A DNA stretch of 64,000 nucleotides, taken from assembly GCF_000145215.1 (NCBI RefSeq), contig NC_014392.1, positions 861,501-925,500 on the forward strand. The letters are read 5' to 3'. Each line of letters starts with the position of its first letter. Position 1 is the stretch's first letter. The position numbers were made by a program, and so were the translations under genes. This DNA is from Caldicellulosiruptor obsidiansis OB47. GTDB lineage: Bacteria; Bacillota; Thermoanaerobacteria; Caldicellulosiruptorales; Caldicellulosiruptoraceae. The notes below the pieces were generated by a model. It ran no database searches. It had not been told where the DNA came from and worked only from the letters and a program-made list of their open reading frames with translations. This document shows positions 1-64,000 of this stretch, in pieces.

Positions 1-21
1 TGACAAGGAGGACAGAAGAAA

Positions 22-2097
22 TTGCCCAGGCAGTTTCCACTTGAAAAAACAAGAAATATAGGAATTATGGCTCATATAGATGCGGGGAAAACAACAACAA
101 CAGAAAGAATTCTCTTTTACACAGGTAAGGTTCACAAATTGGGTGAAGTCCACGAAGGAACTGCTACAATGGACTGGATGGAGCAGGAACAGGAAAGAGG
201 TATTACTATTACCTCTGCTGCTACAACTTGTGAATGGAAAGGTCACAGGATAAACATCATTGACACACCAGGACATGTGGACTTCACAGTTGAGGTAGAA
301 AGGTCTCTGCGCGTGCTTGATGGTGCGATTGCTGTATTTTGTGCAAAAGGCGGCGTTGAGCCACAGTCAGAGACTGTTTGGAGACAGGCAGATAAATACC
401 GTGTTCCAAGGATAGCTTATGTCAACAAGATGGACATAATGGGTGCAAACTTTTTCAACGTTATTGATATGATGAAGGAAAGACTGGGTGCAAACCCGGT
501 TGCAATCCAAGTTCCAATTGGAAAAGAAGATACTTTCAAAGGTATTGTTGACCTTCTTACAATGAAGGCTATAATCTATGTTGACGACCTTGGAAAAGTC
601 TCGCAAGAGACAGAGATTCCAGATGAAGTAAAAGGCATTGCTGAAGAGTACAGGATTAAACTTTTAGAAGCTGTTGCAGAAACTGACGAAGATATTATGA
701 TGAAATATTTAGAGGGTGAAGAGATTACAGTTGAAGAGCTCAAGGCTGCAATAAGAAAAGCTACAATCAACATGCAGATGACACCTGTGCTTTGCGGTTC
801 ATCTTATAGAAACAAAGGTGTTCAGCCACTTTTGGATGCTGTTGTTGATTATTTGCCATCACCAGTTGATATTGCTGCAGTGAAAGGATTTTCACCTGAT
901 ACTGGTGAAGAGATTGAAAGAAAGACAAGTGAAGATGAACCATTCTGTGCACTTGCATTTAAAATTATGTCTGACCCATATGTTGGTAAACTGACATTCT
1001 TGAGAGTTTACTCAGGTGTTCTTCATGCAGGGTCGTATGTTTATAACTCTACAAAGAACAAGAAAGAAAGAGTAGGAAGACTTTTGCACATGCACGCAAA
1101 CCACAGGGAAGACGTTGATGCAGTGTATGCAGGTGATATCTGTGCAGCAATAGGTCTTTCTAATACTACAACAGGTGATACCCTCTGCGATGAAAATCAT
1201 CCGATTGTTTTGGAATCTATGGAATTTCCAGAACCTGTTATACAGGTTGCTATTGAGCCAAAGACCAAAGCTGACCAGGAGAAGATGGGTATTGCGCTGC
1301 AGAGACTTTCAGAGGAAGACCCGACGTTCAAAGTATCAACAAACCACGAGACAGGGCAAACTCTTATTGCAGGTATGGGAGAGCTTCACCTTGAGATTAT
1401 TGTTGACAGAATGAAAAGAGAGTTCAAGGTAGAGGTCAATGTAGGTAAACCTCAGGTTGCTTACAAAGAGACAATCAAGAAATCTGTCAAGGTTGAAGGA
1501 AAGTATATCAGACAGTCTGGTGGTAGAGGTCAGTACGGTCACGTTTGGCTTGAGCTTGAGCCACTTGAAAGAGGCGCAGGGTATGAGTTTGTTAACAAGA
1601 TTGTCGGTGGTGTGATTCCAAAAGAGTTCATACCATCTGTCGATGCAGGTGTCCAGGAAGCAATGCAGTCAGGTGTTTTGGCAGGATATCCTGTAGTGGA
1701 CGTAAGAGTTACGCTGTTTGACGGTTCATACCACGAGGTTGACTCAAGCGACATGGCATTCAGAATTGCAGCAGCTCAAGCGTTCAGAGAAGGTATGAAA
1801 AAGGCAGACCCAGTACTCTTAGAGCCTATTATGAAGGTTGAGGTTGTTGTCCCTGAAGAGTACATGGGTGATGTAATGGGTGATATCAACTCCAGACGAG
1901 GAAGAATTGAGGGTATGGAACTGAGAGGTAACGCTCAGGTTATTCGTGCATATGTTCCGCTTGCTGAGATGTTTGGTTATGCAACAGACTTGAGGTCAAA
2001 GACACAGGGTCGAGGGACATACACCATGCAGTTTGACCACTATGAAGAAGTTCCAAAGAATATTGCTGACAAGATTCTTGAAATGAAGAATAAATAA
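22..2097 (+). CDS. fusA: Translation elongation factor G
   Basis: EF-G is the GTPase that drives ribosome translocation in the cytoplasm. At 691 aa it has the usual length. The P-loop [12 protein letters not shown] lies near residues 17-28, DTPGHVDF follows near residue 82 and NKMD near residue 136, and the domain IV/V region ends in the usual Lys-rich tail. The start is a TTG at 22 preceded by an AAGGAGGAC ribosome site (5-13). The gene is followed 85 nt later by tuf, the classic str-operon order; the upstream rpsL/rpsG genes would lie outside the window. The motifs leave little doubt about identity. Confidence 0.98.
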
Positions 2098-2182
2098 GTG
2101 TTAAAATAATCTTAAACTGCGGTTGCAATTTTAAAAATTCACATATAAATAAAATATTATTGTGAGGGAGGATAAAATAAGG

Positions 2183-3385
2183 ATGGCAAAGGCTAAATTT
2201 GAAAGAACAAAACCACACGTAAACATAGGTACAATTGGACACGTTGACCATGGAAAAACAACATTGACAGCTGCAATCACAAAAGTTTTGGCTCTCAAAG
2301 GTAAAGCTCAGTTTATGGCTTATGACCAGATTGACAAGGCTCCAGAGGAAAGAGAAAGAGGTATTACTATCAACACAGCACACGTTGAGTATGAGACAGA
2401 CGCAAGACACTATGCACACGTTGACTGTCCAGGTCACGCTGACTACGTCAAGAACATGATAACAGGTGCTGCTCAGATGGACGGTGCAATCTTGGTTGTA
2501 TCTGCAGCAGACGGTCCAATGCCACAGACAAGAGAACACATTTTGCTTGCACGACAGGTTAACGTTCCATACATCGTAGTATTCCTCAACAAGGTTGACA
2601 TGGTAGACGATCCAGAATTGATTGAGCTGGTTGAAATGGAAGTAAGAGAGCTTCTTTCCAAGTATGGTTACCCAGGCGACGAAGTACCAATCATAAAAGG
2701 TTCAGCTTTGAAGGCTTTAGAGTCAACATCACAAGATCCAAATGCTCCAGAGTATCAGTGCATTTTAGAGCTCATGGATGCTGTTGACAAATACATCCCA
2801 ACACCACAGAGAGACATTGACAAACCATTCTTGATGCCAATTGAAGACGTGTTCTCAATCACAGGTAGAGGTACTGTTGTAACAGGTAGAGTTGAAAGAG
2901 GAACACTCAAGACAGGCGAAGAGGTCGAAATAGTTGGTTTTGCTCCAGAGCCAAGAAAGACAGTTGTAACAGGTATTGAAATGTTCAGAAAGGTATTGGA
3001 TGAGGCTGTTGCTGGTGACAATGTAGGGTGCCTTCTCAGAGGTATTCAGAAGAATGAGGTTGAAAGAGGTCAGGTTCTTGCAAAGCCAGGCACAATTAAA
3101 CCTCATACAAAGTTCAAAGCACAGGTTTACGTCTTGACAAAAGAAGAAGGTGGAAGACATACACCATTCTTCAATGGTTACAGACCACAGTTCTATTTCA
3201 GAACAACAGACGTTACAGGAACAATCACACTACCAGAGGGTGTAGAGATGTGCATGCCTGGTGACAACGTTGAAATGACAGTTGAACTTATCTCTCCAAT
3301 TGCTATTGAGTCAGGACTCAGATTTGCTATCCGCGAAGGCGGAAGAACAGTTGGTGCAGGTTCTGTTACAACAATAATTGAATAA
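2183..3385 (+). CDS. tuf: Translation elongation factor Tu
   Basis: EF-Tu delivers aminoacyl-tRNA to the ribosome as a GTP complex. The 400-aa protein begins [20 protein letters not shown] with the P-loop GHVDHGKTT at residues 19-27, DCPGHADY near 82 and NKVDMVDD near 137. Domains II and III follow at normal length. I choose the ATG at 2183 rather than the in-frame GTG at 2162 because the GGGAGG ribosome site lies between them and [12 protein letters not shown] is the family N-terminus. A strong intrinsic terminator directly follows, so the translation-factor unit ends here. Confidence 0.98.
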
Positions 3386-3387
3386 TC

Positions 3388-3452
3388 AAAAAAGCCCAAG
3401 CCTAAGGAAGAGAAGCTTTAAAGCTTTCTAAACTTAGGTTTGGGCTTTTTTT
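3388..3452 (+). terminator. Intrinsic terminator after tuf
   Basis: A long stem pairs AAAAAAGCCCAAGCCTAAG with CTTAGGTTTGGGCTTTTTT with one G-U pair, and the 3' arm ends in a T run. The arms are A- and T-rich at their outer ends, so it could stop transcription in both directions. It separates tuf from hflX. Confidence 0.93.
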
Positions 3453-3511
3453 GGCTCAAAAGATTTTGTCCCAAGATAAGTTGCTTCAAGGAGGTGTTTT
3501 TAAAAAAACGT

Positions 3512-5071
3512 ATGGCACGAATAAGAGAGTATTATCACAATATGATTCAAAAACTTAAATTCCATCAGACAGAAGAGTATATGATTGATGAGTTTGTCTA
3601 CAACACACTGAAAGAATTCTCGGTAAATCTTAATAAGGAAATAGCAATTGTTTTGAATAGAAAAGGAAGGATTGAAGAGGTCATAATAGAAAAAAAGGAA
3701 TTCGCTGAACTGGAAAACCAGGATTCTTTCCCTAAAAAGGCGGCATTAATCTTTACGAGATTATCTTCAGTATCACATCCGTCAATGCTTGACCTGTCCA
3801 CTCTTATAATGAAAAAGTATGACTATGTTATGACAATTTCGCTCAAAACTGAGGAAGCTACCATAGCTTTTTGGGGTAGCCTGTTGAAAGAGGTTGAAAC
3901 GGTTGGACCGCACAAGATAGAGTATTTTTACAATCTTGATATCTCATCCAAGATTTCAGAAGTGGATGAAAAACAGAGGGAAAGAGAAAAGATTCACGAG
4001 ACTTTGACAGAAAAAGATGAAAGGGCTTTGCTTGTTGATGTGTGGCCAAAAAGTTCGTCTGAACTTGACAGGCACCTTTTAGAAGAGCTTGAGAGTTTGT
4101 GCAAGACAGCAGGGGTTAAAGTTGTTGACACGGTAGTGCAAGTAAGAAGAAGCATAGACCCTGCATACTTTATAGGAAGAGGTAAAGCAGAAGAGATACT
4201 TTCAATCTGCCAGCAGAAGGACATCGACGTTGTGATATTCAACAGAGAACTTTCGCCTGCTCAGATAAAAAACTTGGAAGAGCTGCTTTTGAGAAAAGTG
4301 ATAGATAGAACTGATGTGATCCTTGACATATTTGCAAGGCGTGCAAAGACCAAAGAGGGAAAACTTCAGGTAGAACTTGCACAGCTTTTGACTCTGCTTC
4401 CGCGCCTGCGTGGGACTGGAGTGCTGCTTTCAAGGCTTGGTGGCGGAATTGGAACAAGAGGGCCTGGTGAGACCAAGCTTGAGATTGACAGAAGACATAT
4501 CCAGCGCAGGATTGAAGAGATAAAAAAAGAGCTTGAAAAGGTGAAAAAAAATAGAGAAGTTCAGAGGAAGAGCAGAATAGAAAACCAGGTACCTGTTGTA
4601 TCAATAATTGGTTACACGAATGCAGGAAAGTCTACTCTCATGAACAGAATTTCAAAGGCAGATGTTCTGGTAGAAGATAAACTATTTGCAACACTTGATA
4701 CTACAACAAGAAGAGTGTACCACAAGGGCAGAGAATTTTTACTCACTGATACTGTAGGGTTTATAAGAAACTTGCCGCATCATCTTGTTGAGGCGTTTTC
4801 TTCAACATTAGAAGAGGTCAAGTATTCAAACCTTATTCTGAACGTTGTAGATATATCTGACCCGTATTATTATGACCACATAAAAGTATCTGAGGATTTG
4901 CTAAAGCAGCTTGGAGCAGAAAATATCCCTCTTATAAGGGTTTATAACAAGATAGATAAAGTGGACATTTCAAGTGTAGATGTATTTGACAATGTACCTT
5001 ACGTATTTGTCTCTGCTCAAGATGGCAGAGGTATAGATACTTTGCTTGATATGATTGTTGAAAGAATTTAA
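3512..5071 (+). CDS. hflX: Ribosome-associated GTPase HflX
   Basis: HflX is a GTPase that binds the large ribosomal subunit and splits stalled ribosomes under stress. The HflX signature GGGIGTRGPGETKLEIDRR precedes a G domain with P-loop GYTNAGKST near residues 367-375, DTVGFIRNLPHHLVEAF as switch II and NKID near the end. At about 519 aa it is longer than the roughly 430-aa E. coli protein, owing to an extra N-terminal region of about 120 residues before the usual HflX domain. The ATG at 3512 is preceded by AAGGAGG at 3488-3494 with a rather long spacer. The GTG at 3494 overlaps that site, so the exact start is uncertain. Confidence 0.93.
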   Translation: MARIREYYHNMIQKLKFHQTEEYMIDEFVYNTLKEFSVNLNKEIAIVLNRKGRIEEVIIEKKEFAELENQDSFPKKAALIFTRLSSVSHPSMLDLSTLIMKKYDYVMTISLKTEEATIAFWGSLLKEVETVGPHKIEYFYNLDISSKISEVDEKQREREKIHETLTEKDERALLVDVWPKSSSELDRHLLEELESLCKTAGVKVVDTVVQVRRSIDPAYFIGRGKAEEILSICQQKDIDVVIFNRELSPAQIKNLEELLLRKVIDRTDVILDIFARRAKTKEGKLQVELAQLLTLLPRLRGTGVLLSRLGGGIGTRGPGETKLEIDRRHIQRRIEEIKKELEKVKKNREVQRKSRIENQVPVVSIIGYTNAGKSTLMNRISKADVLVEDKLFATLDTTTRRVYHKGREFLLTDTVGFIRNLPHHLVEAFSSTLEEVKYSNLILNVVDISDPYYYDHIKVSEDLLKQLGAENIPLIRVYNKIDKVDISSVDVFDNVPYVFVSAQDGRGIDTLLDMIVERI

Positions 5072-5164
5072 TTTATATAAAATTTGTTGAATAAGATGAA
5101 TAAAGAGGGTATTATTAAAGTAAGGGGAAATTTTTATTAAAATAAAAGAAAGGGGTTGTCCGCA

Positions 5165-5587
5165 TTGCTAATTCGTAATTGTGCTGGTGGAGTTGTGTTC
5201 TACCAGGGAAAAATCTTTATTATGAAGAACGAAAAGGGCGAATGGGTGTTTCCCAAAGGTGTTATCCGAAACGGCGAGATTGCACCAGAGGTTGCAGTAA
5301 GAAGGGTCAAGGAAGAAGTTGGAATTGACGCTTCAATTCTCTCCACAGCAGGTCAAACAAGTTATGAGTTCTTTTCTGTCACACGTCAAAGACCAGTTTG
5401 CAACAAGATTATATGGTATATCATGGAAGCAAAATCTCCTGAGTTTTTGAAAGAAAATAAGGAAGAGAACGTTTTTGATGCTGGGTATTTTGACATTGAA
5501 GAGGCTATTCAGAAGATTACTTACAGCCAAGACAAGGCTTTGGCATCTTGTGCATATGAACAATACAAACAACTTGTGAATATTTAA
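5165..5587 (+). CDS. Nudix hydrolase family protein
   Basis: A 140-aa single-domain Nudix protein, expected to hydrolyse a nucleoside diphosphate linked to another moiety; the substrate cannot be told. The Nudix box lies near residues 32-54, beginning GVIRNGE and ending RRVKEEVGI. The canonical REUXEEXGU reads R-R-V-K-E-E-V-G-I, so the first Glu is Arg while the metal-binding EE pair is kept. I choose the TTG at 5165 because the GAAAGGGG site at 5149-5155 gives a spacer of about 9, while the upstream TTG at 5156 would touch it. A terminator follows, so it is probably monocistronic. Confidence 0.88.
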   Translation: MLIRNCAGGVVFYQGKIFIMKNEKGEWVFPKGVIRNGEIAPEVAVRRVKEEVGIDASILSTAGQTSYEFFSVTRQRPVCNKIIWYIMEAKSPEFLKENKEENVFDAGYFDIEEAIQKITYSQDKALASCAYEQYKQLVNI

Positions 5588-5621
5588 ATCACAATTTATA
5601 ATATATATGGTATAGGATTTT

Positions 5622-5665
5622 AAAGGGCTGTCATTAAATTTTACATAAAATGGCAGCCCTTTTTG
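5622..5665 (+). terminator. Intrinsic terminator after the Nudix gene
   Basis: AAAGGGCTG-CATT pairs with AATGGCAGCCCTTT across a short AT-rich loop, and the 3' arm ends in TTTTT. The stem is strong and sits 35 nt after the stop codon. Confidence 0.9.
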
Positions 5666-5719
5666 ATGTGAAAAGCTAATGGATGTGATTAATTGAGGCA
5701 AAGGGGATTTAAAATAAAA

Positions 5720-6340
5720 ATGAGATTTAAAACTATTGCTCAAAATGTCCAGGTAGAATTTGTAGAAAGAAAATCAAGGTTTATTGCATCAGTTTTCAGG
5801 GTAGAAAATCAGCATGAGGTTAATACCTTTCTTGACAAGGTCAGAAAAGAGTTTTATGATGCAACACACAACGTGTATGCCTATACATATGGTATTGAAT
5901 ATCCTGTGCAAAAGTATTCTGATGATGGGGAGCCGCAAGGTACAGCCGGGCTTCCTGTCATGGAGGTAATAAGAAAGAGCAATGTTTCGAATGTATTGAT
6001 TGTAGTAACTCGGTATTTTGGCGGGATTTTGCTGGGTGCATCAGGACTTGTCAGGGCATATACACAGGCAGCAAGCCTCGGACTTGAAAAAGCGGGTATT
6101 TTGGAGTATCATGAGTGTGAAGAGGTTGTGCTCAGCATAGAGTATTCTGATTTTGAGAAGATTAAATGGCTTACTTCAAAGTTTAATACAAAAATAGAAA
6201 AGATTGAGTATTCGCAAGTTGTAGATTTATCGCTGGCAATAAAAAAAGAAGAGGTGGATGACTTTATAAAAAACGTTTCAGATATTACATCCGGCAACTT
6301 CCTGGCTGACAAAAAAGGGATAGTTTTAAAAGCAATTTAG
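5720..6340 (+). CDS. yigZ: YigZ/IMPACT family protein
   Basis: A UPF0029/IMPACT-family protein of 207 aa. The family has a ribosomal-S5-like N-terminal domain and an EF-G-V-like C-terminal domain, and its role in bacteria is poorly defined (YigZ/YvyE). The signature is visible as KSRFIA, then HNVYAYTYG, SDDGEPQGTAGLPVM and VVTRYFGGILLGASGLVRAY. I choose the ATG at 5720, with AAAGGGG at 5700-5706 as ribosome site, over the TTG at 5693, which has no site upstream. Confidence 0.93.
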   Translation: MRFKTIAQNVQVEFVERKSRFIASVFRVENQHEVNTFLDKVRKEFYDATHNVYAYTYGIEYPVQKYSDDGEPQGTAGLPVMEVIRKSNVSNVLIVVTRYFGGILLGASGLVRAYTQAASLGLEKAGILEYHECEEVVLSIEYSDFEKIKWLTSKFNTKIEKIEYSQVVDLSLAIKKEEVDDFIKNVSDITSGNFLADKKGIVLKAI

Positions 6341-6361
6341 GGAAAAGGATGTGTTTGTGCT

Positions 6362-6973
6362 GTGAACAAGAAAGAAAATGTGTATAGATACCTTTTTACA
6401 AATCCACTTTATTTTATTCAGAATATTTCACTTCTTAACAATTTCATAGCAGGAATAGCAGTGTTTTTGATATATGTTACACTTTTTACAATCTACGTTT
6501 ACCTTCAGATTAGAAAGGGATACGAAATAATGCCAGCAGAGGCAGGTCTTGTATTTTTTACAGACAGAATAAAATCTGATTTAGAGAATTTAAGGTTGGC
6601 AAGGCTTATTATTACACTTTTTTCAAACCAGATTTTTAAGCTTTTTATGCTGGTTGTTATAGTTTTTTTGACAGCTTCCATTGTTACAAGAAAAAGAGCA
6701 AGTGTTTCACAAGTGATAACTACACTGACAGTATCATACCTTCTTCCGTCATATACATTTTTGATAGGGACTATGTTTTGGTTTTTATCAATTGGCTATG
6801 CAGTTTTTAAAGTGTCAGAGATGTTTTTCTTGATATCTGTTTATGAAGCACTTTCAAAGGGGTTTGGTATACCAAGAACAAAGGCATTGACAATAGTATT
6901 TATGATTGTGCTTTTCTATTGTTTGCTTTATATATATTCACCTTCGGTATTTCTTACACCTTTTCTGATATAA
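6362..6973 (+). CDS. Integral membrane protein, Yip1-like (function unknown)
   Basis: A 203-aa very hydrophobic protein with about five to six predicted membrane segments: roughly 25-50, 80-105, 118-140, 145-165 and 175-200. The layout resembles bacterial Yip1-domain proteins, but I see no diagnostic motif, so the family is tentative. The GTG start at 6362 follows yigZ by 21 nt, suggesting co-transcription. Its last 36 nt overlap the end of the convergent SpoVB-like gene. Confidence 0.7.
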   Translation: MNKKENVYRYLFTNPLYFIQNISLLNNFIAGIAVFLIYVTLFTIYVYLQIRKGYEIMPAEAGLVFFTDRIKSDLENLRLARLIITLFSNQIFKLFMLVVIVFLTASIVTRKRASVSQVITTLTVSYLLPSYTFLIGTMFWFLSIGYAVFKVSEMFFLISVYEALSKGFGIPRTKALTIVFMIVLFYCLLYIYSPSVFLTPFLI

Positions 6974-8431
6974 AAGGATAAGGTAACTAATTAAAGAATA
7001 TCCTGCTAGAAACAAGATAATAAAAAATTTCATTGAAGTTATTTTCAGATAAATGAGTATAGTAAATATAAGCAAGCACCCCACTGCAAGTTGAAAGATG
7101 AGAATGATTATTCTTTTTTCAAGAACAAATTCAAACTCAAGGTTTGCTATCTTTTCAAGCATTATAATACATGAAATAAGGGCAAATATATTTGAGATCC
7201 AAATATAAGGGATCTCATTTTTGAAAAGTAATATTGTTGGGATATAGACTATCAATCTTGTTACTGTTAGTACTGAATTTAAAATAAAATTAAAATTGAC
7301 CTTATCGAGTGCATTAAGTAAACTTGAAAGTACCACAGAAAGATAATAAAATGTTATCGCAGGTGCTATGTGTTTAAGATACATTCCTGCTTGAGGGTTT
7401 TTGTACAACAAATTACAAATCTGTACAGGAAAAAGTAAGAATACACATGTTGTTGGCAATGAAATAGCAATGGTAAGCAAGAGAAAAGAGTTTATTCGAG
7501 AGTTGAGAGTTTTTATGTTAATCTTTGTTTCGGAGATGGTAGGAACTATTATTATGGATAACGAATTTACAATTACAAGTGGCAAAGTTGCTGCTGGGAA
7601 GCTCATGCCATTTATTATTCCATAAATAGAAATTGCTTCGTTTTTTGTATTACCGATATATTCAAGTAATTTTGGAATTATCATATTTTCAAGTGATTGA
7701 AAAATCATTCCAAGGACACTGGCTGTGGCAAGTGGTACAGATACTTTTAGTATATTAGATGAAATCTGCACAATCTCGGAAAGCTTAATCGGAAATTGAA
7801 TATTTTGGTATTTGAGTTTATATGATATCAAAAGGAAACTCAGACTTGAAAGTTCCCCTATAAGAATTCCCAGGAAAGACAAAAATAGCTTTGTATCAAG
7901 CGAAGATGAGTTTATTACTATCAAGAAAATGGGGCATGTGACAGAAAGTCTGACAACATTTTCAAACACCTCTGCCAAGGCAGGTGGAGTAGGATTTTGA
8001 ATACCATAAAAAAAGCCCTTCAAAATAGCTGATTGTGTGACAACCACAATGCATACAATAAGTGGATAGACAGTGTGTTTAAGATGTGGTGTGTCAAATA
8101 CAATATCACAGAAAAAAGGATTTAAGATACAAAAAAAGATAGCAACTATAATACTCCAAAGAAGAAGTATTCTGCTCATCACAAAGACAACTTTTTCTTT
8201 CAAGTTGGTACAGTAGCAATTTTCAGCAATATATTTTGAGATAGCAGTTAAGATTCCACCGCTTGATATACTGTAAAACAAATAATAAAGTGTCATGCCA
8301 AATGTATAAAGTCCTATACCAATAGAACCTATTCTGCGTGATATGAACACTCTGTAAAAGAAGAAAAGACTGTATGTTAAGATGTTGCAAAGTGTAAGTA
8401 TTACAATCTGACTTAAAATCTTTTTGTTCAT
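6938..8431 (-). CDS. SpoVB-like polysaccharide/lipid-II flippase (MOP superfamily)
   Basis: A 497-aa polytopic protein with about 12-14 membrane segments. Its N-terminus has the SpoVB/MurJ-like RVFISRRIGSIGIGLYTFGM pattern, where an early Arg-rich loop is followed by SGGILTAISKYIAE. Members move lipid-linked sugars across the membrane, and SpoVB acts in spore cortex synthesis. It stands alone on the minus strand, divergent from yebC and overlapping the convergent upstream gene by 36 bp at its 3' end. The exact substrate (spore peptidoglycan or another polysaccharide) cannot be assigned. Confidence 0.87.
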   Translation of the reverse strand: MNKKILSQIVILTLCNILTYSLFFFYRVFISRRIGSIGIGLYTFGMTLYYLFYSISSGGILTAISKYIAENCYCTNLKEKVVFVMSRILLLWSIIVAIFFCILNPFFCDIVFDTPHLKHTVYPLIVCIVVVTQSAILKGFFYGIQNPTPPALAEVFENVVRLSVTCPIFLIVINSSSLDTKLFLSFLGILIGELSSLSFLLISYKLKYQNIQFPIKLSEIVQISSNILKVSVPLATASVLGMIFQSLENMIIPKLLEYIGNTKNEAISIYGIINGMSFPAATLPLVIVNSLSIIIVPTISETKINIKTLNSRINSFLLLTIAISLPTTCVFLLFPVQICNLLYKNPQAGMYLKHIAPAITFYYLSVVLSSLLNALDKVNFNFILNSVLTVTRLIVYIPTILLFKNEIPYIWISNIFALISCIIMLEKIANLEFEFVLEKRIIILIFQLAVGCLLIFTILIYLKITSMKFFIILFLAGYSLISYLILLYQKRCKKYRR

Positions 8432-8489
8432 CTTTCTTTTATTTATAATAATTCTTTGCTCATTATTAAATCTTATGTATGAAAATCAT

Positions 8490-8519
8490 TTGACATTAGC
8501 TCTAAATCTAATTTATAAT
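8490..8519 (+). promoter_or_regulatory. Sigma-A promoter of yebC
   Basis: TTGACA at 8490-8495 and TATAAT at 8514-8519 are separated by 18 nt, both perfect consensus hexamers. They lie about 48 nt upstream of the yebC start codon, in the divergent gap shared with the SpoVB-like gene. Confidence 0.85.
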
Positions 8520-8566
8520 TCCATATTGAGCACAATAGCAGCTTAAAAGGTAGGGGGAAATAAACT

Positions 8567-9298
8567 ATGTCTGGACATTCAAAATGGGCAAATATAAGAC
8601 ACAAAAAAGAAAAGACAGATGCTCAGAAAGGGAGACTTTTTACAAAACTTGGTAGAGAACTTATGGTTGTTGCGAAGATGTACGGACCTGATCCTGAGAC
8701 AAATCCGAAGCTCAGAGACGTAATTGCAAAAGCAAAGGCAAACAACATGCCCATGGACAAGATAATGGGGTTTATAAAAAGGGCAGCTGGTGAGATTGAC
8801 ACAACAGGGTACGAAGACATTACGTACGAGGGCTATGGACCTGGCGGGGTTGCTGTTATTGTTGAGGCAATGACGAACAACAGAAACAGAACAGCCGGAG
8901 AGCTTAGACACATTTTTGACAAAAACGGTGGCAATCTTGGTCAAACAGGCTGTGTTTCATGGATGTTCAGTAGAAAAGGTGTCATAGTTATTGAAAAAGA
9001 AAGTTTTCCGGATGAGGACTTTGTGATGGAAAAGGCGTTAGAGTATGGTGCTGAGGATTTCTCCTCAGAGGACGATATATATGAGATTATTACATCACCT
9101 GAGGATTTTTCAAAGGTCAGAGAAGGTCTGGAAAAAGAAGGTTTTACATTTATAAGGGCTCAGATAGAGATGATTCCCCAGACAACTGTAAAGCTTTCAA
9201 GTGAGGATGCCCAGAAGATGAGAAGACTTATTGACATGCTTGAAGATAACGATGATGTAAAAGAGGTTTATCACAATTGGGAAGAAGATGAAGAATAA
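8567..9298 (+). CDS. yebC: YebC/PmpR family protein
   Basis: A 243-aa member of the YebC/PmpR family, described as transcriptional regulators and more recently as translation factors acting at proline stretches. The N-terminal signature MSGHSKWANIRHKKEKTDAQ is exact, followed by KGRLFTKLGREL and the GYGPGGVAVIVEAMTNNRNRT block. The ATG at 8567 has an AGGTAGGGGG site. It is read from its own sigma-A promoter, and the BofC-like gene follows at short distance. Confidence 0.96.
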   Translation: MSGHSKWANIRHKKEKTDAQKGRLFTKLGRELMVVAKMYGPDPETNPKLRDVIAKAKANNMPMDKIMGFIKRAAGEIDTTGYEDITYEGYGPGGVAVIVEAMTNNRNRTAGELRHIFDKNGGNLGQTGCVSWMFSRKGVIVIEKESFPDEDFVMEKALEYGAEDFSSEDDIYEIITSPEDFSKVREGLEKEGFTFIRAQIEMIPQTTVKLSSEDAQKMRRLIDMLEDNDDVKEVYHNWEEDEE

Positions 9299-9364
9299 AT
9301 TCTATGTATAGCAGTGGGTTTGGCAGGGAATAATAGTAAAAAAACTTTGAGTGCTTGTGGGGTC

Positions 9365-9946
9365 ATGAAGAAAATGAAACTGTATTTTAAAACTGCCACG
9401 CTCACTGCTATTGTTGTTTTCTTGTTCATAGTTTCGTTTGCAGTAGGGTTTACTATAACATTAGAAAGATGGAAAGTGAAATCTGAAAAGGATATTAAGG
9501 GTAAAAATGTAACGCAGATTGCATATATAAATAAGGATATAGAGAGTAGAATAGCTGATAACACTTTGTTTGTTGTAAGGAAATATTTTAAAGGGTGCGG
9601 ACATGTTATTGAAGAAAAGAAGATTGTACCAAAAGAGTATGTAGGGATGTCAAAACAGGACTTTAAAAATATGTTTGCCGGATGGGAAATAGACGCGTTC
9701 AGCTCTAAGTATGTGGTAATAAGCCGAGTATTTGAGGGTTTTTGTCCTAATCATTTCATAATTTCTATAAAAGACGGAAGAGTAGCTATATTTTATTCGC
9801 AACCTGTAGATGGTGATACTCTAAAGCTCATTACTCCAATTAGTATTGAAAACTTACCAGAACAAGAGGTAAATGATTTAAAAAAAGGAATTGTAGTCAA
9901 CTCGTTTGAAGATGCAATAAAGATAATTGAGGATTTTGGAAGTTAA
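9365..9946 (+). CDS. BofC-like membrane-anchored protein
   Basis: A 193-aa protein with one N-terminal membrane segment (about residues 9-30) and an extracytoplasmic part. Its C-terminal half carries the BofC pattern with SRVFEGFCPNHFIISIKDGRVAIFY. BofC of Bacillus is a forespore-secreted inhibitor of SpoIVB signalling in the SigK checkpoint; whether this protein does the same is inferred. I choose the ATG at 9365 preceded by GTGGGG over the GTG at 9314, which lacks a ribosome site. It lies just upstream of a 19-bp inverted repeat that borders the duplicated region. Confidence 0.72.
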   Translation: MKKMKLYFKTATLTAIVVFLFIVSFAVGFTITLERWKVKSEKDIKGKNVTQIAYINKDIESRIADNTLFVVRKYFKGCGHVIEEKKIVPKEYVGMSKQDFKNMFAGWEIDAFSSKYVVISRVFEGFCPNHFIISIKDGRVAIFYSQPVDGDTLKLITPISIENLPEQEVNDLKKGIVVNSFEDAIKIIEDFGS

Positions 9947-9969
9947 AAAATTTTATGTAACACAGTTTA

Positions 9970-10019
9970 CCCATAATTCATATTATGTTAATGGAAAAAG
10001 ACATAATATGAATTATGGG
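9970..10019 (+). repeat. Perfect 19-bp inverted repeat before copy 1 of the 121-aa gene
   Basis: CCCATAATTCATATTATGT (9970-9988) and ACATAATATGAATTATGGG (10001-10019) are exact reverse complements around a 12-nt loop. The final GGG of the right arm is the start of the GGGAGG ribosome site of the next gene, so the RNA hairpin would mask part of it. There is no T run, so it does not look like an intrinsic terminator. Copy 2 of the unit keeps only the right arm. Each arm contains a CATAnnnT string resembling a sporulation-sigma -10 element, which is only suggestive. Confidence 0.9.
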
Positions 10020-10028
10020 AGGTAAGAA

Positions 10029-10394
10029 ATGATGCCAGAAGAAATGGATTTGAGGTATGAAGGGCATGAACATCACTGCCACGATATCTGTGAACACATG
10101 AAAAGGTATTTAGGAGAAACAGTTACAGTGTTCACAGAAAGCGGAGGAGAAAGCGGACAAGGATTTACAGGTGTTTTAGCACTTGTCACACCAAGGCTTA
10201 TAAGGCTTATTGTAACAATAGGAACACCACCAGATGACCCATTCTGGTACAGAGGCTATGACTCAAGAGAAGAGTTTGGCGAACATCATCGAAGAGAAAG
10301 ATGCTGCCCGCCACGCAGAAGATTTTGTGGACTTGGTTCAATAGTTGACATTCCTTGCAGAAAGATAGTTGCGTTTGTTCACAATGCTGTATGA
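10029..10394 (+). CDS. His/Cys-rich 121-aa protein, copy 1 (function unknown)
   Basis: A small soluble protein with a His/Cys-rich start (HEHHCHDICEH, about residues 13-23). The middle segment, YLGETVTVF to TPRLIRLIV, has the strand pattern of an Sm/DUF2642-like barrel. The C-terminal part holds HHRRERCCPPRRRFCG. No signal peptide or membrane segment is present. The composition recalls spore-coat or metal-binding proteins, but no function is claimed. ATGs at 10029 and 10032 both fit the GGGAGG site at 10017-10022. The gene is preceded by a 19-bp inverted repeat and followed by a terminator-like hairpin. Confidence 0.83.
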   Translation: MMPEEMDLRYEGHEHHCHDICEHMKRYLGETVTVFTESGGESGQGFTGVLALVTPRLIRLIVTIGTPPDDPFWYRGYDSREEFGEHHRRERCCPPRRRFCGLGSIVDIPCRKIVAFVHNAV

Positions 10395-10409
10395 TATTTC
10401 TAATTAATA

Positions 10410-10450
10410 GAGGCTGTCCAAAAAGATTAATGGGCAGCTTCTTTTATTTT
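10410..10450 (+). terminator. Terminator after 121-aa gene, copy 1
   Basis: GAGGCTGTCC pairs with GGGCAGCTTC, ten pairs including two G-U, followed by TTTTATTTT. It lies 15 nt after the stop codon. The rest of the gap up to 10671 holds a T15 tract and a promoter, and I see no further gene there. Confidence 0.78.
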
Positions 10451-10600
10451 ATACGTTATTAAGACAAAATGCATAAAGTTACCTGTCAATGATTTTCAAA
10501 CATGATAAACTATTTAATTATCTTTTTGCCTTAGCTTCCATTTTATATTTTGCATATTAGACAAATTTAGTAGCAATTATATGAAAAAATTCATCAATAT

Positions 10601-10637
10601 TATACCTTGTTTTTTTTTTTTTTTATTAAAATATAAT
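10601..10637 (+). promoter_or_regulatory. Promoter with T15 homopolymer, copy 1
   Basis: A run of 15 T (10610-10624) lies just upstream of TATAAT (10632-10637), itself 35 nt before the start codon of the toxin-like gene. A TTGTTT overlapping the start of the run could be a -35 with a spacer of about 19. The homologous tract in copy 2 has 16 T, so the tract changes length. The promoter call is by position and hexamer only. Confidence 0.6.
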
Positions 10638-10671
10638 CAAATCAAAATTAAGAAAATTAGGAGTGAGGGGT

Positions 10672-12055
10672 ATGATTAATAAAATTATTACGAATTATAA
10701 TCTAAATAAGAGTATTAGCAACAATTCTAAGGTCAGTAGTTCCAATCACAGTGTTTCTGCTTATTCGCTCTCAAAAGGTTGGATTGTGCCTAATAAACCT
10801 TCTGTGCAGTCAACTGATCCATACAAGGTTACACTCTCAACCACTTCTTCACAAAAAGCTTCTACTAATAATAAAACTCATAGTTCGAATACAGAAAATA
10901 GTGGAGGGATTTTGGGTATTTTTTCGAATATCAAAAAAGATATTAGTGACACAGCAAAAAATTATTCAGAACAAAGTTAACAATTTTGTAAAATCTACAG
11001 CTTCAAATTTGAATAACACAGTTAAAACAGTAGAGCGCAAAATTTCTTCAGTAGTAAAATCAACTGGAGAAAAATTAGAGTCTGTTACAAAGGATATTAA
11101 AGAAGGTTTGAAAAAAGCTGTAGATGTTACAACAACAAATAGTATTTCTGTTGAAGGGAATAAAACTATAAAAGAGAAAAAAATAACTTTGAATGTAGCA
11201 GGCAACAAAATGTATCTGAAATTTACATCTTCAGTAAGTGGAGAAGTAGGAGTTGAAAAATCTTCTCAGTACAAAGCAAATACAAAGAATGCTCCTGTTT
11301 CAGTTGAGCACAATAATTCTGGTAAATTGAATTTAGAATTGGAAAAGAAGAAAATAGGAAAAAGTTTTGAATCTGGCACAAGTATTAAAATTGGTAATAA
11401 AACTAAAATCGAAAATAAGATAACAGTTAGCAAAGAAAGCACTGAGATTACAGGTGGAGTAAAGTTTGTACTATTGAAGACACATAGCCAGGAAGTAAAT
11501 GCAACAGTTGGCGGAACAGTAAAAAGCAATGGAAAAGCTGAAATAAATTTAGCTAAGGTAACTCATTCTTCTTCGGCAGAAAAGATGTCCTCGGAAAACA
11601 GCGTACAACTGAGCATTGATGAAAAATCATTCAATAATACAAAGACAACTCTGCAGGGAGTATGGCTTGCACTACCAAATGATACAAAGTTTGGGATAGG
11701 AGTTTCTGTTGGAGTTGTAAAAGGTGCTGTAAATACTGTAAAGAGTGTAGTTGATATAGTAACTCATCCAAAACAAGTTATTGAAGGAGCAAAAACATTA
11801 GTTAAACATCCTCAGGCAGCATTAAATTATGCAGAGCAGGCTGTTACGAATGCAAAGAATGAATTTATAAATGGTGATGCTTACAAAAAAGGAGAAATAG
11901 TAGGTAAAGCACTGTTTGAAGTAGGGGTTAGCGTAGCAGGCACCAAAGGATTGGATAAATTAGCAAAATCAGCAGAAGTATCTGGAAATTTAGGAAAGCT
12001 CAAAAAAGTATTTGATTTTACGACAAGAGTAGCAAAACCAGCTTTTGGTCATTAA
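10672..12055 (+). pseudogene. Toxin-like 460-aa gene, copy 1, frameshifted
   Basis: Read from the ATG at 10672 (AGGAG at 10659-10663), this gene stops after 102 codons at 10980. Compared with copy 2 it has one extra T in AAAAAATTATTC near 10962. Removing that T joins the frame to an open continuation up to 12055, giving a protein colinear with the intact copy. The rest has no stops and keeps protein-level conservation, so the lesion is recent, or it is a slippage-prone switch, or it is bypassed by frameshifting. Residues about 180-286 differ strongly from copy 2 while both ends are nearly identical. See copy 2 for domain description. Confidence 0.85.
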
Positions 12056-12063
12056 AAGTCTTT

Positions 12064-12100
12064 GCACACAGAGCTTTATTTAAAGTTCTGTGTGCTTTAT
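12064..12100 (+). terminator. Hairpin after toxin-like gene, copy 1
   Basis: GCACACAGAGC pairs with GTTCTGTGTGC across an AT loop, followed by a weak TTTATATT tail. In copy 2 the same arm reads GCTCTGTGTGC, replacing the G-U pair by G-C, so the stem is kept. It may be a partial terminator between the toxin-like gene and the next gene. Confidence 0.6.
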
Positions 12101-12172
12101 ATTGAAGAAAATGACTGCTTTTTGATAGAATATATCCAGTAAAAAAGTTTGTAAAAAGAAGGGGAATGAGAG

Positions 12173-13300
12173 TTGAAAATGATAAGGCACAACAGAAAAT
12201 GGATAATAATCGGAATAATAGGTTTAATACTGGTCTATTTGGTGTTGAAGTTTTTTTCAAACCCCACCTACATTATTGTAGGTGACAGGGTTTTGATGAA
12301 CACTTTATCAATTGATGGTACACATGAGGCAATAACTGATATGGAAGATAAAGAGGAGTATGACGATGCTGCAGCTCTTGCTAAATGGATTGTTAAAAAT
12401 GCTAAAACTTCTGACGATAAAATAAACGGTTATTTTAGACTTGCGGAAATAGCCTACCAAATTGACAATCCGATGATGGAGGAGTATTATGCAAATCTTG
12501 CTTTGAAAAGTATTGACAATAAAACCTCAGAAATAATGAAGAAGGTAGCATATTATACAAAAGCTGTTGCAATTGCACAGAGAAGTTGGAAGCTTGGAGA
12601 AATAGAAAGAATGAAAGAATCTATTGACTGGTTTGAAAAATCGCTAAAGATAAATGACCCAATTAATTTTAAAGACACTTGGCACTTTAACACTGAAGCA
12701 TACTATGGTCTTGCACAAATATATTTGGAAGCATATGGAGATTACAGGAAAGCGCTTAAATACATAGAAAAGTTTTTAGAACTGGTAAAGGAGGATAAAG
12801 AAAATAGTTTTTTGGATAATTATATTGAACTTCTATCATATTCAGGGAATTGCTATTATGAGTTAGGTATGAAGGATAAATTAAGAGAGGTGTACAGCAT
12901 CTGGAAAAAGAATTATCCGAAATACAAGGATTATTTTAAGAATTACAAATTTCAATTAAAAAAGTTAGAGTTTTTTAACAAACTAATTGATGGCAAATAT
13001 AAAGAGGCAGAAGAAATTATGAAGAAGGAAGATCCAGATTATTTAGGGATTTACTATTATCGAAAGGTAGGAGATATTGAAAAGGGTAAGAAAGCGTTGA
13101 TAGGTTTTGGGAAGAGTAATATACAGCTTTATCCATTTCCACTTTTTCAGAGGTGGGTAAAAGAGTTTAAGCTAAGTGAGAAAGAGAAGAAGGAACTTGA
13201 GGTTATGTGGAAGAGATGGGTTGAAGAGAACAGGAAAAGATGTTTGAACACAAATGTACTGAGAAGTGATAAAGAGATAGCAAAGAGGGGTTGGAGATAG
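12173..13300 (+). CDS. Membrane-anchored helical-repeat (TPR-like) protein, copy 1
   Basis: A 375-aa protein with one N-terminal membrane segment (about residues 9-28) after a basic start. A long all-helical region with TPR-like spacing follows, for example AAALAKWIVKNAKTSDDKINGY, YYGLAQIYLEAYGDYRKALKYIEKF and LLSYSGNCYYELGMKDKL. No catalytic motif is seen. The TTG start at 12173 follows GAAGGGG; an ATG lies two codons later. The stop is directly followed by the next gene's ATG (12173-13975 is one unit). Compared with copy 2, the first 260 residues are diverged and the last 115 nearly identical. A partner or scaffold role for the preceding toxin-like protein is inference. Confidence 0.82.
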   Translation: MKMIRHNRKWIIIGIIGLILVYLVLKFFSNPTYIIVGDRVLMNTLSIDGTHEAITDMEDKEEYDDAAALAKWIVKNAKTSDDKINGYFRLAEIAYQIDNPMMEEYYANLALKSIDNKTSEIMKKVAYYTKAVAIAQRSWKLGEIERMKESIDWFEKSLKINDPINFKDTWHFNTEAYYGLAQIYLEAYGDYRKALKYIEKFLELVKEDKENSFLDNYIELLSYSGNCYYELGMKDKLREVYSIWKKNYPKYKDYFKNYKFQLKKLEFFNKLIDGKYKEAEEIMKKEDPDYLGIYYYRKVGDIEKGKKALIGFGKSNIQLYPFPLFQRWVKEFKLSEKEKKELEVMWKRWVEENRKRCLNTNVLRSDKEIAKRGWR

Positions 13301-13975
13301 ATGAGATACCGGTTTGAATGCATGTTTGGGGATGCTGAGAAGGTTTTTTTAGAGATTTTTTCAGAGAAAAAAGGGAAGGAATATATTCCTATGACAAGAG
13401 ATGGCGAAAGTTTTGTATGTGAGTTAGAATTATTACCATCAGATGCTTACAAGTATATTTTTGTGATTGATGACAACATAAGGCTAATTGATCCGACAGC
13501 TCCATTTGTTATTCCTACTGAAGATGGACAAATATTTTCCTGCATTGCGATAAATGCCAATGACGAAATCTTAACCTACGACTTTGAACCAAGCATATTT
13601 GTGAAAAACTTTGGTTTTTGTAGCAAAATGGTAGAAGATGGAGAAGTAGTGTATAAAAGAGCTTTTTCCAAGAAAGACAATAGAATATATGTAAGAATAG
13701 AGTATAGTGATGTTTTAGGATTTCATCAGAGTAGTATTTTGTGGTATAGACCTGATGGACAATTTTTTTCACAAAGTAGTGGTATTATATGGAGTGAAGA
13801 GAAAAAAGAAGATGGTATAATTGAATGGCATTATGTAGAATTAACTGATCAAATACCAACAGGTAAATGGAAAATTAGATTTTTTATTAATGGGCTCTAT
13901 CTTTTGGAAGATTATTTTATAATAACCCCAACTACCTATGGAATCGAAGCAGGGATTTTAAAGACATCGTTGTAA
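13301..13975 (+). CDS. Two-domain beta protein with CBM48/E-set-like N-terminus, copy 1
   Basis: A 224-aa protein without signal peptide. Residues 1-85 resemble the E-set/CBM48 fold of glycogen-branching enzymes and AMPK beta: FGDAEKVFLEIF, then YKYIFVIDDNIRLIDPTAPF. Residues about 130-215 look like a second Ig-like domain, with the common GKWKIRFFINGLYLLEDYFII ending. No enzyme motif is seen. The ATG directly abuts the stop of the upstream gene, so the two are translationally coupled. It differs from copy 2 by only two residues (Lys/Glu and Ile/Val). Function unknown. Confidence 0.78.
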   Translation: MRYRFECMFGDAEKVFLEIFSEKKGKEYIPMTRDGESFVCELELLPSDAYKYIFVIDDNIRLIDPTAPFVIPTEDGQIFSCIAINANDEILTYDFEPSIFVKNFGFCSKMVEDGEVVYKRAFSKKDNRIYVRIEYSDVLGFHQSSILWYRPDGQFFSQSSGIIWSEEKKEDGIIEWHYVELTDQIPTGKWKIRFFINGLYLLEDYFIITPTTYGIEAGILKTSL

Positions 13976-14124
13976 AACTGAGAAGAGAAAATAGTATTTT
14001 TCACAATAGAATTTGAAAGAAAAATTAAAAATTGTTAGAGAAAGTGACGTTGGTGAAAAATTATTTACCAAAATAGTTTTTGCCATATTTTTTATATATG
14101 TTTAAGGTGATGATTAGAGAAGAA

Positions 14125-14163
14125 GGGGAGAGAGGTGTAATATAAATCCAAAAGTCTCTCCCC
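14125..14163. terminator. Bidirectional terminator, copy 1
   Basis: GGGGAGAGA (14125-14133) pairs with TCTCTCCCC (14155-14163) across a loop of 21 nt. It lies between the convergent beta-protein and FAH-family genes and could serve both. The flanking T/A runs are short. The 218-nt gap shows nothing else. Confidence 0.65.
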
Positions 14164-14193
14164 CTATTATTTACTCAATATAAAAATTCCATA

Positions 14194-14943
14194 TTAAATA
14201 ACATAATTAACAAGCTTTCCAATTCCTTCGATTTCAACTTCAACAATATCTCCTTTTTTCATGCTTCCAATTCCAGAAGGAGTTCCTGTTATTATCACAT
14301 CAAAAGGTTTTAAGGTCATTATAGAGCTTACATAACTTACAAGCTCCTGCACGGTGAAGATGAAATTGCTTGTGTTAGAATTTTGAACAAGTTTGCCATT
14401 AAGATAGGTTTTGATTGGGCTGTTGTTTGGGTCAATTTCATCTGTTATAATAGGACCAAGTGGTAGAAAAGTGTCAAAAGATTTTGCTACAGTCCACTGA
14501 CCATTTTTAGGCTGAAGATCCCTTGCTGTCACATCATTTGCGCATGTATAACCAAGTATGTACTCATCTGCCTCTTGGGGTTTGACATTGCGACACTCTT
14601 TTTTTATAACCACCGCAAGCTCTCCTTCATAGTCCACTTGGCTACTCATATGCTGCGGATAAATTATACTGTCGTTGTGGCCAATCACACATGTCGGGGG
14701 TTTTAGGAATAGCACAGGACTTTCTGGAAGTTCAAGTCCAAGTTCTTTCGCATGGTCTTTGTAGTTAAGACCTACACAGACAATCTTTGAAGGCTTGACA
14801 GGCGGCAAAATTTTTAAATCCTCTATTGAATAAGACTCTTTACCCACTTTCAATGGTTCGAGACTTTTTACAACTTTTACAATACTGTCTTCCACAAGTC
14901 CAAAAAATGTTTTATTTGCATAAAAAAATCTTCCGACTTTCAT
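14194..14943 (-). CDS. Fumarylacetoacetate hydrolase family protein, copy 1
   Basis: A 249-aa FAH-superfamily protein, which groups metal-dependent hydrolases, decarboxylases and isomerases of beta-keto acid type compounds; the substrate is not known. The fold signature is clear: KIVCVGLNYKDHAKE, PVLFLKPPTCVIGHND, VDYEGELAVVIKKE with metal-binding Glu residues, GYTCANDVTARDLQ, and VIITGTPSGIG near the end. The gene points against the rest of the unit and was duplicated with it. The copies differ by two residues (Arg/His, Ile/Val). Confidence 0.93.
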   Translation of the reverse strand: MKVGRFFYANKTFFGLVEDSIVKVVKSLEPLKVGKESYSIEDLKILPPVKPSKIVCVGLNYKDHAKELGLELPESPVLFLKPPTCVIGHNDSIIYPQHMSSQVDYEGELAVVIKKECRNVKPQEADEYILGYTCANDVTARDLQPKNGQWTVAKSFDTFLPLGPIITDEIDPNNSPIKTYLNGKLVQNSNTSNFIFTVQELVSYVSSIMTLKPFDVIITGTPSGIGSMKKGDIVEVEIEGIGKLVNYVI

Positions 14944-15039
14944 GTGTCTTTAGCACCTCTCAATAATGTAAAATATAACTTAGTTAAGATTATATAATAT
15001 CGTGCCTAAAAACACAAATAATAAATTGCAAGTAGCCTC

Positions 15040-15068
15040 TTGTAAACTTTCATTTTGGATGATATAAT
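15040..15068 (+). promoter_or_regulatory. Promoter at the end of unit copy 1
   Basis: TTGTAA (15040-15045) and TATAAT (15063-15068) with a 17-nt spacer and an extended TG before the -10. It is identical to the promoter at 20188-20216, which precedes the AOR operon. Here the duplication places it about 110 nt upstream of copy 2 of the 121-aa gene. Confidence 0.72.
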
Positions 15069-15179
15069 AAGATTGTTAAATTTTAAACGAAATTTGGATT
15101 TTGGGTGATTAAGGAACTGATATTTTGGGTATTAATTAAAAATGGAAAAAGACATAATATGAATTATGGGAGGTAAGAA

Positions 15180-15545
15180 ATGATGTCAGAAGAAATGGAT
15201 TTGAGGTATGAAGGGCATGAACATCACTGCCACGATATCTGTGAACACATGAGAAGATATTTAGGAGAAACAGTTACGGTATTTACAGAAAGCGGAGGGG
15301 AAAGTGGTCAGGGATTTACTGGTGTTTTAGCATTAGTTACTCCAAGGTTTGTAAGGCTTATTGTAACAATAGGAACACCACCAGATGACCCATTCTGGTA
15401 CAGAGGCTATGACTCAAGAGAAGAGTTTGGCGAACATCATCGAAGAGAAAGATGCTGCCCGCCACGCAGAAGATTTTGCGGACTTGGTTCAATAGTTGAC
15501 ATTCCTTGCAGAAAGATAGTTGCGTTTGTTCACAATGCTGTATGA
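15180..15545 (+). CDS. His/Cys-rich 121-aa protein, copy 2 (function unknown)
   Basis: Same protein as copy 1 except for a few residues (Pro3 to Ser, Lys to Arg, Leu-Ile to Phe-Val). The nucleotide differences cluster in about 90 bp (15275-15355) and are mostly synonymous; the rest of the gene is almost unchanged. This patchwork suggests a gene-conversion or recombination tract. Unlike copy 1, it lacks the left arm of the inverted repeat, so its GGGAGG ribosome site is unmasked. It lies behind the duplicated promoter at 15040-15068. Confidence 0.83.
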   Translation: MMSEEMDLRYEGHEHHCHDICEHMRRYLGETVTVFTESGGESGQGFTGVLALVTPRFVRLIVTIGTPPDDPFWYRGYDSREEFGEHHRRERCCPPRRRFCGLGSIVDIPCRKIVAFVHNAV

Positions 15546-15560
15546 TATTTCTAATTAATA

Positions 15561-15600
15561 GAGGCTGTCCAAAAAGATTAATGGGCAGCTTCTTTTATTT
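15561..15600 (+). terminator. Terminator after 121-aa gene, copy 2
   Basis: Same GAGGCTGTCC / GGGCAGCTTC stem and TTTTATTTT tail as in copy 1. The remaining gap to 15823 holds only the T16 tract and promoter. Confidence 0.78.
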
Positions 15601-15750
15601 TATACGTTATTAAGACAAAATGCATAAAGTTACCTATCAATAATTTTCAAACATGATAAACTATTTAATTATCTTTTTGCCTTAGCTTCCATTTTATATT
15701 TTGCATATTAGACAAATTTAGTAGCAATTATATGAAAAAATTCATCAATA

Positions 15751-15789
15751 TTATACCTTGTTTTTTTTTTTTTTTTATTAAAATATAAT
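15751..15789 (+). promoter_or_regulatory. Promoter with T16 homopolymer, copy 2
   Basis: The T run is 16 long (15761-15776), one more than in copy 1, and TATAAT follows at 15784-15789, 35 nt before the start codon. If the hexamer overlapping the run is the -35, each added T lengthens the spacer by one. Confidence 0.6.
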
Positions 15790-15823
15790 CAAATCAAAAT
15801 TAAGAAAATTAGGAGTGAGGGGT

Positions 15824-17206
15824 ATGATTAATAAAATTATTACGAATTATAATCTAAATAAGAGTATTAGCAACAATTCTAAGGTCAGTAGTTCCAATCA
15901 CAGTGTTTCTGCTTATTCGCTCTCAAAAGGTTGGATTGTGCCTAATAAACCTTCTGTGCAGTCAACTGATCCATACAAGGTTACACTCTCAACCACTTCT
16001 TCACAAAAAGCTTCTACTAATAATAAAACTCATAGTTCGAATACAGAAAATAGTGGAGGGATTTTGGGTATTTTTTCGAATATCAAAAAAGATATTAGTG
16101 ACACATCAAAAAATATTCAGAACAAAGTTAACAATTTTGTAAAATCTACAGCTTCAAATTTGAATAACACAGTTAAAACAGTAGAGCGCAAAATTTCTTC
16201 AGTAGTAAAATCAACTGGAGAAAAATTAGAGTCTGTTACAAAGGATATTAAAGAAGGTTTGAAAAAAGCTGTAGATGTTACAACAACAAATAGTATTTCT
16301 GTTGAAGGGAATAAAACTATAAAAGAGAAAAAAATAACTTTGAATGTAGCAGGCAACAAATTATATTTGAAGTTTACATCTTCAGTGAGTGGCGAATTAG
16401 GAGTTGAAAAGTCATACCAGCATAAGGCAAATGCAAAGAGTGCTCCTGTTTCAGTTGAGCACAGCAATTTTGGTAAATTGAATTTGGAATTAGAGAAGAG
16501 AAAAATTAGCAAGAGTTTTGAGACTAGCACGAGTATGAAAGTTAATGATAAAACTGAAATTGTAAGTGATGTAACAGTTAACAAAAGGGGTGCTGAGATT
16601 GCAGGTGGAACAAAACTGGTGCTTTTGAAGACACATAATCAGGAAGTTAATGTAACAGTTGGGGGAGCAGTAAAGAACAATGGAAAAGCTGAAATAAATT
16701 TAGCTAAGGTAACTCATTCTTCTTCGGCAGAAAAGATGTCCTCGGAAAACAGCTTACAACTGAGCATTGATGAAAAATCATTCAATAATACAAAGACAAC
16801 TCTGCAGGGAGTGTGGGTTGCATTACCAAATGATACAAAGTTTAAGATAGGAGTTTCTGTTGGAGTTGTAAAAGGTGCTGTAAATACTGTAAAGAGTGTA
16901 GTTGATATAGTAACTCATCCAAAACAAGTTATTGAAGGAGCAAAAACATTAGTTAAACATCCTCAGGCAGCATTAAATTATGCAGAGCAGGTTGTTGCGA
17001 ATGCAAAGAATGAATTTATAAAAGGTGATGCTTACAAGAAAGGAGAGATGGTAGGTAAAGCACTGTTCGAAGTAGGGGTTAGCGTAGCAGGCACCAAAGG
17101 ATTGGATAAATTAGCAAAATCGGCAGAACTATCTGGAAATTTAGAAAAGCTCAAAAAAGTATTTGATTTTACAACAAAAGTAGCAAAACCAGCTTTTGGT
17201 CATTAA
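15824..17206 (+). CDS. Toxin-like 460-aa protein, copy 2 (intact)
   Basis: I recognise no full-length family. Residues 1-75 are Ser/Asn/Thr-rich and without signal peptide. Residues about 80-145 form Lys-rich amphipathic helices, and about 150-310 look beta-rich (KKITLNVAG, KINLAKV-like strands). The C-terminal 145 residues match the linker region seen before toxin domains in polymorphic/contact-dependent toxins: VKGAVNTVKSVVDIVTHPKQ, VKHPQAALNYAEQ, then GDAYKKGEMVGKALFEVGVS and GTKGLDKLAKSA. The protein ends soon after, so no nuclease or other toxin domain is seen. Start is ATG 15824 with AGGAG eight bases upstream. Residues 180-286 are the hypervariable part relative to copy 1. Role as toxin, carrier or structural protein is open. 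Confidence 0.8.
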   Translation: MINKIITNYNLNKSISNNSKVSSSNHSVSAYSLSKGWIVPNKPSVQSTDPYKVTLSTTSSQKASTNNKTHSSNTENSGGILGIFSNIKKDISDTSKNIQNKVNNFVKSTASNLNNTVKTVERKISSVVKSTGEKLESVTKDIKEGLKKAVDVTTTNSISVEGNKTIKEKKITLNVAGNKLYLKFTSSVSGELGVEKSYQHKANAKSAPVSVEHSNFGKLNLELEKRKISKSFETSTSMKVNDKTEIVSDVTVNKRGAEIAGGTKLVLLKTHNQEVNVTVGGAVKNNGKAEINLAKVTHSSSAEKMSSENSLQLSIDEKSFNNTKTTLQGVWVALPNDTKFKIGVSVGVVKGAVNTVKSVVDIVTHPKQVIEGAKTLVKHPQAALNYAEQVVANAKNEFIKGDAYKKGEMVGKALFEVGVSVAGTKGLDKLAKSAELSGNLEKLKKVFDFTTKVAKPAFGH

Positions 17207-17214
17207 AAGTCTTT

Positions 17215-17250
17215 GCACACAGAGCTTTATTTGAAGCTCTGTGTGCTTTA
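17215..17250 (+). terminator. Hairpin after toxin-like gene, copy 2
   Basis: GCACACAGAGCTT pairs perfectly with AAGCTCTGTGTGC. The T tail is weak, so it may be leaky and allow read-through to the helical-repeat gene. Confidence 0.62.
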
Positions 17251-17323
17251 TATTGAAGAAAATGACTGCTTTTTGATAGAATATATCCGGTAAAAAAGTT
17301 TGTAAAAAGAAGGGGAATGAGAG

Positions 17324-18448
17324 TTGAAAAGGATGAGAAAAAGCAGGAAGTGGCTGATAATTGGATTGATAGGTTTAATACTGGTTTATTTTGGTTTTAG
17401 ATTTTTTTCAAACAGATATATCATTGTAGATGGCAAAGTTATAATGAACACTTTGTCAATTAATGATACACATGATGTGATAACAAGCATGCAAGATAGA
17501 GGAGAGTATAATAACGCTGCAGCTCTTGCTAAATGGATTGTTAAAAATGCTAAAACTTCTGATGAAAAAATAAACGGTTATTATCGACTTGTGGAGATAG
17601 CTCACCAGATTGATAATCCGATGATGGAGGAGTATTATGCAGACCTTGCTTTGAAAAGTATAGATAATAGAACATCGAGATTGATGAGAAAAATGGCATA
17701 TTATGCAAAATCTATTGCTGTTGCTCAGAGAAGTTGGGAACTTGGAGAAATAGAAAGAATGAAAGAATCCGTCAGCTGGTTAGAAAAATCCTTAAAGATA
17801 AGTGACTCTACGAATCCAAGAGACACGTGGTACTTTAATACCATGGCATACTATAGTCTTGCAGAAACGTATTTGGAAGCATATGGGAATTACAAGAAAG
17901 CACTTGAATACATAGAAAAGTTCTTGGAACTTTATAAGGAAGATAATGAAAATAAATTTTTAAAAAGATATATTGAACTTCTATCATATTCAGGAGACTG
18001 TTATTATGAGTTAGGCATGAAGGATAAATTAAGAAATGTGTACAGCATCTGGAAAAAGAATTATCCAAAATACAAAGATTATTTTAAAAATTATAAGTTT
18101 CAATTAAAAATGTTAGAATTTCTAAACAAACTAATTGATGGCAAATATAAAGAGGCAGAAGAAATTATGAAGAAGGAAGATCCAGATTATTTAGGGATTT
18201 ACTATTATCGAAAGGTAGGGGATATTGAAAAGGGTAAGAGAGCGTTGATAGGTTTTGGGAAGAGTAATATACAGCTTTATCCATTTCCACTTTTTCAGAG
18301 GTGGGTAAAAGAGTTTAAGCTAAGTGAGAAAGAGAAGAAGGAACTTGAGGTTATGTGGAAGAGATGGGTTGAAGAGAACAGGAAAAAATGTTTGACCACA
18401 AATGTGCTGAGAAGTGATAAAGAGATAGCAAAGAGGGGTTGGAGATAG
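17324..18448 (+). CDS. Membrane-anchored helical-repeat (TPR-like) protein, copy 2
   Basis: A 374-aa counterpart of the copy 1 protein, with the same basic N-terminus, one membrane segment (about residues 9-27) and a long TPR-like helical region. It is one codon shorter near residue 31. Differences spread over residues 1-260 and include many radical changes, while the last 115 residues are almost unchanged. It shares the TTG start, the GAAGGGG site and direct abutment to the next gene. Confidence 0.82.
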   Translation: MKRMRKSRKWLIIGLIGLILVYFGFRFFSNRYIIVDGKVIMNTLSINDTHDVITSMQDRGEYNNAAALAKWIVKNAKTSDEKINGYYRLVEIAHQIDNPMMEEYYADLALKSIDNRTSRLMRKMAYYAKSIAVAQRSWELGEIERMKESVSWLEKSLKISDSTNPRDTWYFNTMAYYSLAETYLEAYGNYKKALEYIEKFLELYKEDNENKFLKRYIELLSYSGDCYYELGMKDKLRNVYSIWKKNYPKYKDYFKNYKFQLKMLEFLNKLIDGKYKEAEEIMKKEDPDYLGIYYYRKVGDIEKGKRALIGFGKSNIQLYPFPLFQRWVKEFKLSEKEKKELEVMWKRWVEENRKKCLTTNVLRSDKEIAKRGWR

Positions 18449-19123
18449 ATGAGATACCGGTTTGAATGCATGTTTGGGGATGCTGAGAAGGTTTTTTTAG
18501 AGATTTTTTCAGAGAAAAAAGGGAAGGAATATATTCCTATGACAAGAGATGGCGAAAGTTTTGTATGTGAGTTAGAATTATTACCATCAGATGCTTACAA
18601 GTATATTTTTGTGATTGATGACAACATAAGGCTAATTGATCCGACAGCTCCATTTGTTATTCCGACTGAAGATGGACAAATATTTTCCTGCATTGCGATA
18701 AATGCCAATGACGAAATCTTAACCTACGACTTTGAACCAAGCATATTTGTGAAAAACTTTGGTTTTTGTAGCGAAATGGTAGAAGATGGAGAAGTAGTGT
18801 ATAAAAGAGCTTTTTCCAAGAAAGATAATAGAATATATGTAAGAATAGAGTATAGTGATGTTTTAGGATTTCATCAGAGTAGTATTTTGTGGTATAGACC
18901 TGATGGACAATTTTTTTCACAAAGTAGTGGTATTGTATGGAGTGAAGAGAAAAAAGAAGATGGTATAATTGAATGGCATTATGTAGAATTAACTGATCAA
19001 ATACCAACAGGTAAATGGAAAATTAGATTTTTTATTAATGGGCTCTATCTTTTGGAAGATTATTTTATAATAACCCCAACTACCTATGGAATCGAAGCAG
19101 GGATTTTAAAGACATCGTTGTAA
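18449..19123 (+). CDS. Two-domain beta protein with CBM48/E-set-like N-terminus, copy 2
   Basis: Almost identical to the copy 1 protein (two residue differences in 224). The N-terminal E-set/CBM48-like domain and C-terminal Ig-like domain are unchanged. The gene starts at the base after the upstream stop codon. Its near identity contrasts with the strong divergence of the upstream partner. Confidence 0.78.
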   Translation: MRYRFECMFGDAEKVFLEIFSEKKGKEYIPMTRDGESFVCELELLPSDAYKYIFVIDDNIRLIDPTAPFVIPTEDGQIFSCIAINANDEILTYDFEPSIFVKNFGFCSEMVEDGEVVYKRAFSKKDNRIYVRIEYSDVLGFHQSSILWYRPDGQFFSQSSGIVWSEEKKEDGIIEWHYVELTDQIPTGKWKIRFFINGLYLLEDYFIITPTTYGIEAGILKTSL

Positions 19124-19272
19124 AACTGAGAAGAGAAAATAGTATTTTTCACAATAGAATTTGAAAGAAAAATTAAAAATTGTTAGAGAAAGTGACGTTG
19201 GTGAAAAATTATTTACCAAAATAGTTTTTGCCATATTTTTTATATATGTTTAAGGTGATGATTAGAGAAGAA

Positions 19273-19311
19273 GGGGAGAGAGGTGTAATATAAATCCAAA
19301 AGTCTCTCCCC
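19273..19311. terminator. Bidirectional terminator, copy 2
   Basis: GGGGAGAGA (19273-19281) and TCTCTCCCC (19303-19311) form the same stem as in copy 1 between convergent genes. Confidence 0.65.
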
Positions 19312-19341
19312 CTATTATTTACTCAATATAAAAATTCCATA

Positions 19342-20091
19342 TTAAATAACATAATTAACAAGCTTTCCAATTCCTTCGATTTCAACTTCAACAACATCTC
19401 CTTTTTTCATGCTTCCAATTCCAGAAGGAGTTCCTGTTATTATCACGTCAAAAGGTTTTAAGGTCATTATAGAGCTTACATAACTTACAAGCTCCTGCAC
19501 AGTGAAGATGAAATTGCTTGTGTTAGAATTTTGAACAAGTTTGCCATTAAGATAGGTTTTAATTGGGCTGTTGTTTGGGTCAATTTCATCTGTTATAATA
19601 GGACCAAGTGGTAGAAAAGTGTCAAAAGATTTTGCTACAGTCCACTGACCATTTTTAGGCTGAAGATCCCTTGCTGTCACATCATTTGCGCATGTATAAC
19701 CAAGTATGTACTCATCTGCCTCTTGAGGTTTTACATTGTGACACTCTTTTTTTATAACCACCGCAAGCTCTCCTTCATAGTCCACTTGGCTACTCATATG
19801 CTGCGGATAAATTATACTGTCGTTGTGGCCAATCACACATGTCGGGGGTTTTAGGAATAGCACAGGACTTTCTGGAAGTTCAAGTCCAAGTTCTTTCGCA
19901 TGATCTTTGTAGTTAAGACCTACACAGACAATCTTTGAAGGCTTGACAGGCGGCAAAATTTTTAAATCCTCTATTGAATAAGACTCTTTACCCACTTTCA
20001 ATGGTTCGAGACTTTTTACAACTTTTACAATACTGTCTTCCACAAGTCCAAAAAATGTTTTATTTGCATAAAAAAATCTTCCGACTTTCAT
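19342..20091 (-). CDS. Fumarylacetoacetate hydrolase family protein, copy 2
   Basis: A 249-aa FAH-superfamily protein with the same motifs as copy 1 (GLNYKDHAKE, VDYEGELAVV, GTPSGIG) and two residue changes. It is divergent from the AOR-associated Fe-S gene. The 266-nt gap between them carries the AOR promoter and the right edge of the duplication. Confidence 0.93.
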   Translation of the reverse strand: MKVGRFFYANKTFFGLVEDSIVKVVKSLEPLKVGKESYSIEDLKILPPVKPSKIVCVGLNYKDHAKELGLELPESPVLFLKPPTCVIGHNDSIIYPQHMSSQVDYEGELAVVIKKECHNVKPQEADEYILGYTCANDVTARDLQPKNGQWTVAKSFDTFLPLGPIITDEIDPNNSPIKTYLNGKLVQNSNTSNFIFTVQELVSYVSSIMTLKPFDVIITGTPSGIGSMKKGDVVEVEIEGIGKLVNYVI

Positions 20092-20187
20092 GTGTCTTTA
20101 GCACCTCTCAATAATGTAAAATATAACTTAGTTAAGATTATATAATATCGTGCCTAAAAACACAAATAATAAATTGCAAGTAGCCTC

Positions 20188-20216
20188 TTGTAAACTTTCA
20201 TTTTGGATGATATAAT
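20188..20216 (+). promoter_or_regulatory. Promoter of the AOR operon
   Basis: TTGTAA (20188-20193), 17-nt spacer, TATAAT (20211-20216) with an extended TG. It lies about 140 nt upstream of the Fe-S gene and inside the duplicated unit. The rest of the gap is AT-rich, and I see no other feature there except the duplication end at 20288. Confidence 0.7.
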
Positions 20217-20357
20217 AAGATTGTTAAATTTTAAACGAAATTTGGATTTTGGGTGATTAAGGAACTGATATTTTGGGTATTAATTAAATTAGTATTTTTA
20301 TTAGAGGATAATAATTTTAGAAAGTTTTAAAATATGATTTTACAGGTGGTGATTTAA

Positions 20358-20768
20358 TTGCCAAAGGTTCTTCGAGCTGATAATATGAACAAATGTCTTG
20401 GATGCTTTACATGCATGCTCACATGTGCAGCAGTGAACCATAACAATCACAACCTTGCAAAAAGCTCAATAAAAGTTAAGACAAGAGGAGGACTTCAGAG
20501 TAAGTTTGCAGCAACAGTTTGTGTTGCGTGCAAAGAACCAGCGTGTGCAGAGGCTTGTCCCACAAATGCGCTTGTTAAAAGGCCCGGTGGCGGTGTTAAG
20601 CTAATTGAAGAAAAATGCATTGCATGCGAAAAATGTGTTAGCGCATGCATAGTTGGTTCAATTCACATGGACTATGATAGAAAAATCCCAATTGTTTGCA
20701 AACACTGTGGGGCATGTGTGAGAATGTGCCCACACAATTGTCTTTCAATGGAAGAGGTGAGTGAGTAA
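20358..20768 (+). CDS. AOR-associated 4Fe-4S ferredoxin-type protein
   Basis: A 136-aa iron-sulfur protein with four Cys clusters: CLGCFTCMLTC, CVACKEPACAEAC, CIACEKCVSAC and CKHCGACVRMC. That is enough for up to four [4Fe-4S] centres, in the style of HycB/AOR-coupled electron carriers. It probably passes electrons between the adjacent aldehyde oxidoreductase and ferredoxin. The TTG start at 20358 follows AGGTGGTGAT. Its stop is two bases before the AOR ATG, indicating coupled translation. Confidence 0.93.
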   Translation: MPKVLRADNMNKCLGCFTCMLTCAAVNHNNHNLAKSSIKVKTRGGLQSKFAATVCVACKEPACAEACPTNALVKRPGGGVKLIEEKCIACEKCVSACIVGSIHMDYDRKIPIVCKHCGACVRMCPHNCLSMEEVSE

Positions 20769-20769
20769 G

Positions 20770-22530
20770 ATGATAGGCAAGGACTTTATAAGAGTGCTTT
20801 ATATTGACCTTACAAACAAAAAAGCAGATATTCAAGAAAGGGAGGATCTTTACAAATACTTAGGCGGAGCAGGTGTTGCAGCAAAACTTTTAGAGGAAAA
20901 TATGAAAAAAGGTGTTGACCCTTTGCATGAAAGCCAGCCTCTCATTATATCTATAGGACCTCTTTCAACTATCTTTCCTGTTGTGACAAAAGCTGTTGCT
21001 ACTTTTGTCTCACCCCATACAGGAGAATACGGGGAAAGTCATGCAGGTGGCAGACTTGCAATGGCTATAAGAAATGCAGGGTATGATGCAATAGTTATAA
21101 CAGGAAAAGCTCAAAAGCCCACATACCTTGTCATTACAGATAAGAATATTGAATTTAAAGATGCAAGAGCTATGTGGGGACTTGACATAGAGGAGACAGG
21201 AAGGGTTATAAGAGAAAGAGAGCCAGGTCCAGGGAAAAGAAGTATAATCAGAATTGGCAGGGCAGGCGAAAACCTTGTAACATACTCTTGTGTCAACGTT
21301 GATACTTACAGACATTTTGGAAGGCTTGGCATAGGAGCAGTCTTTGGAAGCAAAAACCTCAAAGCGATGATGATAATGGGCGAAGAGGATTTGCCTATTT
21401 CGAATTTAAAAGAGTACTTTAAGACTTATCAGGAGATATACAAAAAAGTTACACAGACAGATGCAATGGCGAAGTATCATGAGCTTGGGACACCTATGAA
21501 CATCAAAGTGCTAAACAGCATAAGTTCTCTTCCAACTAAGAATTTACTTCAGTCTACATTTGAGCATGCGGACGATATCTCAGGTGAGACGTTTGCCGAA
21601 AAGAACCTGGTCAGAAAGGTTTCGTGTGTTGGCTGTCCCATTGGATGCATCCATATAGGGCAGTTCAGACGCGAGTTTGACAAGGGATATGAGTATGAGT
21701 CTATTGCTGTATCGTATGACCATGAACTTATATATGCTTTAGGTAGTCTTTTAGGAATAAAAACAACTGATGAGGTCCTTCAGATTATTGATGAGGTAGA
21801 ACTTGCAGGACTTGATGCTATCTCAACAGGTGTTGTATTGGCATGGGCAACAGAAGCACTCAAAAAAGGTCTTATCTCAAGAGAAGACACTCTTGCTGAC
21901 CTTGAGTTTGGCAACACCATGGAGTATGTAAAAGCAATTGACAATATTGCAGACAGGGTAAACGAGTTTTACTACACAATTGGCAAAGGTCTCAAAGAGG
22001 CTGTGAAAAAATATGGAGGAGAAGAGTTTGCACTTTTGTATGGTGGCAATGAGATGGCAGGATATCATACAGGCTATGCATTTGCGCTTGGTCAAACAGT
22101 TGGTGCAAGGCATTCTCACTTAGACAATGCAGGTTACTCTTATGACCAGAGCGCAAAAGAATTAAAAGATGAGGAAATAATAGATTATGTGATTAATGAA
22201 GAGAAGGAAAGAGCAGTGCTCACATCGCTGTGCATATGTCTATTTGCACGAAAGGTGTATGACAGGTCAACTATCTTGAAAGCATTAAATGCGGTTGGTA
22301 TAAACTGGACTAATGATGACCTTACACGACTTGCAAATGACGTATTTTTTACTAAACTAAAAATCAAAAAGGAGCTTGGATATTCACTTGAAAATTATAA
22401 ATTTCCGAAGAGAATATTTGAAACACCTACAATGTGGGGAAAGATGGATGAAGAGAGGTTAAATAGGCTTTTGAAGATGTATATCGAGAGGGTGGAAAAA
22501 GAATATGAAGATTGGAGTAGAGGTAAATAG
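20770..22530 (+). CDS. aor: Aldehyde:ferredoxin oxidoreductase, tungsten-type
   Basis: The 586-aa protein belongs to the AOR family: tungstopterin enzymes that oxidise aldehydes to acids, or the reverse, with ferredoxin. The N-terminal pattern IRVLYIDLTNKK and LGGAGVAAKLL is typical. The first cluster cysteines are C286, C289 and C293 (CVGCPIGC), and the fourth is probably in LTSLCICLFARK near residue 490. The HLDNAGYSYDQ segment corresponds to the pterin-binding DxxGxC-like motif. I choose ATG 20770 over GTG 20761 because GAGGTGAG lies just upstream. The MoaD-like gene overlaps its end by 26 nt. Confidence 0.95.
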   Translation: MIGKDFIRVLYIDLTNKKADIQEREDLYKYLGGAGVAAKLLEENMKKGVDPLHESQPLIISIGPLSTIFPVVTKAVATFVSPHTGEYGESHAGGRLAMAIRNAGYDAIVITGKAQKPTYLVITDKNIEFKDARAMWGLDIEETGRVIREREPGPGKRSIIRIGRAGENLVTYSCVNVDTYRHFGRLGIGAVFGSKNLKAMMIMGEEDLPISNLKEYFKTYQEIYKKVTQTDAMAKYHELGTPMNIKVLNSISSLPTKNLLQSTFEHADDISGETFAEKNLVRKVSCVGCPIGCIHIGQFRREFDKGYEYESIAVSYDHELIYALGSLLGIKTTDEVLQIIDEVELAGLDAISTGVVLAWATEALKKGLISREDTLADLEFGNTMEYVKAIDNIADRVNEFYYTIGKGLKEAVKKYGGEEFALLYGGNEMAGYHTGYAFALGQTVGARHSHLDNAGYSYDQSAKELKDEEIIDYVINEEKERAVLTSLCICLFARKVYDRSTILKALNAVGINWTNDDLTRLANDVFFTKLKIKKELGYSLENYKFPKRIFETPTMWGKMDEERLNRLLKMYIERVEKEYEDWSRGK

Positions 22531-22735
22531 TTTCTTTAGCAGGTATGGCAGCAGGATAGGCAAAATGGAAATTGAGATTGACCAGAACACAAATGTAGAA
22601 AAGCTTCTTGAGAACTTAAACATTCCAAAAGACAAGGTTGGATTTGTGGTTGTTAATCAAAAAAGGGTTGACTTTAGCTATGTGTTGTCGGAAAATGATA
22701 GTGTGTATATAACTCCATATGCAACTGGAGGATAA
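22505..22735 (+). CDS. MoaD/ThiS-family sulfur carrier
   Basis: A 76-aa ubiquitin-like protein ending in TGG, the C-terminal Gly-Gly that is adenylated and thiocarboxylated. It would donate sulfur for the dithiolene of molybdopterin/tungstopterin. The start lies inside the AOR gene (26-nt overlap) and the E1-like gene starts three bases after its stop. That placement supports a cofactor role rather than thiamine synthesis. Confidence 0.88.
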   Translation: MKIGVEVNSFFSRYGSRIGKMEIEIDQNTNVEKLLENLNIPKDKVGFVVVNQKRVDFSYVLSENDSVYITPYATGG

Positions 22736-22738
22736 TAT

Positions 22739-23425
22739 ATGGCTATACAAGGAAGATATATAAAAAACATAGGTGCTTTGAGTATAGATGCTCAAAAAAA
22801 ACTTTTTTCAACAACAGTTGCGGTTGTTGGAGTAGGCGGAATAGGTGGTTTTTTAATTGAAGGTCTGGCACGACTTGGAGTAAAAAAAATTATAGCAGTT
22901 GATATGGACTCTTTTGATGAGACGAATTTAAATAGGCAGATAATTTCTAATGTAAGCAACCTTGGAAAATTCAAAGTATTTGAGGCTGAAAAAAGAGTAA
23001 AAGAAATAAATCCTGCAGTTTATTTTGAACCAATAAAGGAAAAGGCTTATTTAGAAAACCTTGATATATTTTTGATGGAAGCAAGTTATATCTTTGATGC
23101 AACTGACAATATAGAAATAAGAAAGAGTCTTTCAAAGTTTGCACAAAAGATGGACAAGGTTTTAATTCACGGAGGGTGTGCTGGCTGGTATGCCCAGATT
23201 GCCATCATTACAAAAGACACACATGGAATAGAAAAACTTTTGGGAGAGACAAATGTTGAGGGTGCTGAAAAAGACCTTGGCAACCCGATTTTTGCACCAA
23301 TGCTGACAGCAGCCTTTGAACTTTCTGAGTTTTGTAAGCTGATATCAGATCAGGGTGAGAACTTAATTGGAAAGTGTATGATTATAAATCTTCTGACAAA
23401 TGAATATAGAATTTTCGAATTTTAG
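22739..23425 (+). CDS. ThiF/MoeB-family E1-like adenylyltransferase
   Basis: A 228-aa protein that should adenylate the C-terminus of the preceding MoaD-like carrier. The Rossmann ATP site VVGVGGIGGFLIEGLARLG begins near residue 30, followed by the DxDxxxxxNLNRQ motif (DMDSFDETNLNRQ) and DATDN near residue 120. The C-terminal CxxC zinc pairs seen in many MoeB proteins are not evident, as in several short ThiF-like proteins. Its stop codon overlaps the first base of the riboswitch P1 stem, so aor to thiF-like forms one transcript and the next unit is separately gated. Confidence 0.9.
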   Translation: MAIQGRYIKNIGALSIDAQKKLFSTTVAVVGVGGIGGFLIEGLARLGVKKIIAVDMDSFDETNLNRQIISNVSNLGKFKVFEAEKRVKEINPAVYFEPIKEKAYLENLDIFLMEASYIFDATDNIEIRKSLSKFAQKMDKVLIHGGCAGWYAQIAIITKDTHGIEKLLGETNVEGAEKDLGNPIFAPMLTAAFELSEFCKLISDQGENLIGKCMIINLLTNEYRIFEF

Positions 23426-23542
23426 AATCTTTCCGAGCCATAGCAGCCTAAAAAGAGAAGTTTATTCTCTTCATGGTGCTATGGCCGATAGGGTGCAGAT
23501 TTGGGAAACCGCTGCGCCTCCCGCTTTGGAAAGGAAAGATTC
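23425..23542 (+). promoter_or_regulatory. Moco/Tuco-family riboswitch aptamer
   Basis: The sequence and helices fit the molybdenum/tungsten cofactor RNA motif. P1 is perfect (GAATCTTTCC 23425-23434 with GGAAAGATTC 23533-23542). P2 is perfect (GCCATAGCA 23437-23445 with TGCTATGGC 23477-23485). A P3-like hairpin forms from AAGAGAA and TTCTCTT (23453-23471), and P4 is GGTGCAG with CTGCGCC. The conserved strings CCGAGCCA, GGCCGATAGGGTGCAG, GGGAAACCGCTGCGCCTCCCGC are present. It precedes tungstate uptake and pterin-cofactor genes, so it probably senses Moco or its tungsten analogue. The P3 hairpin favours Moco-type, the context favours tungsten. Confidence 0.88.
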
Positions 23543-23561
23543 TTCTAAAACTTGGTTTTAG

Positions 23562-23612
23562 AAGGATACTCTTTTGCTTCAAGTTTCAAAGCGGGAGAGT
23601 ATCCTTTTTTAT
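23562..23612 (+). terminator. Riboswitch expression-platform terminator
   Basis: AAGGATACTCT (23563-23573) pairs with AGAGTATCCTT (23596-23606), followed by TTTTT. The 3' side of its loop, TTCAAAGCGGGAG (23585-23597), can instead pair with CTCCCGCTTTGGA inside the aptamer (23518-23530) with one G-U. The two states are mutually exclusive, so ligand binding should favour termination before tupA. Confidence 0.88.
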
Positions 23613-23645
23613 TTTTGAAAATACAAAAAGGCGGGAGACCAGAAA

Positions 23646-24461
23646 ATGCAAAAAGAAAAGTATCTCAGAAATTTTGCAGTACTACTTACTTTTATTTTCG
23701 TTGCTACTTTAAGCTTTCTTTCATTTTCTTACTATAAAACTTTCAAGATAGCTACAACTACAAGTATATACGATAGTGGTTTTCTGGACTTTGTAATACC
23801 TGCATTCAAAAAGAAGAACAATATGAAATTGGCATTCATTTCAGTAGGAAGCGGTCAGGCAGTCAAGATTTTCAAAAATGGCGATGCTGATGGAATAATA
23901 ATACATGAAAGGTCATTTTTAGATGAACTTGAAAAAACAAAGCTGATAAATGGTTATAGCGCATTTGTTTCGAACTATTTTATACTTGTTGGGCCAAAAG
24001 ATAAAAAGGATTTATTTAAAAAGGTAAAAAGTGTCCAAGAAGCTTTTGCACTGATAAGAAAAAATAACTTTAAATTTGTGTCACGTGCAGACAATTCAGC
24101 AACTTATATTAGAGAACTTGAGATATGGAAGTTAGCAAAGGTCCAGCCAAATTTTGGAGGATATATAAAGTCAGGGCAGGGTATGGGAATGAGTCTAAAT
24201 CTTGCAAATGAAAAGGGAGCTTTTATTCTCACCGATGAAGCAACATTTTACAAAATGAAAGATAAATTAGATAGTTTGGATGTAGTTTATCAAAATTCAA
24301 AGGAGCAAGTACTTACAAATATATATTACTTTGCTTACTCACCTAAAAAAGTACAGCTTTCCAAGTTTGCTGCATACTTGAAAAGCAAGGAATTTAAAAA
24401 TCTTGTAAGTTCTTTTAACCAAAAATTCTTCAAAAAAGAAATATACAGAGTTGTAAAATGA
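23646..24461 (+). CDS. tupA: Tungstate ABC transporter, substrate-binding protein
   Basis: A 271-aa binding protein with an N-terminal membrane/signal segment (about residues 8-30). The TupA pattern is clear: TTTSIYDSGFLDFVIPAF, SVGSGQAVKIFKNGDADGIIIHE, then FVSNYFILVGPKDK and FVSRADNSATYIRELEIWK. No lipobox Cys is seen after the signal segment, so it may stay anchored by its first helix. The ATG at 23646 uses GGGAG at 23633-23637, which is also complementary to the riboswitch CTCCC. First gene of a long cofactor unit. Confidence 0.9.
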   Translation: MQKEKYLRNFAVLLTFIFVATLSFLSFSYYKTFKIATTTSIYDSGFLDFVIPAFKKKNNMKLAFISVGSGQAVKIFKNGDADGIIIHERSFLDELEKTKLINGYSAFVSNYFILVGPKDKKDLFKKVKSVQEAFALIRKNNFKFVSRADNSATYIRELEIWKLAKVQPNFGGYIKSGQGMGMSLNLANEKGAFILTDEATFYKMKDKLDSLDVVYQNSKEQVLTNIYYFAYSPKKVQLSKFAAYLKSKEFKNLVSSFNQKFFKKEIYRVVK

Positions 24462-24480
24462 GTGGTCAAGAGGTAACGAG

Positions 24481-25113
24481 ATGTTGGCAAATGTAGTTCT
24501 TTCAACTTTGATTGTTTGTATTCCTTCGACATTCTTGGCGATTTTGATAGGTGTTCCTGCAGGATATTTTCTCAAAGTCAAAAGATTTAAATACAGAAAG
24601 ATGCTAATTAGAATAGTTTATACTCTATCTGGGCTACCACCCGTGCTCGCAGGACTGCTGGTATATATACTTCTTTCCAGAAAAGGTCCTCTTGGTTTTT
24701 TGGACATACTTTTTACCAAATGGGCTATGATCATTACCCAGGTAATACTCATTGTTCCTATAGTCACACTGTATACCCTGTCTGGACTAAAAAATATAGA
24801 TAGTGTTCTTGAAAACTTGGATTATTTGAATGTGAAGGGATGCAAAAGGCATACAGCCATTGTGAGGGAGTATTTAAAAGAGATAATATATGCTATTGTT
24901 TTAGGTCTTTCAAGAGCAATTTCTGAGGTTGGTGGAGTTTTGATTGTTGGGGGGAACATAGAAGGAAGCACACGGATTTTAACAACAGCCATAATTTTTG
25001 AAATTACCAAGGGTGAGTTTTCACACGCTCTTTTGCTGGGTGCGGTACTGCTTGCTATCTCATTTACTTTTAATACAATTTTGCAAATATTGCAGGGTGA
25101 TGCTTTTGATTAA
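24481..25113 (+). CDS. tupB: Tungstate ABC transporter, permease
   Basis: A 210-aa permease with about five membrane segments. The EAA-like loop reads LDYLNVKGCKRHTAIVREYLKEIIYAIVLGLSRAISEVG, where the family has EAARTLGA...G.....P. The GLSRAISEVGGVLIVGGNI ending is typical of TupB/ModB-type permeases. ATG 24481 follows AAGAGGTAACG. It overlaps tupC by 14 nt. Confidence 0.9.
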   Translation: MLANVVLSTLIVCIPSTFLAILIGVPAGYFLKVKRFKYRKMLIRIVYTLSGLPPVLAGLLVYILLSRKGPLGFLDILFTKWAMIITQVILIVPIVTLYTLSGLKNIDSVLENLDYLNVKGCKRHTAIVREYLKEIIYAIVLGLSRAISEVGGVLIVGGNIEGSTRILTTAIIFEITKGEFSHALLLGAVLLAISFTFNTILQILQGDAFD

Positions 25114-25693
25114 AGTGATAGATGTAAAAAAGAATTTTGGGCAGAGGATATTGTTTGAGTGTAAGAGTCTCACATTTGAAAAGAAAGGACTTTATATTAT
25201 AAAAGGACCAAACGGTTGCGGGAAGACCACATTTTTGAAAATGCTATTTGGAAAGGACAAAGAATATTTAGGTATAATACACAATCTGTTCAATAAAAAC
25301 ATTATGCTTCCACAGCAGCCATATTTTTTTAAAGGGTCGGTTGAATATAATCTTGCACTTGCTCTTTCGCATGAGAATCTAAAGTCTGCCCAGGAGGTTT
25401 TAAAGATGTTTGGTGTTCCTCTTAAAACCAACATAAATCAGCTCTCAGCTGGGCAGAGACAGCTAATAAGTTTCTTAAGAGCGTTTTATATACCTTCTGA
25501 TGTACTTTTTTTGGATGAGCCCGATTCCTTTCTCGACATAGATGTAAAAGAGTTTGTGTACAGACTTATAGAAGATGAAGCACAAAAAAGGTGTATAATA
25601 GTTGTAACGCACCATCAAAGTGCAGCTTTGAAGGGTAATATGATATATTTTGAAAATGGTCAGATTATTAAAGAAGGGGAGCTCTACAAATGA
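25100..25693 (+). CDS. tupC: Tungstate ABC transporter, ATP-binding protein
   Basis: A short 197-aa ABC ATPase with Walker A GPNGCGKTT near residue 36, signature LSAGQRQLI, Walker B VLFLDEPDS and the switch His in VVTHH. It lacks the regulatory C-terminal domain found in ModC. I place the start at ATG 25100 inside tupB; a TTG two codons later (25106) has better spacing to AGGG. It energises TupAB and overlaps moeA by 4 nt. Confidence 0.9.
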   Translation: MLLIKVIDVKKNFGQRILFECKSLTFEKKGLYIIKGPNGCGKTTFLKMLFGKDKEYLGIIHNLFNKNIMLPQQPYFFKGSVEYNLALALSHENLKSAQEVLKMFGVPLKTNINQLSAGQRQLISFLRAFYIPSDVLFLDEPDSFLDIDVKEFVYRLIEDEAQKRCIIVVTHHQSAALKGNMIYFENGQIIKEGELYK

Positions 25694-26904
25694 AGGTATT
25701 AAAAACATATTTTGAAGTTTTTGAGATACTTAAAGATGAGTTTTGTAATTTTAATCTTCAATCAGAAAAGGTATCTATCCAAGAAGCAGTTTTTAGAATC
25801 TGTGCTCAAGATATTATAGCAGATATAGATGTTCCTCACTTTGACAAGTCCACTGTTGATGGATATGCACTAAGATGTGAAGAGACGTTTGAAGCGAATG
25901 ATGAAAACCCGGCCGTGTTTGAAATAGTAGGCGAGGTGAAAACGGGAGAGGTACCAAACTTTCAAATACAAAAAGGACAAGCTGCAAGGATATTCACAGG
26001 AGGGTATGTACCGCAAAATGTAAATAGCATTGTGATGCTTGAAAATACCATTGAAGAGGATGGAAAACTCTATGTTTTCAAGCCAGCAAAGCCTGGCGAA
26101 AATATACTCAAAAAAGGTGAGGACATAAAAAAAGGCAGTATCGTCATAAAGAAATATCAAAAGCTTGAGCCTGCTCAAATTGGCGTGTTGGGTGCAATAG
26201 GAAAAAGGGAAGTGGAAGTGTTTAAAAAAATAAGAGTGGGTATAATCTCGACCGGAGATGAAATAATATCGCAGGATGAAAAACTTGATGGTGCAAAGAT
26301 TTATGATGTGAACTCATTCACTCTGTACACATCATGCTACAAGGAATATGCTCTGCCAAAAATGTACGGGATTGTAAAAGATAATTTTGAGGTTTTGAAA
26401 GATCTTCTTTCCACAGCTTTGCAGGAAAATGACATTGTTCTTATTTCAGGTGGAAGTTCTGTTGGCACATACGACAACACTTTAAAGGCTATTGAGAGCC
26501 TAAAAGATTCTAAGGTGCTTGTTGACGGTGTTTCAATAAAACCGGGCAAACCAACAATAATAGCAAAAGTTAACACAAAGGCAGTTTTTGGACTTCCTGG
26601 CCATCCTGTGTCTTGCCTTTTTATATTCAACTTTTTTGTAAAAAAACTTATGGACATCATATTACATCAGCAGGACACTACAAGAAAAGTTCTTGCTAAG
26701 ATGAAAACCTCTATTTCGACTTCGTCCGGCAGAACTGAGTTTGTGTTTGTAAAGCTTCATTTTGGCGATGAGATTTTAGCTGAGCCTCTTTATGGAAAAT
26801 CAGGTTCGATAAATCTTTTGAATAATGCAAGTGGATATATAAGGGTTGATGCAACAAAAACTGGTATCAGGCCGGGAGATATTGTTGAGGTGATATTGAT
26901 ATGA
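25690..26904 (+). CDS. moeA: Molybdopterin molybdenumtransferase MoeA, paralog 1
   Basis: A 404-aa MoeA, which inserts the metal into adenylylated molybdopterin. The N-terminal STVDGYALR motif, GEVKTGEVPNFQIQKGQAARIFTGG, the MoCF-type core IISTGDE and LISGGSSVGTYDNT, and KPGKPTIIAKV...GLPGHPVS are all in place. ATGA overlap with tupC shows coupling. The GGSSVGTYD loop keeps the canonical GG-S-G-D pattern, unlike the next paralog. Confidence 0.94.
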   Translation: MKVLKTYFEVFEILKDEFCNFNLQSEKVSIQEAVFRICAQDIIADIDVPHFDKSTVDGYALRCEETFEANDENPAVFEIVGEVKTGEVPNFQIQKGQAARIFTGGYVPQNVNSIVMLENTIEEDGKLYVFKPAKPGENILKKGEDIKKGSIVIKKYQKLEPAQIGVLGAIGKREVEVFKKIRVGIISTGDEIISQDEKLDGAKIYDVNSFTLYTSCYKEYALPKMYGIVKDNFEVLKDLLSTALQENDIVLISGGSSVGTYDNTLKAIESLKDSKVLVDGVSIKPGKPTIIAKVNTKAVFGLPGHPVSCLFIFNFFVKKLMDIILHQQDTTRKVLAKMKTSISTSSGRTEFVFVKLHFGDEILAEPLYGKSGSINLLNNASGYIRVDATKTGIRPGDIVEVILI

Positions 26905-28064
26905 AAGATTATCATTTTTCAGCTGTGCTTCCACAGCATGCAAGAGTTTCTATCCAGGAAATTCTAAAGAAATATCTGGTATTAGAAGAAGAGGAGATTT
27001 CATTGTATGATGCAAAAAATAGATTTGTTGCAGAGGATTACAAGGCTATTCACACATCCCCACCTACAGATGTTGCTGCAATGGATGGATATGCCGTGAT
27101 GGCTGAAGAGACATTCGACGCTTATGATACAAATCCAAAATACGTTGAAAGTTTCAAAACTGTCCAAACAGGCGAAAGTATAGATAATTTCAATGCGGTT
27201 ATTCCTTTTGAAGATGTCCAGCTGGAAAACGGAAAAATAAAAATTTTTCAAAGCTACTATCCACGTCAAAACGTTCGCTCACAGGGCGAGGATATAAAAG
27301 AAGGTGAGATGATAATAAAGAAAGGTGAGTTTTTGACATTTTTTGACAAGGTATATCTAAAAGCTGGTGGGTGGCTTAATATCAAGGTTTACAAAATGCC
27401 AAAAGTTGCTTTTCTGCCAACTGGAGATGAGCTTGTGGATAGAATTGAAAAAGCTGAACAGCTTGTTGAGTTCAATTCGGTGATTTTCAGTGAGCTTCTG
27501 TATCAGTATGGTTTTGAAATTAGTGTTTTCAAACCAGTATCCAACGATTTAAATATTCTTAAAGAAACTTTGAAAAAACTTTTAGATGAGTTTGATATTG
27601 TGTTTGTAAATGCTGGGTCATCTAAAGGTGACAAGGATTTGACACATGATGTAATTCAAAGTCTTGGCAGAGTAGCTGTCCATGGTATAGCTATAAAACC
27701 TGGAAAGCCAACAGTCATAGGTGAGGTAAATGGGAAACTTGTAATGGGACTTCCTGGTTTTCCTGTTTCTATGTTTTTTGTTCTCAAAGAGATTTTTTTA
27801 AAGGCTTTCTTTGACGCATATTTGTTAAATCCGAAAGAAAAGAGTGTTATGGCTGTACTGGAAAGAAGAGTTGGGTCAGACGTTGGAGCTGAGGAGTATA
27901 TAAGAGTACAGGTGGAAAACAAGGATGGCAAAAACCATGCAAGAGTTTTAAAAAGAGGAGCAAGCGTGATTTCAAGTTTGAAGCGGGCAGATGGATATAT
28001 AGTTGTGCCAGTAAATGTGGATGTTGTGGAAGAGGGAAGTTTGGTTGAGGTTAAGATGATTTGA
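26901..28064 (+). CDS. moeA: MoeA-family protein, paralog 2
   Basis: A 387-aa second MoeA, coupled to the first by a 4-nt overlap. It keeps AAMDGYAVM, IPFEDVQLENG, FLPTGDE and the IKPGKPTVIGEV...GLPGFPVSMFFV segment. The active-site loop is NAGSSKGDKDLTHD instead of SGGSSVGTYD, which marks a distinct MoeA subfamily. Pairs of divergent MoeA proteins are common in tungsten users, and one may be specific for W and the other for Mo. That split is inference. Confidence 0.92.
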   Translation: MKDYHFSAVLPQHARVSIQEILKKYLVLEEEEISLYDAKNRFVAEDYKAIHTSPPTDVAAMDGYAVMAEETFDAYDTNPKYVESFKTVQTGESIDNFNAVIPFEDVQLENGKIKIFQSYYPRQNVRSQGEDIKEGEMIIKKGEFLTFFDKVYLKAGGWLNIKVYKMPKVAFLPTGDELVDRIEKAEQLVEFNSVIFSELLYQYGFEISVFKPVSNDLNILKETLKKLLDEFDIVFVNAGSSKGDKDLTHDVIQSLGRVAVHGIAIKPGKPTVIGEVNGKLVMGLPGFPVSMFFVLKEIFLKAFFDAYLLNPKEKSVMAVLERRVGSDVGAEEYIRVQVENKDGKNHARVLKRGASVISSLKRADGYIVVPVNVDVVEEGSLVEVKMI

Positions 28065-28078
28065 AAAAGGTGATGAAA

Positions 28079-29005
28079 ATGTTTGATGGTTTTTCAAGAA
28101 AAATAGACTATTTAAGGTTTTCTGTAACTGATAGATGCAACTTTTTTTGCATGTATTGCCGAACAAAGGATTTGTGTTATGAAAGGGCAGACCAGCTTTC
28201 AAAAGGAGAAATATTTAGAATAATCTCTGCATTTAAAAAGCTTGGGATCCAAAAACTTCGAATTACTGGTGGAGAGCCCTTTTTGAGAGATGACATTTTT
28301 GAGATAATTGAGTTTGCACACAGTATTGGCATAGAAAATATAAATATAACAACAAATGGTTGGTTAGATACCGAAAAGATTAAAAAGGTTATTAAAAGTC
28401 CGCTCAAATCAGTAAATATTTCTCTTGATACATTAGATAAGAAAAAATACAGGTTTGTAACAGGAATTGATGGTTTAGATAAGGTTTTGACAGCGATAGA
28501 TGAGTTGAGAGATCACAAGAGAGTGAAAATAAACACTGTGCTCATTCGCTCTGTTAACCTTGATGAGATAGAAGATTTGATTTCCTTTGCGAAAAAGAGG
28601 AATATTATTATTCGTTTTATTGAACTTATGCCTATTGGCATTGCCAACCAAATCTTCAAAGATGAATTTGTAAGCAAAGATGAGGTTATCAAAAGGTTCA
28701 AAGGAATAAAAGAATTAAGTACAAAAGAGGTTTCAGCTGCTAAATATTACTATGTTGAAGATTTTGACTACACAGTAGGATTTATAAGCTCTGTATCAGA
28801 CCATTTTTGCAAAACGTGCAATAAAGTCAGAGTCTCATCAACTGGCGTGCTTTACAACTGTCTGTTTGATAAGGATGGTTTAAACTTGAGAGATTTTCTG
28901 GATGATGAAGAACTCCTGCTCAAAAAGATAGAAGATTTTGTCAAAAAGAAAAAGCTGATAAGAAGCCTAAAATCGGATATGCCGATGTTTAAGATAGGAG
29001 GGTAG
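28079..29005 (+). CDS. moaA: GTP 3',8-cyclase MoaA
   Basis: A 308-aa radical-SAM enzyme that starts molybdopterin synthesis from GTP. The N-terminal cluster is C20, C24, C27 (DRCNFFCMYC), with the SAM GGEP motif near residue 64. The second cluster cysteines are in FCKTCNKVRVSSTGVLYNCLF, and the protein ends in the required Gly-Gly (FKIGG). I choose ATG 28079 with AAAAAGG upstream over the TTG at 28061. It follows moeA paralog 2 after 14 nt. Confidence 0.95.
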   Translation: MFDGFSRKIDYLRFSVTDRCNFFCMYCRTKDLCYERADQLSKGEIFRIISAFKKLGIQKLRITGGEPFLRDDIFEIIEFAHSIGIENINITTNGWLDTEKIKKVIKSPLKSVNISLDTLDKKKYRFVTGIDGLDKVLTAIDELRDHKRVKINTVLIRSVNLDEIEDLISFAKKRNIIIRFIELMPIGIANQIFKDEFVSKDEVIKRFKGIKELSTKEVSAAKYYYVEDFDYTVGFISSVSDHFCKTCNKVRVSSTGVLYNCLFDKDGLNLRDFLDDEELLLKKIEDFVKKKKLIRSLKSDMPMFKIGG

Positions 29006-29012
29006 TGTAAAG

Positions 29013-29939
29013 ATGGAATTTACACATTTTGATAAAGATGGCCTTCCCAAGATGGTAGATGTGACGTCAAAAGAACCAAGTTTCAGGGTAGCAAAAGCAA
29101 GCGGTAAAATCTTTGTAGGAAAGGATGTTATTGAAGCAATTGAAAATAGGCTTTTACCAAAAGGGGATGTGTTTGCAACTGCTAAGGTTGCGGCGATAAA
29201 TGCTGCCAAAAAGACATCCGAACTGATACCTCTTTGCCACAACATATTTTTGTCTTTTGTTGACGTTTCGTATAGGATAAACAGAGATGAAGGGTACATT
29301 GAAGCTATATCAGAAGTAAAAACTGAGGCAAAAACAGGTGCGGAGATGGAAGCAATCACAGCAGTGGTTATTTTTTTAGAGACGGTGTATGACATGTGCA
29401 AAGCGGTAAAAAAAGATATAGTAATTACTGATGTCAGGCTTATAGAAAAGTCTGGGGGGAAATCTGGACATTATATTTTTGAAAATGAAAATAAAACTGC
29501 AAAGGTTGTGTCAATCAACATCAGCAGACAAAAAGGAACGCCGAAAGAACCAGTAAGTGAAGCGGTTTTGATTGAAAACTATGGGATTGAAGGTGATGCA
29601 CACGCTGGAACTTCTCATCGGCAGGTGAGTCTTCTTGATATATCCAGCATAAAGAAGATGGAACAGTATGGGCTCAAAGGCCTTTGTTTTGGCAAGTTTG
29701 CAGAGAACATTACAACAGAAAACTTGGACCTGCAGAAAATTTCGCTTGGAACAAAACTGAGAATAGGGAATAATGTCTTGCTTGAAATAAGCCAGATAGG
29801 AAAAAAGTGCCACGGTAGCGGCTGCGAAATTGCAAGATTGGTTGGAGTTTGTATTATGCCCAAAGAAGGTCTGTTTGCAAAAGTATTAAAAGGTGGTAAA
29901 ATTAAAGAGGGAGATATTATTGAGATTTTAAATGAGTAA
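29013..29939 (+). CDS. moaC: MoaC-MOSC fusion protein
   Basis: A 308-aa two-domain protein. Residues 1-155 are MoaC, which makes cyclic pyranopterin monophosphate after MoaA: MVDVTSKEPSFRVAKASG, KKTSELIPLCHN, EMEAITAVVIFLETVYDMCKAVKKD, all catalytic segments kept. Residues about 165-308 are a MOSC domain: GIEGDAHAGTSHRQVSLL, GKFAENITTENLDL, GKKCHGSGCEIARLVGVCIMPKEGLFAKVLKGG. MOSC proteins handle sulfur or the metal centre of mature cofactor. ATG 29033-frame readings are excluded because start 29013 has the ribosome site AGGAGGG 12 nt upstream and the reading frame opens at MEFTHF. Confidence 0.94.
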   Translation: MEFTHFDKDGLPKMVDVTSKEPSFRVAKASGKIFVGKDVIEAIENRLLPKGDVFATAKVAAINAAKKTSELIPLCHNIFLSFVDVSYRINRDEGYIEAISEVKTEAKTGAEMEAITAVVIFLETVYDMCKAVKKDIVITDVRLIEKSGGKSGHYIFENENKTAKVVSINISRQKGTPKEPVSEAVLIENYGIEGDAHAGTSHRQVSLLDISSIKKMEQYGLKGLCFGKFAENITTENLDLQKISLGTKLRIGNNVLLEISQIGKKCHGSGCEIARLVGVCIMPKEGLFAKVLKGGKIKEGDIIEILNE

Positions 29940-30446
29940 AAAGTCGGCTCCACTTCCACATTCTCTTTCATTTTCTAAAAGGATATTGAGGCCATGCTCT
30001 AAGATTGGTAAAACTGCTTCAAGGCATTCTTTTACTGCCTTTGGTGAACCTGGAAGATTTATTATTAAACTGTTTTTGTATATTCCTGACACTGCACGGG
30101 AAAGGTAGCTTTTCTTGTTTATCTTTCCCGTTTCATATCTTATAAGCTCTGAAATGCCTGGTGTTTGTTTTTCTACAATTTCAAGTGTTGCCTCGGGTGT
30201 CACATCTCTTGTATAAAATCCTGTTCCACCAGTTGTCAGTATCAGATTTGCTCCGCTTTTTTGTGCCTGAATTATGGCTTCTTTTATCATTTCCTTTTCA
30301 TCTGGTACAATCTTGTAAAATACATTTATATAACCTTGTGATGACAGTATATTGATTATTACTTTTGCGCTCAAATCTTCTCTTTCTCCTCTTGAAGCTT
30401 TGTCCGAGCATGTGATTACTGCGAATGTAAAACCCATTTGTTTCAT
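29928..30446 (-). CDS. mog: MogA/MoaB-family molybdopterin adenylyltransferase
   Basis: A 172-aa MoCF-domain protein that adenylates molybdopterin before metal insertion. Visible motifs are AVITCSDKASRGEREDLSA, LILTTGGTGFYTRDVTPEAT and NLPGSPKAVKECLEAVLPILEHGL. It is on the opposite strand, convergent with moaC-MOSC and overlapping it by 12 nt, so it is not under the upstream riboswitch. With MoeA it completes the adenylation/insertion pair. Confidence 0.94.
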   Translation of the reverse strand: MKQMGFTFAVITCSDKASRGEREDLSAKVIINILSSQGYINVFYKIVPDEKEMIKEAIIQAQKSGANLILTTGGTGFYTRDVTPEATLEIVEKQTPGISELIRYETGKINKKSYLSRAVSGIYKNSLIINLPGSPKAVKECLEAVLPILEHGLNILLENERECGSGADFLLI

Positions 30447-30509
30447 CTCCTTCCTGCAAGGCTTCTACTTAAATATTTTTTAGTTAGCATTTCAAAGTCA
30501 ACAGGAATT

Positions 30510-30518
30510 TGTTATAAT
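30510..30518 (+). promoter_or_regulatory. Extended -10 promoter before the GNAT gene
   Basis: TG-T-TATAAT (30510-30518) lies about 40 nt upstream of the ATG at 30559 in the divergent gap with mogA. No good -35 is seen, which an extended -10 can tolerate. Confidence 0.55.
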
Positions 30519-30558
30519 TATATAAGATATTTTCTTGTATTGAAAGAGGGAAAATTTA

Positions 30559-30945
30559 ATGATTGAGCTTAAAGAAGTGCCACAGGAAAACCAAGAAAAG
30601 GTCAAAATTTTTTGTGATGTCAACAACATACCTTTTGATGGAGGCGCAATTTCACATATTGTGTTAGATGGCAGCAATGTATTAGGAATTTCTCAGCTCA
30701 AGGTTGAAAATGGTATAGCTGAGATATTAATCATTTTTGTGAAGAAAGAATTCAGAAACATGGGATTTGGAGATGGACTTTTAAAAATGCAGATTAATTA
30801 CTGTTATAGGAATTCAATAAGCTTTATTAAGGTAAAAAAAGGTATAAATGATCGGTTTTTTAGAAGAGTTGGATTTGTGGAAGAAGGAGAATATCTTGTT
30901 TTAGATGTTCAGGCATTTTATACAAATCTTAAGTGTAAACAATAA
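30559..30945 (+). CDS. GNAT-family N-acetyltransferase
   Basis: A 128-aa protein with the GNAT acetyl-CoA motif A as VKKEFRNMGFGDGLLKMQINYC, a close match to Q/RxxGxG/A, and the usual beta-bulge order. Substrate unknown. ATG 30559 follows GAAAGAGGG. The cheR-like gene follows after 23 nt and may be co-transcribed. Confidence 0.8.
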   Translation: MIELKEVPQENQEKVKIFCDVNNIPFDGGAISHIVLDGSNVLGISQLKVENGIAEILIIFVKKEFRNMGFGDGLLKMQINYCYRNSISFIKVKKGINDRFFRRVGFVEEGEYLVLDVQAFYTNLKCKQ

Positions 30946-30968
30946 AATTTATAGAAAGAGGGTAAGAG

Positions 30969-31751
30969 ATGCAATTTGATTATGAGTGGTTTAAAAAAAA
31001 GATTTGGGAGTATATAGGAATAAATCTTTCATATTATAAGGAAAAACAGATGAAAAGAAGAATAGAGTCGCTCATGAAAAAAAACGGGTTTGCAACTTTT
31101 GCAGATTATTATACGGCTTTGACAAAGGATCAGAAACTTTTCAACGAATTTATAAATTATTTAACAATCAACGTCTCAGAGTTTTATAGAAACCCCCAAC
31201 AGTGGGAAATACTCGAAAAAGAAATAATGCCGTATATATTAAAGAGAACAAAAAGACCCAGAATATGGTCTGCTGCCTGTTCTACAGGTGAAGAACCATA
31301 TTCAATTGTAATGCTTTTGACTAAATTTTTCCCTTTGAGCGAAATAAAAATTTTAGCAACCGACATTGACGATGATGCTATAAGAAAAGCCAAAGAAGGA
31401 GTGTATATGAAAAAAAGTTTAGAAGGACTACCTCAAGAATTTGTAAGAAGGTTTTTTAAAGAAAATGGAGAATTATATTACATAAGTGATGAAATAAAAA
31501 GATGTGTTGAATTCAGACATCATGACCTTTTAAAAGACCAATATCCAAAGGATATGGATTTAATTGTATGCCGCAATGTTTTGATATATTTTACTGAAGA
31601 AGCAAAGGATATGGTCTATAAAAATTTTAATAAATCGCTGGTTATGAATGGTATTTTGTTTGTAGGTTCAACCGAACAGATAATTATGCCCCAGAAATAT
31701 GGGCTAAAACCTATTAAGACCTTTTTCTATGAAAAGGTGATGAATATTTGA
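30969..31751 (+). CDS. cheR: CheR-type chemoreceptor methyltransferase
   Basis: A 260-aa SAM-dependent glutamate O-methyltransferase of CheR type. The N-terminal helical domain is followed by the catalytic domain with NVSEFYRNPQQWEIL, IWSAACSTGEEPYSIVMLL, ILATDIDDDAIRKAKEG and DLIVCRNVLIYF. Its targets would be chemoreceptors, but no other chemotaxis gene lies nearby. It overlaps the next membrane-protein gene by 4 nt. Confidence 0.94.
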   Translation: MQFDYEWFKKKIWEYIGINLSYYKEKQMKRRIESLMKKNGFATFADYYTALTKDQKLFNEFINYLTINVSEFYRNPQQWEILEKEIMPYILKRTKRPRIWSAACSTGEEPYSIVMLLTKFFPLSEIKILATDIDDDAIRKAKEGVYMKKSLEGLPQEFVRRFFKENGELYYISDEIKRCVEFRHHDLLKDQYPKDMDLIVCRNVLIYFTEEAKDMVYKNFNKSLVMNGILFVGSTEQIIMPQKYGLKPIKTFFYEKVMNI

Positions 31752-32260
31752 GTACTAAAAAAATTTCATATGCAGGTATGATGATAGCTACTTCAATTAT
31801 CTTTTTGGTGTTTGCCTCAATCTTGCCACGGGCAAATAGCATATTTTATATTCTTTCGTCTGTATGTATTATGACAATAATTTGGTTATTTGGGATAAAA
31901 GAAGGGTTTTTTGTATATATTGCGTGTTCTTTATTAGGGATATTCTTGATTCCCAACAAACTTGTGTCGATGGTTTATATTTTCATTTTTGGTCTATATC
32001 CTATAATAAAGGCTTTATGTGAAAAGGGTTTTCCCATTTATGTAGAGTTTTTTTTAAAGCTTTTGTATTACAACCTTGCATTAATTATTTTATATTTTAT
32101 GTTTAAACTAATAATAAAAGAAATTCCCCACTTTAAATTTGGGCTCATTCTGACACTTGTTTCATCAGAAGTAATATTTATACTCTATGACTATCTTCTT
32201 ACGCTAATTTTGCAAAAGATCAAGAGCTTGAAAATTTTTGGAGGGGCCAACCATGACTGA
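31748..32260 (+). CDS. Integral membrane protein, unknown function
   Basis: A 170-aa protein with about five membrane segments (near 9-27, 34-50, 54-72, 74-90, 103-125 and 133-158). The compact layout recalls ECF substrate-binding or MreD-like proteins, without a decisive motif. The TTG start at 31748 overlaps the cheR stop and follows AAAAGGTGATG. It overlaps the start of the TagO/WecA-type gene by 8 nt, so the two are probably coupled. Confidence 0.68.
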   Translation: MSTKKISYAGMMIATSIIFLVFASILPRANSIFYILSSVCIMTIIWLFGIKEGFFVYIACSLLGIFLIPNKLVSMVYIFIFGLYPIIKALCEKGFPIYVEFFLKLLYYNLALIILYFMFKLIIKEIPHFKFGLILTLVSSEVIFILYDYLLTLILQKIKSLKIFGGANHD

Positions 32261-33233
32261 ACTTATCATAAAGGATGCGCTTTCATTTTTGGTATCGTTT
32301 GTTCTTTTAATCATCATCACTCCGTATGTGCAGAAAAAATCTATTGAACTTGGTTTTGTAGACAGACCAAACCCGCGAAAAATTCATTCAACACCTATCC
32401 CGGTGACAGGTGGTATAGCTCTCTTTTTAGCTTTTTTCATATCCCAATTTTTGATAAGAGGTTTTAGCAGGGAGTTCTTAGGATTTTTTATTGCTTCATG
32501 TTTGATTTTGGCAATAGGTCTTTTAGATGACTGGTATAAATCACAAGGGAAAGAACTGAGTGCCCTGCCAAAATTCATTGTTCAGATTTTAGCATGTTCA
32601 ATAGTATTCTTTATGGGAATACAGATTGAAGGGATCACAAATCCCTTTACTCATAAATTCATAAGCTTTCCTGTTTGGTTCCAGTATATAGCAACAGTTA
32701 TTTGGCTTTTTGGAGTAACAACTGTTATAAACTTTATTGATGGGATAGACGGACTTGCAGCTGGTATTACCACAATTTCCGGGACAACACTGTTTTTTGT
32801 TGCGCTAATGAACCTGAGCATAATATCAACCGCAAGGGTTTCAACATATATGGCAGCAGCTTTAGTGGGTGTGTCTTCTGCATTTTTAATATTCAACCGT
32901 CATCCCGCTAAAATCTTTATGGGCGACAGTGGTGCCACTTTTTTAGGATTTGTGCTTGGGACAATTGCTGTGGAAGGAACATTTAAAGTGGCAACGGTAG
33001 TTTCGTTGATAGTACCCATTTTGACGTTGGGTCTTCCTATTTTTGATAACCTTTTTGTCATATTCAAGAGAATCAAAGAAGGGAAACCTATTTATCAAGC
33101 TGACAGAAGCCAGGTCCATTTCAGACTTTTGGAAGCTGGCTTGAACCAAAAACAGACAGTTTTATTTTTATACCTTGTGAGCATTTGTTTTTCCTTGACA
33201 TCGCTGATTATTATGCTTCTATCCAGAAGATAG
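32253..33233 (+). CDS. TagO/WecA-type polyprenyl-phosphate sugar-1-phosphate transferase
   Basis: A 326-aa polytopic transferase that loads a sugar phosphate, often GlcNAc-1-P, on undecaprenyl phosphate to start cell-wall polymer synthesis. Family motifs are PNPRKIHSTPIPVTGG, AIGLLDDWY, NFIDGIDGLAAG, IFMGDSGATFLGF and HFRLLEAGLNQKQTV. I choose ATG 32253 with TTGGAGGGG upstream. The 111-nt gap after it shows only a short A/T palindrome. Confidence 0.93.
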   Translation: MTELIIKDALSFLVSFVLLIIITPYVQKKSIELGFVDRPNPRKIHSTPIPVTGGIALFLAFFISQFLIRGFSREFLGFFIASCLILAIGLLDDWYKSQGKELSALPKFIVQILACSIVFFMGIQIEGITNPFTHKFISFPVWFQYIATVIWLFGVTTVINFIDGIDGLAAGITTISGTTLFFVALMNLSIISTARVSTYMAAALVGVSSAFLIFNRHPAKIFMGDSGATFLGFVLGTIAVEGTFKVATVVSLIVPILTLGLPIFDNLFVIFKRIKEGKPIYQADRSQVHFRLLEAGLNQKQTVLFLYLVSICFSLTSLIIMLLSRR

Positions 33234-33344
33234 GATATAAAAAAGATCTTTTTTGAGTTCTTTTTCTTGTTCTAAGCCACCCAAAGATTAAATATTCTTC
33301 TTAATATGAAAGATTAACATAACTTTTTGAGAGGGTGGTTTAGA

Positions 33345-34328
33345 ATGAGAAAAAGAATTATTTTTTTTGCTGTGCTTTCTTTTTTAATTTTCTTAGCAGG
33401 CTGCAGCTGGGAAAGTCTATCATCCACCTCACAAGAGAATACTTATGCTAACAAGAGCACTCAAACAGACGATGGTATCAAATTTGAGGTTGTGGAAAGT
33501 GATGTTTATTTTTCTCAACAAACTGGACAAAGTGAGAATCTTGCAAGTATTAAAACTATTTTTTGCGATAAAAATCATAACTTGGTGTTGACAGAAGTTT
33601 TCTCAAACAAAACACTTGATGTTGCAAAAAGAGGGCTTGAACTTTCCATTTTTTCTCCTTCTCGACAACGCAATCTAAGAACTTTTGGGCTTTTTTGTAT
33701 TTTTCCTGATAGTGTGAAGATAAATTTCTTGAAAATTGAAAAGAATATTGCAACCATCGACTTGAATAGTGAGTTTTACAAACAAAAGTATTTAGATTTT
33801 TACCTCAAGGCAATAACTTTTTACTTGACATCGTTTGAGAATATAGATAGAGTATACTTTTACAATGAAGGGAAAAGCTATACAAACAAAGCCTTTGAGC
33901 GAAAAAAAGCGGGGCAGGTTATAATTTTTGTTCCTCAGAAAGTTTTATCAGAGATCTTTCTTGTCCCTAAGTGGATAGATATTCCAGATAAATTCAAAAA
34001 TATTCCCATGGCTTTTGCACAAAAAAGCCTAATAAATAGTCTTAGCTATAGATTTTCTAAGTTAAATGGGTTAAAATTGAATAATGTAAACTTAAAAGAA
34101 AAGACTTTGTATATAGACCTATCGAAAGAGCTTTTGAACCTGAAAGGGACTGCTCAGGTAGATGTTGTTATTTCTTCAATATGCTTTACTGCAAGGGAAA
34201 TAGACAAAACTCTTAAGTATTTAAAGATCTCAATAGATGGGAAAGAACCTTATCTTGACCAGTATGATTTAAGAGAAAAAATAGATGTGGACCAGTTCAA
34301 ATTTAATAGTTTAAAAATAAGACTGTAA
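33345..34328 (+). CDS. gerM: GerM-like sporulation lipoprotein
   Basis: A 327-aa lipoprotein with signal peptide and lipobox LAGC (Cys near residue 18). Two tandem GerMN-type domains follow, roughly 50-190 and 200-325, seen as repeated [10 protein letters not shown]...LGLELS and [20 protein letters not shown]-like patterns. GerM is needed for spore engulfment and germination in Bacillus. ATG 33345 is preceded by GAGAGGGTGG. rph follows after 20 nt, the gerM-rph neighbourhood seen in Bacillus. Confidence 0.88.
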
Positions 34329-34348
34329 AAGGAAGGGAGCAAAAAATA

Positions 34349-35125
34349 ATGAGACAAGACCAGAGAGCTTACAATGAGCTAAGACCAATAAAAATAACAC
34401 GAAACTTTATCAAATATGCAGAAGGTTCGTGCCTTATTGAAATGGGCAATACAAAGGTTATTGTGACAGCAACAATTGACGATAAGGTACCACCATTTAA
34501 AAAGGGAAGTGGGGAAGGATGGATAACAGCTGAATACTCCATGCTTCCGCGCGCAACCCAGCAGAGAAATGTAAGAGATATAAATAAACTGAGGCTCAGT
34601 GGAAGAAGTCACGAAATTCAAAGACTCATTGGCAGGGCACTCAGAGCAGGTATAAACTTTAAAGCGCTTGGTGAGAGGGTTATAATAATAGACTGTGATG
34701 TGATTCAGGCAGATGGCGGAACACGCACAGCGTCTATCACTGGCGGGTTTATTGCCATGTTTGATGCGTGCAAAAAACTTTACGATGAAAAGATAATTGA
34801 AAACTTTCCTATAACAGACTTTGTTGCGGCTGTATCTGTGGGAATTTGCGACGGTGTTGAGATGCTTGACCTTTGCTTTGAAGAAGATTCAAAAGCTGCA
34901 GTTGATATGAACCTTGTCATGAACGATAAAGGTGAGTTTATTGAGATACAAGGAACTGCTGAAGGAGCTCCTTTTTCATGGGAGCAATTCCAGAAACTTT
35001 TGGAGCTTGGCAAGCAGGGTATACAAAAGATAATAGAAGTACAAAAAGAAGTTTTGGGACAAGATTGCGAACTTGTTGGGAGTGTGCCAAAAGATGAGAA
35101 AACTTCTCATTGCGACCAAGAATGA
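34349..35125 (+). CDS. rph: Ribonuclease PH
   Basis: A 258-aa phosphorolytic 3'-5' exoribonuclease that trims tRNA 3' ends. The motifs [76 protein letters not shown] are family hallmarks. ATG 34349 follows GGAAGGGAGC. The rdgB start lies inside its last 32 bases. Confidence 0.97.
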
Positions 35126-35705
35126 GGGAAAAGCAAAGGAAATGAAGCAGCTCATTGGAAGTTATTTTGACGACGTGGTTACACTCAACGATTTTGACGG
35201 TAGTGTAAACATAATAGAAGATGGCAGAACATTTGAAGAGAATGCTTTGAAAAAGGCAAGGGTGATATATACCCTTTATAGGCAGCCGACACTTGCTGAT
35301 GATTCTGGTCTTGAGGTAGATGCTTTAGATGGAAAACCGGGTGTGATGTCTGCAAGATATGCAGGCGAAAATGCTACAGACGAAGATAGGATAAAAAAAC
35401 TTTTGGATGAACTAAAAGATGTGCCAGATGACAAAAGAGGTGCCCAGTTTGTATGTGTTCTTGTGTTTATTGATAAGCAGGGTAGAATATATCAGACAAA
35501 AGGGATTTGTCGGGGCAAGATTGCCTTTGAGCCAAGAGGTGAAAATGGTTTTGGTTATGACCCTGTGTTTGTACCTGATGGATTTGACAGGACATTTGCA
35601 GAGCTGGATAGCCAAATCAAGAACCAAATATCTCACAGAGCAAAGGCTTTTGAAAACCTAAAAAAGATTCTGGGTGAGATTTACAATGAAGATACTTGTG
35701 ATTAG
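35094..35705 (+). CDS. rdgB: XTP/dITP diphosphatase (RdgB/HAM1)
   Basis: A 203-aa enzyme that removes non-canonical purine nucleotides from the pool. The motifs are [50 protein letters not shown] and [16 protein letters not shown] choose the ATG at 35094, which gives [13 protein letters not shown] as the family N-terminus. It overlaps rph by 32 nt and the phosphodiesterase gene by 20 nt, so all three are translationally linked. Confidence 0.96.
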
Positions 35706-36162
35706 TGATACACATGGAATTATATATGATGCACAGAATATCATAAAAAAATACGAAAAGAACGTAGAGATGTGCATTCACCTTGGAGATTTAGTAAAAG
35801 ATGCCATTTATCTTCAAAGTAGGTTTCCCAATCTCAAGTTTGAAATTGTAAGGGGGAACAATGACTTTACAAAGGATTTTCCGCCTGAGAAGATAATTGA
35901 GTTAGGTGGCAAAAAGATTCTAATTACCCATGGTCATATGTACTCAGTAAAGTCTACATATGACCTTATTGTAAATCATGCAAAAGCGTTTAGAGTGGAT
36001 GCCTGTTTTTTTGGTCATACTCATCAGCAGGAAGAGTTTTATTCAGATGGTATCCTTTTTTTGAATCCTGGAAGTTTAGCTTTTTCAAGGGACGGTTCAA
36101 GGTCGTTTGCAATAGCAGAAGTTACTCCTTACGGGGTTGTAGCATATTTGGAAAAGGTGTGA
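35686..36162 (+). CDS. YfcE/MJ0936-family metallophosphodiesterase
   Basis: A 158-aa calcineurin-like phosphoesterase. The metal-site motifs appear in order: SDTHG (about residues 7-11), HLGDLVKD, GNND, THGH and FFGHTHQ. Members hydrolyse phosphodiester bonds in vitro; the natural substrate is unclear. ATG 35686 with GGGTGAG lies inside rdgB. Confidence 0.92.
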   Translation: MKILVISDTHGIIYDAQNIIKKYEKNVEMCIHLGDLVKDAIYLQSRFPNLKFEIVRGNNDFTKDFPPEKIIELGGKKILITHGHMYSVKSTYDLIVNHAKAFRVDACFFGHTHQQEEFYSDGILFLNPGSLAFSRDGSRSFAIAEVTPYGVVAYLEKV

Positions 36163-36168
36163 AGGAAA

Positions 36169-36720
36169 TTGATAATAGCCCAAGGTGAACTTGTGAATAT
36201 CAGAGAGGTTAGATGGGGAGACTTAAAATATCTTCAAAAATGGGCAAATGACCCAGAAGTTGCATACTGGGCAAGGGCAGAGACAAATATTTCAAGTATT
36301 ACAATAGGAGAGTTTAGAAGATGGTATTACAGGCGCTCCTCCTCTTCTGTTAAAAGATTTATCATAGAAACAAAGGAATCAAAAAAGCCGATTGGTTCTA
36401 TTTCCTATAGAGATTATGATTCTATCAACAAAGTGGTAGTTCTTGGCATACATATTGGAGAAAAAAACTACTGGGGAAAAGGATTTGGCACCGATGCAAT
36501 TAAAGCGTTTGTGAAATACCTTTTTGATACACTTGATATCAATAGGATAGAACTTGATACTTTCGATGAGAATGTAAGGGCAATTAAAGCATATCAAAAG
36601 TGCGGTTTTAAGATTGAGGGTGTTTTAAGAGAAGCAAGGCTTATTGAAGGAAAATTTCATGATGTAATTATTATGGGAATGACAAGAAAAGATTATTTAA
36701 AAATAGCAAACAAAACTTAA
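36169..36720 (+). CDS. RimJ/RimL-type GNAT acetyltransferase
   Basis: A 183-aa GNAT protein of the RimJ/RimL type, which acetylate ribosomal protein N-termini or small amines. Motifs are LVNIREVRWGDLKYLQKWANDPEV, then IGEKNYWGKGFGTDAIKAFVKYLFDTLDINRIELDTF and NVRAIKAYQKCGFKIEGVLREA. The TTG start at 36169 lies 6 nt after the previous stop with GAAGGAA upstream. Confidence 0.92.
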   Translation: MIIAQGELVNIREVRWGDLKYLQKWANDPEVAYWARAETNISSITIGEFRRWYYRRSSSSVKRFIIETKESKKPIGSISYRDYDSINKVVVLGIHIGEKNYWGKGFGTDAIKAFVKYLFDTLDINRIELDTFDENVRAIKAYQKCGFKIEGVLREARLIEGKFHDVIIMGMTRKDYLKIANKT

Positions 36721-36723
36721 ATG

Positions 36724-36732
36724 TGATATAAT
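36724..36732 (+). promoter_or_regulatory. Extended -10 promoter of the rhaB-deoR unit
   Basis: TG-A-TATAAT (36724-36732) is an extended -10 about 45 nt before the rhaB start codon. The matching -35 position reads TAGCAA, a weak match. AAGGAGGAC forms the rhaB ribosome site. Confidence 0.65.
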
Positions 36733-36776
36733 AAAAACAAACACAAAATAACCAAAACAAAATAAGGAGGACAAAA

Positions 36777-38198
36777 ATGAAAAGTATAAATTGCATCGGT
36801 GCTGATTTTGGTGCGTCAAACGGAAGGATTTTTGTTGGCAGGTTTGACGGAACTGTTTTGGAGCTTTGTGAGGTTCACAGGTTCGAAAACAATCCTGTGC
36901 GGCTTGGTAAAAGTCTTTATTGGGATTTTCTTTACCTTTTTAACAATCTTAAGATTGGAATCTACAAAGCTAAAAAACAGTTTGGAACAATAGATAGCAT
37001 AGGAGTTGACACATGGGGTGTTGACTATGGGTTGGTGGACAAGTATGGAAATCTTATTTCAAATCCCTATCATTATCGTGACCTGAGAACAAAATCGGCC
37101 ATAGAAGAAGTAGGAAACATTATACCACTCAATCAGCTGTATAACACCACTGGTATTCAATTTATGAATTTCAACACCATTTTCCAGCTGTACATAGACT
37201 ACAAGACAAGACCTGAGATAATGAAAAATGCTTCTTCGCTTTTGTTCATCCCAGATCTTTTTGCTTATTTTTTAACAGGAGAAAAGGTAAACGAATACAC
37301 TATTGCTTCAACTTCTCAGCTTTTAGATGCCCACAAGAGAACATGGAGTTTTGAGATAATTGAAAAACTTGGGTTTGAAAAAGATTTATTTAATGATATA
37401 ATTTATCCAGGAAACACTTTAGGAAAACTTTCAAAGGAGATTCAAGAAGAGCTTGAGATAGAAAACATACCTGTTATAGCAGTGGGTAGTCACGACACAG
37501 CTTCAGCTGTTGCGGCAGCGCCGTTTTCTGATGGAAAACAAACAGTTTATCTTAGCTGCGGTACATGGTCGTTGATGGGCGTTGAACTTGACAGTCCTTT
37601 AATAAACGAGAAAACATTTGAAAAAAACTTTACAAATGAAGGTGGGGTTGAGAACAAAATAAGGTTTTTGAAAAACATCACTGGGCTTTGGATTATTCAA
37701 CAACTAAAAAGCGCGTGGAGCAAAAAGTTCGAAGAGGTAAGTTATAATCTCATAAGTGAACTTGCACAAAAATCTGACGTTGATTACGCAATCGATCCTG
37801 ATAGTCAAGAGTTTTTAGCACCTGTGGATATCATTTCGGAGATAAAGAACTTCTGCAAAGCACACTTTGAAAAAGAACCACAGACACTTGGCGACATTGC
37901 AAAAGCAGCTTACAATGGAATTGTTAAGAAATACCAAAACACAGTTGAGGAGATAGAAAAGTTAACAGGGCTTAAGATTTCTGCAATAAATATGGTTGGC
38001 GGAGGCATTAGAGATAAGTATTTTTGCGAGCTTACAGCAAAGTTTACGAAAAGAGATGTTGTAGCAGGACCTGTTGAGGCAACAGTGCTTGGTAATATTC
38101 TCATGCAGCTCATAGCCTTAGGTGAGATTAAGAATTTGCAGGAAGGAAGAGAGCTTCTCAAAAAAAGTGTACAATTTGAATACTACAAAGGGAGGTAA
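36777..38198 (+). CDS. rhaB: Rhamnulokinase (FGGY family)
   Basis: A 473-aa sugar kinase that phosphorylates L-rhamnulose. The rhamnulokinase pattern is seen as GADFGASNGRIFVGRFDG, GVDTWGVDYGLVDKYGNL, PYHYRDLRT, the ATP-site HDTASAVAAAPF and YLSCGTWSLMGVEL, and INMVGGGIRDKYFCELTA. No rhamnose isomerase or aldolase is near, so this may serve together with genes elsewhere. A DeoR regulator follows after 8 nt. Confidence 0.92.
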   Translation: MKSINCIGADFGASNGRIFVGRFDGTVLELCEVHRFENNPVRLGKSLYWDFLYLFNNLKIGIYKAKKQFGTIDSIGVDTWGVDYGLVDKYGNLISNPYHYRDLRTKSAIEEVGNIIPLNQLYNTTGIQFMNFNTIFQLYIDYKTRPEIMKNASSLLFIPDLFAYFLTGEKVNEYTIASTSQLLDAHKRTWSFEIIEKLGFEKDLFNDIIYPGNTLGKLSKEIQEELEIENIPVIAVGSHDTASAVAAAPFSDGKQTVYLSCGTWSLMGVELDSPLINEKTFEKNFTNEGGVENKIRFLKNITGLWIIQQLKSAWSKKFEEVSYNLISELAQKSDVDYAIDPDSQEFLAPVDIISEIKNFCKAHFEKEPQTLGDIAKAAYNGIVKKYQNTVEEIEKLTGLKISAINMVGGGIRDKYFCELTAKFTKRDVVAGPVEATVLGNILMQLIALGEIKNLQEGRELLKKSVQFEYYKGR

Positions 38199-38206
38199 GA
38201 AGAAAG

Positions 38207-38971
38207 GTGCTTGCGATTGAACGAAGACAAAAGATTATGGCAATGTTGAACGAAAACAAGAGTGTGCTTGTTCCGGAGCTTGCAAAACTTTTCAATGTTA
38301 CAGAAGAGACAATAAGGCGTGACCTTGAAAAGCTTGAAAAAGAAGGCCTTTTGAAAAGGACATATGGCGGGGCAGTATTGGTTGAGAACTACAATGTTGA
38401 TATTCCTTTTGAGTTTAGAAATGTCACAAATATTGAGGGTAAAAAGCAGATAGCACTGAGTTTGATAAAGTACATTGAAGATGGCGATACTCTTGTGATG
38501 GACTCGAGCACATCTGCGCTTCAGGTTGCAAAGCTTTTAAAAACAAAAAAGAAAATAACTGTCATTACAAACTCAGAGCAGATAATCAATGAGCTGAAAG
38601 TTTTTGAAGACACAATAAAGGTTATTTCAACTGGTGGAACGCTTAGAAACAAGTCTTTGTCACTTGTTGGACCAATAGCTGAGCAGACTTTGCGGTCTTT
38701 AAATGCAAACAAAGCAATAATATCATGTAAAGGTTTTGATATTGAAAAAGGATTTACAGAGTCAAACGAGCTTGAAGCTCAGGTCAAAAAGCTCATGATT
38801 GAAATAGCAGACAAGGTTTACATGATAGCTGACCACACAAAGATGAACAAGACAGCCTTGGTGAACATTGCAACACTTGACGATGTTGATTTTATCTTCA
38901 CAGACAAGATCCTTCCGCCAAGTCAAGAAAATGCAATAAAGGAGAAAAATGTAGAGATTGTATATTGTTAA
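38207..38971 (+). CDS. DeoR-family transcriptional regulator
   Basis: A 254-aa repressor-type protein. The N-terminal helix-turn-helix reads RRQKIMAMLNENKSVLVPELAKLFNVTEETIRRDLEKLEKEGLL. The C-terminal effector domain (DeoRC, ISOCOT-like) has DGDTLVMDSSTSALQVAKLL and ISTGGTLRNKSLSLVGP. The GTG start at 38207 follows GGGAGG. Coupling to rhaB suggests it controls rhamnose or related sugar use in response to a sugar phosphate. Confidence 0.93.
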   Translation: MLAIERRQKIMAMLNENKSVLVPELAKLFNVTEETIRRDLEKLEKEGLLKRTYGGAVLVENYNVDIPFEFRNVTNIEGKKQIALSLIKYIEDGDTLVMDSSTSALQVAKLLKTKKKITVITNSEQIINELKVFEDTIKVISTGGTLRNKSLSLVGPIAEQTLRSLNANKAIISCKGFDIEKGFTESNELEAQVKKLMIEIADKVYMIADHTKMNKTALVNIATLDDVDFIFTDKILPPSQENAIKEKNVEIVYC

Positions 38972-38997
38972 AAAAGGGGCCAACAGCCCCTTTTTTA
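38971..38997. terminator. Bidirectional terminator between deoR and aroA
   Basis: AAAAAGGGGC and GCCCCTTTTTT form a GC-rich stem with the loop CAACA and runs of A and T on both sides. It can terminate both convergent units; the aroA stop lies within it. Confidence 0.92.
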
Positions 38998-40296
38998 TAT
39001 CTTTTTTGTTGACGAAAAAAGAATGTCGTAAAAGTTCGGGAAAGAGATTGATGCACAGTCTGCATCCAAAATGGTACTCTCGCCCTCGACTGCACACGCC
39101 ATGATAGATGCAGCCATTGCTATTCTGTGGTCTTTATATGAATTTACAATTGCACTTTTAAGTTTTTCCTTTGAGCCTATTATCTCAAGTCCGTTTTCAA
39201 GTTCATGGCACTCAGCACCAAAACTTCTAAGCATCTGAGCTGTTGTTTTTATTCTATCGCTCTCTTTTACCCTTAGCTCTGAAGCATTATCGATTGTAGT
39301 TTTACCTTCGGCAAATGCTGCTGCAACTGCCAAAATAGGTATTTCGTCTATGATGCGGGGAATATCGTTTTTGTCAACTTTTACACCTTTTAAGTTGCTG
39401 CTTTTTGCGACTATTTTTCCCACAAACTCTCCATTTCTATTTTCTACATTTTCAATTCTAATCTCAGCACCCATCTGTTTTAGAACATCAATTATACCTG
39501 TTCTTGTTGGGTTTAAAATGCAGTTTTCAATTACCACAGAGCTATTATCACATATTAGTGCAAGAACAATAAAAAATGCTGCAGATGATATGTCAGAAGG
39601 AATTTTTATCTTTATGCTGGAAAGCTGACTTGGGAGTATCTCCACTATATATATCCCATTTTCTTCCCAGCTTTTTATATTTGCTCCTGCATGCTTTAAC
39701 ATCAGTTCTGTGTGGTCTCTTGATTTAGGACTTTCTTTTATGACGCTTTTGCCTTCTGCTTTTAAAGACGCAAAAATCAATGCAGATTTTACCTGGGCAC
39801 TTGAAATGGGTAAGGTATATTCAATCGGTTTTAATTTTTTACTGCCTTTTACCTTAATAGGCAGGAAATCTTCTTTTTCTAAAAACTCAAACTTAGCCCC
39901 CATCTGAGAAAGAGGTACTGTGACTCTTTTCATTGGTCTTTTTTTAAGGGAGCTGTCACCTGTTAAAATAGATTCAAATTCCTGGGTGGACAAAATCCCA
40001 AGAAGAAGTCTTGTGGTTGTTCCTGAATTTTGACAGTCCAGTATCTGTTTTGGAGCAGAGAGATTAAAGTCATTTCCTTTGACAATTATTTTGTCATTTC
40101 GAATTTCTATGTCAGCGCCAAGATTTTTAAGACAGTTTATAGTTGCTAAACAATCATCAGAAAAGAGAAAATTTTCTATTTCTGTTACACCTTTTGCCAG
40201 ACTTCCAATCATGATACTTCTATGTGATATTGACTTATCAGGAGGGACAATTACATTTGAGTTTATTTTTCTTCTTCCATCTATTTTAACATTCAT
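38995..40296 (-). CDS. aroA: 5-enolpyruvylshikimate-3-phosphate synthase
   Basis: A 433-aa EPSP synthase of the shikimate pathway. Motifs read PPDKSISHRSIMIGSLA, NSGTTTRLLLGIL (where others have GNAGTAMR), RPMKRVTVPL, ISSAQVKSALIFA and LRVKESDRI, and DHRIAMA near the end. The NSGTT form at the PEP-site loop is the type-II style pattern. It overlaps tyrA by 4 nt and is the last gene of the minus-strand aromatic operon. Confidence 0.96.
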   Translation of the reverse strand: MNVKIDGRRKINSNVIVPPDKSISHRSIMIGSLAKGVTEIENFLFSDDCLATINCLKNLGADIEIRNDKIIVKGNDFNLSAPKQILDCQNSGTTTRLLLGILSTQEFESILTGDSSLKKRPMKRVTVPLSQMGAKFEFLEKEDFLPIKVKGSKKLKPIEYTLPISSAQVKSALIFASLKAEGKSVIKESPKSRDHTELMLKHAGANIKSWEENGIYIVEILPSQLSSIKIKIPSDISSAAFFIVLALICDNSSVVIENCILNPTRTGIIDVLKQMGAEIRIENVENRNGEFVGKIVAKSSNLKGVKVDKNDIPRIIDEIPILAVAAAFAEGKTTIDNASELRVKESDRIKTTAQMLRSFGAECHELENGLEIIGSKEKLKSAIVNSYKDHRIAMAASIMACAVEGESTILDADCASISFPNFYDILFSSTKKI

Positions 40297-41135
40297 TTTC
40301 CATCACTCACAATCTTATCCCTAATTAATTTTGCTTTTTCAAAATAGGAGTAAATTTCATTATAGTTTTGGTTTTGCAAACTTAGTTTGAAATTTTTCAG
40401 AAGTTCAATGTAAGCCTCAATAAGTTCAAGCAATGTGTTCTTGTTGGAGATTGATATATCTGCCCACATTTTTGGACTGGAGGAGGAGATACGGGTTATA
40501 TCTTTAAACCCTCCTCCAGCAAATTTGCAATATATCTCACTGCTATTTAACATATTCACAAGTCCTGCAGACACAACATGAGGAAGGTGTGAAATAACAC
40601 CTGTTATTTTGTCATGAAGTTCAAAGTCAATCTCCTCGACCTTGCATCCAATTGATTGTAATAGATTCTTAAGCTTTTCAATATCCTCTTTTCTATTGAT
40701 CCCAGTTGGGGTTATGAAGTAGTATGCACCATTAAAGAGTGTATCAAATGAATATTCATAGCCTATCTTTTCAGTGCCTGCCATGGGATGTCCACCGATG
40801 AAATTGGTAATTTTATGTTCGATGGAATACTTGCAAATCTGAGTTTTTGTACTTCCAACATCTGTTATAATTCCATTTTTAATTTTTGATGATAATTTGC
40901 TAAGAATAGGTATGCTTTCTAATACAGGGACACATATAAAAGTAAAGGCATACTCATCTTCTGTTTCATCTAAATTTTCAATATTCTCTTTTACAATGCC
41001 TTCACAAATAGCCTTTTCAACTGCGCTTTTGTTTATATCATAAGCATGGATTTCATACCCGCATTTATTAAACGCTTTTGCGAGTGAACCACCAATAAGA
41101 CCAAGGCCTGCTATGAGTATCCTTTCTCTCACCAT
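40293..41135 (-). CDS. tyrA: Prephenate dehydrogenase
   Basis: A 280-aa NAD(P)-dependent dehydrogenase for tyrosine synthesis. The N-terminal GLGLIGGSLAKAFNKCG is the dinucleotide site; GIITDVGSTKTQI, FIGGHPMAGTEKIGYE and GVISHLPHVVSAGLVN are TyrA signatures. It lies 5 nt after aroF and overlaps aroA. No ACT domain is present at the C-terminus, so tyrosine feedback is not obvious. Confidence 0.95.
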   Translation of the reverse strand: MVRERILIAGLGLIGGSLAKAFNKCGYEIHAYDINKSAVEKAICEGIVKENIENLDETEDEYAFTFICVPVLESIPILSKLSSKIKNGIITDVGSTKTQICKYSIEHKITNFIGGHPMAGTEKIGYEYSFDTLFNGAYYFITPTGINRKEDIEKLKNLLQSIGCKVEEIDFELHDKITGVISHLPHVVSAGLVNMLNSSEIYCKFAGGGFKDITRISSSSPKMWADISISNKNTLLELIEAYIELLKNFKLSLQNQNYNEIYSYFEKAKLIRDKIVSDGK

Positions 41136-41140
41136 TTCCT

Positions 41141-42154
41141 CTATACACTCTTTCCAATTGATTTTGCTATTAAAGATATATCTTTTACAAGTTTATCAAA
41201 TTCCTCTGGTGTGATTGACTGAGGTCCATCAGATAGAGCTTTTTGCGGGTTTGGATGAACCTCAATCATAAGCCCATCAGCTCCAGCTGCAATTGCCGCT
41301 TTTGAAAGTGCTGGAACATACTTTGCTTTCCCTGCTGCATGGCTCGGGTCAACTATTATTGGAAGATGGCTTTTTTCTTTTACAACAGGGATTGCTGAAA
41401 TGTCTAAAGTATTTCTTGTTGCTGTCTCAAATGTCCTTATTCCTCTTTCACACAAAATAACATTTGGATTTCCTTCGCTCAAGATGTATTCAGCAGCATT
41501 CAGCCACTCTTCAATTGTTGCTGCCAAACCTCTTTTGAGAAGAACTGGTTTGTCTTGTCTTCCTACATACTTTAACAAATTAAAATTTTGCATATTTCTT
41601 GCACCAATTTGGAAAATATCTACATAGTCATACGCTCTGTCAACAGCACTTTCGCTTATTACCTCTGTTATAACTAAAAGGTCGTACTTTTGTGCAGCTT
41701 CTTTTAAGATTTTCAATCCTTCTTCTTCAAGACCCTGGAAAGAATATGGAGATGTTCTTGGCTTATAAGCTCCGCCACGCAGGATTTTAGCACCACTTCT
41801 TTTAATCTTTTCTGCAACTTCAAACATCTGCTCATAACTTTCAATTGCACAAGGACCACCAATGAGCGTCAGTGAATCTCCGCCAATTTCTACATCTTTG
41901 ATTTTTATAACTGTAGGTTCGGGTTTGAAGGTTCTGCTTGCGAGTTTGTAGCTCTCAAGGATTGGTATTATTCTGTCAACACCTGGTAAAAGCTCAACAG
42001 GGACATCAGATAGAATTCTCTCATCGCCAATAACACCAATCACAGTTCTTTCAACGCCCTGTGAAATGTGGGGTCTAAGACCCAGTGATGTGATGAGCTT
42101 TACAACCTCTTCAATATCTGACTCTTTACAGTCCTTTTTCATTACAATAATCAT
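41141..42154 (-). CDS. aroF: DAHP synthase, type I-beta with N-terminal ferredoxin-like domain
   Basis: A 337-aa 3-deoxy-7-phosphoheptulonate synthase, the first step of aromatic synthesis. Residues 1-65 form the ferredoxin-like regulatory domain seen in the Thermotoga enzyme (MIIVMKK...GLRPHISQGVERTVIGVIGD). The catalytic barrel carries GPCAIES, LRGGAYKPRTSPYSFQG, IGARNMQNF, LKRGLAATIEEW and VDPSHAAGK. I choose the ATG at 42154, since GGAGGCG gives it an 8-nt spacer; upstream in-frame ATGs are too close or unsupported. Confidence 0.95.
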   Translation of the reverse strand: MIIVMKKDCKESDIEEVVKLITSLGLRPHISQGVERTVIGVIGDERILSDVPVELLPGVDRIIPILESYKLASRTFKPEPTVIKIKDVEIGGDSLTLIGGPCAIESYEQMFEVAEKIKRSGAKILRGGAYKPRTSPYSFQGLEEEGLKILKEAAQKYDLLVITEVISESAVDRAYDYVDIFQIGARNMQNFNLLKYVGRQDKPVLLKRGLAATIEEWLNAAEYILSEGNPNVILCERGIRTFETATRNTLDISAIPVVKEKSHLPIIVDPSHAAGKAKYVPALSKAAIAAGADGLMIEVHPNPQKALSDGPQSITPEEFDKLVKDISLIAKSIGKSV

Positions 42155-42231
42155 ATTCATCGCCTCCATACTACCATTTTTTATTTTTCCACAGGTTTCA
42201 TCCGTTCTACCGTTCTTCAAAGCGTTTTTGT

Positions 42232-43308
42232 TTATAGGACTTCTTTTAAGGCCATTATGAATCCCATATTATCACTCTCCAGTCCTGTTGTAACTCTTAG
42301 GTATGTTGGCATTCCAAATATATCGCCTGGTCTTACAATTATACCTTTTAAAAGAAGCTTTTTGAACACCTCAACAGCATCCTTCTTTACATCTACCATC
42401 ACAAAATTTCCATATGATTTTATATAAGGAAGACCCATCTCTTCAAAGCTTTTATAAAAAAATTCGAGAGACTTTTTGTTTAGTTCTTTTGCCTTCTTCA
42501 CATGCTCTTCATCCTCAAGAGCGAAAATAGCTGCAATCTGTGCCAAGTGATTTACATTAAAAGGTGGTCTTACTCTGTTTAATTTTTCAATTATATCCTC
42601 TGATGCTATCGCATACCCAACTCTTAAAGCAGCAAGACCATAGATCTTTGAAAATGTCTGAAGAACAATGAGGTTTTCAAATTCATTGAGCCACTCTAAA
42701 GCGTCTGGATATTCTGGGTCATCAATGTATTCTTTATAAGCCTGGTCAACAACAACTGCAATGTGTGAAGGTACTGACTTTATAAAGTCATATAACTCCT
42801 TTCTTTTAACAATTGTACCGGTTGGATTGTTTGGATTGCAAATCCATATTACCTTTGTTCTTTCATTTATATTGTTGTAGAAAGCTTGCAAATCATGGGT
42901 AAAATCTTTTAATGGAAGTTCAATTGGTACGCCGCCCATCACTTTTGTGACAGTTTCATATCGAGGAAAAGAAGGTTTTGCCATTATTGCATTGTCACCT
43001 GGATTTATGAATACAGCAGCAATGAATTGTGTGATTTCGTCAGAACCTGCTCCCAGAAGTATCTGCGATGATTTTACACCCAGTTTTTTTGAAAGCTTGA
43101 GTTTTAATTCTGTGCAATTTCCATCCGGGTAAATAGCAAGCTCATCTAAGTTTTGCATCAAAGCTTTTTTCACATTTTCTGATGGTCCCAAAGGATTTTC
43201 ATTTGAAGCAAGTTTTATTACCTTTTCAAGGCCAAGTTCTCTTTTTACCTCTGAAATAGGTTTGCCAGGGATATAGGGAGAAATTGTATTAATTACTTCT
43301 CTGAACAA
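42232..43308 (-). CDS. hisC: Histidinol-phosphate/aromatic aminotransferase
   Basis: A 358-aa PLP aminotransferase of the HisC type. Visible are IKLASNENPLGPSE, GAGSDEITQFIAAVF, WICNPNNPTGTIV, VVDQAYKEYID and the PLP lysine in LQTFSKIYGLAALRVGYA. As first gene of an aromatic operon it probably transaminates phenylpyruvate/hydroxyphenylpyruvate, possibly serving histidine synthesis too. The start lies behind a good minus-strand promoter. Confidence 0.9.
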   Translation of the reverse strand: MFREVINTISPYIPGKPISEVKRELGLEKVIKLASNENPLGPSENVKKALMQNLDELAIYPDGNCTELKLKLSKKLGVKSSQILLGAGSDEITQFIAAVFINPGDNAIMAKPSFPRYETVTKVMGGVPIELPLKDFTHDLQAFYNNINERTKVIWICNPNNPTGTIVKRKELYDFIKSVPSHIAVVVDQAYKEYIDDPEYPDALEWLNEFENLIVLQTFSKIYGLAALRVGYAIASEDIIEKLNRVRPPFNVNHLAQIAAIFALEDEEHVKKAKELNKKSLEFFYKSFEEMGLPYIKSYGNFVMVDVKKDAVEVFKKLLLKGIIVRPGDIFGMPTYLRVTTGLESDNMGFIMALKEVL

Positions 43309-43340
43309 ATTAGCACACCCCTAATTTACGATTTTCAATA

Positions 43341-43370
43341 ATTTTATTATCAACTCTTAGGACTTGTCAA
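43341..43370 (-). promoter_or_regulatory. Promoter of the aromatic operon
   Basis: On the minus strand TTGACA (43370-43365) and TAAAAT (43346-43341) are separated by 18 nt, 33 nt before the hisC-type gene. It is the only promoter seen for the four-gene operon. Confidence 0.72.
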
Positions 43371-43466
43371 GAAAAAAGTAATGAGCAAAAAATAGAGTGG
43401 ATTTAGTTTAGCAGAAATGTTTGTGAATTAATTATAAACTTTTAGATTTATCAGGATTAAAAAAAG

Positions 43467-43509
43467 TCAATTTTGTGGGGGAAAAATATAAAATTTTTCA
43501 GGGTTACAC
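43467..43509 (+). promoter_or_regulatory. Shared upstream element before solute-binding gene 1
   Basis: TCAATTTTGTGGGGGAAA is followed 18 nt after the G run by AGGGTT. Almost the same sequence occurs before the second solute-binding gene (46482-46520). It lies about 100 nt upstream of the start codon and just before TATAAT-like hexamers (43513-43531). It is a candidate activator site, for instance for the YesN-type regulator at 52283. The rest of the 297-nt gap contains the divergent aromatic-operon promoter. Confidence 0.65.
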
Positions 43510-43605
43510 TTTTATAATTTATAGCTATAATTTATTTCAGATTCACAATTTTTATAGTCTTTTTGCTCGTGAAAATGTCAAAATATACAGTGAGGAGGGT
43601 TTGGT

Positions 43606-45276
43606 ATGTCAAAAAAATTAAAATCATTTGCGTGGTTTATCTGTTTTGTGTTTATTTTTTCAAGTCTTGTTACATTGCCAGGTATAAAATCTGATTCTGT
43701 GAAAGCGGCTTCAAGCAATCAACCAGTAAAAACCCTGACTTTCTTCTATGGAGACTCTAATGCGGATACTCATCCAGATCTATTCAGCACACCTATTGGC
43801 AAAGAGCTTACAAAACTTACAGGTGTAAAGCTTAAAATTGAGTACTTAGCAGGGCAGGATGAGGCAACAAAGATTGGTCTTATGCTTGCATCCGGTGATC
43901 TGCCTGATTTGATTCATGGCCATCAAGAGCATGGGAAGTTGATTGAAGCAGGTGTTTTGGTACCCCTGGATGATTATATCCAAAAATATGGAAAATATTG
44001 CAAACAAATCTACAGCGCAAAGGATTTAAAAAGACTAAGACAGAAGGATGGAAAGATTTATTTCTTATCTCCATACAGAAATGAAATAACACCTGATATA
44101 AAACCTGATGGATTCTGGCTGCCGATTGATCTTCTTGAGAAAGCAAAGTGGCCAAAGGTAAGATATTGGGAGGATTATCAACAGCTAATTAGGGATTATG
44201 TAAAGAAAAATCCAACTATAGATGGAAAACCAACAATAGGATTTACATTTATAACAGAAAGCTGGAGATTCTTTACTTTAGAAAACCCACCTTCATATCT
44301 CATGGGATATCAAAATGATGGTGATGTTATTGTTGATCCGAAGACTTACACTGCAAAAGTTTATTCTACAATGCCTGAATCGAAAAGATATTATAAAGAT
44401 TTGAATAAAATGTGGAAAGAAGGGCTTATTGACAAAGAAGTGTTCGTTCAAAACTATGACACATATCTTTCCAAGATTGCTCAGGGTAGAGTTGTAGGAT
44501 TCTACGACCAGTGGTGGCAATTTGGATATGATGCAGAAGCTTCATTAAAGAATGCAAAGAAATACAATAGAATGCATGTGTCTTTCCCAGTTGTCTACAA
44601 AGGTGTGCAAAGAGCAAAATATCTTGTTATTCAGCCAATCGGTGCAAGAGATGGTATCAGTATAACAAAGAAATGTAAAGATCCTGTTACTGCATTTAAA
44701 TTCCTTGATACTCTGTGTTCTTTAGAAGCTCAAAAACTCATGTACTGGGGAATAAAAGGTGTTGACTACAGTGTAGATAAAAATGGAAAGATGTATTTAA
44801 CAGATAAGCAAAAAGCTCAAAGAGAAGATCCAGCTTATAGAAAGAAACAAGGACTTGGATACTGGTGGGTATTCCCACATGCAGCTTTAAAGTTGCAGGA
44901 TGGAAACTACAGAGAACCTGGATTTGATCCAGAGTATGTATACAAGAACTTCTCACCTGCCGAAAAGAAGGTTCTTGATGCTTACAAAGCAAAATACTTT
45001 ATGCAACCTCCATTTACAGACCCACCAGTTGAGACACCTTATGGTTTTGCTTGGGATATAAACATTCCTGCTGATAAAACACAAGTAACATTGGCGCAGC
45101 AGAAGATGAGCGAGGTAAGAAGAAAGTATCTACCACAGCTTGTAATGGCAAAGAGTGATGCTGATTTTGAAAGAATATGGAACGAGTTTGTCAAAGCGTT
45201 TGAAAAAACAAATTACAAAGTATATGAGCAGTTCAAGACAGAAATGATTCGATGGAGAGTAAAGAATTGGAACTAA
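43606..45276 (+). CDS. Lpl-type ABC transporter solute-binding protein 1
   Basis: A 556-aa extracellular sugar-binding protein with a signal peptide (about residues 1-34, ending VKAAS). No lipobox Cys is seen. The family pattern is PIGKELTKLTGVKLKIEYLAGQDEATKIGLMLASGDLPDLIHG, as in LplA/YtcQ-type proteins that bind oligosaccharides, often xylo- or uronate-containing. It is about 40-50% similar by eye to binding protein 2 at 46608. A terminator follows directly, so it can be made in excess of the permeases. Confidence 0.9.
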   Translation: MSKKLKSFAWFICFVFIFSSLVTLPGIKSDSVKAASSNQPVKTLTFFYGDSNADTHPDLFSTPIGKELTKLTGVKLKIEYLAGQDEATKIGLMLASGDLPDLIHGHQEHGKLIEAGVLVPLDDYIQKYGKYCKQIYSAKDLKRLRQKDGKIYFLSPYRNEITPDIKPDGFWLPIDLLEKAKWPKVRYWEDYQQLIRDYVKKNPTIDGKPTIGFTFITESWRFFTLENPPSYLMGYQNDGDVIVDPKTYTAKVYSTMPESKRYYKDLNKMWKEGLIDKEVFVQNYDTYLSKIAQGRVVGFYDQWWQFGYDAEASLKNAKKYNRMHVSFPVVYKGVQRAKYLVIQPIGARDGISITKKCKDPVTAFKFLDTLCSLEAQKLMYWGIKGVDYSVDKNGKMYLTDKQKAQREDPAYRKKQGLGYWWVFPHAALKLQDGNYREPGFDPEYVYKNFSPAEKKVLDAYKAKYFMQPPFTDPPVETPYGFAWDINIPADKTQVTLAQQKMSEVRRKYLPQLVMAKSDADFERIWNEFVKAFEKTNYKVYEQFKTEMIRWRVKNWN

Positions 45277-45298
45277 ATTTGGAGTAAATTGTGGTATA

Positions 45299-45346
45299 TT
45301 TATAGGGAAGACCTCTTGTTTTAGAGGTTTTCCCTATAAATTTTTT
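45299..45346 (+). terminator. Terminator after solute-binding gene 1
   Basis: TTATAGGGAA-ACCTC pairs with GAGGT-TTCCCTATAA around TTGTTTTA, followed by ATTTTTT. A strong stem 24 nt after the stop codon. Confidence 0.9.
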
Positions 45347-45383
45347 AACCTAAAAAATAGTGCCACAAAGGGGGAGGGTTATT

Positions 45384-46469
45384 TTGGACTTATCTAAATT
45401 TGATGTAAAAAAATTCTGGGAAGAAAATGATTTTTGTCGGTTTAATTTTGACAAAAAAACAAGGATTCCTATACACTTTTGGCTTGACGACCATTTTTTG
45501 TTTGAGCTGGTTGGTTCTTTTTCAACAGTTGATTATTACTCTGACAAATCATACAGGCTTCAGATTCATAAAAAAGCTAATGATATTTTAGAAAGAGAGC
45601 TTGGCAGAAGATTTTATTCAGAAGAAGAACTTGACCCGCCAGAGCCAACAAGGTTTGAGGTTGTGATGGGTTCAAAGGTTGTGATATCAGAAGGTGGAAC
45701 GCCTTGGCTTGAGGCGGCAATTGAAAGTTTAGATGAGGTGAAAAATTTTATAGAAAAGATGGAGAAGATTGACATAAAAAAGGTTATTACACCTGAACTT
45801 TTGAAGGCAAAAGAAGATTACGAAAAGGCGACAGGCAAGAAACTAAGATGGGGGCATATGACAAGAGGACCTGCTACAATTGCAACAAGTTTATTAGGGA
45901 CAACAAATCTTTGTATGCTATTAATGGATGAACCAGACTTAATGGACGAATTTTTTGAGATATTAAAAGAAAAACTTGTAGAATATATAAAAACTTTGAG
46001 AAGTTATTGTGAAGTTGAATATAATGGAATTGCAATTAATGACGATAACTGCTTTTTGTTTTCGCCCAAGCTTTATGAAAGATACTGTGCACCTATTTTG
46101 GATAGTTTGTTTAAAAACTTCGCACCAAGAAAAGAAGATACGCGTTATCAACATTCAGATAGCAATATGCAGCACCTAATTCCTATTTTAAATGAACTTG
46201 GAGTGAACAGCGTTAATTTTGGGCCTGAAATTCACCCTGCCACTATAAGAAAGCTTATGCCCCATGCATTGATTTATGGACAGATGCCACCGTTTGTGTT
46301 GAGAAACGGGAGCGCAGAGAAGATTATTGAATATGTAAAAAGGGACATGCAAGTTTTAAAAGAGGATGGAAACTTTATTGAGACACCTGCAGGTTCAGTT
46401 GCTTCGGGTACTCCTCTTGAAAATATCAAAATATACATGTGGGCTGTTCAAGAATTTGGGAAAATATAG
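45384..46469 (+). CDS. Uroporphyrinogen decarboxylase (UroD)-family protein
   Basis: A 361-aa protein of the UroD/cobalamin-methyltransferase superfamily (COG0407-like), which includes HemE and MtaA-type methyl transferases. Typical parts are WGHMTRGPATIATSLLG, NDDNCFLFSPKLYERYCAPIL and HSDSNMQHLIPILNELGVNSVNFGPE. The zinc site of MtaA-type enzymes (HxC...C) reads HSD here and the distal Cys region reads SVASGTPLENI, so the usual Cys ligands are missing. I choose TTG 45384 because GGGGAGGG lies 6 nt upstream. It sits between two sugar-binding-protein genes; a role with methylglucuronate is speculative. Confidence 0.82.
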   Translation: MDLSKFDVKKFWEENDFCRFNFDKKTRIPIHFWLDDHFLFELVGSFSTVDYYSDKSYRLQIHKKANDILERELGRRFYSEEELDPPEPTRFEVVMGSKVVISEGGTPWLEAAIESLDEVKNFIEKMEKIDIKKVITPELLKAKEDYEKATGKKLRWGHMTRGPATIATSLLGTTNLCMLLMDEPDLMDEFFEILKEKLVEYIKTLRSYCEVEYNGIAINDDNCFLFSPKLYERYCAPILDSLFKNFAPRKEDTRYQHSDSNMQHLIPILNELGVNSVNFGPEIHPATIRKLMPHALIYGQMPPFVLRNGSAEKIIEYVKRDMQVLKEDGNFIETPAGSVASGTPLENIKIYMWAVQEFGKI

Positions 46470-46481
46470 TTTTTTGACATA

Positions 46482-46520
46482 TCAATTTTATGGGGGAAAT
46501 ATGTTAGATTTTAAGGGTTG
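46482..46520 (+). promoter_or_regulatory. Shared upstream element before solute-binding gene 2
   Basis: TCAATTTTATGGGGGAAA, then AGGGTT after 17 nt from the G run, matches the element at 43467. It lies about 90 nt before the start codon of binding protein 2. The similarity covers some 35 positions in otherwise unrelated intergenic DNA. Confidence 0.65.
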
Positions 46521-46607
46521 TTTTTACCTAAATACTATGTAAAATGAACAGTAGAGGATGATAATTGTTCATCCTAAATAAAAGTTCAAGGAGAGGAGGC
46601 GTCAAAA

Positions 46608-48284
46608 TTGAAATTTATAAGAAAAATCTCGATTGTAGTAGTACTTGTTTTCATTATCTCCGCAGTGCTGAGTGGTGTTGCACCTGTATTTTCCCAGAAG
46701 GTTGAAGGTGCATCAAAAAAGGTTGTAACATTTACAATGTTTAGTGCAGATGCAACAGTACAATATCACCCAGATATCTTTAGCACTGCTATTGGTCAGG
46801 AAATCACTAAAAAGACAGGTGTGCGACTTAAAATCGAACACTTTGTAGGAATGGACCAAGCGACAAAAATATCACTTATGCTTGCATCTGGGGATTTGCC
46901 AGACCTTGTTTATGGTAGTGGTGAACATAAACAGTTTATTCAAAACAAAGCATTAGTTCCTCTGGACAATTATATTGAAAAATACGGTCAGTGGACAAAG
47001 AAAGCTTATTCATCTGTTGATTTGAAAAAATTACGTCAAGCAGATGGACACATCTACTTCTTGAGCTACACAAGAGGAGAAGTTTCACCGAGTGCAAGTG
47101 GTGAAGGTTTATACGTAATGATTGATATGTTACAAAAGAACAATTGGCCAAGGTTGAAATACTGGGAAGATTTAGTGCCAATGTTAAGAGATTATGTCAA
47201 GAAATATCCAAAGTATAAAGGTATGCCTGTAATAGGTATGTCAGCAATAACAGAAGGTGCAAGATTTTATGTAATTCAGGATCCTGCAACAGGTCTTAAT
47301 GGTTTAGTTGCAGACACTGTACAGGTTGATCCAAAAACATATAAAGCAAGTTATGATCCTGCAGGAATAGGAATGTATAAAGCATACAAAGCCTTAAATG
47401 CATTGTGGAATGAAGGTTTATTTGACAAAGAAGCTTTTGTGCAAACATATGACCAGTGGGCTGCAAAAGTAGCTCAGGGTAGAGTTGTAACAAGCTGGGG
47501 AAGGTCATGGCATTTTAACAATGCATTTAACACTTTGAGGAAGAACAATGAGGATGACAGGATTCTTGTTCCGTTTGGTATTGTCTTCAAGGGAGTTAAA
47601 AAATCTAGATACGTAATGCTCCAGTCTATAGGAACAAGAGACGGTGTAAGTATTACAAAGAAGTGTAAAGATCCTGCAAGAGCATTCCAGTTTTTAGATC
47701 AATTATTGAACCCTGAGGTTCAAAAGCTTATGTTCTGGGGTATAAAGGGAAGAGATTATCTTGTTGATAAGAAAGGTAAGATGTACAGAACTCAAGCTAT
47801 GATTGAAAAAGCAAGAGATCCTGTTTATCAGAAACAGGAGGGGCTTGGATACTGGAATATCTGGCCAAGATGGCAGCTCAAGTTCCCAGATGGTAACTAT
47901 GTAAAGCCTGAACTTGATCCAGATATTGCTTATATGCAATGGGCACCTGCACAGAAAAAAGTTCTTGAAGCTTATAAGGCAAAGACATTTGTTGAACCAC
48001 CGTTTGCAGATGAACCCGAGTGTCCACCTTGGGGATATGCATGGGAGATTAACGTTCCACCAGAAAAGCAAAAAGAAATACAGGTTCCACTCAATATTGC
48101 AAATGATCTTGCGAGAAAGTATATACCAATGCTTATAATGGCTCCGAAAGGCAAATACGATGAGGTATGGAACAAGTACAAGGCAGAAGTTAGAGCAAAG
48201 ATAAATACAAAGCCAATTGAAGAATTCTATACAGAGCAAATGAGACAGAGAATGGCAGATTGGTACGGAATTAAAGTTAAGTAA
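46608..48284 (+). CDS. Lpl-type ABC transporter solute-binding protein 2
   Basis: A 558-aa extracellular binding protein with a signal peptide (about residues 1-35, VEGAS end). It shares the full-length pattern of binding protein 1: AIGQEITKKTGVRLKIEHFVGMDQATKISLMLASGDLPDLVYG, and SIGTRDGVSITKKCKDPARAFQFLDQLL. The TTG start at 46608 follows GGAGAGGAGGCG. A hairpin terminator separates it from the permeases. The pair may bind different chain lengths or substituents and share the one permease pair. Confidence 0.9.
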   Translation: MKFIRKISIVVVLVFIISAVLSGVAPVFSQKVEGASKKVVTFTMFSADATVQYHPDIFSTAIGQEITKKTGVRLKIEHFVGMDQATKISLMLASGDLPDLVYGSGEHKQFIQNKALVPLDNYIEKYGQWTKKAYSSVDLKKLRQADGHIYFLSYTRGEVSPSASGEGLYVMIDMLQKNNWPRLKYWEDLVPMLRDYVKKYPKYKGMPVIGMSAITEGARFYVIQDPATGLNGLVADTVQVDPKTYKASYDPAGIGMYKAYKALNALWNEGLFDKEAFVQTYDQWAAKVAQGRVVTSWGRSWHFNNAFNTLRKNNEDDRILVPFGIVFKGVKKSRYVMLQSIGTRDGVSITKKCKDPARAFQFLDQLLNPEVQKLMFWGIKGRDYLVDKKGKMYRTQAMIEKARDPVYQKQEGLGYWNIWPRWQLKFPDGNYVKPELDPDIAYMQWAPAQKKVLEAYKAKTFVEPPFADEPECPPWGYAWEINVPPEKQKEIQVPLNIANDLARKYIPMLIMAPKGKYDEVWNKYKAEVRAKINTKPIEEFYTEQMRQRMADWYGIKVK

Positions 48285-48299
48285 TATGGTGCAAAAAAT

Positions 48300-48350
48300 G
48301 GATAAGGGAAGAGGTAGAATAATTGCCTCTTCCCTTATATAAAATTTTTA
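48300..48350 (+). terminator. Terminator between binding protein 2 and permeases
   Basis: ATAAGGGAAGAGG pairs with CCTCTTCCCTTAT, followed by ATAAAATTTTT. The stem is perfect over 13 pairs. As the T run is interrupted, it may be partial and set a high binding-protein to permease ratio. Confidence 0.85.
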
Positions 48351-48422
48351 ATTGTTTAGCATTTGCTTTCTTGGCTACTTACAATATAGAGGCATAAAAG
48401 TTTTCATGAGGAGGTAATTGTT

Positions 48423-49361
48423 TTGGACGCTGTATATTACAATGGGTCGAAAAAAACTTTTTGGCAGAAAGTAAAAGAACAAAAAGAATTAGTTTTCATG
48501 ATATTCCCATTTGTACTATATGTTATCCTGTTTCACTATATACCTCTTTGGTGGTGGGTCATTGCATTTAAAGAATACAGACCTTTCCAGGGTGTTTGGG
48601 GTTCAGAGTGGGTAGGTTTGCAACAGTTTAAAGATTTGTTTAGTGATTCTGGTTTTTGGCTTGCTATGAGAAATACAATTGTTATAAGCTTTTTAAAGCT
48701 TATAACATCCTTTGCGGCAGCTATCTTACTTGCGCTTATGTTAAACGAAGTAAAAAATATGTTTTTTAAAAGAACTATACAAACGATATCGTATCTTCCT
48801 CACTTTGTTTCTTGGGTTGTTGCAGCAAGCATAGTTATAAGTGTACTCGCACCAGAGTCAGGTATATTCAACCAGATATTAATGGCACTCAAGATAATAA
48901 AACAGCCAATTGTTTGGATGGGAGAGGGACATTACTTTTGGTGGATATTAGCTCTCTCGAACGTTTGGAAAGAAACGGGATGGAATGCTATAGTGTATTT
49001 GGCTGCTATGACAAGTATTGATCCAGAACTTTATGATGCTGCAAGTGTGGATGGGTGTGGAAGACTGCAGAAGATAAGATATGTAACACTGCCGGGGATT
49101 GCACCAACAATTAGTATGCTTCTTATTCTCAATGTTGGTTGGCTTTTGAATGCTGGTTTTGAACAGGTTCTTTTGCTCAGAAACCCGCTTGTTCAGGATT
49201 ATTCACAGATTCTTGACACATACGTTCTTGACTATGGTATTACAATGTACAGATATTCATATGCTACAGCTGCTGGTATGTTTAAGAGCGTTGTAAGTAT
49301 TTTGCTTGTGTTGTTTGCAAATAAGGTTGCTGCAAAATTAAATGCATCTACTGTGGTATAG
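48423..49361 (+). CDS. LplB-type sugar ABC permease
   Basis: A 312-aa permease with six membrane segments. FMIFPFVLYVILFHYIPLWWWVIAFKEYRPFQG is the LplB N-terminal signature; the EAA loop reads LYDAASVDGCGRLQKIRYVTLPGIAPT. The TTG start at 48423 follows GAGGAGG. It pairs with the next permease; no ATPase is encoded nearby, as is usual for this family, which shares an MsmK-type ATPase. Confidence 0.93.
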   Translation: MDAVYYNGSKKTFWQKVKEQKELVFMIFPFVLYVILFHYIPLWWWVIAFKEYRPFQGVWGSEWVGLQQFKDLFSDSGFWLAMRNTIVISFLKLITSFAAAILLALMLNEVKNMFFKRTIQTISYLPHFVSWVVAASIVISVLAPESGIFNQILMALKIIKQPIVWMGEGHYFWWILALSNVWKETGWNAIVYLAAMTSIDPELYDAASVDGCGRLQKIRYVTLPGIAPTISMLLILNVGWLLNAGFEQVLLLRNPLVQDYSQILDTYVLDYGITMYRYSYATAAGMFKSVVSILLVLFANKVAAKLNASTVV

Positions 49362-49411
49362 TAAAGTTTTGGCAAGGTTTTCAACCATATAAACAGGAGG
49401 GAATGTTTGAG

Positions 49412-50311
49412 ATGTTTAAGAAAAAAACAGCCGAGGATGTCATTGTTGACTTGGTTGTTTATGTAAGTTTGATTTTTGTTGGTATTGTAACTTTATATCC
49501 TTTTTTGAATGTTCTTGCTGTGTCCTTTAACGATGCTCTTGATACAGTTCGAGGAGGAATTTATATCTGGCCAAGAAAGTGGACTTTGAAGAATTACGAA
49601 ATTATTGTTAGTAATCCACAGATTTATAATGCAGCGTTAATATCTGTTGCAAGAACAGTTCTTGGTACAGTTTTAGGTATAATTTGTACAATGTTTGTTG
49701 CTTATCCTCTTTCAAGAAAAGATTTTGTATTAAGACGACCATTTTCAGCGATAATGGTTTTAACTATGTATTTTGGCGCTGGATTAATTCCTACCTATTT
49801 GTTGTACAGGTCGTTGGGGCTTTTAAATACATTCTGGGTCTATATTGTACCTGCACTGTTAGGAATGTTTAATGTAGTTGTGGTTAGAAGCTATATAGAG
49901 TCACTTCCTTCCAGTTTGATTGAATCTGCAAAGATTGATGGAGCAAGTGAATTTAGAATTTTATGGCAAATAATTTTTCCACTTACATTGCCCGCAATTG
50001 CAACAATAGCACTTTTTATAGGTGTTGGACACTGGAATTCTTGGTTTGATGTTTATATCTTTAACTCACAAAGGCCTGACCTGAGTACTCTTCAGTATGA
50101 GCTTCAAAAAATTCTGGCCTCTGTGAGCATGCAGGTAGGGAGAAACCCTGACTATCAGATGGGGGCAATGGCTGATTCTCAACAGGTTACACCAAACTCA
50201 GTAAGAGCGAGTATGACAATTATTGCAACAGCACCAATTATTATGGTATATCCGTTCTTACAAAGATATTTTGTAAAGGGGCTTACTCTTGGAAGTGTTA
50301 AAGGTGAATAA
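49412..50311 (+). CDS. LplC-type sugar ABC permease
   Basis: A 299-aa permease with six membrane segments. Signatures: LYPFLNVLAVSFNDALDTVRGGIYIWPRKWTLKNYE and the EAA loop LIESAKIDGASEFRILWQIIFPLTLPAIAT. I choose ATG 49412 because the GGAGGG site is too close to the ATG at 49403. It ends in a terminator. Confidence 0.93.
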   Translation: MFKKKTAEDVIVDLVVYVSLIFVGIVTLYPFLNVLAVSFNDALDTVRGGIYIWPRKWTLKNYEIIVSNPQIYNAALISVARTVLGTVLGIICTMFVAYPLSRKDFVLRRPFSAIMVLTMYFGAGLIPTYLLYRSLGLLNTFWVYIVPALLGMFNVVVVRSYIESLPSSLIESAKIDGASEFRILWQIIFPLTLPAIATIALFIGVGHWNSWFDVYIFNSQRPDLSTLQYELQKILASVSMQVGRNPDYQMGAMADSQQVTPNSVRASMTIIATAPIIMVYPFLQRYFVKGLTLGSVKGE

Positions 50312-50322
50312 TTGAGGTTGCG

Positions 50323-50355
50323 AAGTGGGTGATTTTTGCCCACTTTGATTTATTT
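50323..50355 (+). terminator. Terminator after permease 2
   Basis: AAGTGGG (50323-50329) pairs with CCCACTT (50339-50345), followed by TGATTTATTTTT. Short but well placed, 11 nt after the stop codon. Confidence 0.75.
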
Positions 50356-50425
50356 TTATGGGTAAATAAATACAGTTAATATTTTTGTGTATTATGATAT
50401 AATTAAACTATAGGAGACATAAAAC

Positions 50426-52264
50426 TTGTGGTGGAGAGAAGTGCTAAAAAAATTTTTTAAATTCTCAAAAGAAAGGTTGCTTGATAAATTAGATAGTCTT
50501 TCTGTTAGAAGAAAACTATTACTTGTATATACCCTCTGTGTTTTAATCCCCACAATAGTGAGCCATTTTATTTTTACCGTTTTCATCGTAAAGAATCTTC
50601 AGCAGCAAAAAATAAATCAGATAAAAAGTGCCTTTAATATCTTAAATACAAATGTGAAAAGGGTCATTGATGAGGCAATATTGTACTCAAATACATTATA
50701 TACAGATGATTTACTCAATGATATGCTTGACATTGATTACCGCGGTATGGATGATTTTTACTCTAATTATGTTCAGTATCTGAGAAATAGAATATATCAG
50801 GGCAGAAATGTTTATTCCAATATTGCTCGTGTGACAATATATACAAATAATCCTACAATTTTGAATAGTGACGGTTACAAAAAATTACATATTGAGGAAG
50901 TTAACGAATGGTATAATAAACTAATAAATAATCCACAGGGGATAGTTGTAATACCAACCAGCGACAGTGGAGTAAATGGAGAAGAAGGATATGTGTCGTT
51001 AATTAGAAATCTCAATCAATATGAACAAAGGAGCACCGCCACAGGTAACAATAGTAAGTATACCAAAATAGCCAAAATTGACATTTATCTTTCAAGCTTT
51101 TTTAATTCTATAAATTTTGAGGTATTTGGTGGAGAGATTTACTTGCTGGACAACAGCAACAGAATAATTGCAGCGCATACATATAATAGTCTAATCTTTA
51201 CCAAACCATTTATAAAGTTTGAAGAAGGCAAATTTATTCCAAAAGGTTCATATGTATTTGTTAATAATTTAGACATCAATCTTTTAAATGGTTGGAAACT
51301 GGTAGGCGTATTTTCTCGCTCGTATATGATGGGTGAAATATATAAAGCAGTGGAATTTATTTTATTTATTTCAATTTTAAGCTTATTATTTGCTACCTTA
51401 TTAATAAGATTTATAACTTCTTCTATATCAAATAGATTGGAACTTTTAGAGCGACATATACGAAAAGTGAAAAAACAAAATTTTGAGATTTTAACGTGTA
51501 AAGAGGGCAATGATGAGATTGGAAGCCTAATAAGAGAGTTTAATAATATGACAATAAGACTCAAGGAACTAATAGAAAAAGAGATGCTTTCTGAAATCCA
51601 AAAGAAGACGCTTGAAGTAGAAAAAAAGCAGGCGGAGATAAATGCGCTTCAGAGCCAGATAAATCCACATTTTCTTTTCAACACACTGGATTCAATAAGA
51701 ATGCGTTCTGTTTTAAAGAACGAGCTGGAGACTGCTGAAATAATAAAATATTTAACAAGAACCTTAAGAAGGCTAATTTATTGGGGAAATGATATAACCA
51801 CAGTTCAGGAAGAAATAAATTTTGTAGAAGATTTTCTAAAGATCCAACAATACAGATTTGGCGAAAAGCTGGCATATGAAATTTTTGTAGAAGAAGATGC
51901 TAAAAACTGTTTAATTCCAAAGATGACCATTCAGCCACTTGTGGAAAATGCATGTATACATGGAATAGAGGAAAAAGAAGGTAATGGTAGGATAGTGATC
52001 CGAGTTAAGAAAGAGGGTATAAAATTAGTAATAGAGGTTGTTGACAACGGAGTAGGTATGAATGAAAAAAAGCTTGAAGAGCTTTATGCTAATATCAACA
52101 ATCCGTTATATGATAAAAGTATTGGACTTAAAAATGTTTACAGAAGATTAATGCTTTATTATAACAACAATGCTGAGTTTTATATTGAAAGTTCTATCAA
52201 GAAAGGTACCAAGGTTATTATCAAACTTCCTTTAGAATTGCCAGCATTTGTTCATAAAATATGA
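50426..52264 (+). CDS. YesM-type sensor histidine kinase
   Basis: A 612-aa membrane sensor with segments near residues 28-52 and 300-325 enclosing a large extracellular domain. It continues with a HAMP domain (FITSSISNRLELLERHIRKVKKQNFE), a short coiled coil and a His_kinase/HATPase unit. The phospho-accepting His is near residue 415 in QINPHFLFNTLDSIRMRS, and the ATP site is VVDNGVGM plus SIGLKNVYRRL. The TTG start at 50426 with AGGAG is preferred; a GTG at 50441 is possible. It is paired with the next regulator and probably senses xylan-derived sugars bound by the transporter. Confidence 0.93.
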   Translation: MWWREVLKKFFKFSKERLLDKLDSLSVRRKLLLVYTLCVLIPTIVSHFIFTVFIVKNLQQQKINQIKSAFNILNTNVKRVIDEAILYSNTLYTDDLLNDMLDIDYRGMDDFYSNYVQYLRNRIYQGRNVYSNIARVTIYTNNPTILNSDGYKKLHIEEVNEWYNKLINNPQGIVVIPTSDSGVNGEEGYVSLIRNLNQYEQRSTATGNNSKYTKIAKIDIYLSSFFNSINFEVFGGEIYLLDNSNRIIAAHTYNSLIFTKPFIKFEEGKFIPKGSYVFVNNLDINLLNGWKLVGVFSRSYMMGEIYKAVEFILFISILSLLFATLLIRFITSSISNRLELLERHIRKVKKQNFEILTCKEGNDEIGSLIREFNNMTIRLKELIEKEMLSEIQKKTLEVEKKQAEINALQSQINPHFLFNTLDSIRMRSVLKNELETAEIIKYLTRTLRRLIYWGNDITTVQEEINFVEDFLKIQQYRFGEKLAYEIFVEEDAKNCLIPKMTIQPLVENACIHGIEEKEGNGRIVIRVKKEGIKLVIEVVDNGVGMNEKKLEELYANINNPLYDKSIGLKNVYRRLMLYYNNNAEFYIESSIKKGTKVIIKLPLELPAFVHKI

Positions 52265-52282
52265 TGTGAGGGTGTGTAAATT

Positions 52283-53812
52283 ATGTTTAAGATTCTTTTA
52301 GTTGAAGATGAGATATTCATGAGAAAGGGTATAATTAAACTTATTGATTGGGGAAGACTTGGATTTGAAATTGCATATGAAGCGGGAAATGGTCAGGAAG
52401 CTCTTGAGATCCTCAAGAGTGAGAAAGTAGATGTGATAATAACAGATATAAAGATGCCAGTAATGGATGGAATTGAGCTGATAAAAAGGGTCTCAGAGAA
52501 GTTTGAAAACAAGCCACCAATAATAATTATCAGCGGATACAATGAATTTGAATTTGCAAAGGCAGCTATAAAGTATGGTGTAAATGATTATCTATTAAAA
52601 CCTATAGATGAGAATGAGCTTATTCAGACATTGGAGAAGATAAAGACAAGGATATTAAGCGAAAAGGAAGAGTATAAAAAGAAGGAATTATTTGAATATG
52701 TAAGAAGGAACTCAGCTTTTATAAAAGCTCTTGAGATACAAAATGATGATTTTCTTGGAAACAGTAGTGAAGACGGAGTGAAAAAATATTTTGGAATTTC
52801 AAAACAAGAAACTTTTCAATATGAAGATGATTTGACCATTTACGAAAAATTAATGGAAACGGAAAAGAGTGTAAATACTAAATATTCGAACAAAGGTGTA
52901 GAGATTAAATGTTATTTGGATAGTTACTTTAATTTGCTGTTTATAGTAAATGCTATTCAAAACTCTAAGAAAAATGGCTTGGTTAAACAGATTTTTAACG
53001 AGATAAGAAATCTGCTAAATTTGCAAACGATAATTGTTCAGGAGTGTATATCTTACCTGAAAATACATACATTATACAAACAGCTTTTAAGGAAATTTAA
53101 CTTTGTCCAATTTTACGAAAAGAGTGGTATTATTGAGGCATCAGAAATAGGGGAATTTGAGCATTATCTTGAGGATAAAAAACTTTCAAAAGAGTTGATT
53201 AGACTAATCGAAGAAAAACGTTTTGAAGATATAAATGTTAAAATTTCGAAATTTTTTGATGAGTGTCAGACTAATAAAGTGTCGCCTGATGTGATTAAAG
53301 GTTATATTCTTTTAGCTGTGCTTGAGATAATAGATTATTTTGAAGCTTACCAGTTATTTGAGACTGATAGCATAAAGTTTATATTTAGAACCAATATGCA
53401 AAAAAGTAAATTCTTGGATAAAGTTATGGAAATTTTGGAGCAGATTATAAACTGCATTGACGAAAATTCTAAATTTAATGGTTCGAGTTTTATGAAGAAA
53501 ATAGAGTTGTTTATAAAGGAAAATTACAACAAAGATATAACAATTAAAAGTATTGCTCAACAATTTTATATCAATCCTATATATTTGGGAAGAATGTTTA
53601 AAAAACATTTTAACATGCCATTTAACAAATATTTGCATTTAGTGCGCATTGAGAATGCAAAAAGGTTACTTCTTAAAACTGATATGAAGATTTATGAAAT
53701 AGCTAAGGAAGTAGGTTATAGTGATCCTGACTATTTTGCATTAAAATTTGAGGAATATGTAGGCAAAAGTCCTTCAAAATTTAGAAATTCTGTTTCTGTC
53801 AACGAGGAGTAA
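52283..53812 (+). CDS. YesN-type response regulator with AraC DNA-binding domain
   Basis: A 509-aa response regulator. The receiver domain (residues 1-120) has LVEDE, the phospho-acceptor Asp near residue 55 in DVIITDIKMPVMDG and the Lys in YLLKPI. A long linker follows. The C-terminal AraC/XylS domain (about 405-505) reads IKSIAQQFYINPIYLGRMFKKHFNMPFNKYL and then IYEIAKEVGYSDPDYFALKFEEYVGKSPS. It probably activates the transporter and glucuronidase genes. Confidence 0.94.
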   Translation: MFKILLVEDEIFMRKGIIKLIDWGRLGFEIAYEAGNGQEALEILKSEKVDVIITDIKMPVMDGIELIKRVSEKFENKPPIIIISGYNEFEFAKAAIKYGVNDYLLKPIDENELIQTLEKIKTRILSEKEEYKKKELFEYVRRNSAFIKALEIQNDDFLGNSSEDGVKKYFGISKQETFQYEDDLTIYEKLMETEKSVNTKYSNKGVEIKCYLDSYFNLLFIVNAIQNSKKNGLVKQIFNEIRNLLNLQTIIVQECISYLKIHTLYKQLLRKFNFVQFYEKSGIIEASEIGEFEHYLEDKKLSKELIRLIEEKRFEDINVKISKFFDECQTNKVSPDVIKGYILLAVLEIIDYFEAYQLFETDSIKFIFRTNMQKSKFLDKVMEILEQIINCIDENSKFNGSSFMKKIELFIKENYNKDITIKSIAQQFYINPIYLGRMFKKHFNMPFNKYLHLVRIENAKRLLLKTDMKIYEIAKEVGYSDPDYFALKFEEYVGKSPSKFRNSVSVNEE

Positions 53813-53826
53813 TGTAGTTTTTATTA

Positions 53827-53846
53827 TTTAGAAATCGTTTTCTAAA
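53827..53846 (+). promoter_or_regulatory. Cre/LacI-type operator before the alpha-glucuronidase gene
   Basis: TTTAGAAATCGTTTTCTAAA has perfect 8-bp arms around TCGT. It fits the cre pattern (GWNANCGNTNWC) in its core, differing only in the outer T..A pair. It lies 24 nt before the ATG at 53871, a roadblock position suited to carbon-catabolite or substrate repression. Confidence 0.7.
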
Positions 53847-53870
53847 ACCTGCGGAAGGGTGTGGTTAATT

Positions 53871-55952
53871 ATGATTTTATCAAGGAACAGTAACCCAAAC
53901 TATTCTATGTGTTGGCTTTCTTATAAGCCTATAGGTAAGAAAGAATATGTACATGATGTTGAAAAATTTTTAGGACAAATAGTTTTATTGGAGAAAAATA
54001 TTTATTTCGAAAATGCGGCGAATGAACTTAAAAAGGCTTTAAGTGTATTGTTTGAAACTGAACTAAGATTGAACAATGCTTTAAGTCTTTATGTTGACAG
54101 TGGAATTATTTTAGGTAAAGTGACAGATGAAAATCTTAGAGGTTTTATAAGCGATGTTGAAAAAGAAGCAGTAGGTGAGGAAGGGTTTATAATAAAAGTT
54201 GTAGATGAAAATAAGAAAAAATACATCATTGTTGCATCAAGAAGCGAAAAGGGAATAATATACGGAATATTCCATCTGATAAGCAAATTTAGGCTTAAAG
54301 CAAAATTGAAAGAACTCAATTGCATAGAGAATCCTAAAGCCTCATTACGAATTATTAACCATTGGGATAATATGGATGGAAGTATTGAAAGAGGATATGC
54401 AGGCAAGTCAATATTTTTTGCAAATGGCAGAATAAAACGCAATTATAAACGTATATGGGATTATGCAAGGCTTCTTGCCTCAATTGGGATAAACGGTGTC
54501 GTAATAAATAATGTGAATGTAAGAGATAAAGCCATATGGTTGATAACACCCAAATATCTAAATGATCTCTCAAAAATAGCAGAAATATTTCGTTTTTACG
54601 GTATAAAACTTTACCTTAGTATAAACTTTGCAAGTCCAATTTATATTGGAGGACTTAATACTGCAGATCCTCTTGACGAAAATGTTCAAAAATGGTGGAA
54701 GGATACAGTAAAGAATATCTACAGCTACATACCAGACTTTGGTGGATTTTTGGTGAAAGCCGACTCTGAGTTCAATCCAGGACCGTATGTATACGGTAGA
54801 ACACATGCAGATGGGGCAAACATGTTGGCAGAGGCACTTCTACCTTATGGAGGAGTTGTCATCTGGCGTGCATTTGTTTACAACTGCCTGCAGGATTGGA
54901 GAGATACAAAGACAGACAGGGCAAAGGCTGCATATGACAATTTTAAACCACTTGACGGGAAATTTTCTGAAAATGTCATTTTACAGATAAAGTATGGTCC
55001 AATGGATTTTCAGGTAAGGGAACCTGTCTCACCTCTTTTTGGCGCTATGGAAAAGACAAACCAGATGATGGAGTTTCAAATAACACAAGAATACACAGGT
55101 CAGCAAATTCATCTTTGCTATTTGGGGACGCTGTGGAAAGAGATTTTAGAGTTTGACACATATTGCAAAGGAAAAGGTTCATATGTAAAGAGAATAGTGG
55201 ATGGAAGTCTTTTTGGAATGAAATATGCAGGATTTGCAGGTGTATCAAATATAGGGGATAGCATCAACTGGACTGGACATGACCTTGCGCAGGCGAATCT
55301 GTGGACGTTTGGAAAACTTGCGTGGGACCCAGATGAAAAGATTGAAGATATAGCAAAAGAATGGATAATTTTAACATTTGGAGACGACAAAAAAGTGGTT
55401 GACAACATTTTATGGATGCTTCTTAATTCTCACGCGATCTATGAAAAGTATACAACGCCGCTTGGGCTTGGCTGGATGGTAAATCCAGGTCATCACTATG
55501 GTCCAAACCCAGAAGGGTATGAGTATTCAAAGTGGGGGACGTATCACCGGGCAGACACAAAAGCAATTGGGGTTGACAGAACTTCAAGAGGGACAGGTTA
55601 TACATTGCAGTATAGTAAGATGTGGCAGGAAATATTCGATGATATAAATAAATGTCCTGAAGAACTTCTTCTATTTTTCCACAGAGTACCATATGATTTT
55701 AAGCTGAAAAATGGAAAGACACTAATACAGTTTATGTATGACTCTCACTTTGAAGGAGCTGAGATGGTAGATGAACTTATAGAAAAGTGGGAGGAACTGA
55801 GAGGAAAGATTGATGAGGAGATTTTCAACAGAGTATATGAGAGATTAAAGATGCAAAAAGAGCATGCAATAGAATGGAGAGATGTTATCAACACATATTT
55901 TTATAGAAAGACAGGAATACCTGATGAAAAGGGAAGAGTGATATATCCATAA
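53871..55952 (+). CDS. aguA: Alpha-glucuronidase, GH67
   Basis: A 693-aa GH67 enzyme that removes (4-O-methyl)-D-glucuronate from the non-reducing end of xylo-oligosaccharides. There is no signal peptide, so it is cytoplasmic. Catalytic segments are [11 protein letters not shown] with acid Glu near residue 300, [21 protein letters not shown]-like with Asp near 379 and [12 protein letters not shown] with Glu near 407. The start may be ATG 53871 or the GTG at 53859; neither has a strong ribosome site. The downstream uxuB-uxuA genes degrade the released glucuronate. Confidence 0.96.
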
Positions 55953-55997
55953 GATAAAAAAATACTTTTTGAAAGAAAGCGAGGTTGAGAAATTGAG

Positions 55998-57617
55998 ATG
56001 TTTGAGCTGAAGAAAAAAGATATATCGAAACAAGATTTATGGCAAAAAGCCAATATTGTATTGCCTCAATTTGACATTGAAAAAATAGAAAATGTTACTT
56101 ACCAAAATCCTGTATGGGTGCATTTTGGAGCAGGCAACATCTTTAGAGGATACATTGCAGCAATAGCACAGGATTTAATTGAAAGAGGAGAACTTGACAG
56201 AGGAATAATCGCAGCAGAGCTTTATGACTATGAGATAATAGACAGGATATACAAACCTTATGACAATCTTTGTTTGGTTGTGACATCTGATGCAAAAGGA
56301 AATTTAGAAAAAAAAGTAGTCGCAAGCATTACAGAGGGGCTAAAGTGTGATAAAAGTTTTGAAGCAGACTGGCAAAGACTTTGTAGAATTTTTGAAAACT
56401 CATCTCTTAAGCTTGTGACATTTACAATAACAGAAAAAGGGTATAACCTATTTGACCTCAAAGGAGATTATCTGCCTGCAGTGAAAGAGGATATAAAAAA
56501 TGGGCCGCAAAGTCCAAAAAGTTCGATGGGCAAGGTGGCAGCCTTGGCATATGTTCGATACAAAAGCGGAAGAAAACCAGTTGCGTATGTAAGTCTTGAC
56601 AATTGTTCTAAAAATGGTGAAAAGTTACAAAGCTCGATAGTTCAAATAGCCAAAGAGTGGGCAAAAAAAGGACTTGTTGAAGAGGATTTTGTTGAATACT
56701 TGAACGATGATTCTTTGGTAAGTTTCCCATGGAGCATGATAGACAAGATTGTTCCAAGACCGTCAGAGAGAATAAAAGAGCTTTTAGAGAAAGATGGACT
56801 TGAAAATATGGATATCATTTGTACATCAAAAAATACGTACATTGCTCCATTTGTCAATACAGAGAAGGCTCAGTATCTTGTGATAGAAGATAGTTTTCCA
56901 AATGGTAGACCGCCACTGGAAAGAGCAGGAGTGTTTATGACAGATAGAAAGACAGTAGAGGATTCTGAGCGGATGAAGGTTCAGACATGTTTGAATCCTC
57001 TTCACACGGCTTTGGCTATATTTGGCTGTTTGCTTGGGTATAAGACAATTTATGAAGAAGTAAAAGATGAGCATTTAAAAAGGCTTATTGAGAAGATAGG
57101 ATATGATGAGGGATTGAAGGTTGTTGTTGACCCCAAAATAATAAATCCGAGGGAGTATATAAGAGAAGTGATAGAAGAAAGATTACCAAACCCGTATATA
57201 CCTGACACACCGCAGAGGATTGCAACAGACACATCACAGAAAATGCCAATTAGATTTGGAGAGACTATAAAAGCGTATACAGAAAACTCAGATTTAAATG
57301 TGAAAAGCCTCAAATATATTCCTCTTGTAATAGCAGGATGGTTGAGATATCTGATGTGCATTGACGATGAAGGAAGAGTTTTTGAGCCAAGTCCAGATCC
57401 ACTTATAGATGAGCTTAAAAAACATCTTGAGGGCATAGAACTTGGCAAAAAGTACGAGGATTTGGAAGAAAGACTAAGACCAATTCTAACTAATGAGGTT
57501 ATTTTCAGGGTCGACTTATTTAAAGTGGATTTGGCTCAGAGGGTAGTGGAATATTTCAAAGAGATGATACAGGGCACAGGAGCTGTGAGGAGAACATTGC
57601 AAAAGTATGTAAATTAA
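55998..57617 (+). CDS. uxuB: Fructuronate reductase / mannitol dehydrogenase family
   Basis: A 539-aa NAD(P)-dependent long-chain dehydrogenase that should reduce D-fructuronate to D-mannonate. The Rossmann motif VHFGAGNIFRGYIAAIAQ begins near residue 38, and the catalytic KxxxxNxxH appears as KVQTCLNPLHTALA. Context with uxuA and GH67 supports UxuB over mannitol dehydrogenase. An isomerase UxaC is not in the window. Confidence 0.92.
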   Translation: MFELKKKDISKQDLWQKANIVLPQFDIEKIENVTYQNPVWVHFGAGNIFRGYIAAIAQDLIERGELDRGIIAAELYDYEIIDRIYKPYDNLCLVVTSDAKGNLEKKVVASITEGLKCDKSFEADWQRLCRIFENSSLKLVTFTITEKGYNLFDLKGDYLPAVKEDIKNGPQSPKSSMGKVAALAYVRYKSGRKPVAYVSLDNCSKNGEKLQSSIVQIAKEWAKKGLVEEDFVEYLNDDSLVSFPWSMIDKIVPRPSERIKELLEKDGLENMDIICTSKNTYIAPFVNTEKAQYLVIEDSFPNGRPPLERAGVFMTDRKTVEDSERMKVQTCLNPLHTALAIFGCLLGYKTIYEEVKDEHLKRLIEKIGYDEGLKVVVDPKIINPREYIREVIEERLPNPYIPDTPQRIATDTSQKMPIRFGETIKAYTENSDLNVKSLKYIPLVIAGWLRYLMCIDDEGRVFEPSPDPLIDELKKHLEGIELGKKYEDLEERLRPILTNEVIFRVDLFKVDLAQRVVEYFKEMIQGTGAVRRTLQKYVN

Positions 57618-57647
57618 AAGATTTTCAAAAAGAAAGGGGTTTAAAAA

Positions 57648-58733
57648 ATGGGTTTTAAAATGACGTTTAGGTGGTTTGGTCCAAAGGATGATAATATTCC
57701 TCTTGAGTATATTCGCCAAATTCCAGGTATATACGGTGTTGTAACAGCACTTTTTGATATTCCAGTTGGAGAGGTATGGCCAGAGAATAAGATTTTTGAG
57801 CTAAAAAAGATGGTAGAAGATGCAGGACTAAAGTTTGAGGTAATAGAGAGTGTAAATGTTCACGAGGATATAAAACTTGGTCTTCCAAGTCGAGATAGGT
57901 ATATAGAAAACTATAAACAGACTATAAGGAACTTAGCAAAAGCAGGTGTAAAGGTAATATGCTATAACTTTATGCCTGTATTTGACTGGTTGAGGACAGA
58001 CCTTGCAAAAAAGCTGCCTGATGGTTCTGAGGTTATGGAATACAATCATGAGATGCTCAAGAATATAACACCAGATGAACTTGTAAAAAGCATGGAAAAG
58101 GGTTCACAAGGATTTTCTCTTCCTGGTTGGGAGAGCTACAGATTAAAACAGCTCCAAAACCTGTTTGAGATGTACAAGGATGTTGATGAGAATAAACTTT
58201 TGCAAAATCTTATCTACTTTTTGGAAAATATAATTCCTGTATGTGAGCAAGTAGATGTTAAAATGGCAATACATCCTGACGATCCGCCTTGGCCACTTTT
58301 TGGTCTTCCAAGGGTTGTAACCAACAAAGAAAATATAGAAAAGTTTTTAAGAGCGGTTGACAGTCCCTACAATGGGTTGACTTTGTGCACAGGTTCTCTT
58401 GGAGCAAACAGGGAAAATAACATTCCGGAGCTTATAAGGTATTTTGGCAAGATGGGAAGAATACATTTTATGCATGTAAGGAATATAAAATTTACGGGTG
58501 AAAAGTCTTTTTACGAGACATCCCACCTGTCGACAGATGGCTCATTTGACATGTTTGAGATTATGAAGGCTATATACGACATAGGTTTTGACGGGTATTT
58601 GCGACCTGACCATGGAAGGATGATTTGGGGCGAAAAAGGAAGACCTGGTTATGGACTTTATGATAGAGCCCTTGGCATTGCGTATTTGAACGGACTGTGG
58701 GAAGCAATTGACAAGATGTCGAAAATGAAATGA
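57648..58733 (+). CDS. uxuA: Mannonate dehydratase
   Basis: A 361-aa Mn/Fe-dependent enzyme making 2-keto-3-deoxygluconate from D-mannonate. Signatures: [80 protein letters not shown] and [12 protein letters not shown]. It is 30 nt after uxuB with GAAAGGGG upstream. Confidence 0.96.
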
Positions 58734-58755
58734 AGTAGTAGTAGTTATGAACAAT

Positions 58756-58862
58756 AAAAAAAAACGGTTGTCCCGAAAACCGCCTGCTGGGGCTGGGACA
58801 CTTTGATATGGCGGACTATAAATACCCCAGCCATCTTGAGCCGCTATTCTTTTGCAGTGGCT
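58756..58862 (-). ncRNA. Structured intergenic element, candidate small RNA or leader
   Basis: The 152-nt gap between uxuA and the GH2 gene is GC-richer than its surroundings and full of complementary segments: GCTGGGG/CCCCAGC, ATGGC/GCCAT, TGTCCC/GGGACA and AGCCGCT/AGTGGCT. On the minus strand, CGGTT-AACCG is followed by nine T, a good intrinsic terminator ending an RNA of about 110 nt. On the plus strand it would be the GH2 leader. Strand and function are uncertain; I do not recognise a known riboswitch. Confidence 0.45.
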
Positions 58863-58885
58863 TAAGGTGTTGTTAAGTTTCAAAA

Positions 58886-61318
58886 ATGCAGAAAATAAAT
58901 TTAGACAGGTCATGGGAATATCTTGAGCTTGGTTTTGCAAACGTGCTAAGCTTAACAAATTCAGAATATGAGTGGAAAAAGGTAGATCTGCCACATGATG
59001 CTGTAATTGAAAAGGAAAGAAGTGAGGCCAATCCCTCAGGTGCTGGTGAAGGGTATACTGCGGGATGCAGTTTGTATTACAAAAAGGAATTGTTCTTGAA
59101 TGAGCAATGGCAAGGCAAAAACTTAATACTTGAGTTTGAAGGAATTATGGGTATAGCCGAGGTTTTTATAAATGGTAGATTAGTTGCAAAACATTTCAAT
59201 GGATACACAAGTTTTCTAATTGATATAACAAAGCATGTCAAGTTTGATGATAAGAACATTATTATTGTGCGTGTGGAAAATACTCATAAGCCAAGCTCAA
59301 GGTGGTACGCAGGTTGTGGTATATACAGGCATGTGTGGCTACACATCGGTGGCAAGGTATATATAAAACCGTGGCATTTGCATGTTCAAACCAGAGAAAT
59401 TGAAAACCAAACGGCAAAGTTAGAAGTAAAAGCTGTTATTCTCAACAGTGTGAATGAAGAAATTGAAGGAGTAATAAAGTTTGATGTATTTTCAAAAGAG
59501 GAAAAATTAGTGCTCAGCAGTGAAGAGAAGTTTTTGATTGGTGAAAATGAAGAAGAGGTAATTTCCAAAACCTTAGAACTAAAACCATTTAAATATTGGG
59601 ATGTAGAAGATCCATATCTTTATAAAATTCAAGCAACTATTATTTGTTATGAGAGTGTAGAAGATAGTGCTTCTACATTGTTTGGTATTCGAACAATTTC
59701 AGTTGATCCAAAAGAAGGATTTAAATTAAATGGTAAACCATTAAAATTAAAAGGTGGCTGTATTCATCATGACAACGGACCACTTGGAAGTGTAAGTTTC
59801 GATAGAGCAGAAGAGAAAAAAGTAGAACTTTTAAAAGCTTCTGGATTCAATGCGTTAAGACTTGCACATAATCCATTTGCTCCAGCGTTTTTGGATGCTT
59901 GTGATAGATTGGGGATGCTTGTGATAGAAGAATTTTTTGATGTATGGCATGCTGGCAAGGTTAGCTTTGACTACCATCTATTTTTTGACAAGTACTGGGA
60001 AGAAGATTTGGAATCCACCATAATGAGGGACTATAATCACCCTTCGATAATAATGTGGTCAATAGGAAACGAGATTACATGGGGAGTTGGAGTTGATGTT
60101 GATGACCATAGCAGCTATTCCATCTACAGCTGGTGTGAGCGATTAGCTAAAAAAGTAAAGAGTTTGGATTCATCAAGGCTGGTAACAGCGGCGCTGTGCG
60201 CAATCCCGGATGATTATAAAAGGCTTTTTGCCATAATTGAAAAAGGTAACTATGTAATTAGAATGCTTAAACAAGAAGCTGATGTTATTGAAGATAAATG
60301 GGGCGAGTTCTCAGAAAAGTTCTCAAAGTTTTTAGATGTTGTTGGTTATAATTATAAAGTAGATAGATATAGATATGATAGATACAAATATCCTAACCGA
60401 ATAATTTGTGGTACCGAAACTTATCCATATACTCTTTTCAAAAACTGGAAGGAAACAATGGAAAATTCAAATGTAATAGGTGATTTTGTATGGACGGCTA
60501 TTGATTATTTGGGCGAAGCAGGTCTTGGTAGGGTAAGTATTGAAGTAGATGATCTTAAATCTTTCTGCGGGTCTTATCCATGGTTTTTAGCAAATTGTGG
60601 AGATATTGATATTTGTGGTGAAAAACGTCCTCAATCGTATTATAGAGATGTTGTTTGGGGAAATAGGAAAGATCCATATATTGTAATACTTCCTCCACAA
60701 GTGTATGGCAAAAAACTATACTTTAAACCCTGGGCATGGGAGCCTGTTGAAAGAAGCCACACTTTTCCTGGATGTGAAGGGATGCCAATAGAGATACATA
60801 TTTATGCAAATGCAGATGAGGTTGAGTTGTTTGTAAATGGCAGAAGTTTGGGAAGAAAAGAAGCTGATGTTTCCACTGAGTTTAAAGCAGTTTATGACAC
60901 GATTTATGAACCAGGAGTGATAGAAGCTGTAGCATACAAAGATGGTAAAGAGATTGGCAGAGACAAAATAGAGACAACAGATGAGCCCGCAGCCTTAAAA
61001 CTGGTACCTGACAGAGAAGTTATATCCTCTTGTTATGGTGATTTGTGCTACATAAAGATAATAGCAGTTGATAAGAATGGGAGAGAGGTTGTTTTTGCGG
61101 ATAACACAATAGTTGTAGAAGTTGAAGGTGTTGGCGAACTTGTTGCTTTGGGAACTGCTGATCCTTTATCGGGAGAACCATTTGTTAGCCGAAAGAGAAA
61201 ACTTTATAAAGGACGAGCACTGGCAATAGTAAAGAGTATTGGCAAAAAAGGAGAATTTGAATTGAAAGCTTGGGCAGAAGGATTGGATGGTGCTCAAGTT
61301 TTTGTAAAATGCATCTAA
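58886..61318 (+). CDS. GH2-family glycoside hydrolase
   Basis: An 810-aa GH2 enzyme (beta-galactosidase/beta-glucuronidase/beta-mannosidase group). The sugar-binding and Ig-like domains fill residues 1-290. The barrel holds the acid/base Glu near residue 396 in WSIGNEITWG and the nucleophile Glu near 511 in CGTETYPY. C-terminal Ig-like domains (DUF4982-like) start with HIYANADEVELFVNGRSLGRKEAD. No signal peptide is present, so it acts on imported oligosaccharides. Placement in the glucuronoxylan locus suggests beta-glucuronidase or a side-chain galactosidase; sequence alone does not decide. No strong ribosome site precedes ATG 58886. Confidence 0.9.
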   Translation: MQKINLDRSWEYLELGFANVLSLTNSEYEWKKVDLPHDAVIEKERSEANPSGAGEGYTAGCSLYYKKELFLNEQWQGKNLILEFEGIMGIAEVFINGRLVAKHFNGYTSFLIDITKHVKFDDKNIIIVRVENTHKPSSRWYAGCGIYRHVWLHIGGKVYIKPWHLHVQTREIENQTAKLEVKAVILNSVNEEIEGVIKFDVFSKEEKLVLSSEEKFLIGENEEEVISKTLELKPFKYWDVEDPYLYKIQATIICYESVEDSASTLFGIRTISVDPKEGFKLNGKPLKLKGGCIHHDNGPLGSVSFDRAEEKKVELLKASGFNALRLAHNPFAPAFLDACDRLGMLVIEEFFDVWHAGKVSFDYHLFFDKYWEEDLESTIMRDYNHPSIIMWSIGNEITWGVGVDVDDHSSYSIYSWCERLAKKVKSLDSSRLVTAALCAIPDDYKRLFAIIEKGNYVIRMLKQEADVIEDKWGEFSEKFSKFLDVVGYNYKVDRYRYDRYKYPNRIICGTETYPYTLFKNWKETMENSNVIGDFVWTAIDYLGEAGLGRVSIEVDDLKSFCGSYPWFLANCGDIDICGEKRPQSYYRDVVWGNRKDPYIVILPPQVYGKKLYFKPWAWEPVERSHTFPGCEGMPIEIHIYANADEVELFVNGRSLGRKEADVSTEFKAVYDTIYEPGVIEAVAYKDGKEIGRDKIETTDEPAALKLVPDREVISSCYGDLCYIKIIAVDKNGREVVFADNTIVVEVEGVGELVALGTADPLSGEPFVSRKRKLYKGRALAIVKSIGKKGEFELKAWAEGLDGAQVFVKCI

Positions 61319-61471
61319 GGAGATTTAATTATCAATTTCATCCAGTTTAGTTAAATTAATATTATGGGTACAATTGCTTTTCAACAAAAAGTATTGCTCA
61401 GTAATCAAGTTATGTGATAAAATTAAAAACGACAGAGTAGATAAGGATTACTGAAAGAACAAAATATCTGA

Positions 61472-61526
61472 ATCAATGCCCACGAAGGGTTAAAGTAAAG
61501 AGCTTTTCGTGGGCTTTGATTTTTTT
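61472..61526 (+). terminator. Terminator/attenuator before cbiM
   Basis: ATCAATGCCCACGAA pairs with TTCGTGGGCTTTGAT (one T-T mismatch) and is followed by TTTTTT. It lies only 34 nt before the cbiM start and about 150 nt after the GH2 gene. It could either end the GH2 transcript or be the terminator half of a metal-responsive leader. The rest of the gap (61319-61471) is AT-rich with a GAGTAGATAAGGATTAC stretch that I cannot assign. Confidence 0.8.
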
Positions 61527-61559
61527 ACAAATACTTTGAAAAAAGGAGGAAAAGTACAG

Positions 61560-62213
61560 ATGCACATTCCTGATGGTTATTTGAGTCCGCAAACTTGTGT
61601 TACATTTTATGCTGCATCTACAGTAGCAGTTGGTTTTGCATTTGCAAAGTTTAAAAAATCAGTTGATGAAAAGACCTTTGTTCATCTTTCAGTTGCATCA
61701 GCGTTTACATTTATTGTTATGATGTTCAACTTTCCGGTAGTGGGAGGAAGTTCTGCTCATATTACTGGAATACCGCTTATAACTTATCTGTTCGGGCCAT
61801 TTTCTTCAATCATAGCATCGGCAGTGGTGTTGATAATCCAAGCTCTTTTGTTCAGAGATGGAGGAATTTTAGCACTTGGAGCAAATGTGTTTAACATGGC
61901 TGTTGCTATTCCGCTGGTTACTATTTTTGTCGACAGCATTTTGAAAACGGCTAACCTCAAAAATGAAAAGGTGAGAATGTTTATAAGCACATACATTTCA
62001 ATAAATATGGCTGCACTTTTGACAGCAGTTGAGCTTGGACTTCAACCAATTTTATTTACAAAAGCAGGAAAACCGTTATATTTTATGTACGACTTGAAAA
62101 CAACCATTCCTGCTATGATGGTTCCACACCTTTTGATGGTTGGAGTGATTGAAGCGGTTTTGACAGTTTTGCTGTACTCACCTTTGAAAAATTTTGCTAA
62201 AATAAAAAAGTAA
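61560..62213 (+). CDS. cbiM: Cobalt/nickel ECF transporter, CbiM/NikM substrate component
   Basis: A 217-aa polytopic protein that binds Co2+ or Ni2+ through its N-terminal M-H-I motif; the start reads MHIPDGYLSPQTC. The following segments carry the family HITGIPLITYLFGPFSSIIASAVVLIIQALLFRDGGILALGANVFNMAV, and this His-rich pattern is diagnostic. ATG 61560 with AAAGGAGG upstream is required to expose the metal-binding N-terminus. Co versus Ni cannot be decided. Confidence 0.94.
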   Translation: MHIPDGYLSPQTCVTFYAASTVAVGFAFAKFKKSVDEKTFVHLSVASAFTFIVMMFNFPVVGGSSAHITGIPLITYLFGPFSSIIASAVVLIIQALLFRDGGILALGANVFNMAVAIPLVTIFVDSILKTANLKNEKVRMFISTYISINMAALLTAVELGLQPILFTKAGKPLYFMYDLKTTIPAMMVPHLLMVGVIEAVLTVLLYSPLKNFAKIKK

Positions 62214-62235
62214 TTTAAAGGGGTGGACTTATGTT

Positions 62236-62556
62236 ATGAAAAAAGGCAATGATAATAGCTTTAAAACGATATTAATAATTCTGTTTGCCCTTGCTATTTT
62301 GACACCGCTTGGGCTTTTGACGCAGAACCCGGCATTTGGTGAATGGACTCAGGAAGAAATAAAGAAGATGCTGGGATTTGTGCCTGAAGGGTTAAAAAAG
62401 TATGCTGAGGTTTATAAATTTGACCTCTTTGATGGCTATTCAGTTAAGTTTATTTCCAACCAGTATATTGGCTATATTTTATCAGCACTAATTGGGATAG
62501 CAGTGATATTTGCAATATTTTTCTTATTAAAACATTTGATGACTGAAAGGAAGTAA
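62236..62556 (+). CDS. PDGLE/CbiN-like transporter component
   Basis: A 106-aa protein with two membrane segments (about residues 9-28 and 78-99). The LTPLGLLTQNPAFGEW loop matches the PDGLE-domain pattern (SPxGLExxxxxxxxxE) of NikN/CbiN-like subunits that stimulate metal uptake. It lies 22 nt after cbiM and 6 nt before the next gene. Confidence 0.85.
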   Translation: MKKGNDNSFKTILIILFALAILTPLGLLTQNPAFGEWTQEEIKKMLGFVPEGLKKYAEVYKFDLFDGYSVKFISNQYIGYILSALIGIAVIFAIFFLLKHLMTERK

Positions 62557-62562
62557 GATAAA

Positions 62563-63354
62563 TTGCTGCCAGATTTTTTGAGAGAAGGAGATAACGTTGA
62601 AGTCAAAGTTGCAAAAGAAGGATATGTGGAAAAGAGTCTTTCTGGTTACTTGAAAGTTTCTCAGTGGTTTTTCAAAAGAAACAAAAGTTTATTTACAAAT
62701 ATTGACGAATGGGCAAAACTTTTGTTTTTAATATGGTTTAGTTTAATGGTCAGTGTCTCTGATAGTATTTTGTTTTTGGCAGTTGCTTTTACTTTTGTAT
62801 TGGTAGTTGCAGCAATATCAAAAGCTGATATCAAAGCATTGATTGTTTCGTCTTGGGCGTTTGTACCGCTTGTTACATTTATCATAAGCATTCCTTATAT
62901 GCTTATTACAAAGAGTATTATGCCTGCTGTTTTGCAGGTTTTAAAGACAGGTATAATTATAATGACAGGTGAGGTTGTGATATATAACTCAAGAATTGAC
63001 AGGCTTTTTAAGCCTTTTTCTTTTTTTGGGGGATTGAAAGAATTCATATGGCTTGTGGAACTCACGATAAGGAACATCTTTGTACTTTTGCACACAATTA
63101 CAGATATTTTGTTCGCAAAGAAGATAAGGACGGTGGGTGTATCAAGGAATAGATTAGATTTTGTAAAATCTATGATAAGAGCCATTGCTCAAAAGACCAT
63201 ATATATTTCAGAGGTTACTTATCTCTCTATGAAAACGCGCGGCTTTTCATCGGGAAATGTTAAATTTATGTATAGATTCAAGGTTACCATCTCAGAACTT
63301 TTGTTGGTATTTTTATTAATTATTATGAGTGTTATGGAGAGGATTTTAAAATGA
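62563..63354 (+). CDS. cbiQ: ECF transporter transmembrane protein CbiQ (EcfT)
   Basis: A 263-aa EcfT/CbiQ protein with about five membrane segments and a cytoplasmic linker. Near the C-terminus the Ala-Arg-Gly-type coupling motif appears as TYLSMKTRGFSSG, with an upstream counterpart in FAKKIRTVGVSRNRLDF. The TTG start at 62563 follows AAGGAAG. The ATPase gene overlaps its stop by 4 nt. Confidence 0.9.
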   Translation: MLPDFLREGDNVEVKVAKEGYVEKSLSGYLKVSQWFFKRNKSLFTNIDEWAKLLFLIWFSLMVSVSDSILFLAVAFTFVLVVAAISKADIKALIVSSWAFVPLVTFIISIPYMLITKSIMPAVLQVLKTGIIIMTGEVVIYNSRIDRLFKPFSFFGGLKEFIWLVELTIRNIFVLLHTITDILFAKKIRTVGVSRNRLDFVKSMIRAIAQKTIYISEVTYLSMKTRGFSSGNVKFMYRFKVTISELLLVFLLIIMSVMERILK

Positions 63355-64000
63355 GTGCAGTGTTTACAGGGAAAAATATAACATACAGGGTAAACAACAA
63401 AACCATTCTTGATAGTGCAAACTTTGAGATAGAGAAAGGAAAGGCTTATGCTCTTGTAGGTTGCAACGGAAGTGGGAAAACTACACTAATGAAAATACTT
63501 TCTGGAATCATACTTGATTTTGAAGGAGAGCTTTATTTTTATGATAAAAAAGTTGATAAAACTTCTTTTGATGAACTTTTCAAAAACGGATTTTACAAAA
63601 AGGTAGGTTATATGTTTCAGGAGACAGAACTTCAGCTTTTTAATCTCACTGTGTTTGATGAGATTGCTTTTGGTCCAAGACAATTTATGAATGATGAAAG
63701 AAAAATTCAAGAAAGAGTTTTAGAGGTAGCCAAGTTTTTAAATATTGATAATTTACTTGAAAGTGATATACTAACTTTAAGCGGTGGGGAGAAAAAAAGA
63801 GTAGCACTTGCTTCAATACTTGCAAATAACCCAGAGGTTTTAATACTTGATGAGCCGACAAATGACCTTGACCCCAGGAGCATAAGGTTTTTTGCAACCA
63901 TTTTAAAACAGCTCAAAGATGTTGGGAAAACTATAATTGTTTCTACACACCACTTTGACTTGCTTTTTCGCTTGGCTGACTACACAATTTTGCTTTCACC
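63351..64000 (+). CDS. cbiO: ECF transporter ATPase CbiO (partial, runs off window)
   Basis: ATG 63351 opens a frame that remains open to the window end (216 codons, MSAVFTGKNITYRVNNKTIL...). Walker A GCNGSGKTTLMKIL is near residue 37, the Q-loop in GYMFQETELQLF, signature LSGGEKKRVALAS and Walker B VLILDEPTNDLDP, followed by switch His in VSTHHFDLLF. It energises the CbiMQ complex; the C-terminus is missing. Confidence 0.94.
   Translation, partial: MSAVFTGKNITYRVNNKTILDSANFEIEKGKAYALVGCNGSGKTTLMKILSGIILDFEGELYFYDKKVDKTSFDELFKNGFYKKVGYMFQETELQLFNLTVFDEIAFGPRQFMNDERKIQERVLEVAKFLNIDNLLESDILTLSGGEKKRVALASILANNPEVLILDEPTNDLDPRSIRFFATILKQLKDVGKTIIVSTHHFDLLFRLADYTILLS

What the first reader, a model, noticed from the sequence alone, without database searches (positions are those of the whole stretch)
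23425..23645. Moco/Tuco riboswitch with readable antiterminator and a second match at the ribosome site
The aptamer 3' part CTCCCGCTTTGGA (23518-23530) pairs with TTCAAAGCGGGAG (23585-23597), which is needed to close the terminator loop side. Ligand binding should hold CTCCCGC in the aptamer and let the terminator form. The string GCGGGAG recurs at 23631-23637, where it is the tupA ribosome site. The same CTCCCGC could therefore also block translation, giving two layers of control from one aptamer segment. The riboswitch sits behind the thiF-like gene and governs uptake plus cofactor synthesis, not the enzyme genes upstream.
Basis: partly seen in the sequence, partly recalled or inferred. Interest (0 to 1): 0.72.

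Follow-up and report, generated by a model that had tools for sequence, protein, structure and literature searches.

The report
Tungsten-cofactor riboswitch between two gene sets
This is an ordinary member of a known RNA switch family that shuts off tungsten uptake and cofactor-making genes when the cofactor is plentiful; the proposed second control layer at the ribosome site is found only in this species and would work in the wrong direction.

Summary
Positions 23419-23552 score 70.1 bits against Rfam RF01055 (gathering score 36). The aptamer lacks the P3 stem, which published work links to tungsten cofactor (Tuco). It lies between ferredoxin-AOR-MoaD-ThiF and tupABC-moeA-moeA-moaA-moaC genes.

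The transcription layer is well supported. CTCCCGCTTTGGA (23518-23530) pairs with TTCAAAGCGGGAG (23585-23597), the loop side and upper 3' half of a 20-bp terminator. Both pairings persist in the related genomes. In 22 families of the phylum the aptamer 3' segment fits its own terminator better than swapped ones (0 of 5000 permutations as good).

The second layer is not supported. GCGGGAG at 23631-23637 is real and pairs over 10 bp, but the match is absent in every relative, including the nearest leader. Across 57 loci, aptamer:ribosome-site complementarity is no better than swapped pairs (1697/2000). The logic is also reversed: ligand keeps CTCCCGC inside the aptamer, so this pairing could hide the ribosome site only without ligand.

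Verdict: new member of a known kind.

The parts
20358..20768 (+). 4Fe-4S ferredoxin-like protein, first gene of the apparent operon
   Evidence: Pfam Fer4 models
20761..22530 (+). aldehyde:ferredoxin oxidoreductase family (AOR/WOR), the only copy in the genome
   Evidence: Pfam AFOR_N and AFOR_C; single genomic match
22505..22735 (+). MoaD/ThiS-like sulfur carrier, 76 aa ending in GG
   Evidence: ORF; TIGR01687 E 2.8e-7, below its cut-off
22739..23425 (+). ThiF/MoeB-like adenylyltransferase; its stop codon (23423-23425) lies within the 5' end of the aptamer match
   Evidence: Pfam ThiF; stop 9-11 nt upstream of the aptamer core in 13/13 genomes
23419..23552 (+). Moco/Tuco riboswitch aptamer, P3-less form; P1 = 23424-23434 with 23533-23543
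   Evidence: RF01055 70.1 bits; fold z -5.9
23518..23530 (+). antiterminator 5' arm CTCCCGCTTTGGA, part of the conserved aptamer core (P4 3' end / P5)
23560..23608 (+). intrinsic terminator, 20-bp stem with 9-nt loop, followed by a T tract from 23605
   Evidence: -25.7 kcal/mol, z -6.95; 100% paired in 13 genomes with two-sided changes at two pairs
23585..23597 (+). antiterminator 3' arm TTCAAAGCGGGAG, overlapping loop and upper 3' half of the terminator stem
   Evidence: matched-versus-swapped test
23628..23637 (+). tupA Shine-Dalgarno region AAGGCGGGAG, 10-bp complement of CTCCCGCTTT; found in this genome only
23646..24461 (+). tupA-like tungstate-binding protein
   Evidence: Pfam PBP_like_2; best and only NCBIfam hit TupA, 122.7 bits, below the cut-off of 400
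24481..25113 (+). tupB-like permease
   Evidence: NF038017 above cut-off, TupB second, below cut-off
25100..25693 (+). tupC-like ABC ATPase (start inferred)
   Evidence: Pfam ABC_tran
25690..28064 (+). two moeA-like genes (25690-26904 and 26901-28064)
   Evidence: MoeA_N, MoCF_biosynth, MoeA_C in each
28061..29939 (+). moaA (28061-29005) and moaC-MOSC fusion (29013-29939)
   Evidence: TIGR02666 and NF011069 above cut-off

Best explanation
A P3-less Moco/Tuco riboswitch working as a transcriptional OFF switch inside what looks like one operon. RNA polymerase coming from the AOR-moaD-thiF genes transcribes the aptamer just after the thiF stop codon. When cofactor (most likely Tuco) is scarce, the aptamer 3' segment CTCCCGCTTTGGA is free to pair with TTCAAAGCGGGAG; this consumes the loop side and upper 3' half of the terminator stem, and transcription continues into tupABC, moeA, moeA, moaA and moaC. 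When cofactor is bound, that segment stays in the aptamer core, the 20-bp terminator forms and only the enzyme-side genes are expressed. Shown: the aptamer, the two mutually exclusive pairings and their conservation. Inferred: ligand identity, direction of control, co-transcription.
For: RF01055 at 70.1 bits, P3 absent. 13/13 genomes of the family carry it in the same order AOR-MoaD-ThiF-switch, with tupA-tupB next in 12 of 13. The terminator pairs in all 13, with two-sided changes at two pairs. The antiterminator has no broken pair in 12 of 13, though two single-base gaps and some truncated rows are set aside, and one position goes A-U to G-U; in the thirteenth, the other genus, it pairs in a shifted register. 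Beyond the family: one locus for each of 22 families, own aptamer segment with own terminator -19.8 versus swapped -16.3 kcal/mol, 0/5000; the CTCCC-starting 13 nt alone -10.0 versus -8.45, 0/5000; 52 loci, 0/2000. The two states of the full leader are nearly equal in energy (-88.4 versus -87.5 at 37 C), as a switch needs. Regulski et al. 2008 (PMC2408646): terminators follow some Moco RNAs, the E. coli example is an OFF switch, and P3-less forms go with tungsten metabolism.
Against: No expression or binding data. Inside the family the aptamer side is invariant, so the antiterminator shows no two-sided change there. The genome also holds one molybdopterin oxidoreductase of another family, so molybdenum use is not excluded. 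NCBIfam TupA/B/C scores are below the equivalog cut-offs. In one relative (G006) an insertion with a transposase-like ORF separates the switch from tupA.
Confidence: 0.85

Rival explanations
1. Two layers from one segment, as first proposed: CTCCCGC also covers the tupA SD and adds translational control in the same direction.
For: A real 10-bp complement at the SD (-18.1 kcal/mol). In the ligand-free full leader the pairing is predicted at probability 0.39 at 37 C and 0.86 at 70 C together with the terminator hairpin.
Against: Not conserved: relatives have GGAG, AGGAG, GGGAG or GCGAGG-type SDs with -5 to -12 kcal/mol; the nearest leader (L005) has GGCGAGGAA, which keeps an SD and breaks the match. 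No matched-pair signal in 57 loci: own -7.86, swapped -8.03, 1697/2000. Direction is reversed: ligand holds CTCCCGC in the aptamer and leaves the SD free. CUCCC is part of the RF01055 consensus and will complement any GGGAG-type SD.
Confidence: 0.07
2. The aptamer is sensed as usual, but coupling to thiF translation matters: a ribosome ending at the thiF stop covers the P1 5' strand and delays aptamer folding, so the switch also reads translation of the enzyme operon.
For: The thiF stop lies 9-11 nt before the TCCGAG core in 13 of 13 genomes, including a second genus at 67% ThiF identity; in other loci of the phylum with a measurable upstream gene the distance is 33-371 nt.
Against: Tight packing is normal in this gene run (AOR/moaD overlap, moaD to thiF 3 nt), so compaction alone could explain it. 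No data on coupling.
Confidence: 0.12
3. The switch senses Moco, or both cofactors, rather than Tuco specifically.
For: A second pterin-enzyme family is encoded (PF00384); the correlation of P3 with ligand is genomic, not biochemical.
Against: P3 absent, tup transporter downstream and AOR upstream, matching the published Tuco group.
Confidence: 0.25

Closest known systems
RF01055, Moco/Tuco RNA motif (Regulski et al. 2008, PMC2408646), P3-lacking group
   Same: Aptamer score and layout, missing P3, tup/moe/moa genes downstream, terminator platform.
   Different: Nothing in the aptamer. In this bacterial family it sits between the enzyme genes and the uptake/synthesis genes, starting at a stop codon.
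E. coli moaA Moco riboswitch (translational OFF switch)
   Same: Same aptamer class and the same expected direction of control.
   Different: E. coli has P3 and places the ribosome site within P1; here control is by a terminator and the SD lies outside the aptamer.
Other Bacillota Moco/Tuco RNAs with antiterminators (e.g. L031, L036, L039, L085, L125)
   Same: The segment from CTCCC to GGAAAGG pairs into the terminator loop or arm.
   Different: In others, such as L041, L047, L060 and L097, the pairing relies mainly on the TTGGAAAGGAG / P1 3' strand.

Membership tests
RF01055 Moco/Tuco riboswitch aptamer | Covariance-model score above the curated gathering score | tested here: met
   70.1 bits versus 36, full length 1-135
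RF01055 Moco/Tuco riboswitch aptamer | GAAA tetraloop on P4 and conserved core CCGAGCC / AGGG / CCUCCCG / GGAAAGG | tested here: met
   GGGAAACC loop and all core strings present in the alignment
Tuco (P3-less) subgroup | P3 stem absent | tested here: met
   P3 columns deleted in the cmscan alignment
Tuco (P3-less) subgroup | Association with tungsten genes (tup, AOR) | tested here: met
   AFOR domains upstream; TupA/B-like proteins downstream, NCBIfam scores below cut-off
Tuco (P3-less) subgroup | Selective response to Tuco over Moco | not testable with these tools
   needs reporter or binding assays
Transcription-terminating riboswitch | Mutually exclusive terminator and antiterminator, both conserved | tested here: met
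Transcription-terminating riboswitch | Ligand-dependent termination | not testable with these tools
   no expression data
Dual transcription/translation riboswitch | Conserved SD sequestration by an aptamer segment | tested here: not met
   SD match private to this genome; no matched-pair signal

The most novel reading that the evidence does not exclude
In this family the riboswitch reads two things at once: cofactor level through the aptamer, and translation of the enzyme operon through the ribosome ending at the thiF stop codon on the P1 5' strand. In this one species the read-through mRNA also folds back on the tupA SD when ligand is absent, damping the ON state.
Probability: 0.08. Interest if true: 0.5.

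Novelty: new member of a known kind. Interest (0 to 1): 0.25.

Why it matters
It gives a clear, testable terminator/antiterminator model for a P3-less (tungsten-type) riboswitch in a thermophile, and shows by a matched-versus-swapped test that Moco/Tuco RNAs across many Bacillota families re-use their conserved CUCCC...GGAAAGG segment as the antiterminator arm. The position inside the gene run suggests how a cell keeps making the tungsten enzyme while shutting off uptake and cofactor synthesis. It also warns that the invariant CUCCC of this aptamer will look like an anti-SD wherever a GGGAG-type ribosome site follows.

Tried and rejected
Second control layer at the SD: rejected on conservation, the survey and the direction of control. 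Enrichment of GCGGGAG ribosome sites in the genome: none. A conserved internal promoter in the thiF 3' end: the weak match at 23355-23382 is not kept in relatives. Covariation of the antiterminator inside the family: uninformative because the aptamer arm is invariant. Naming the organism through a ThiF search of genome contigs: no confirmed match. The paper library gave no description of this locus and no antiterminator model for Moco RNAs; many subscription papers are not held.

Full report
Observation. Every string and coordinate in the finding is correct. Rfam identifies 23419-23552 (+) as RF01055, the Moco/Tuco riboswitch aptamer, at 70.1 bits against a gathering score of 36, full length, with the P3 hairpin missing. 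It is the only copy in the genome. Regulski et al. 2008 (PMC2408646) found that P3-less forms go with tungsten-cofactor metabolism; that is a genomic correlation, not a binding result.

Surroundings. Upstream on the same strand are a ferredoxin-like gene, an AOR-family gene, a MoaD-like gene ending in GG and a ThiF/MoeB-like gene; downstream are tupA-, tupB- and tupC-like genes, two moeA genes, moaA and a moaC-MOSC fusion. The NCBIfam TupA/B/C scores are below the equivalog cut-offs, so the tungstate assignment rests on best hit and context. AOR is single-copy in the genome; one other molybdopterin oxidoreductase exists elsewhere, so the ligand could be Moco or both.

Expression platform. The terminator is a 20-bp stem, 23560-23608, -25.7 kcal/mol, z -6.95, followed by a T tract. 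Its loop side and upper 3' half contain TTCAAAGCGGGAG, the complement of aptamer segment CTCCCGCTTTGGA, so the two helices exclude each other. As transcription proceeds, the antiterminator is the predicted optimum at 23597-23600, and from 23605 the aptamer-plus-terminator form becomes slightly better. This near balance suits a switch.

Conservation. All 13 genomes of the bacterial family (two genera) have the aptamer. The 11-pair outer terminator stem forms in all 13, with two-sided changes at two pairs. In 12 of them no antiterminator pair is broken where letters are present (some rows were cut short and two single-base gaps are set aside), with one A-U to G-U change; the aptamer arm is invariant, so there is no two-sided change. 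The other genus pairs in a shifted register. To test the idea without relying on covariation, I took loci from 398 genomes of the phylum, 219 of which carry RF01055, and fetched further regions. A simple pattern found 77 aptamers, 68 followed by a hairpin with a T tract. Aptamer 3' segments pair better with their own terminators than with swapped ones: 52 loci, -19.0 versus -15.6 kcal/mol, 0/2000; one locus per family for 22 families, -19.8 versus -16.3, 0/5000; the CTCCC-starting 13 nt alone, 0/5000. So this arm is commonly re-used as antiterminator in the class. Limits: the hairpin finder is crude, and families are not fully independent.

Second layer. GCGGGAG at 23631-23637 is the SD of tupA and extends to a 10-bp complement, -18.1 kcal/mol. 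In the ligand-free full leader it is predicted with probability 0.39 at 37 C and 0.86 at 70 C, alongside the terminator hairpin. But relatives do not keep it: the nearest leader, L005, reads GGCGAGGAA (-11.6), and the others give about -5 to -10; G006, where an insertion carrying a transposase-like ORF separates switch and tupA, has GCGAGGGG. Across 57 loci own SD pairing (-7.86) is no better than swapped (-8.03), 1697/2000. The window holds another SD with equal energy. Finally the direction is wrong: ligand keeps CTCCCGC in the aptamer, which frees the SD. The match is best read as a purine-rich SD meeting the invariant CUCCC of the aptamer.

The thiF stop lies 9-11 nt before the TCCGAG core in all 13 genomes, so the P1 5' strand begins on or just after the stop. 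In the other loci of the phylum for which an upstream gene could be measured the distance is 33-371 nt. No conserved promoter is visible in the thiF 3' end. The simplest reading is a switch embedded in an operon: enzyme genes are always made, uptake and synthesis genes only on read-through. Whether a ribosome ending at the stop affects P1 is open.

Verdict. A new, well-supported member of a known riboswitch class with a standard antiterminator; the dual-control claim is not supported. Ligand identity, direction and co-transcription are inferred, not shown.

Noticed in passing
window 22739-23434: The thiF stop codon falls in the first bases of the aptamer in all 13 family genomes (9-11 nt before TCCGAG); a ribosome ending there would cover the P1 5' strand.
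   Followed up: partly
window 14001-15140 and 19149-20288: Two 1,140-bp stretches 99.3% identical, each holding a minus-strand 249-aa gene (FAH-family-like by my own reading of the sequence), the second lying directly upstream of the ferredoxin-AOR genes.
   Followed up: partly
L007 (genome G006) 3-1163, between riboswitch and tupA: In one relative an insertion with a transposase-like ORF on the opposite strand separates the intact riboswitch from tupA by about 1.9 kb.
   Followed up: partly
L054: A Moco/Tuco aptamer directly upstream of an AOR-like gene with no terminator found and an SD GGGAGGT complementary to aptamer ACCTCCC; could be a candidate ON switch, or chance.
   Followed up: no
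window 23541-23566: A further hairpin TTCTAAAACTTGGTTTTAGAA between aptamer and terminator, missing in four of the family genomes; TTCTAAAA can also extend P1.
   Followed up: no
window 29928-30446 (-): A mog/moaB-like gene on the opposite strand whose 3' end overlaps the end of moaC-MOSC by 12 bases.
   Followed up: no
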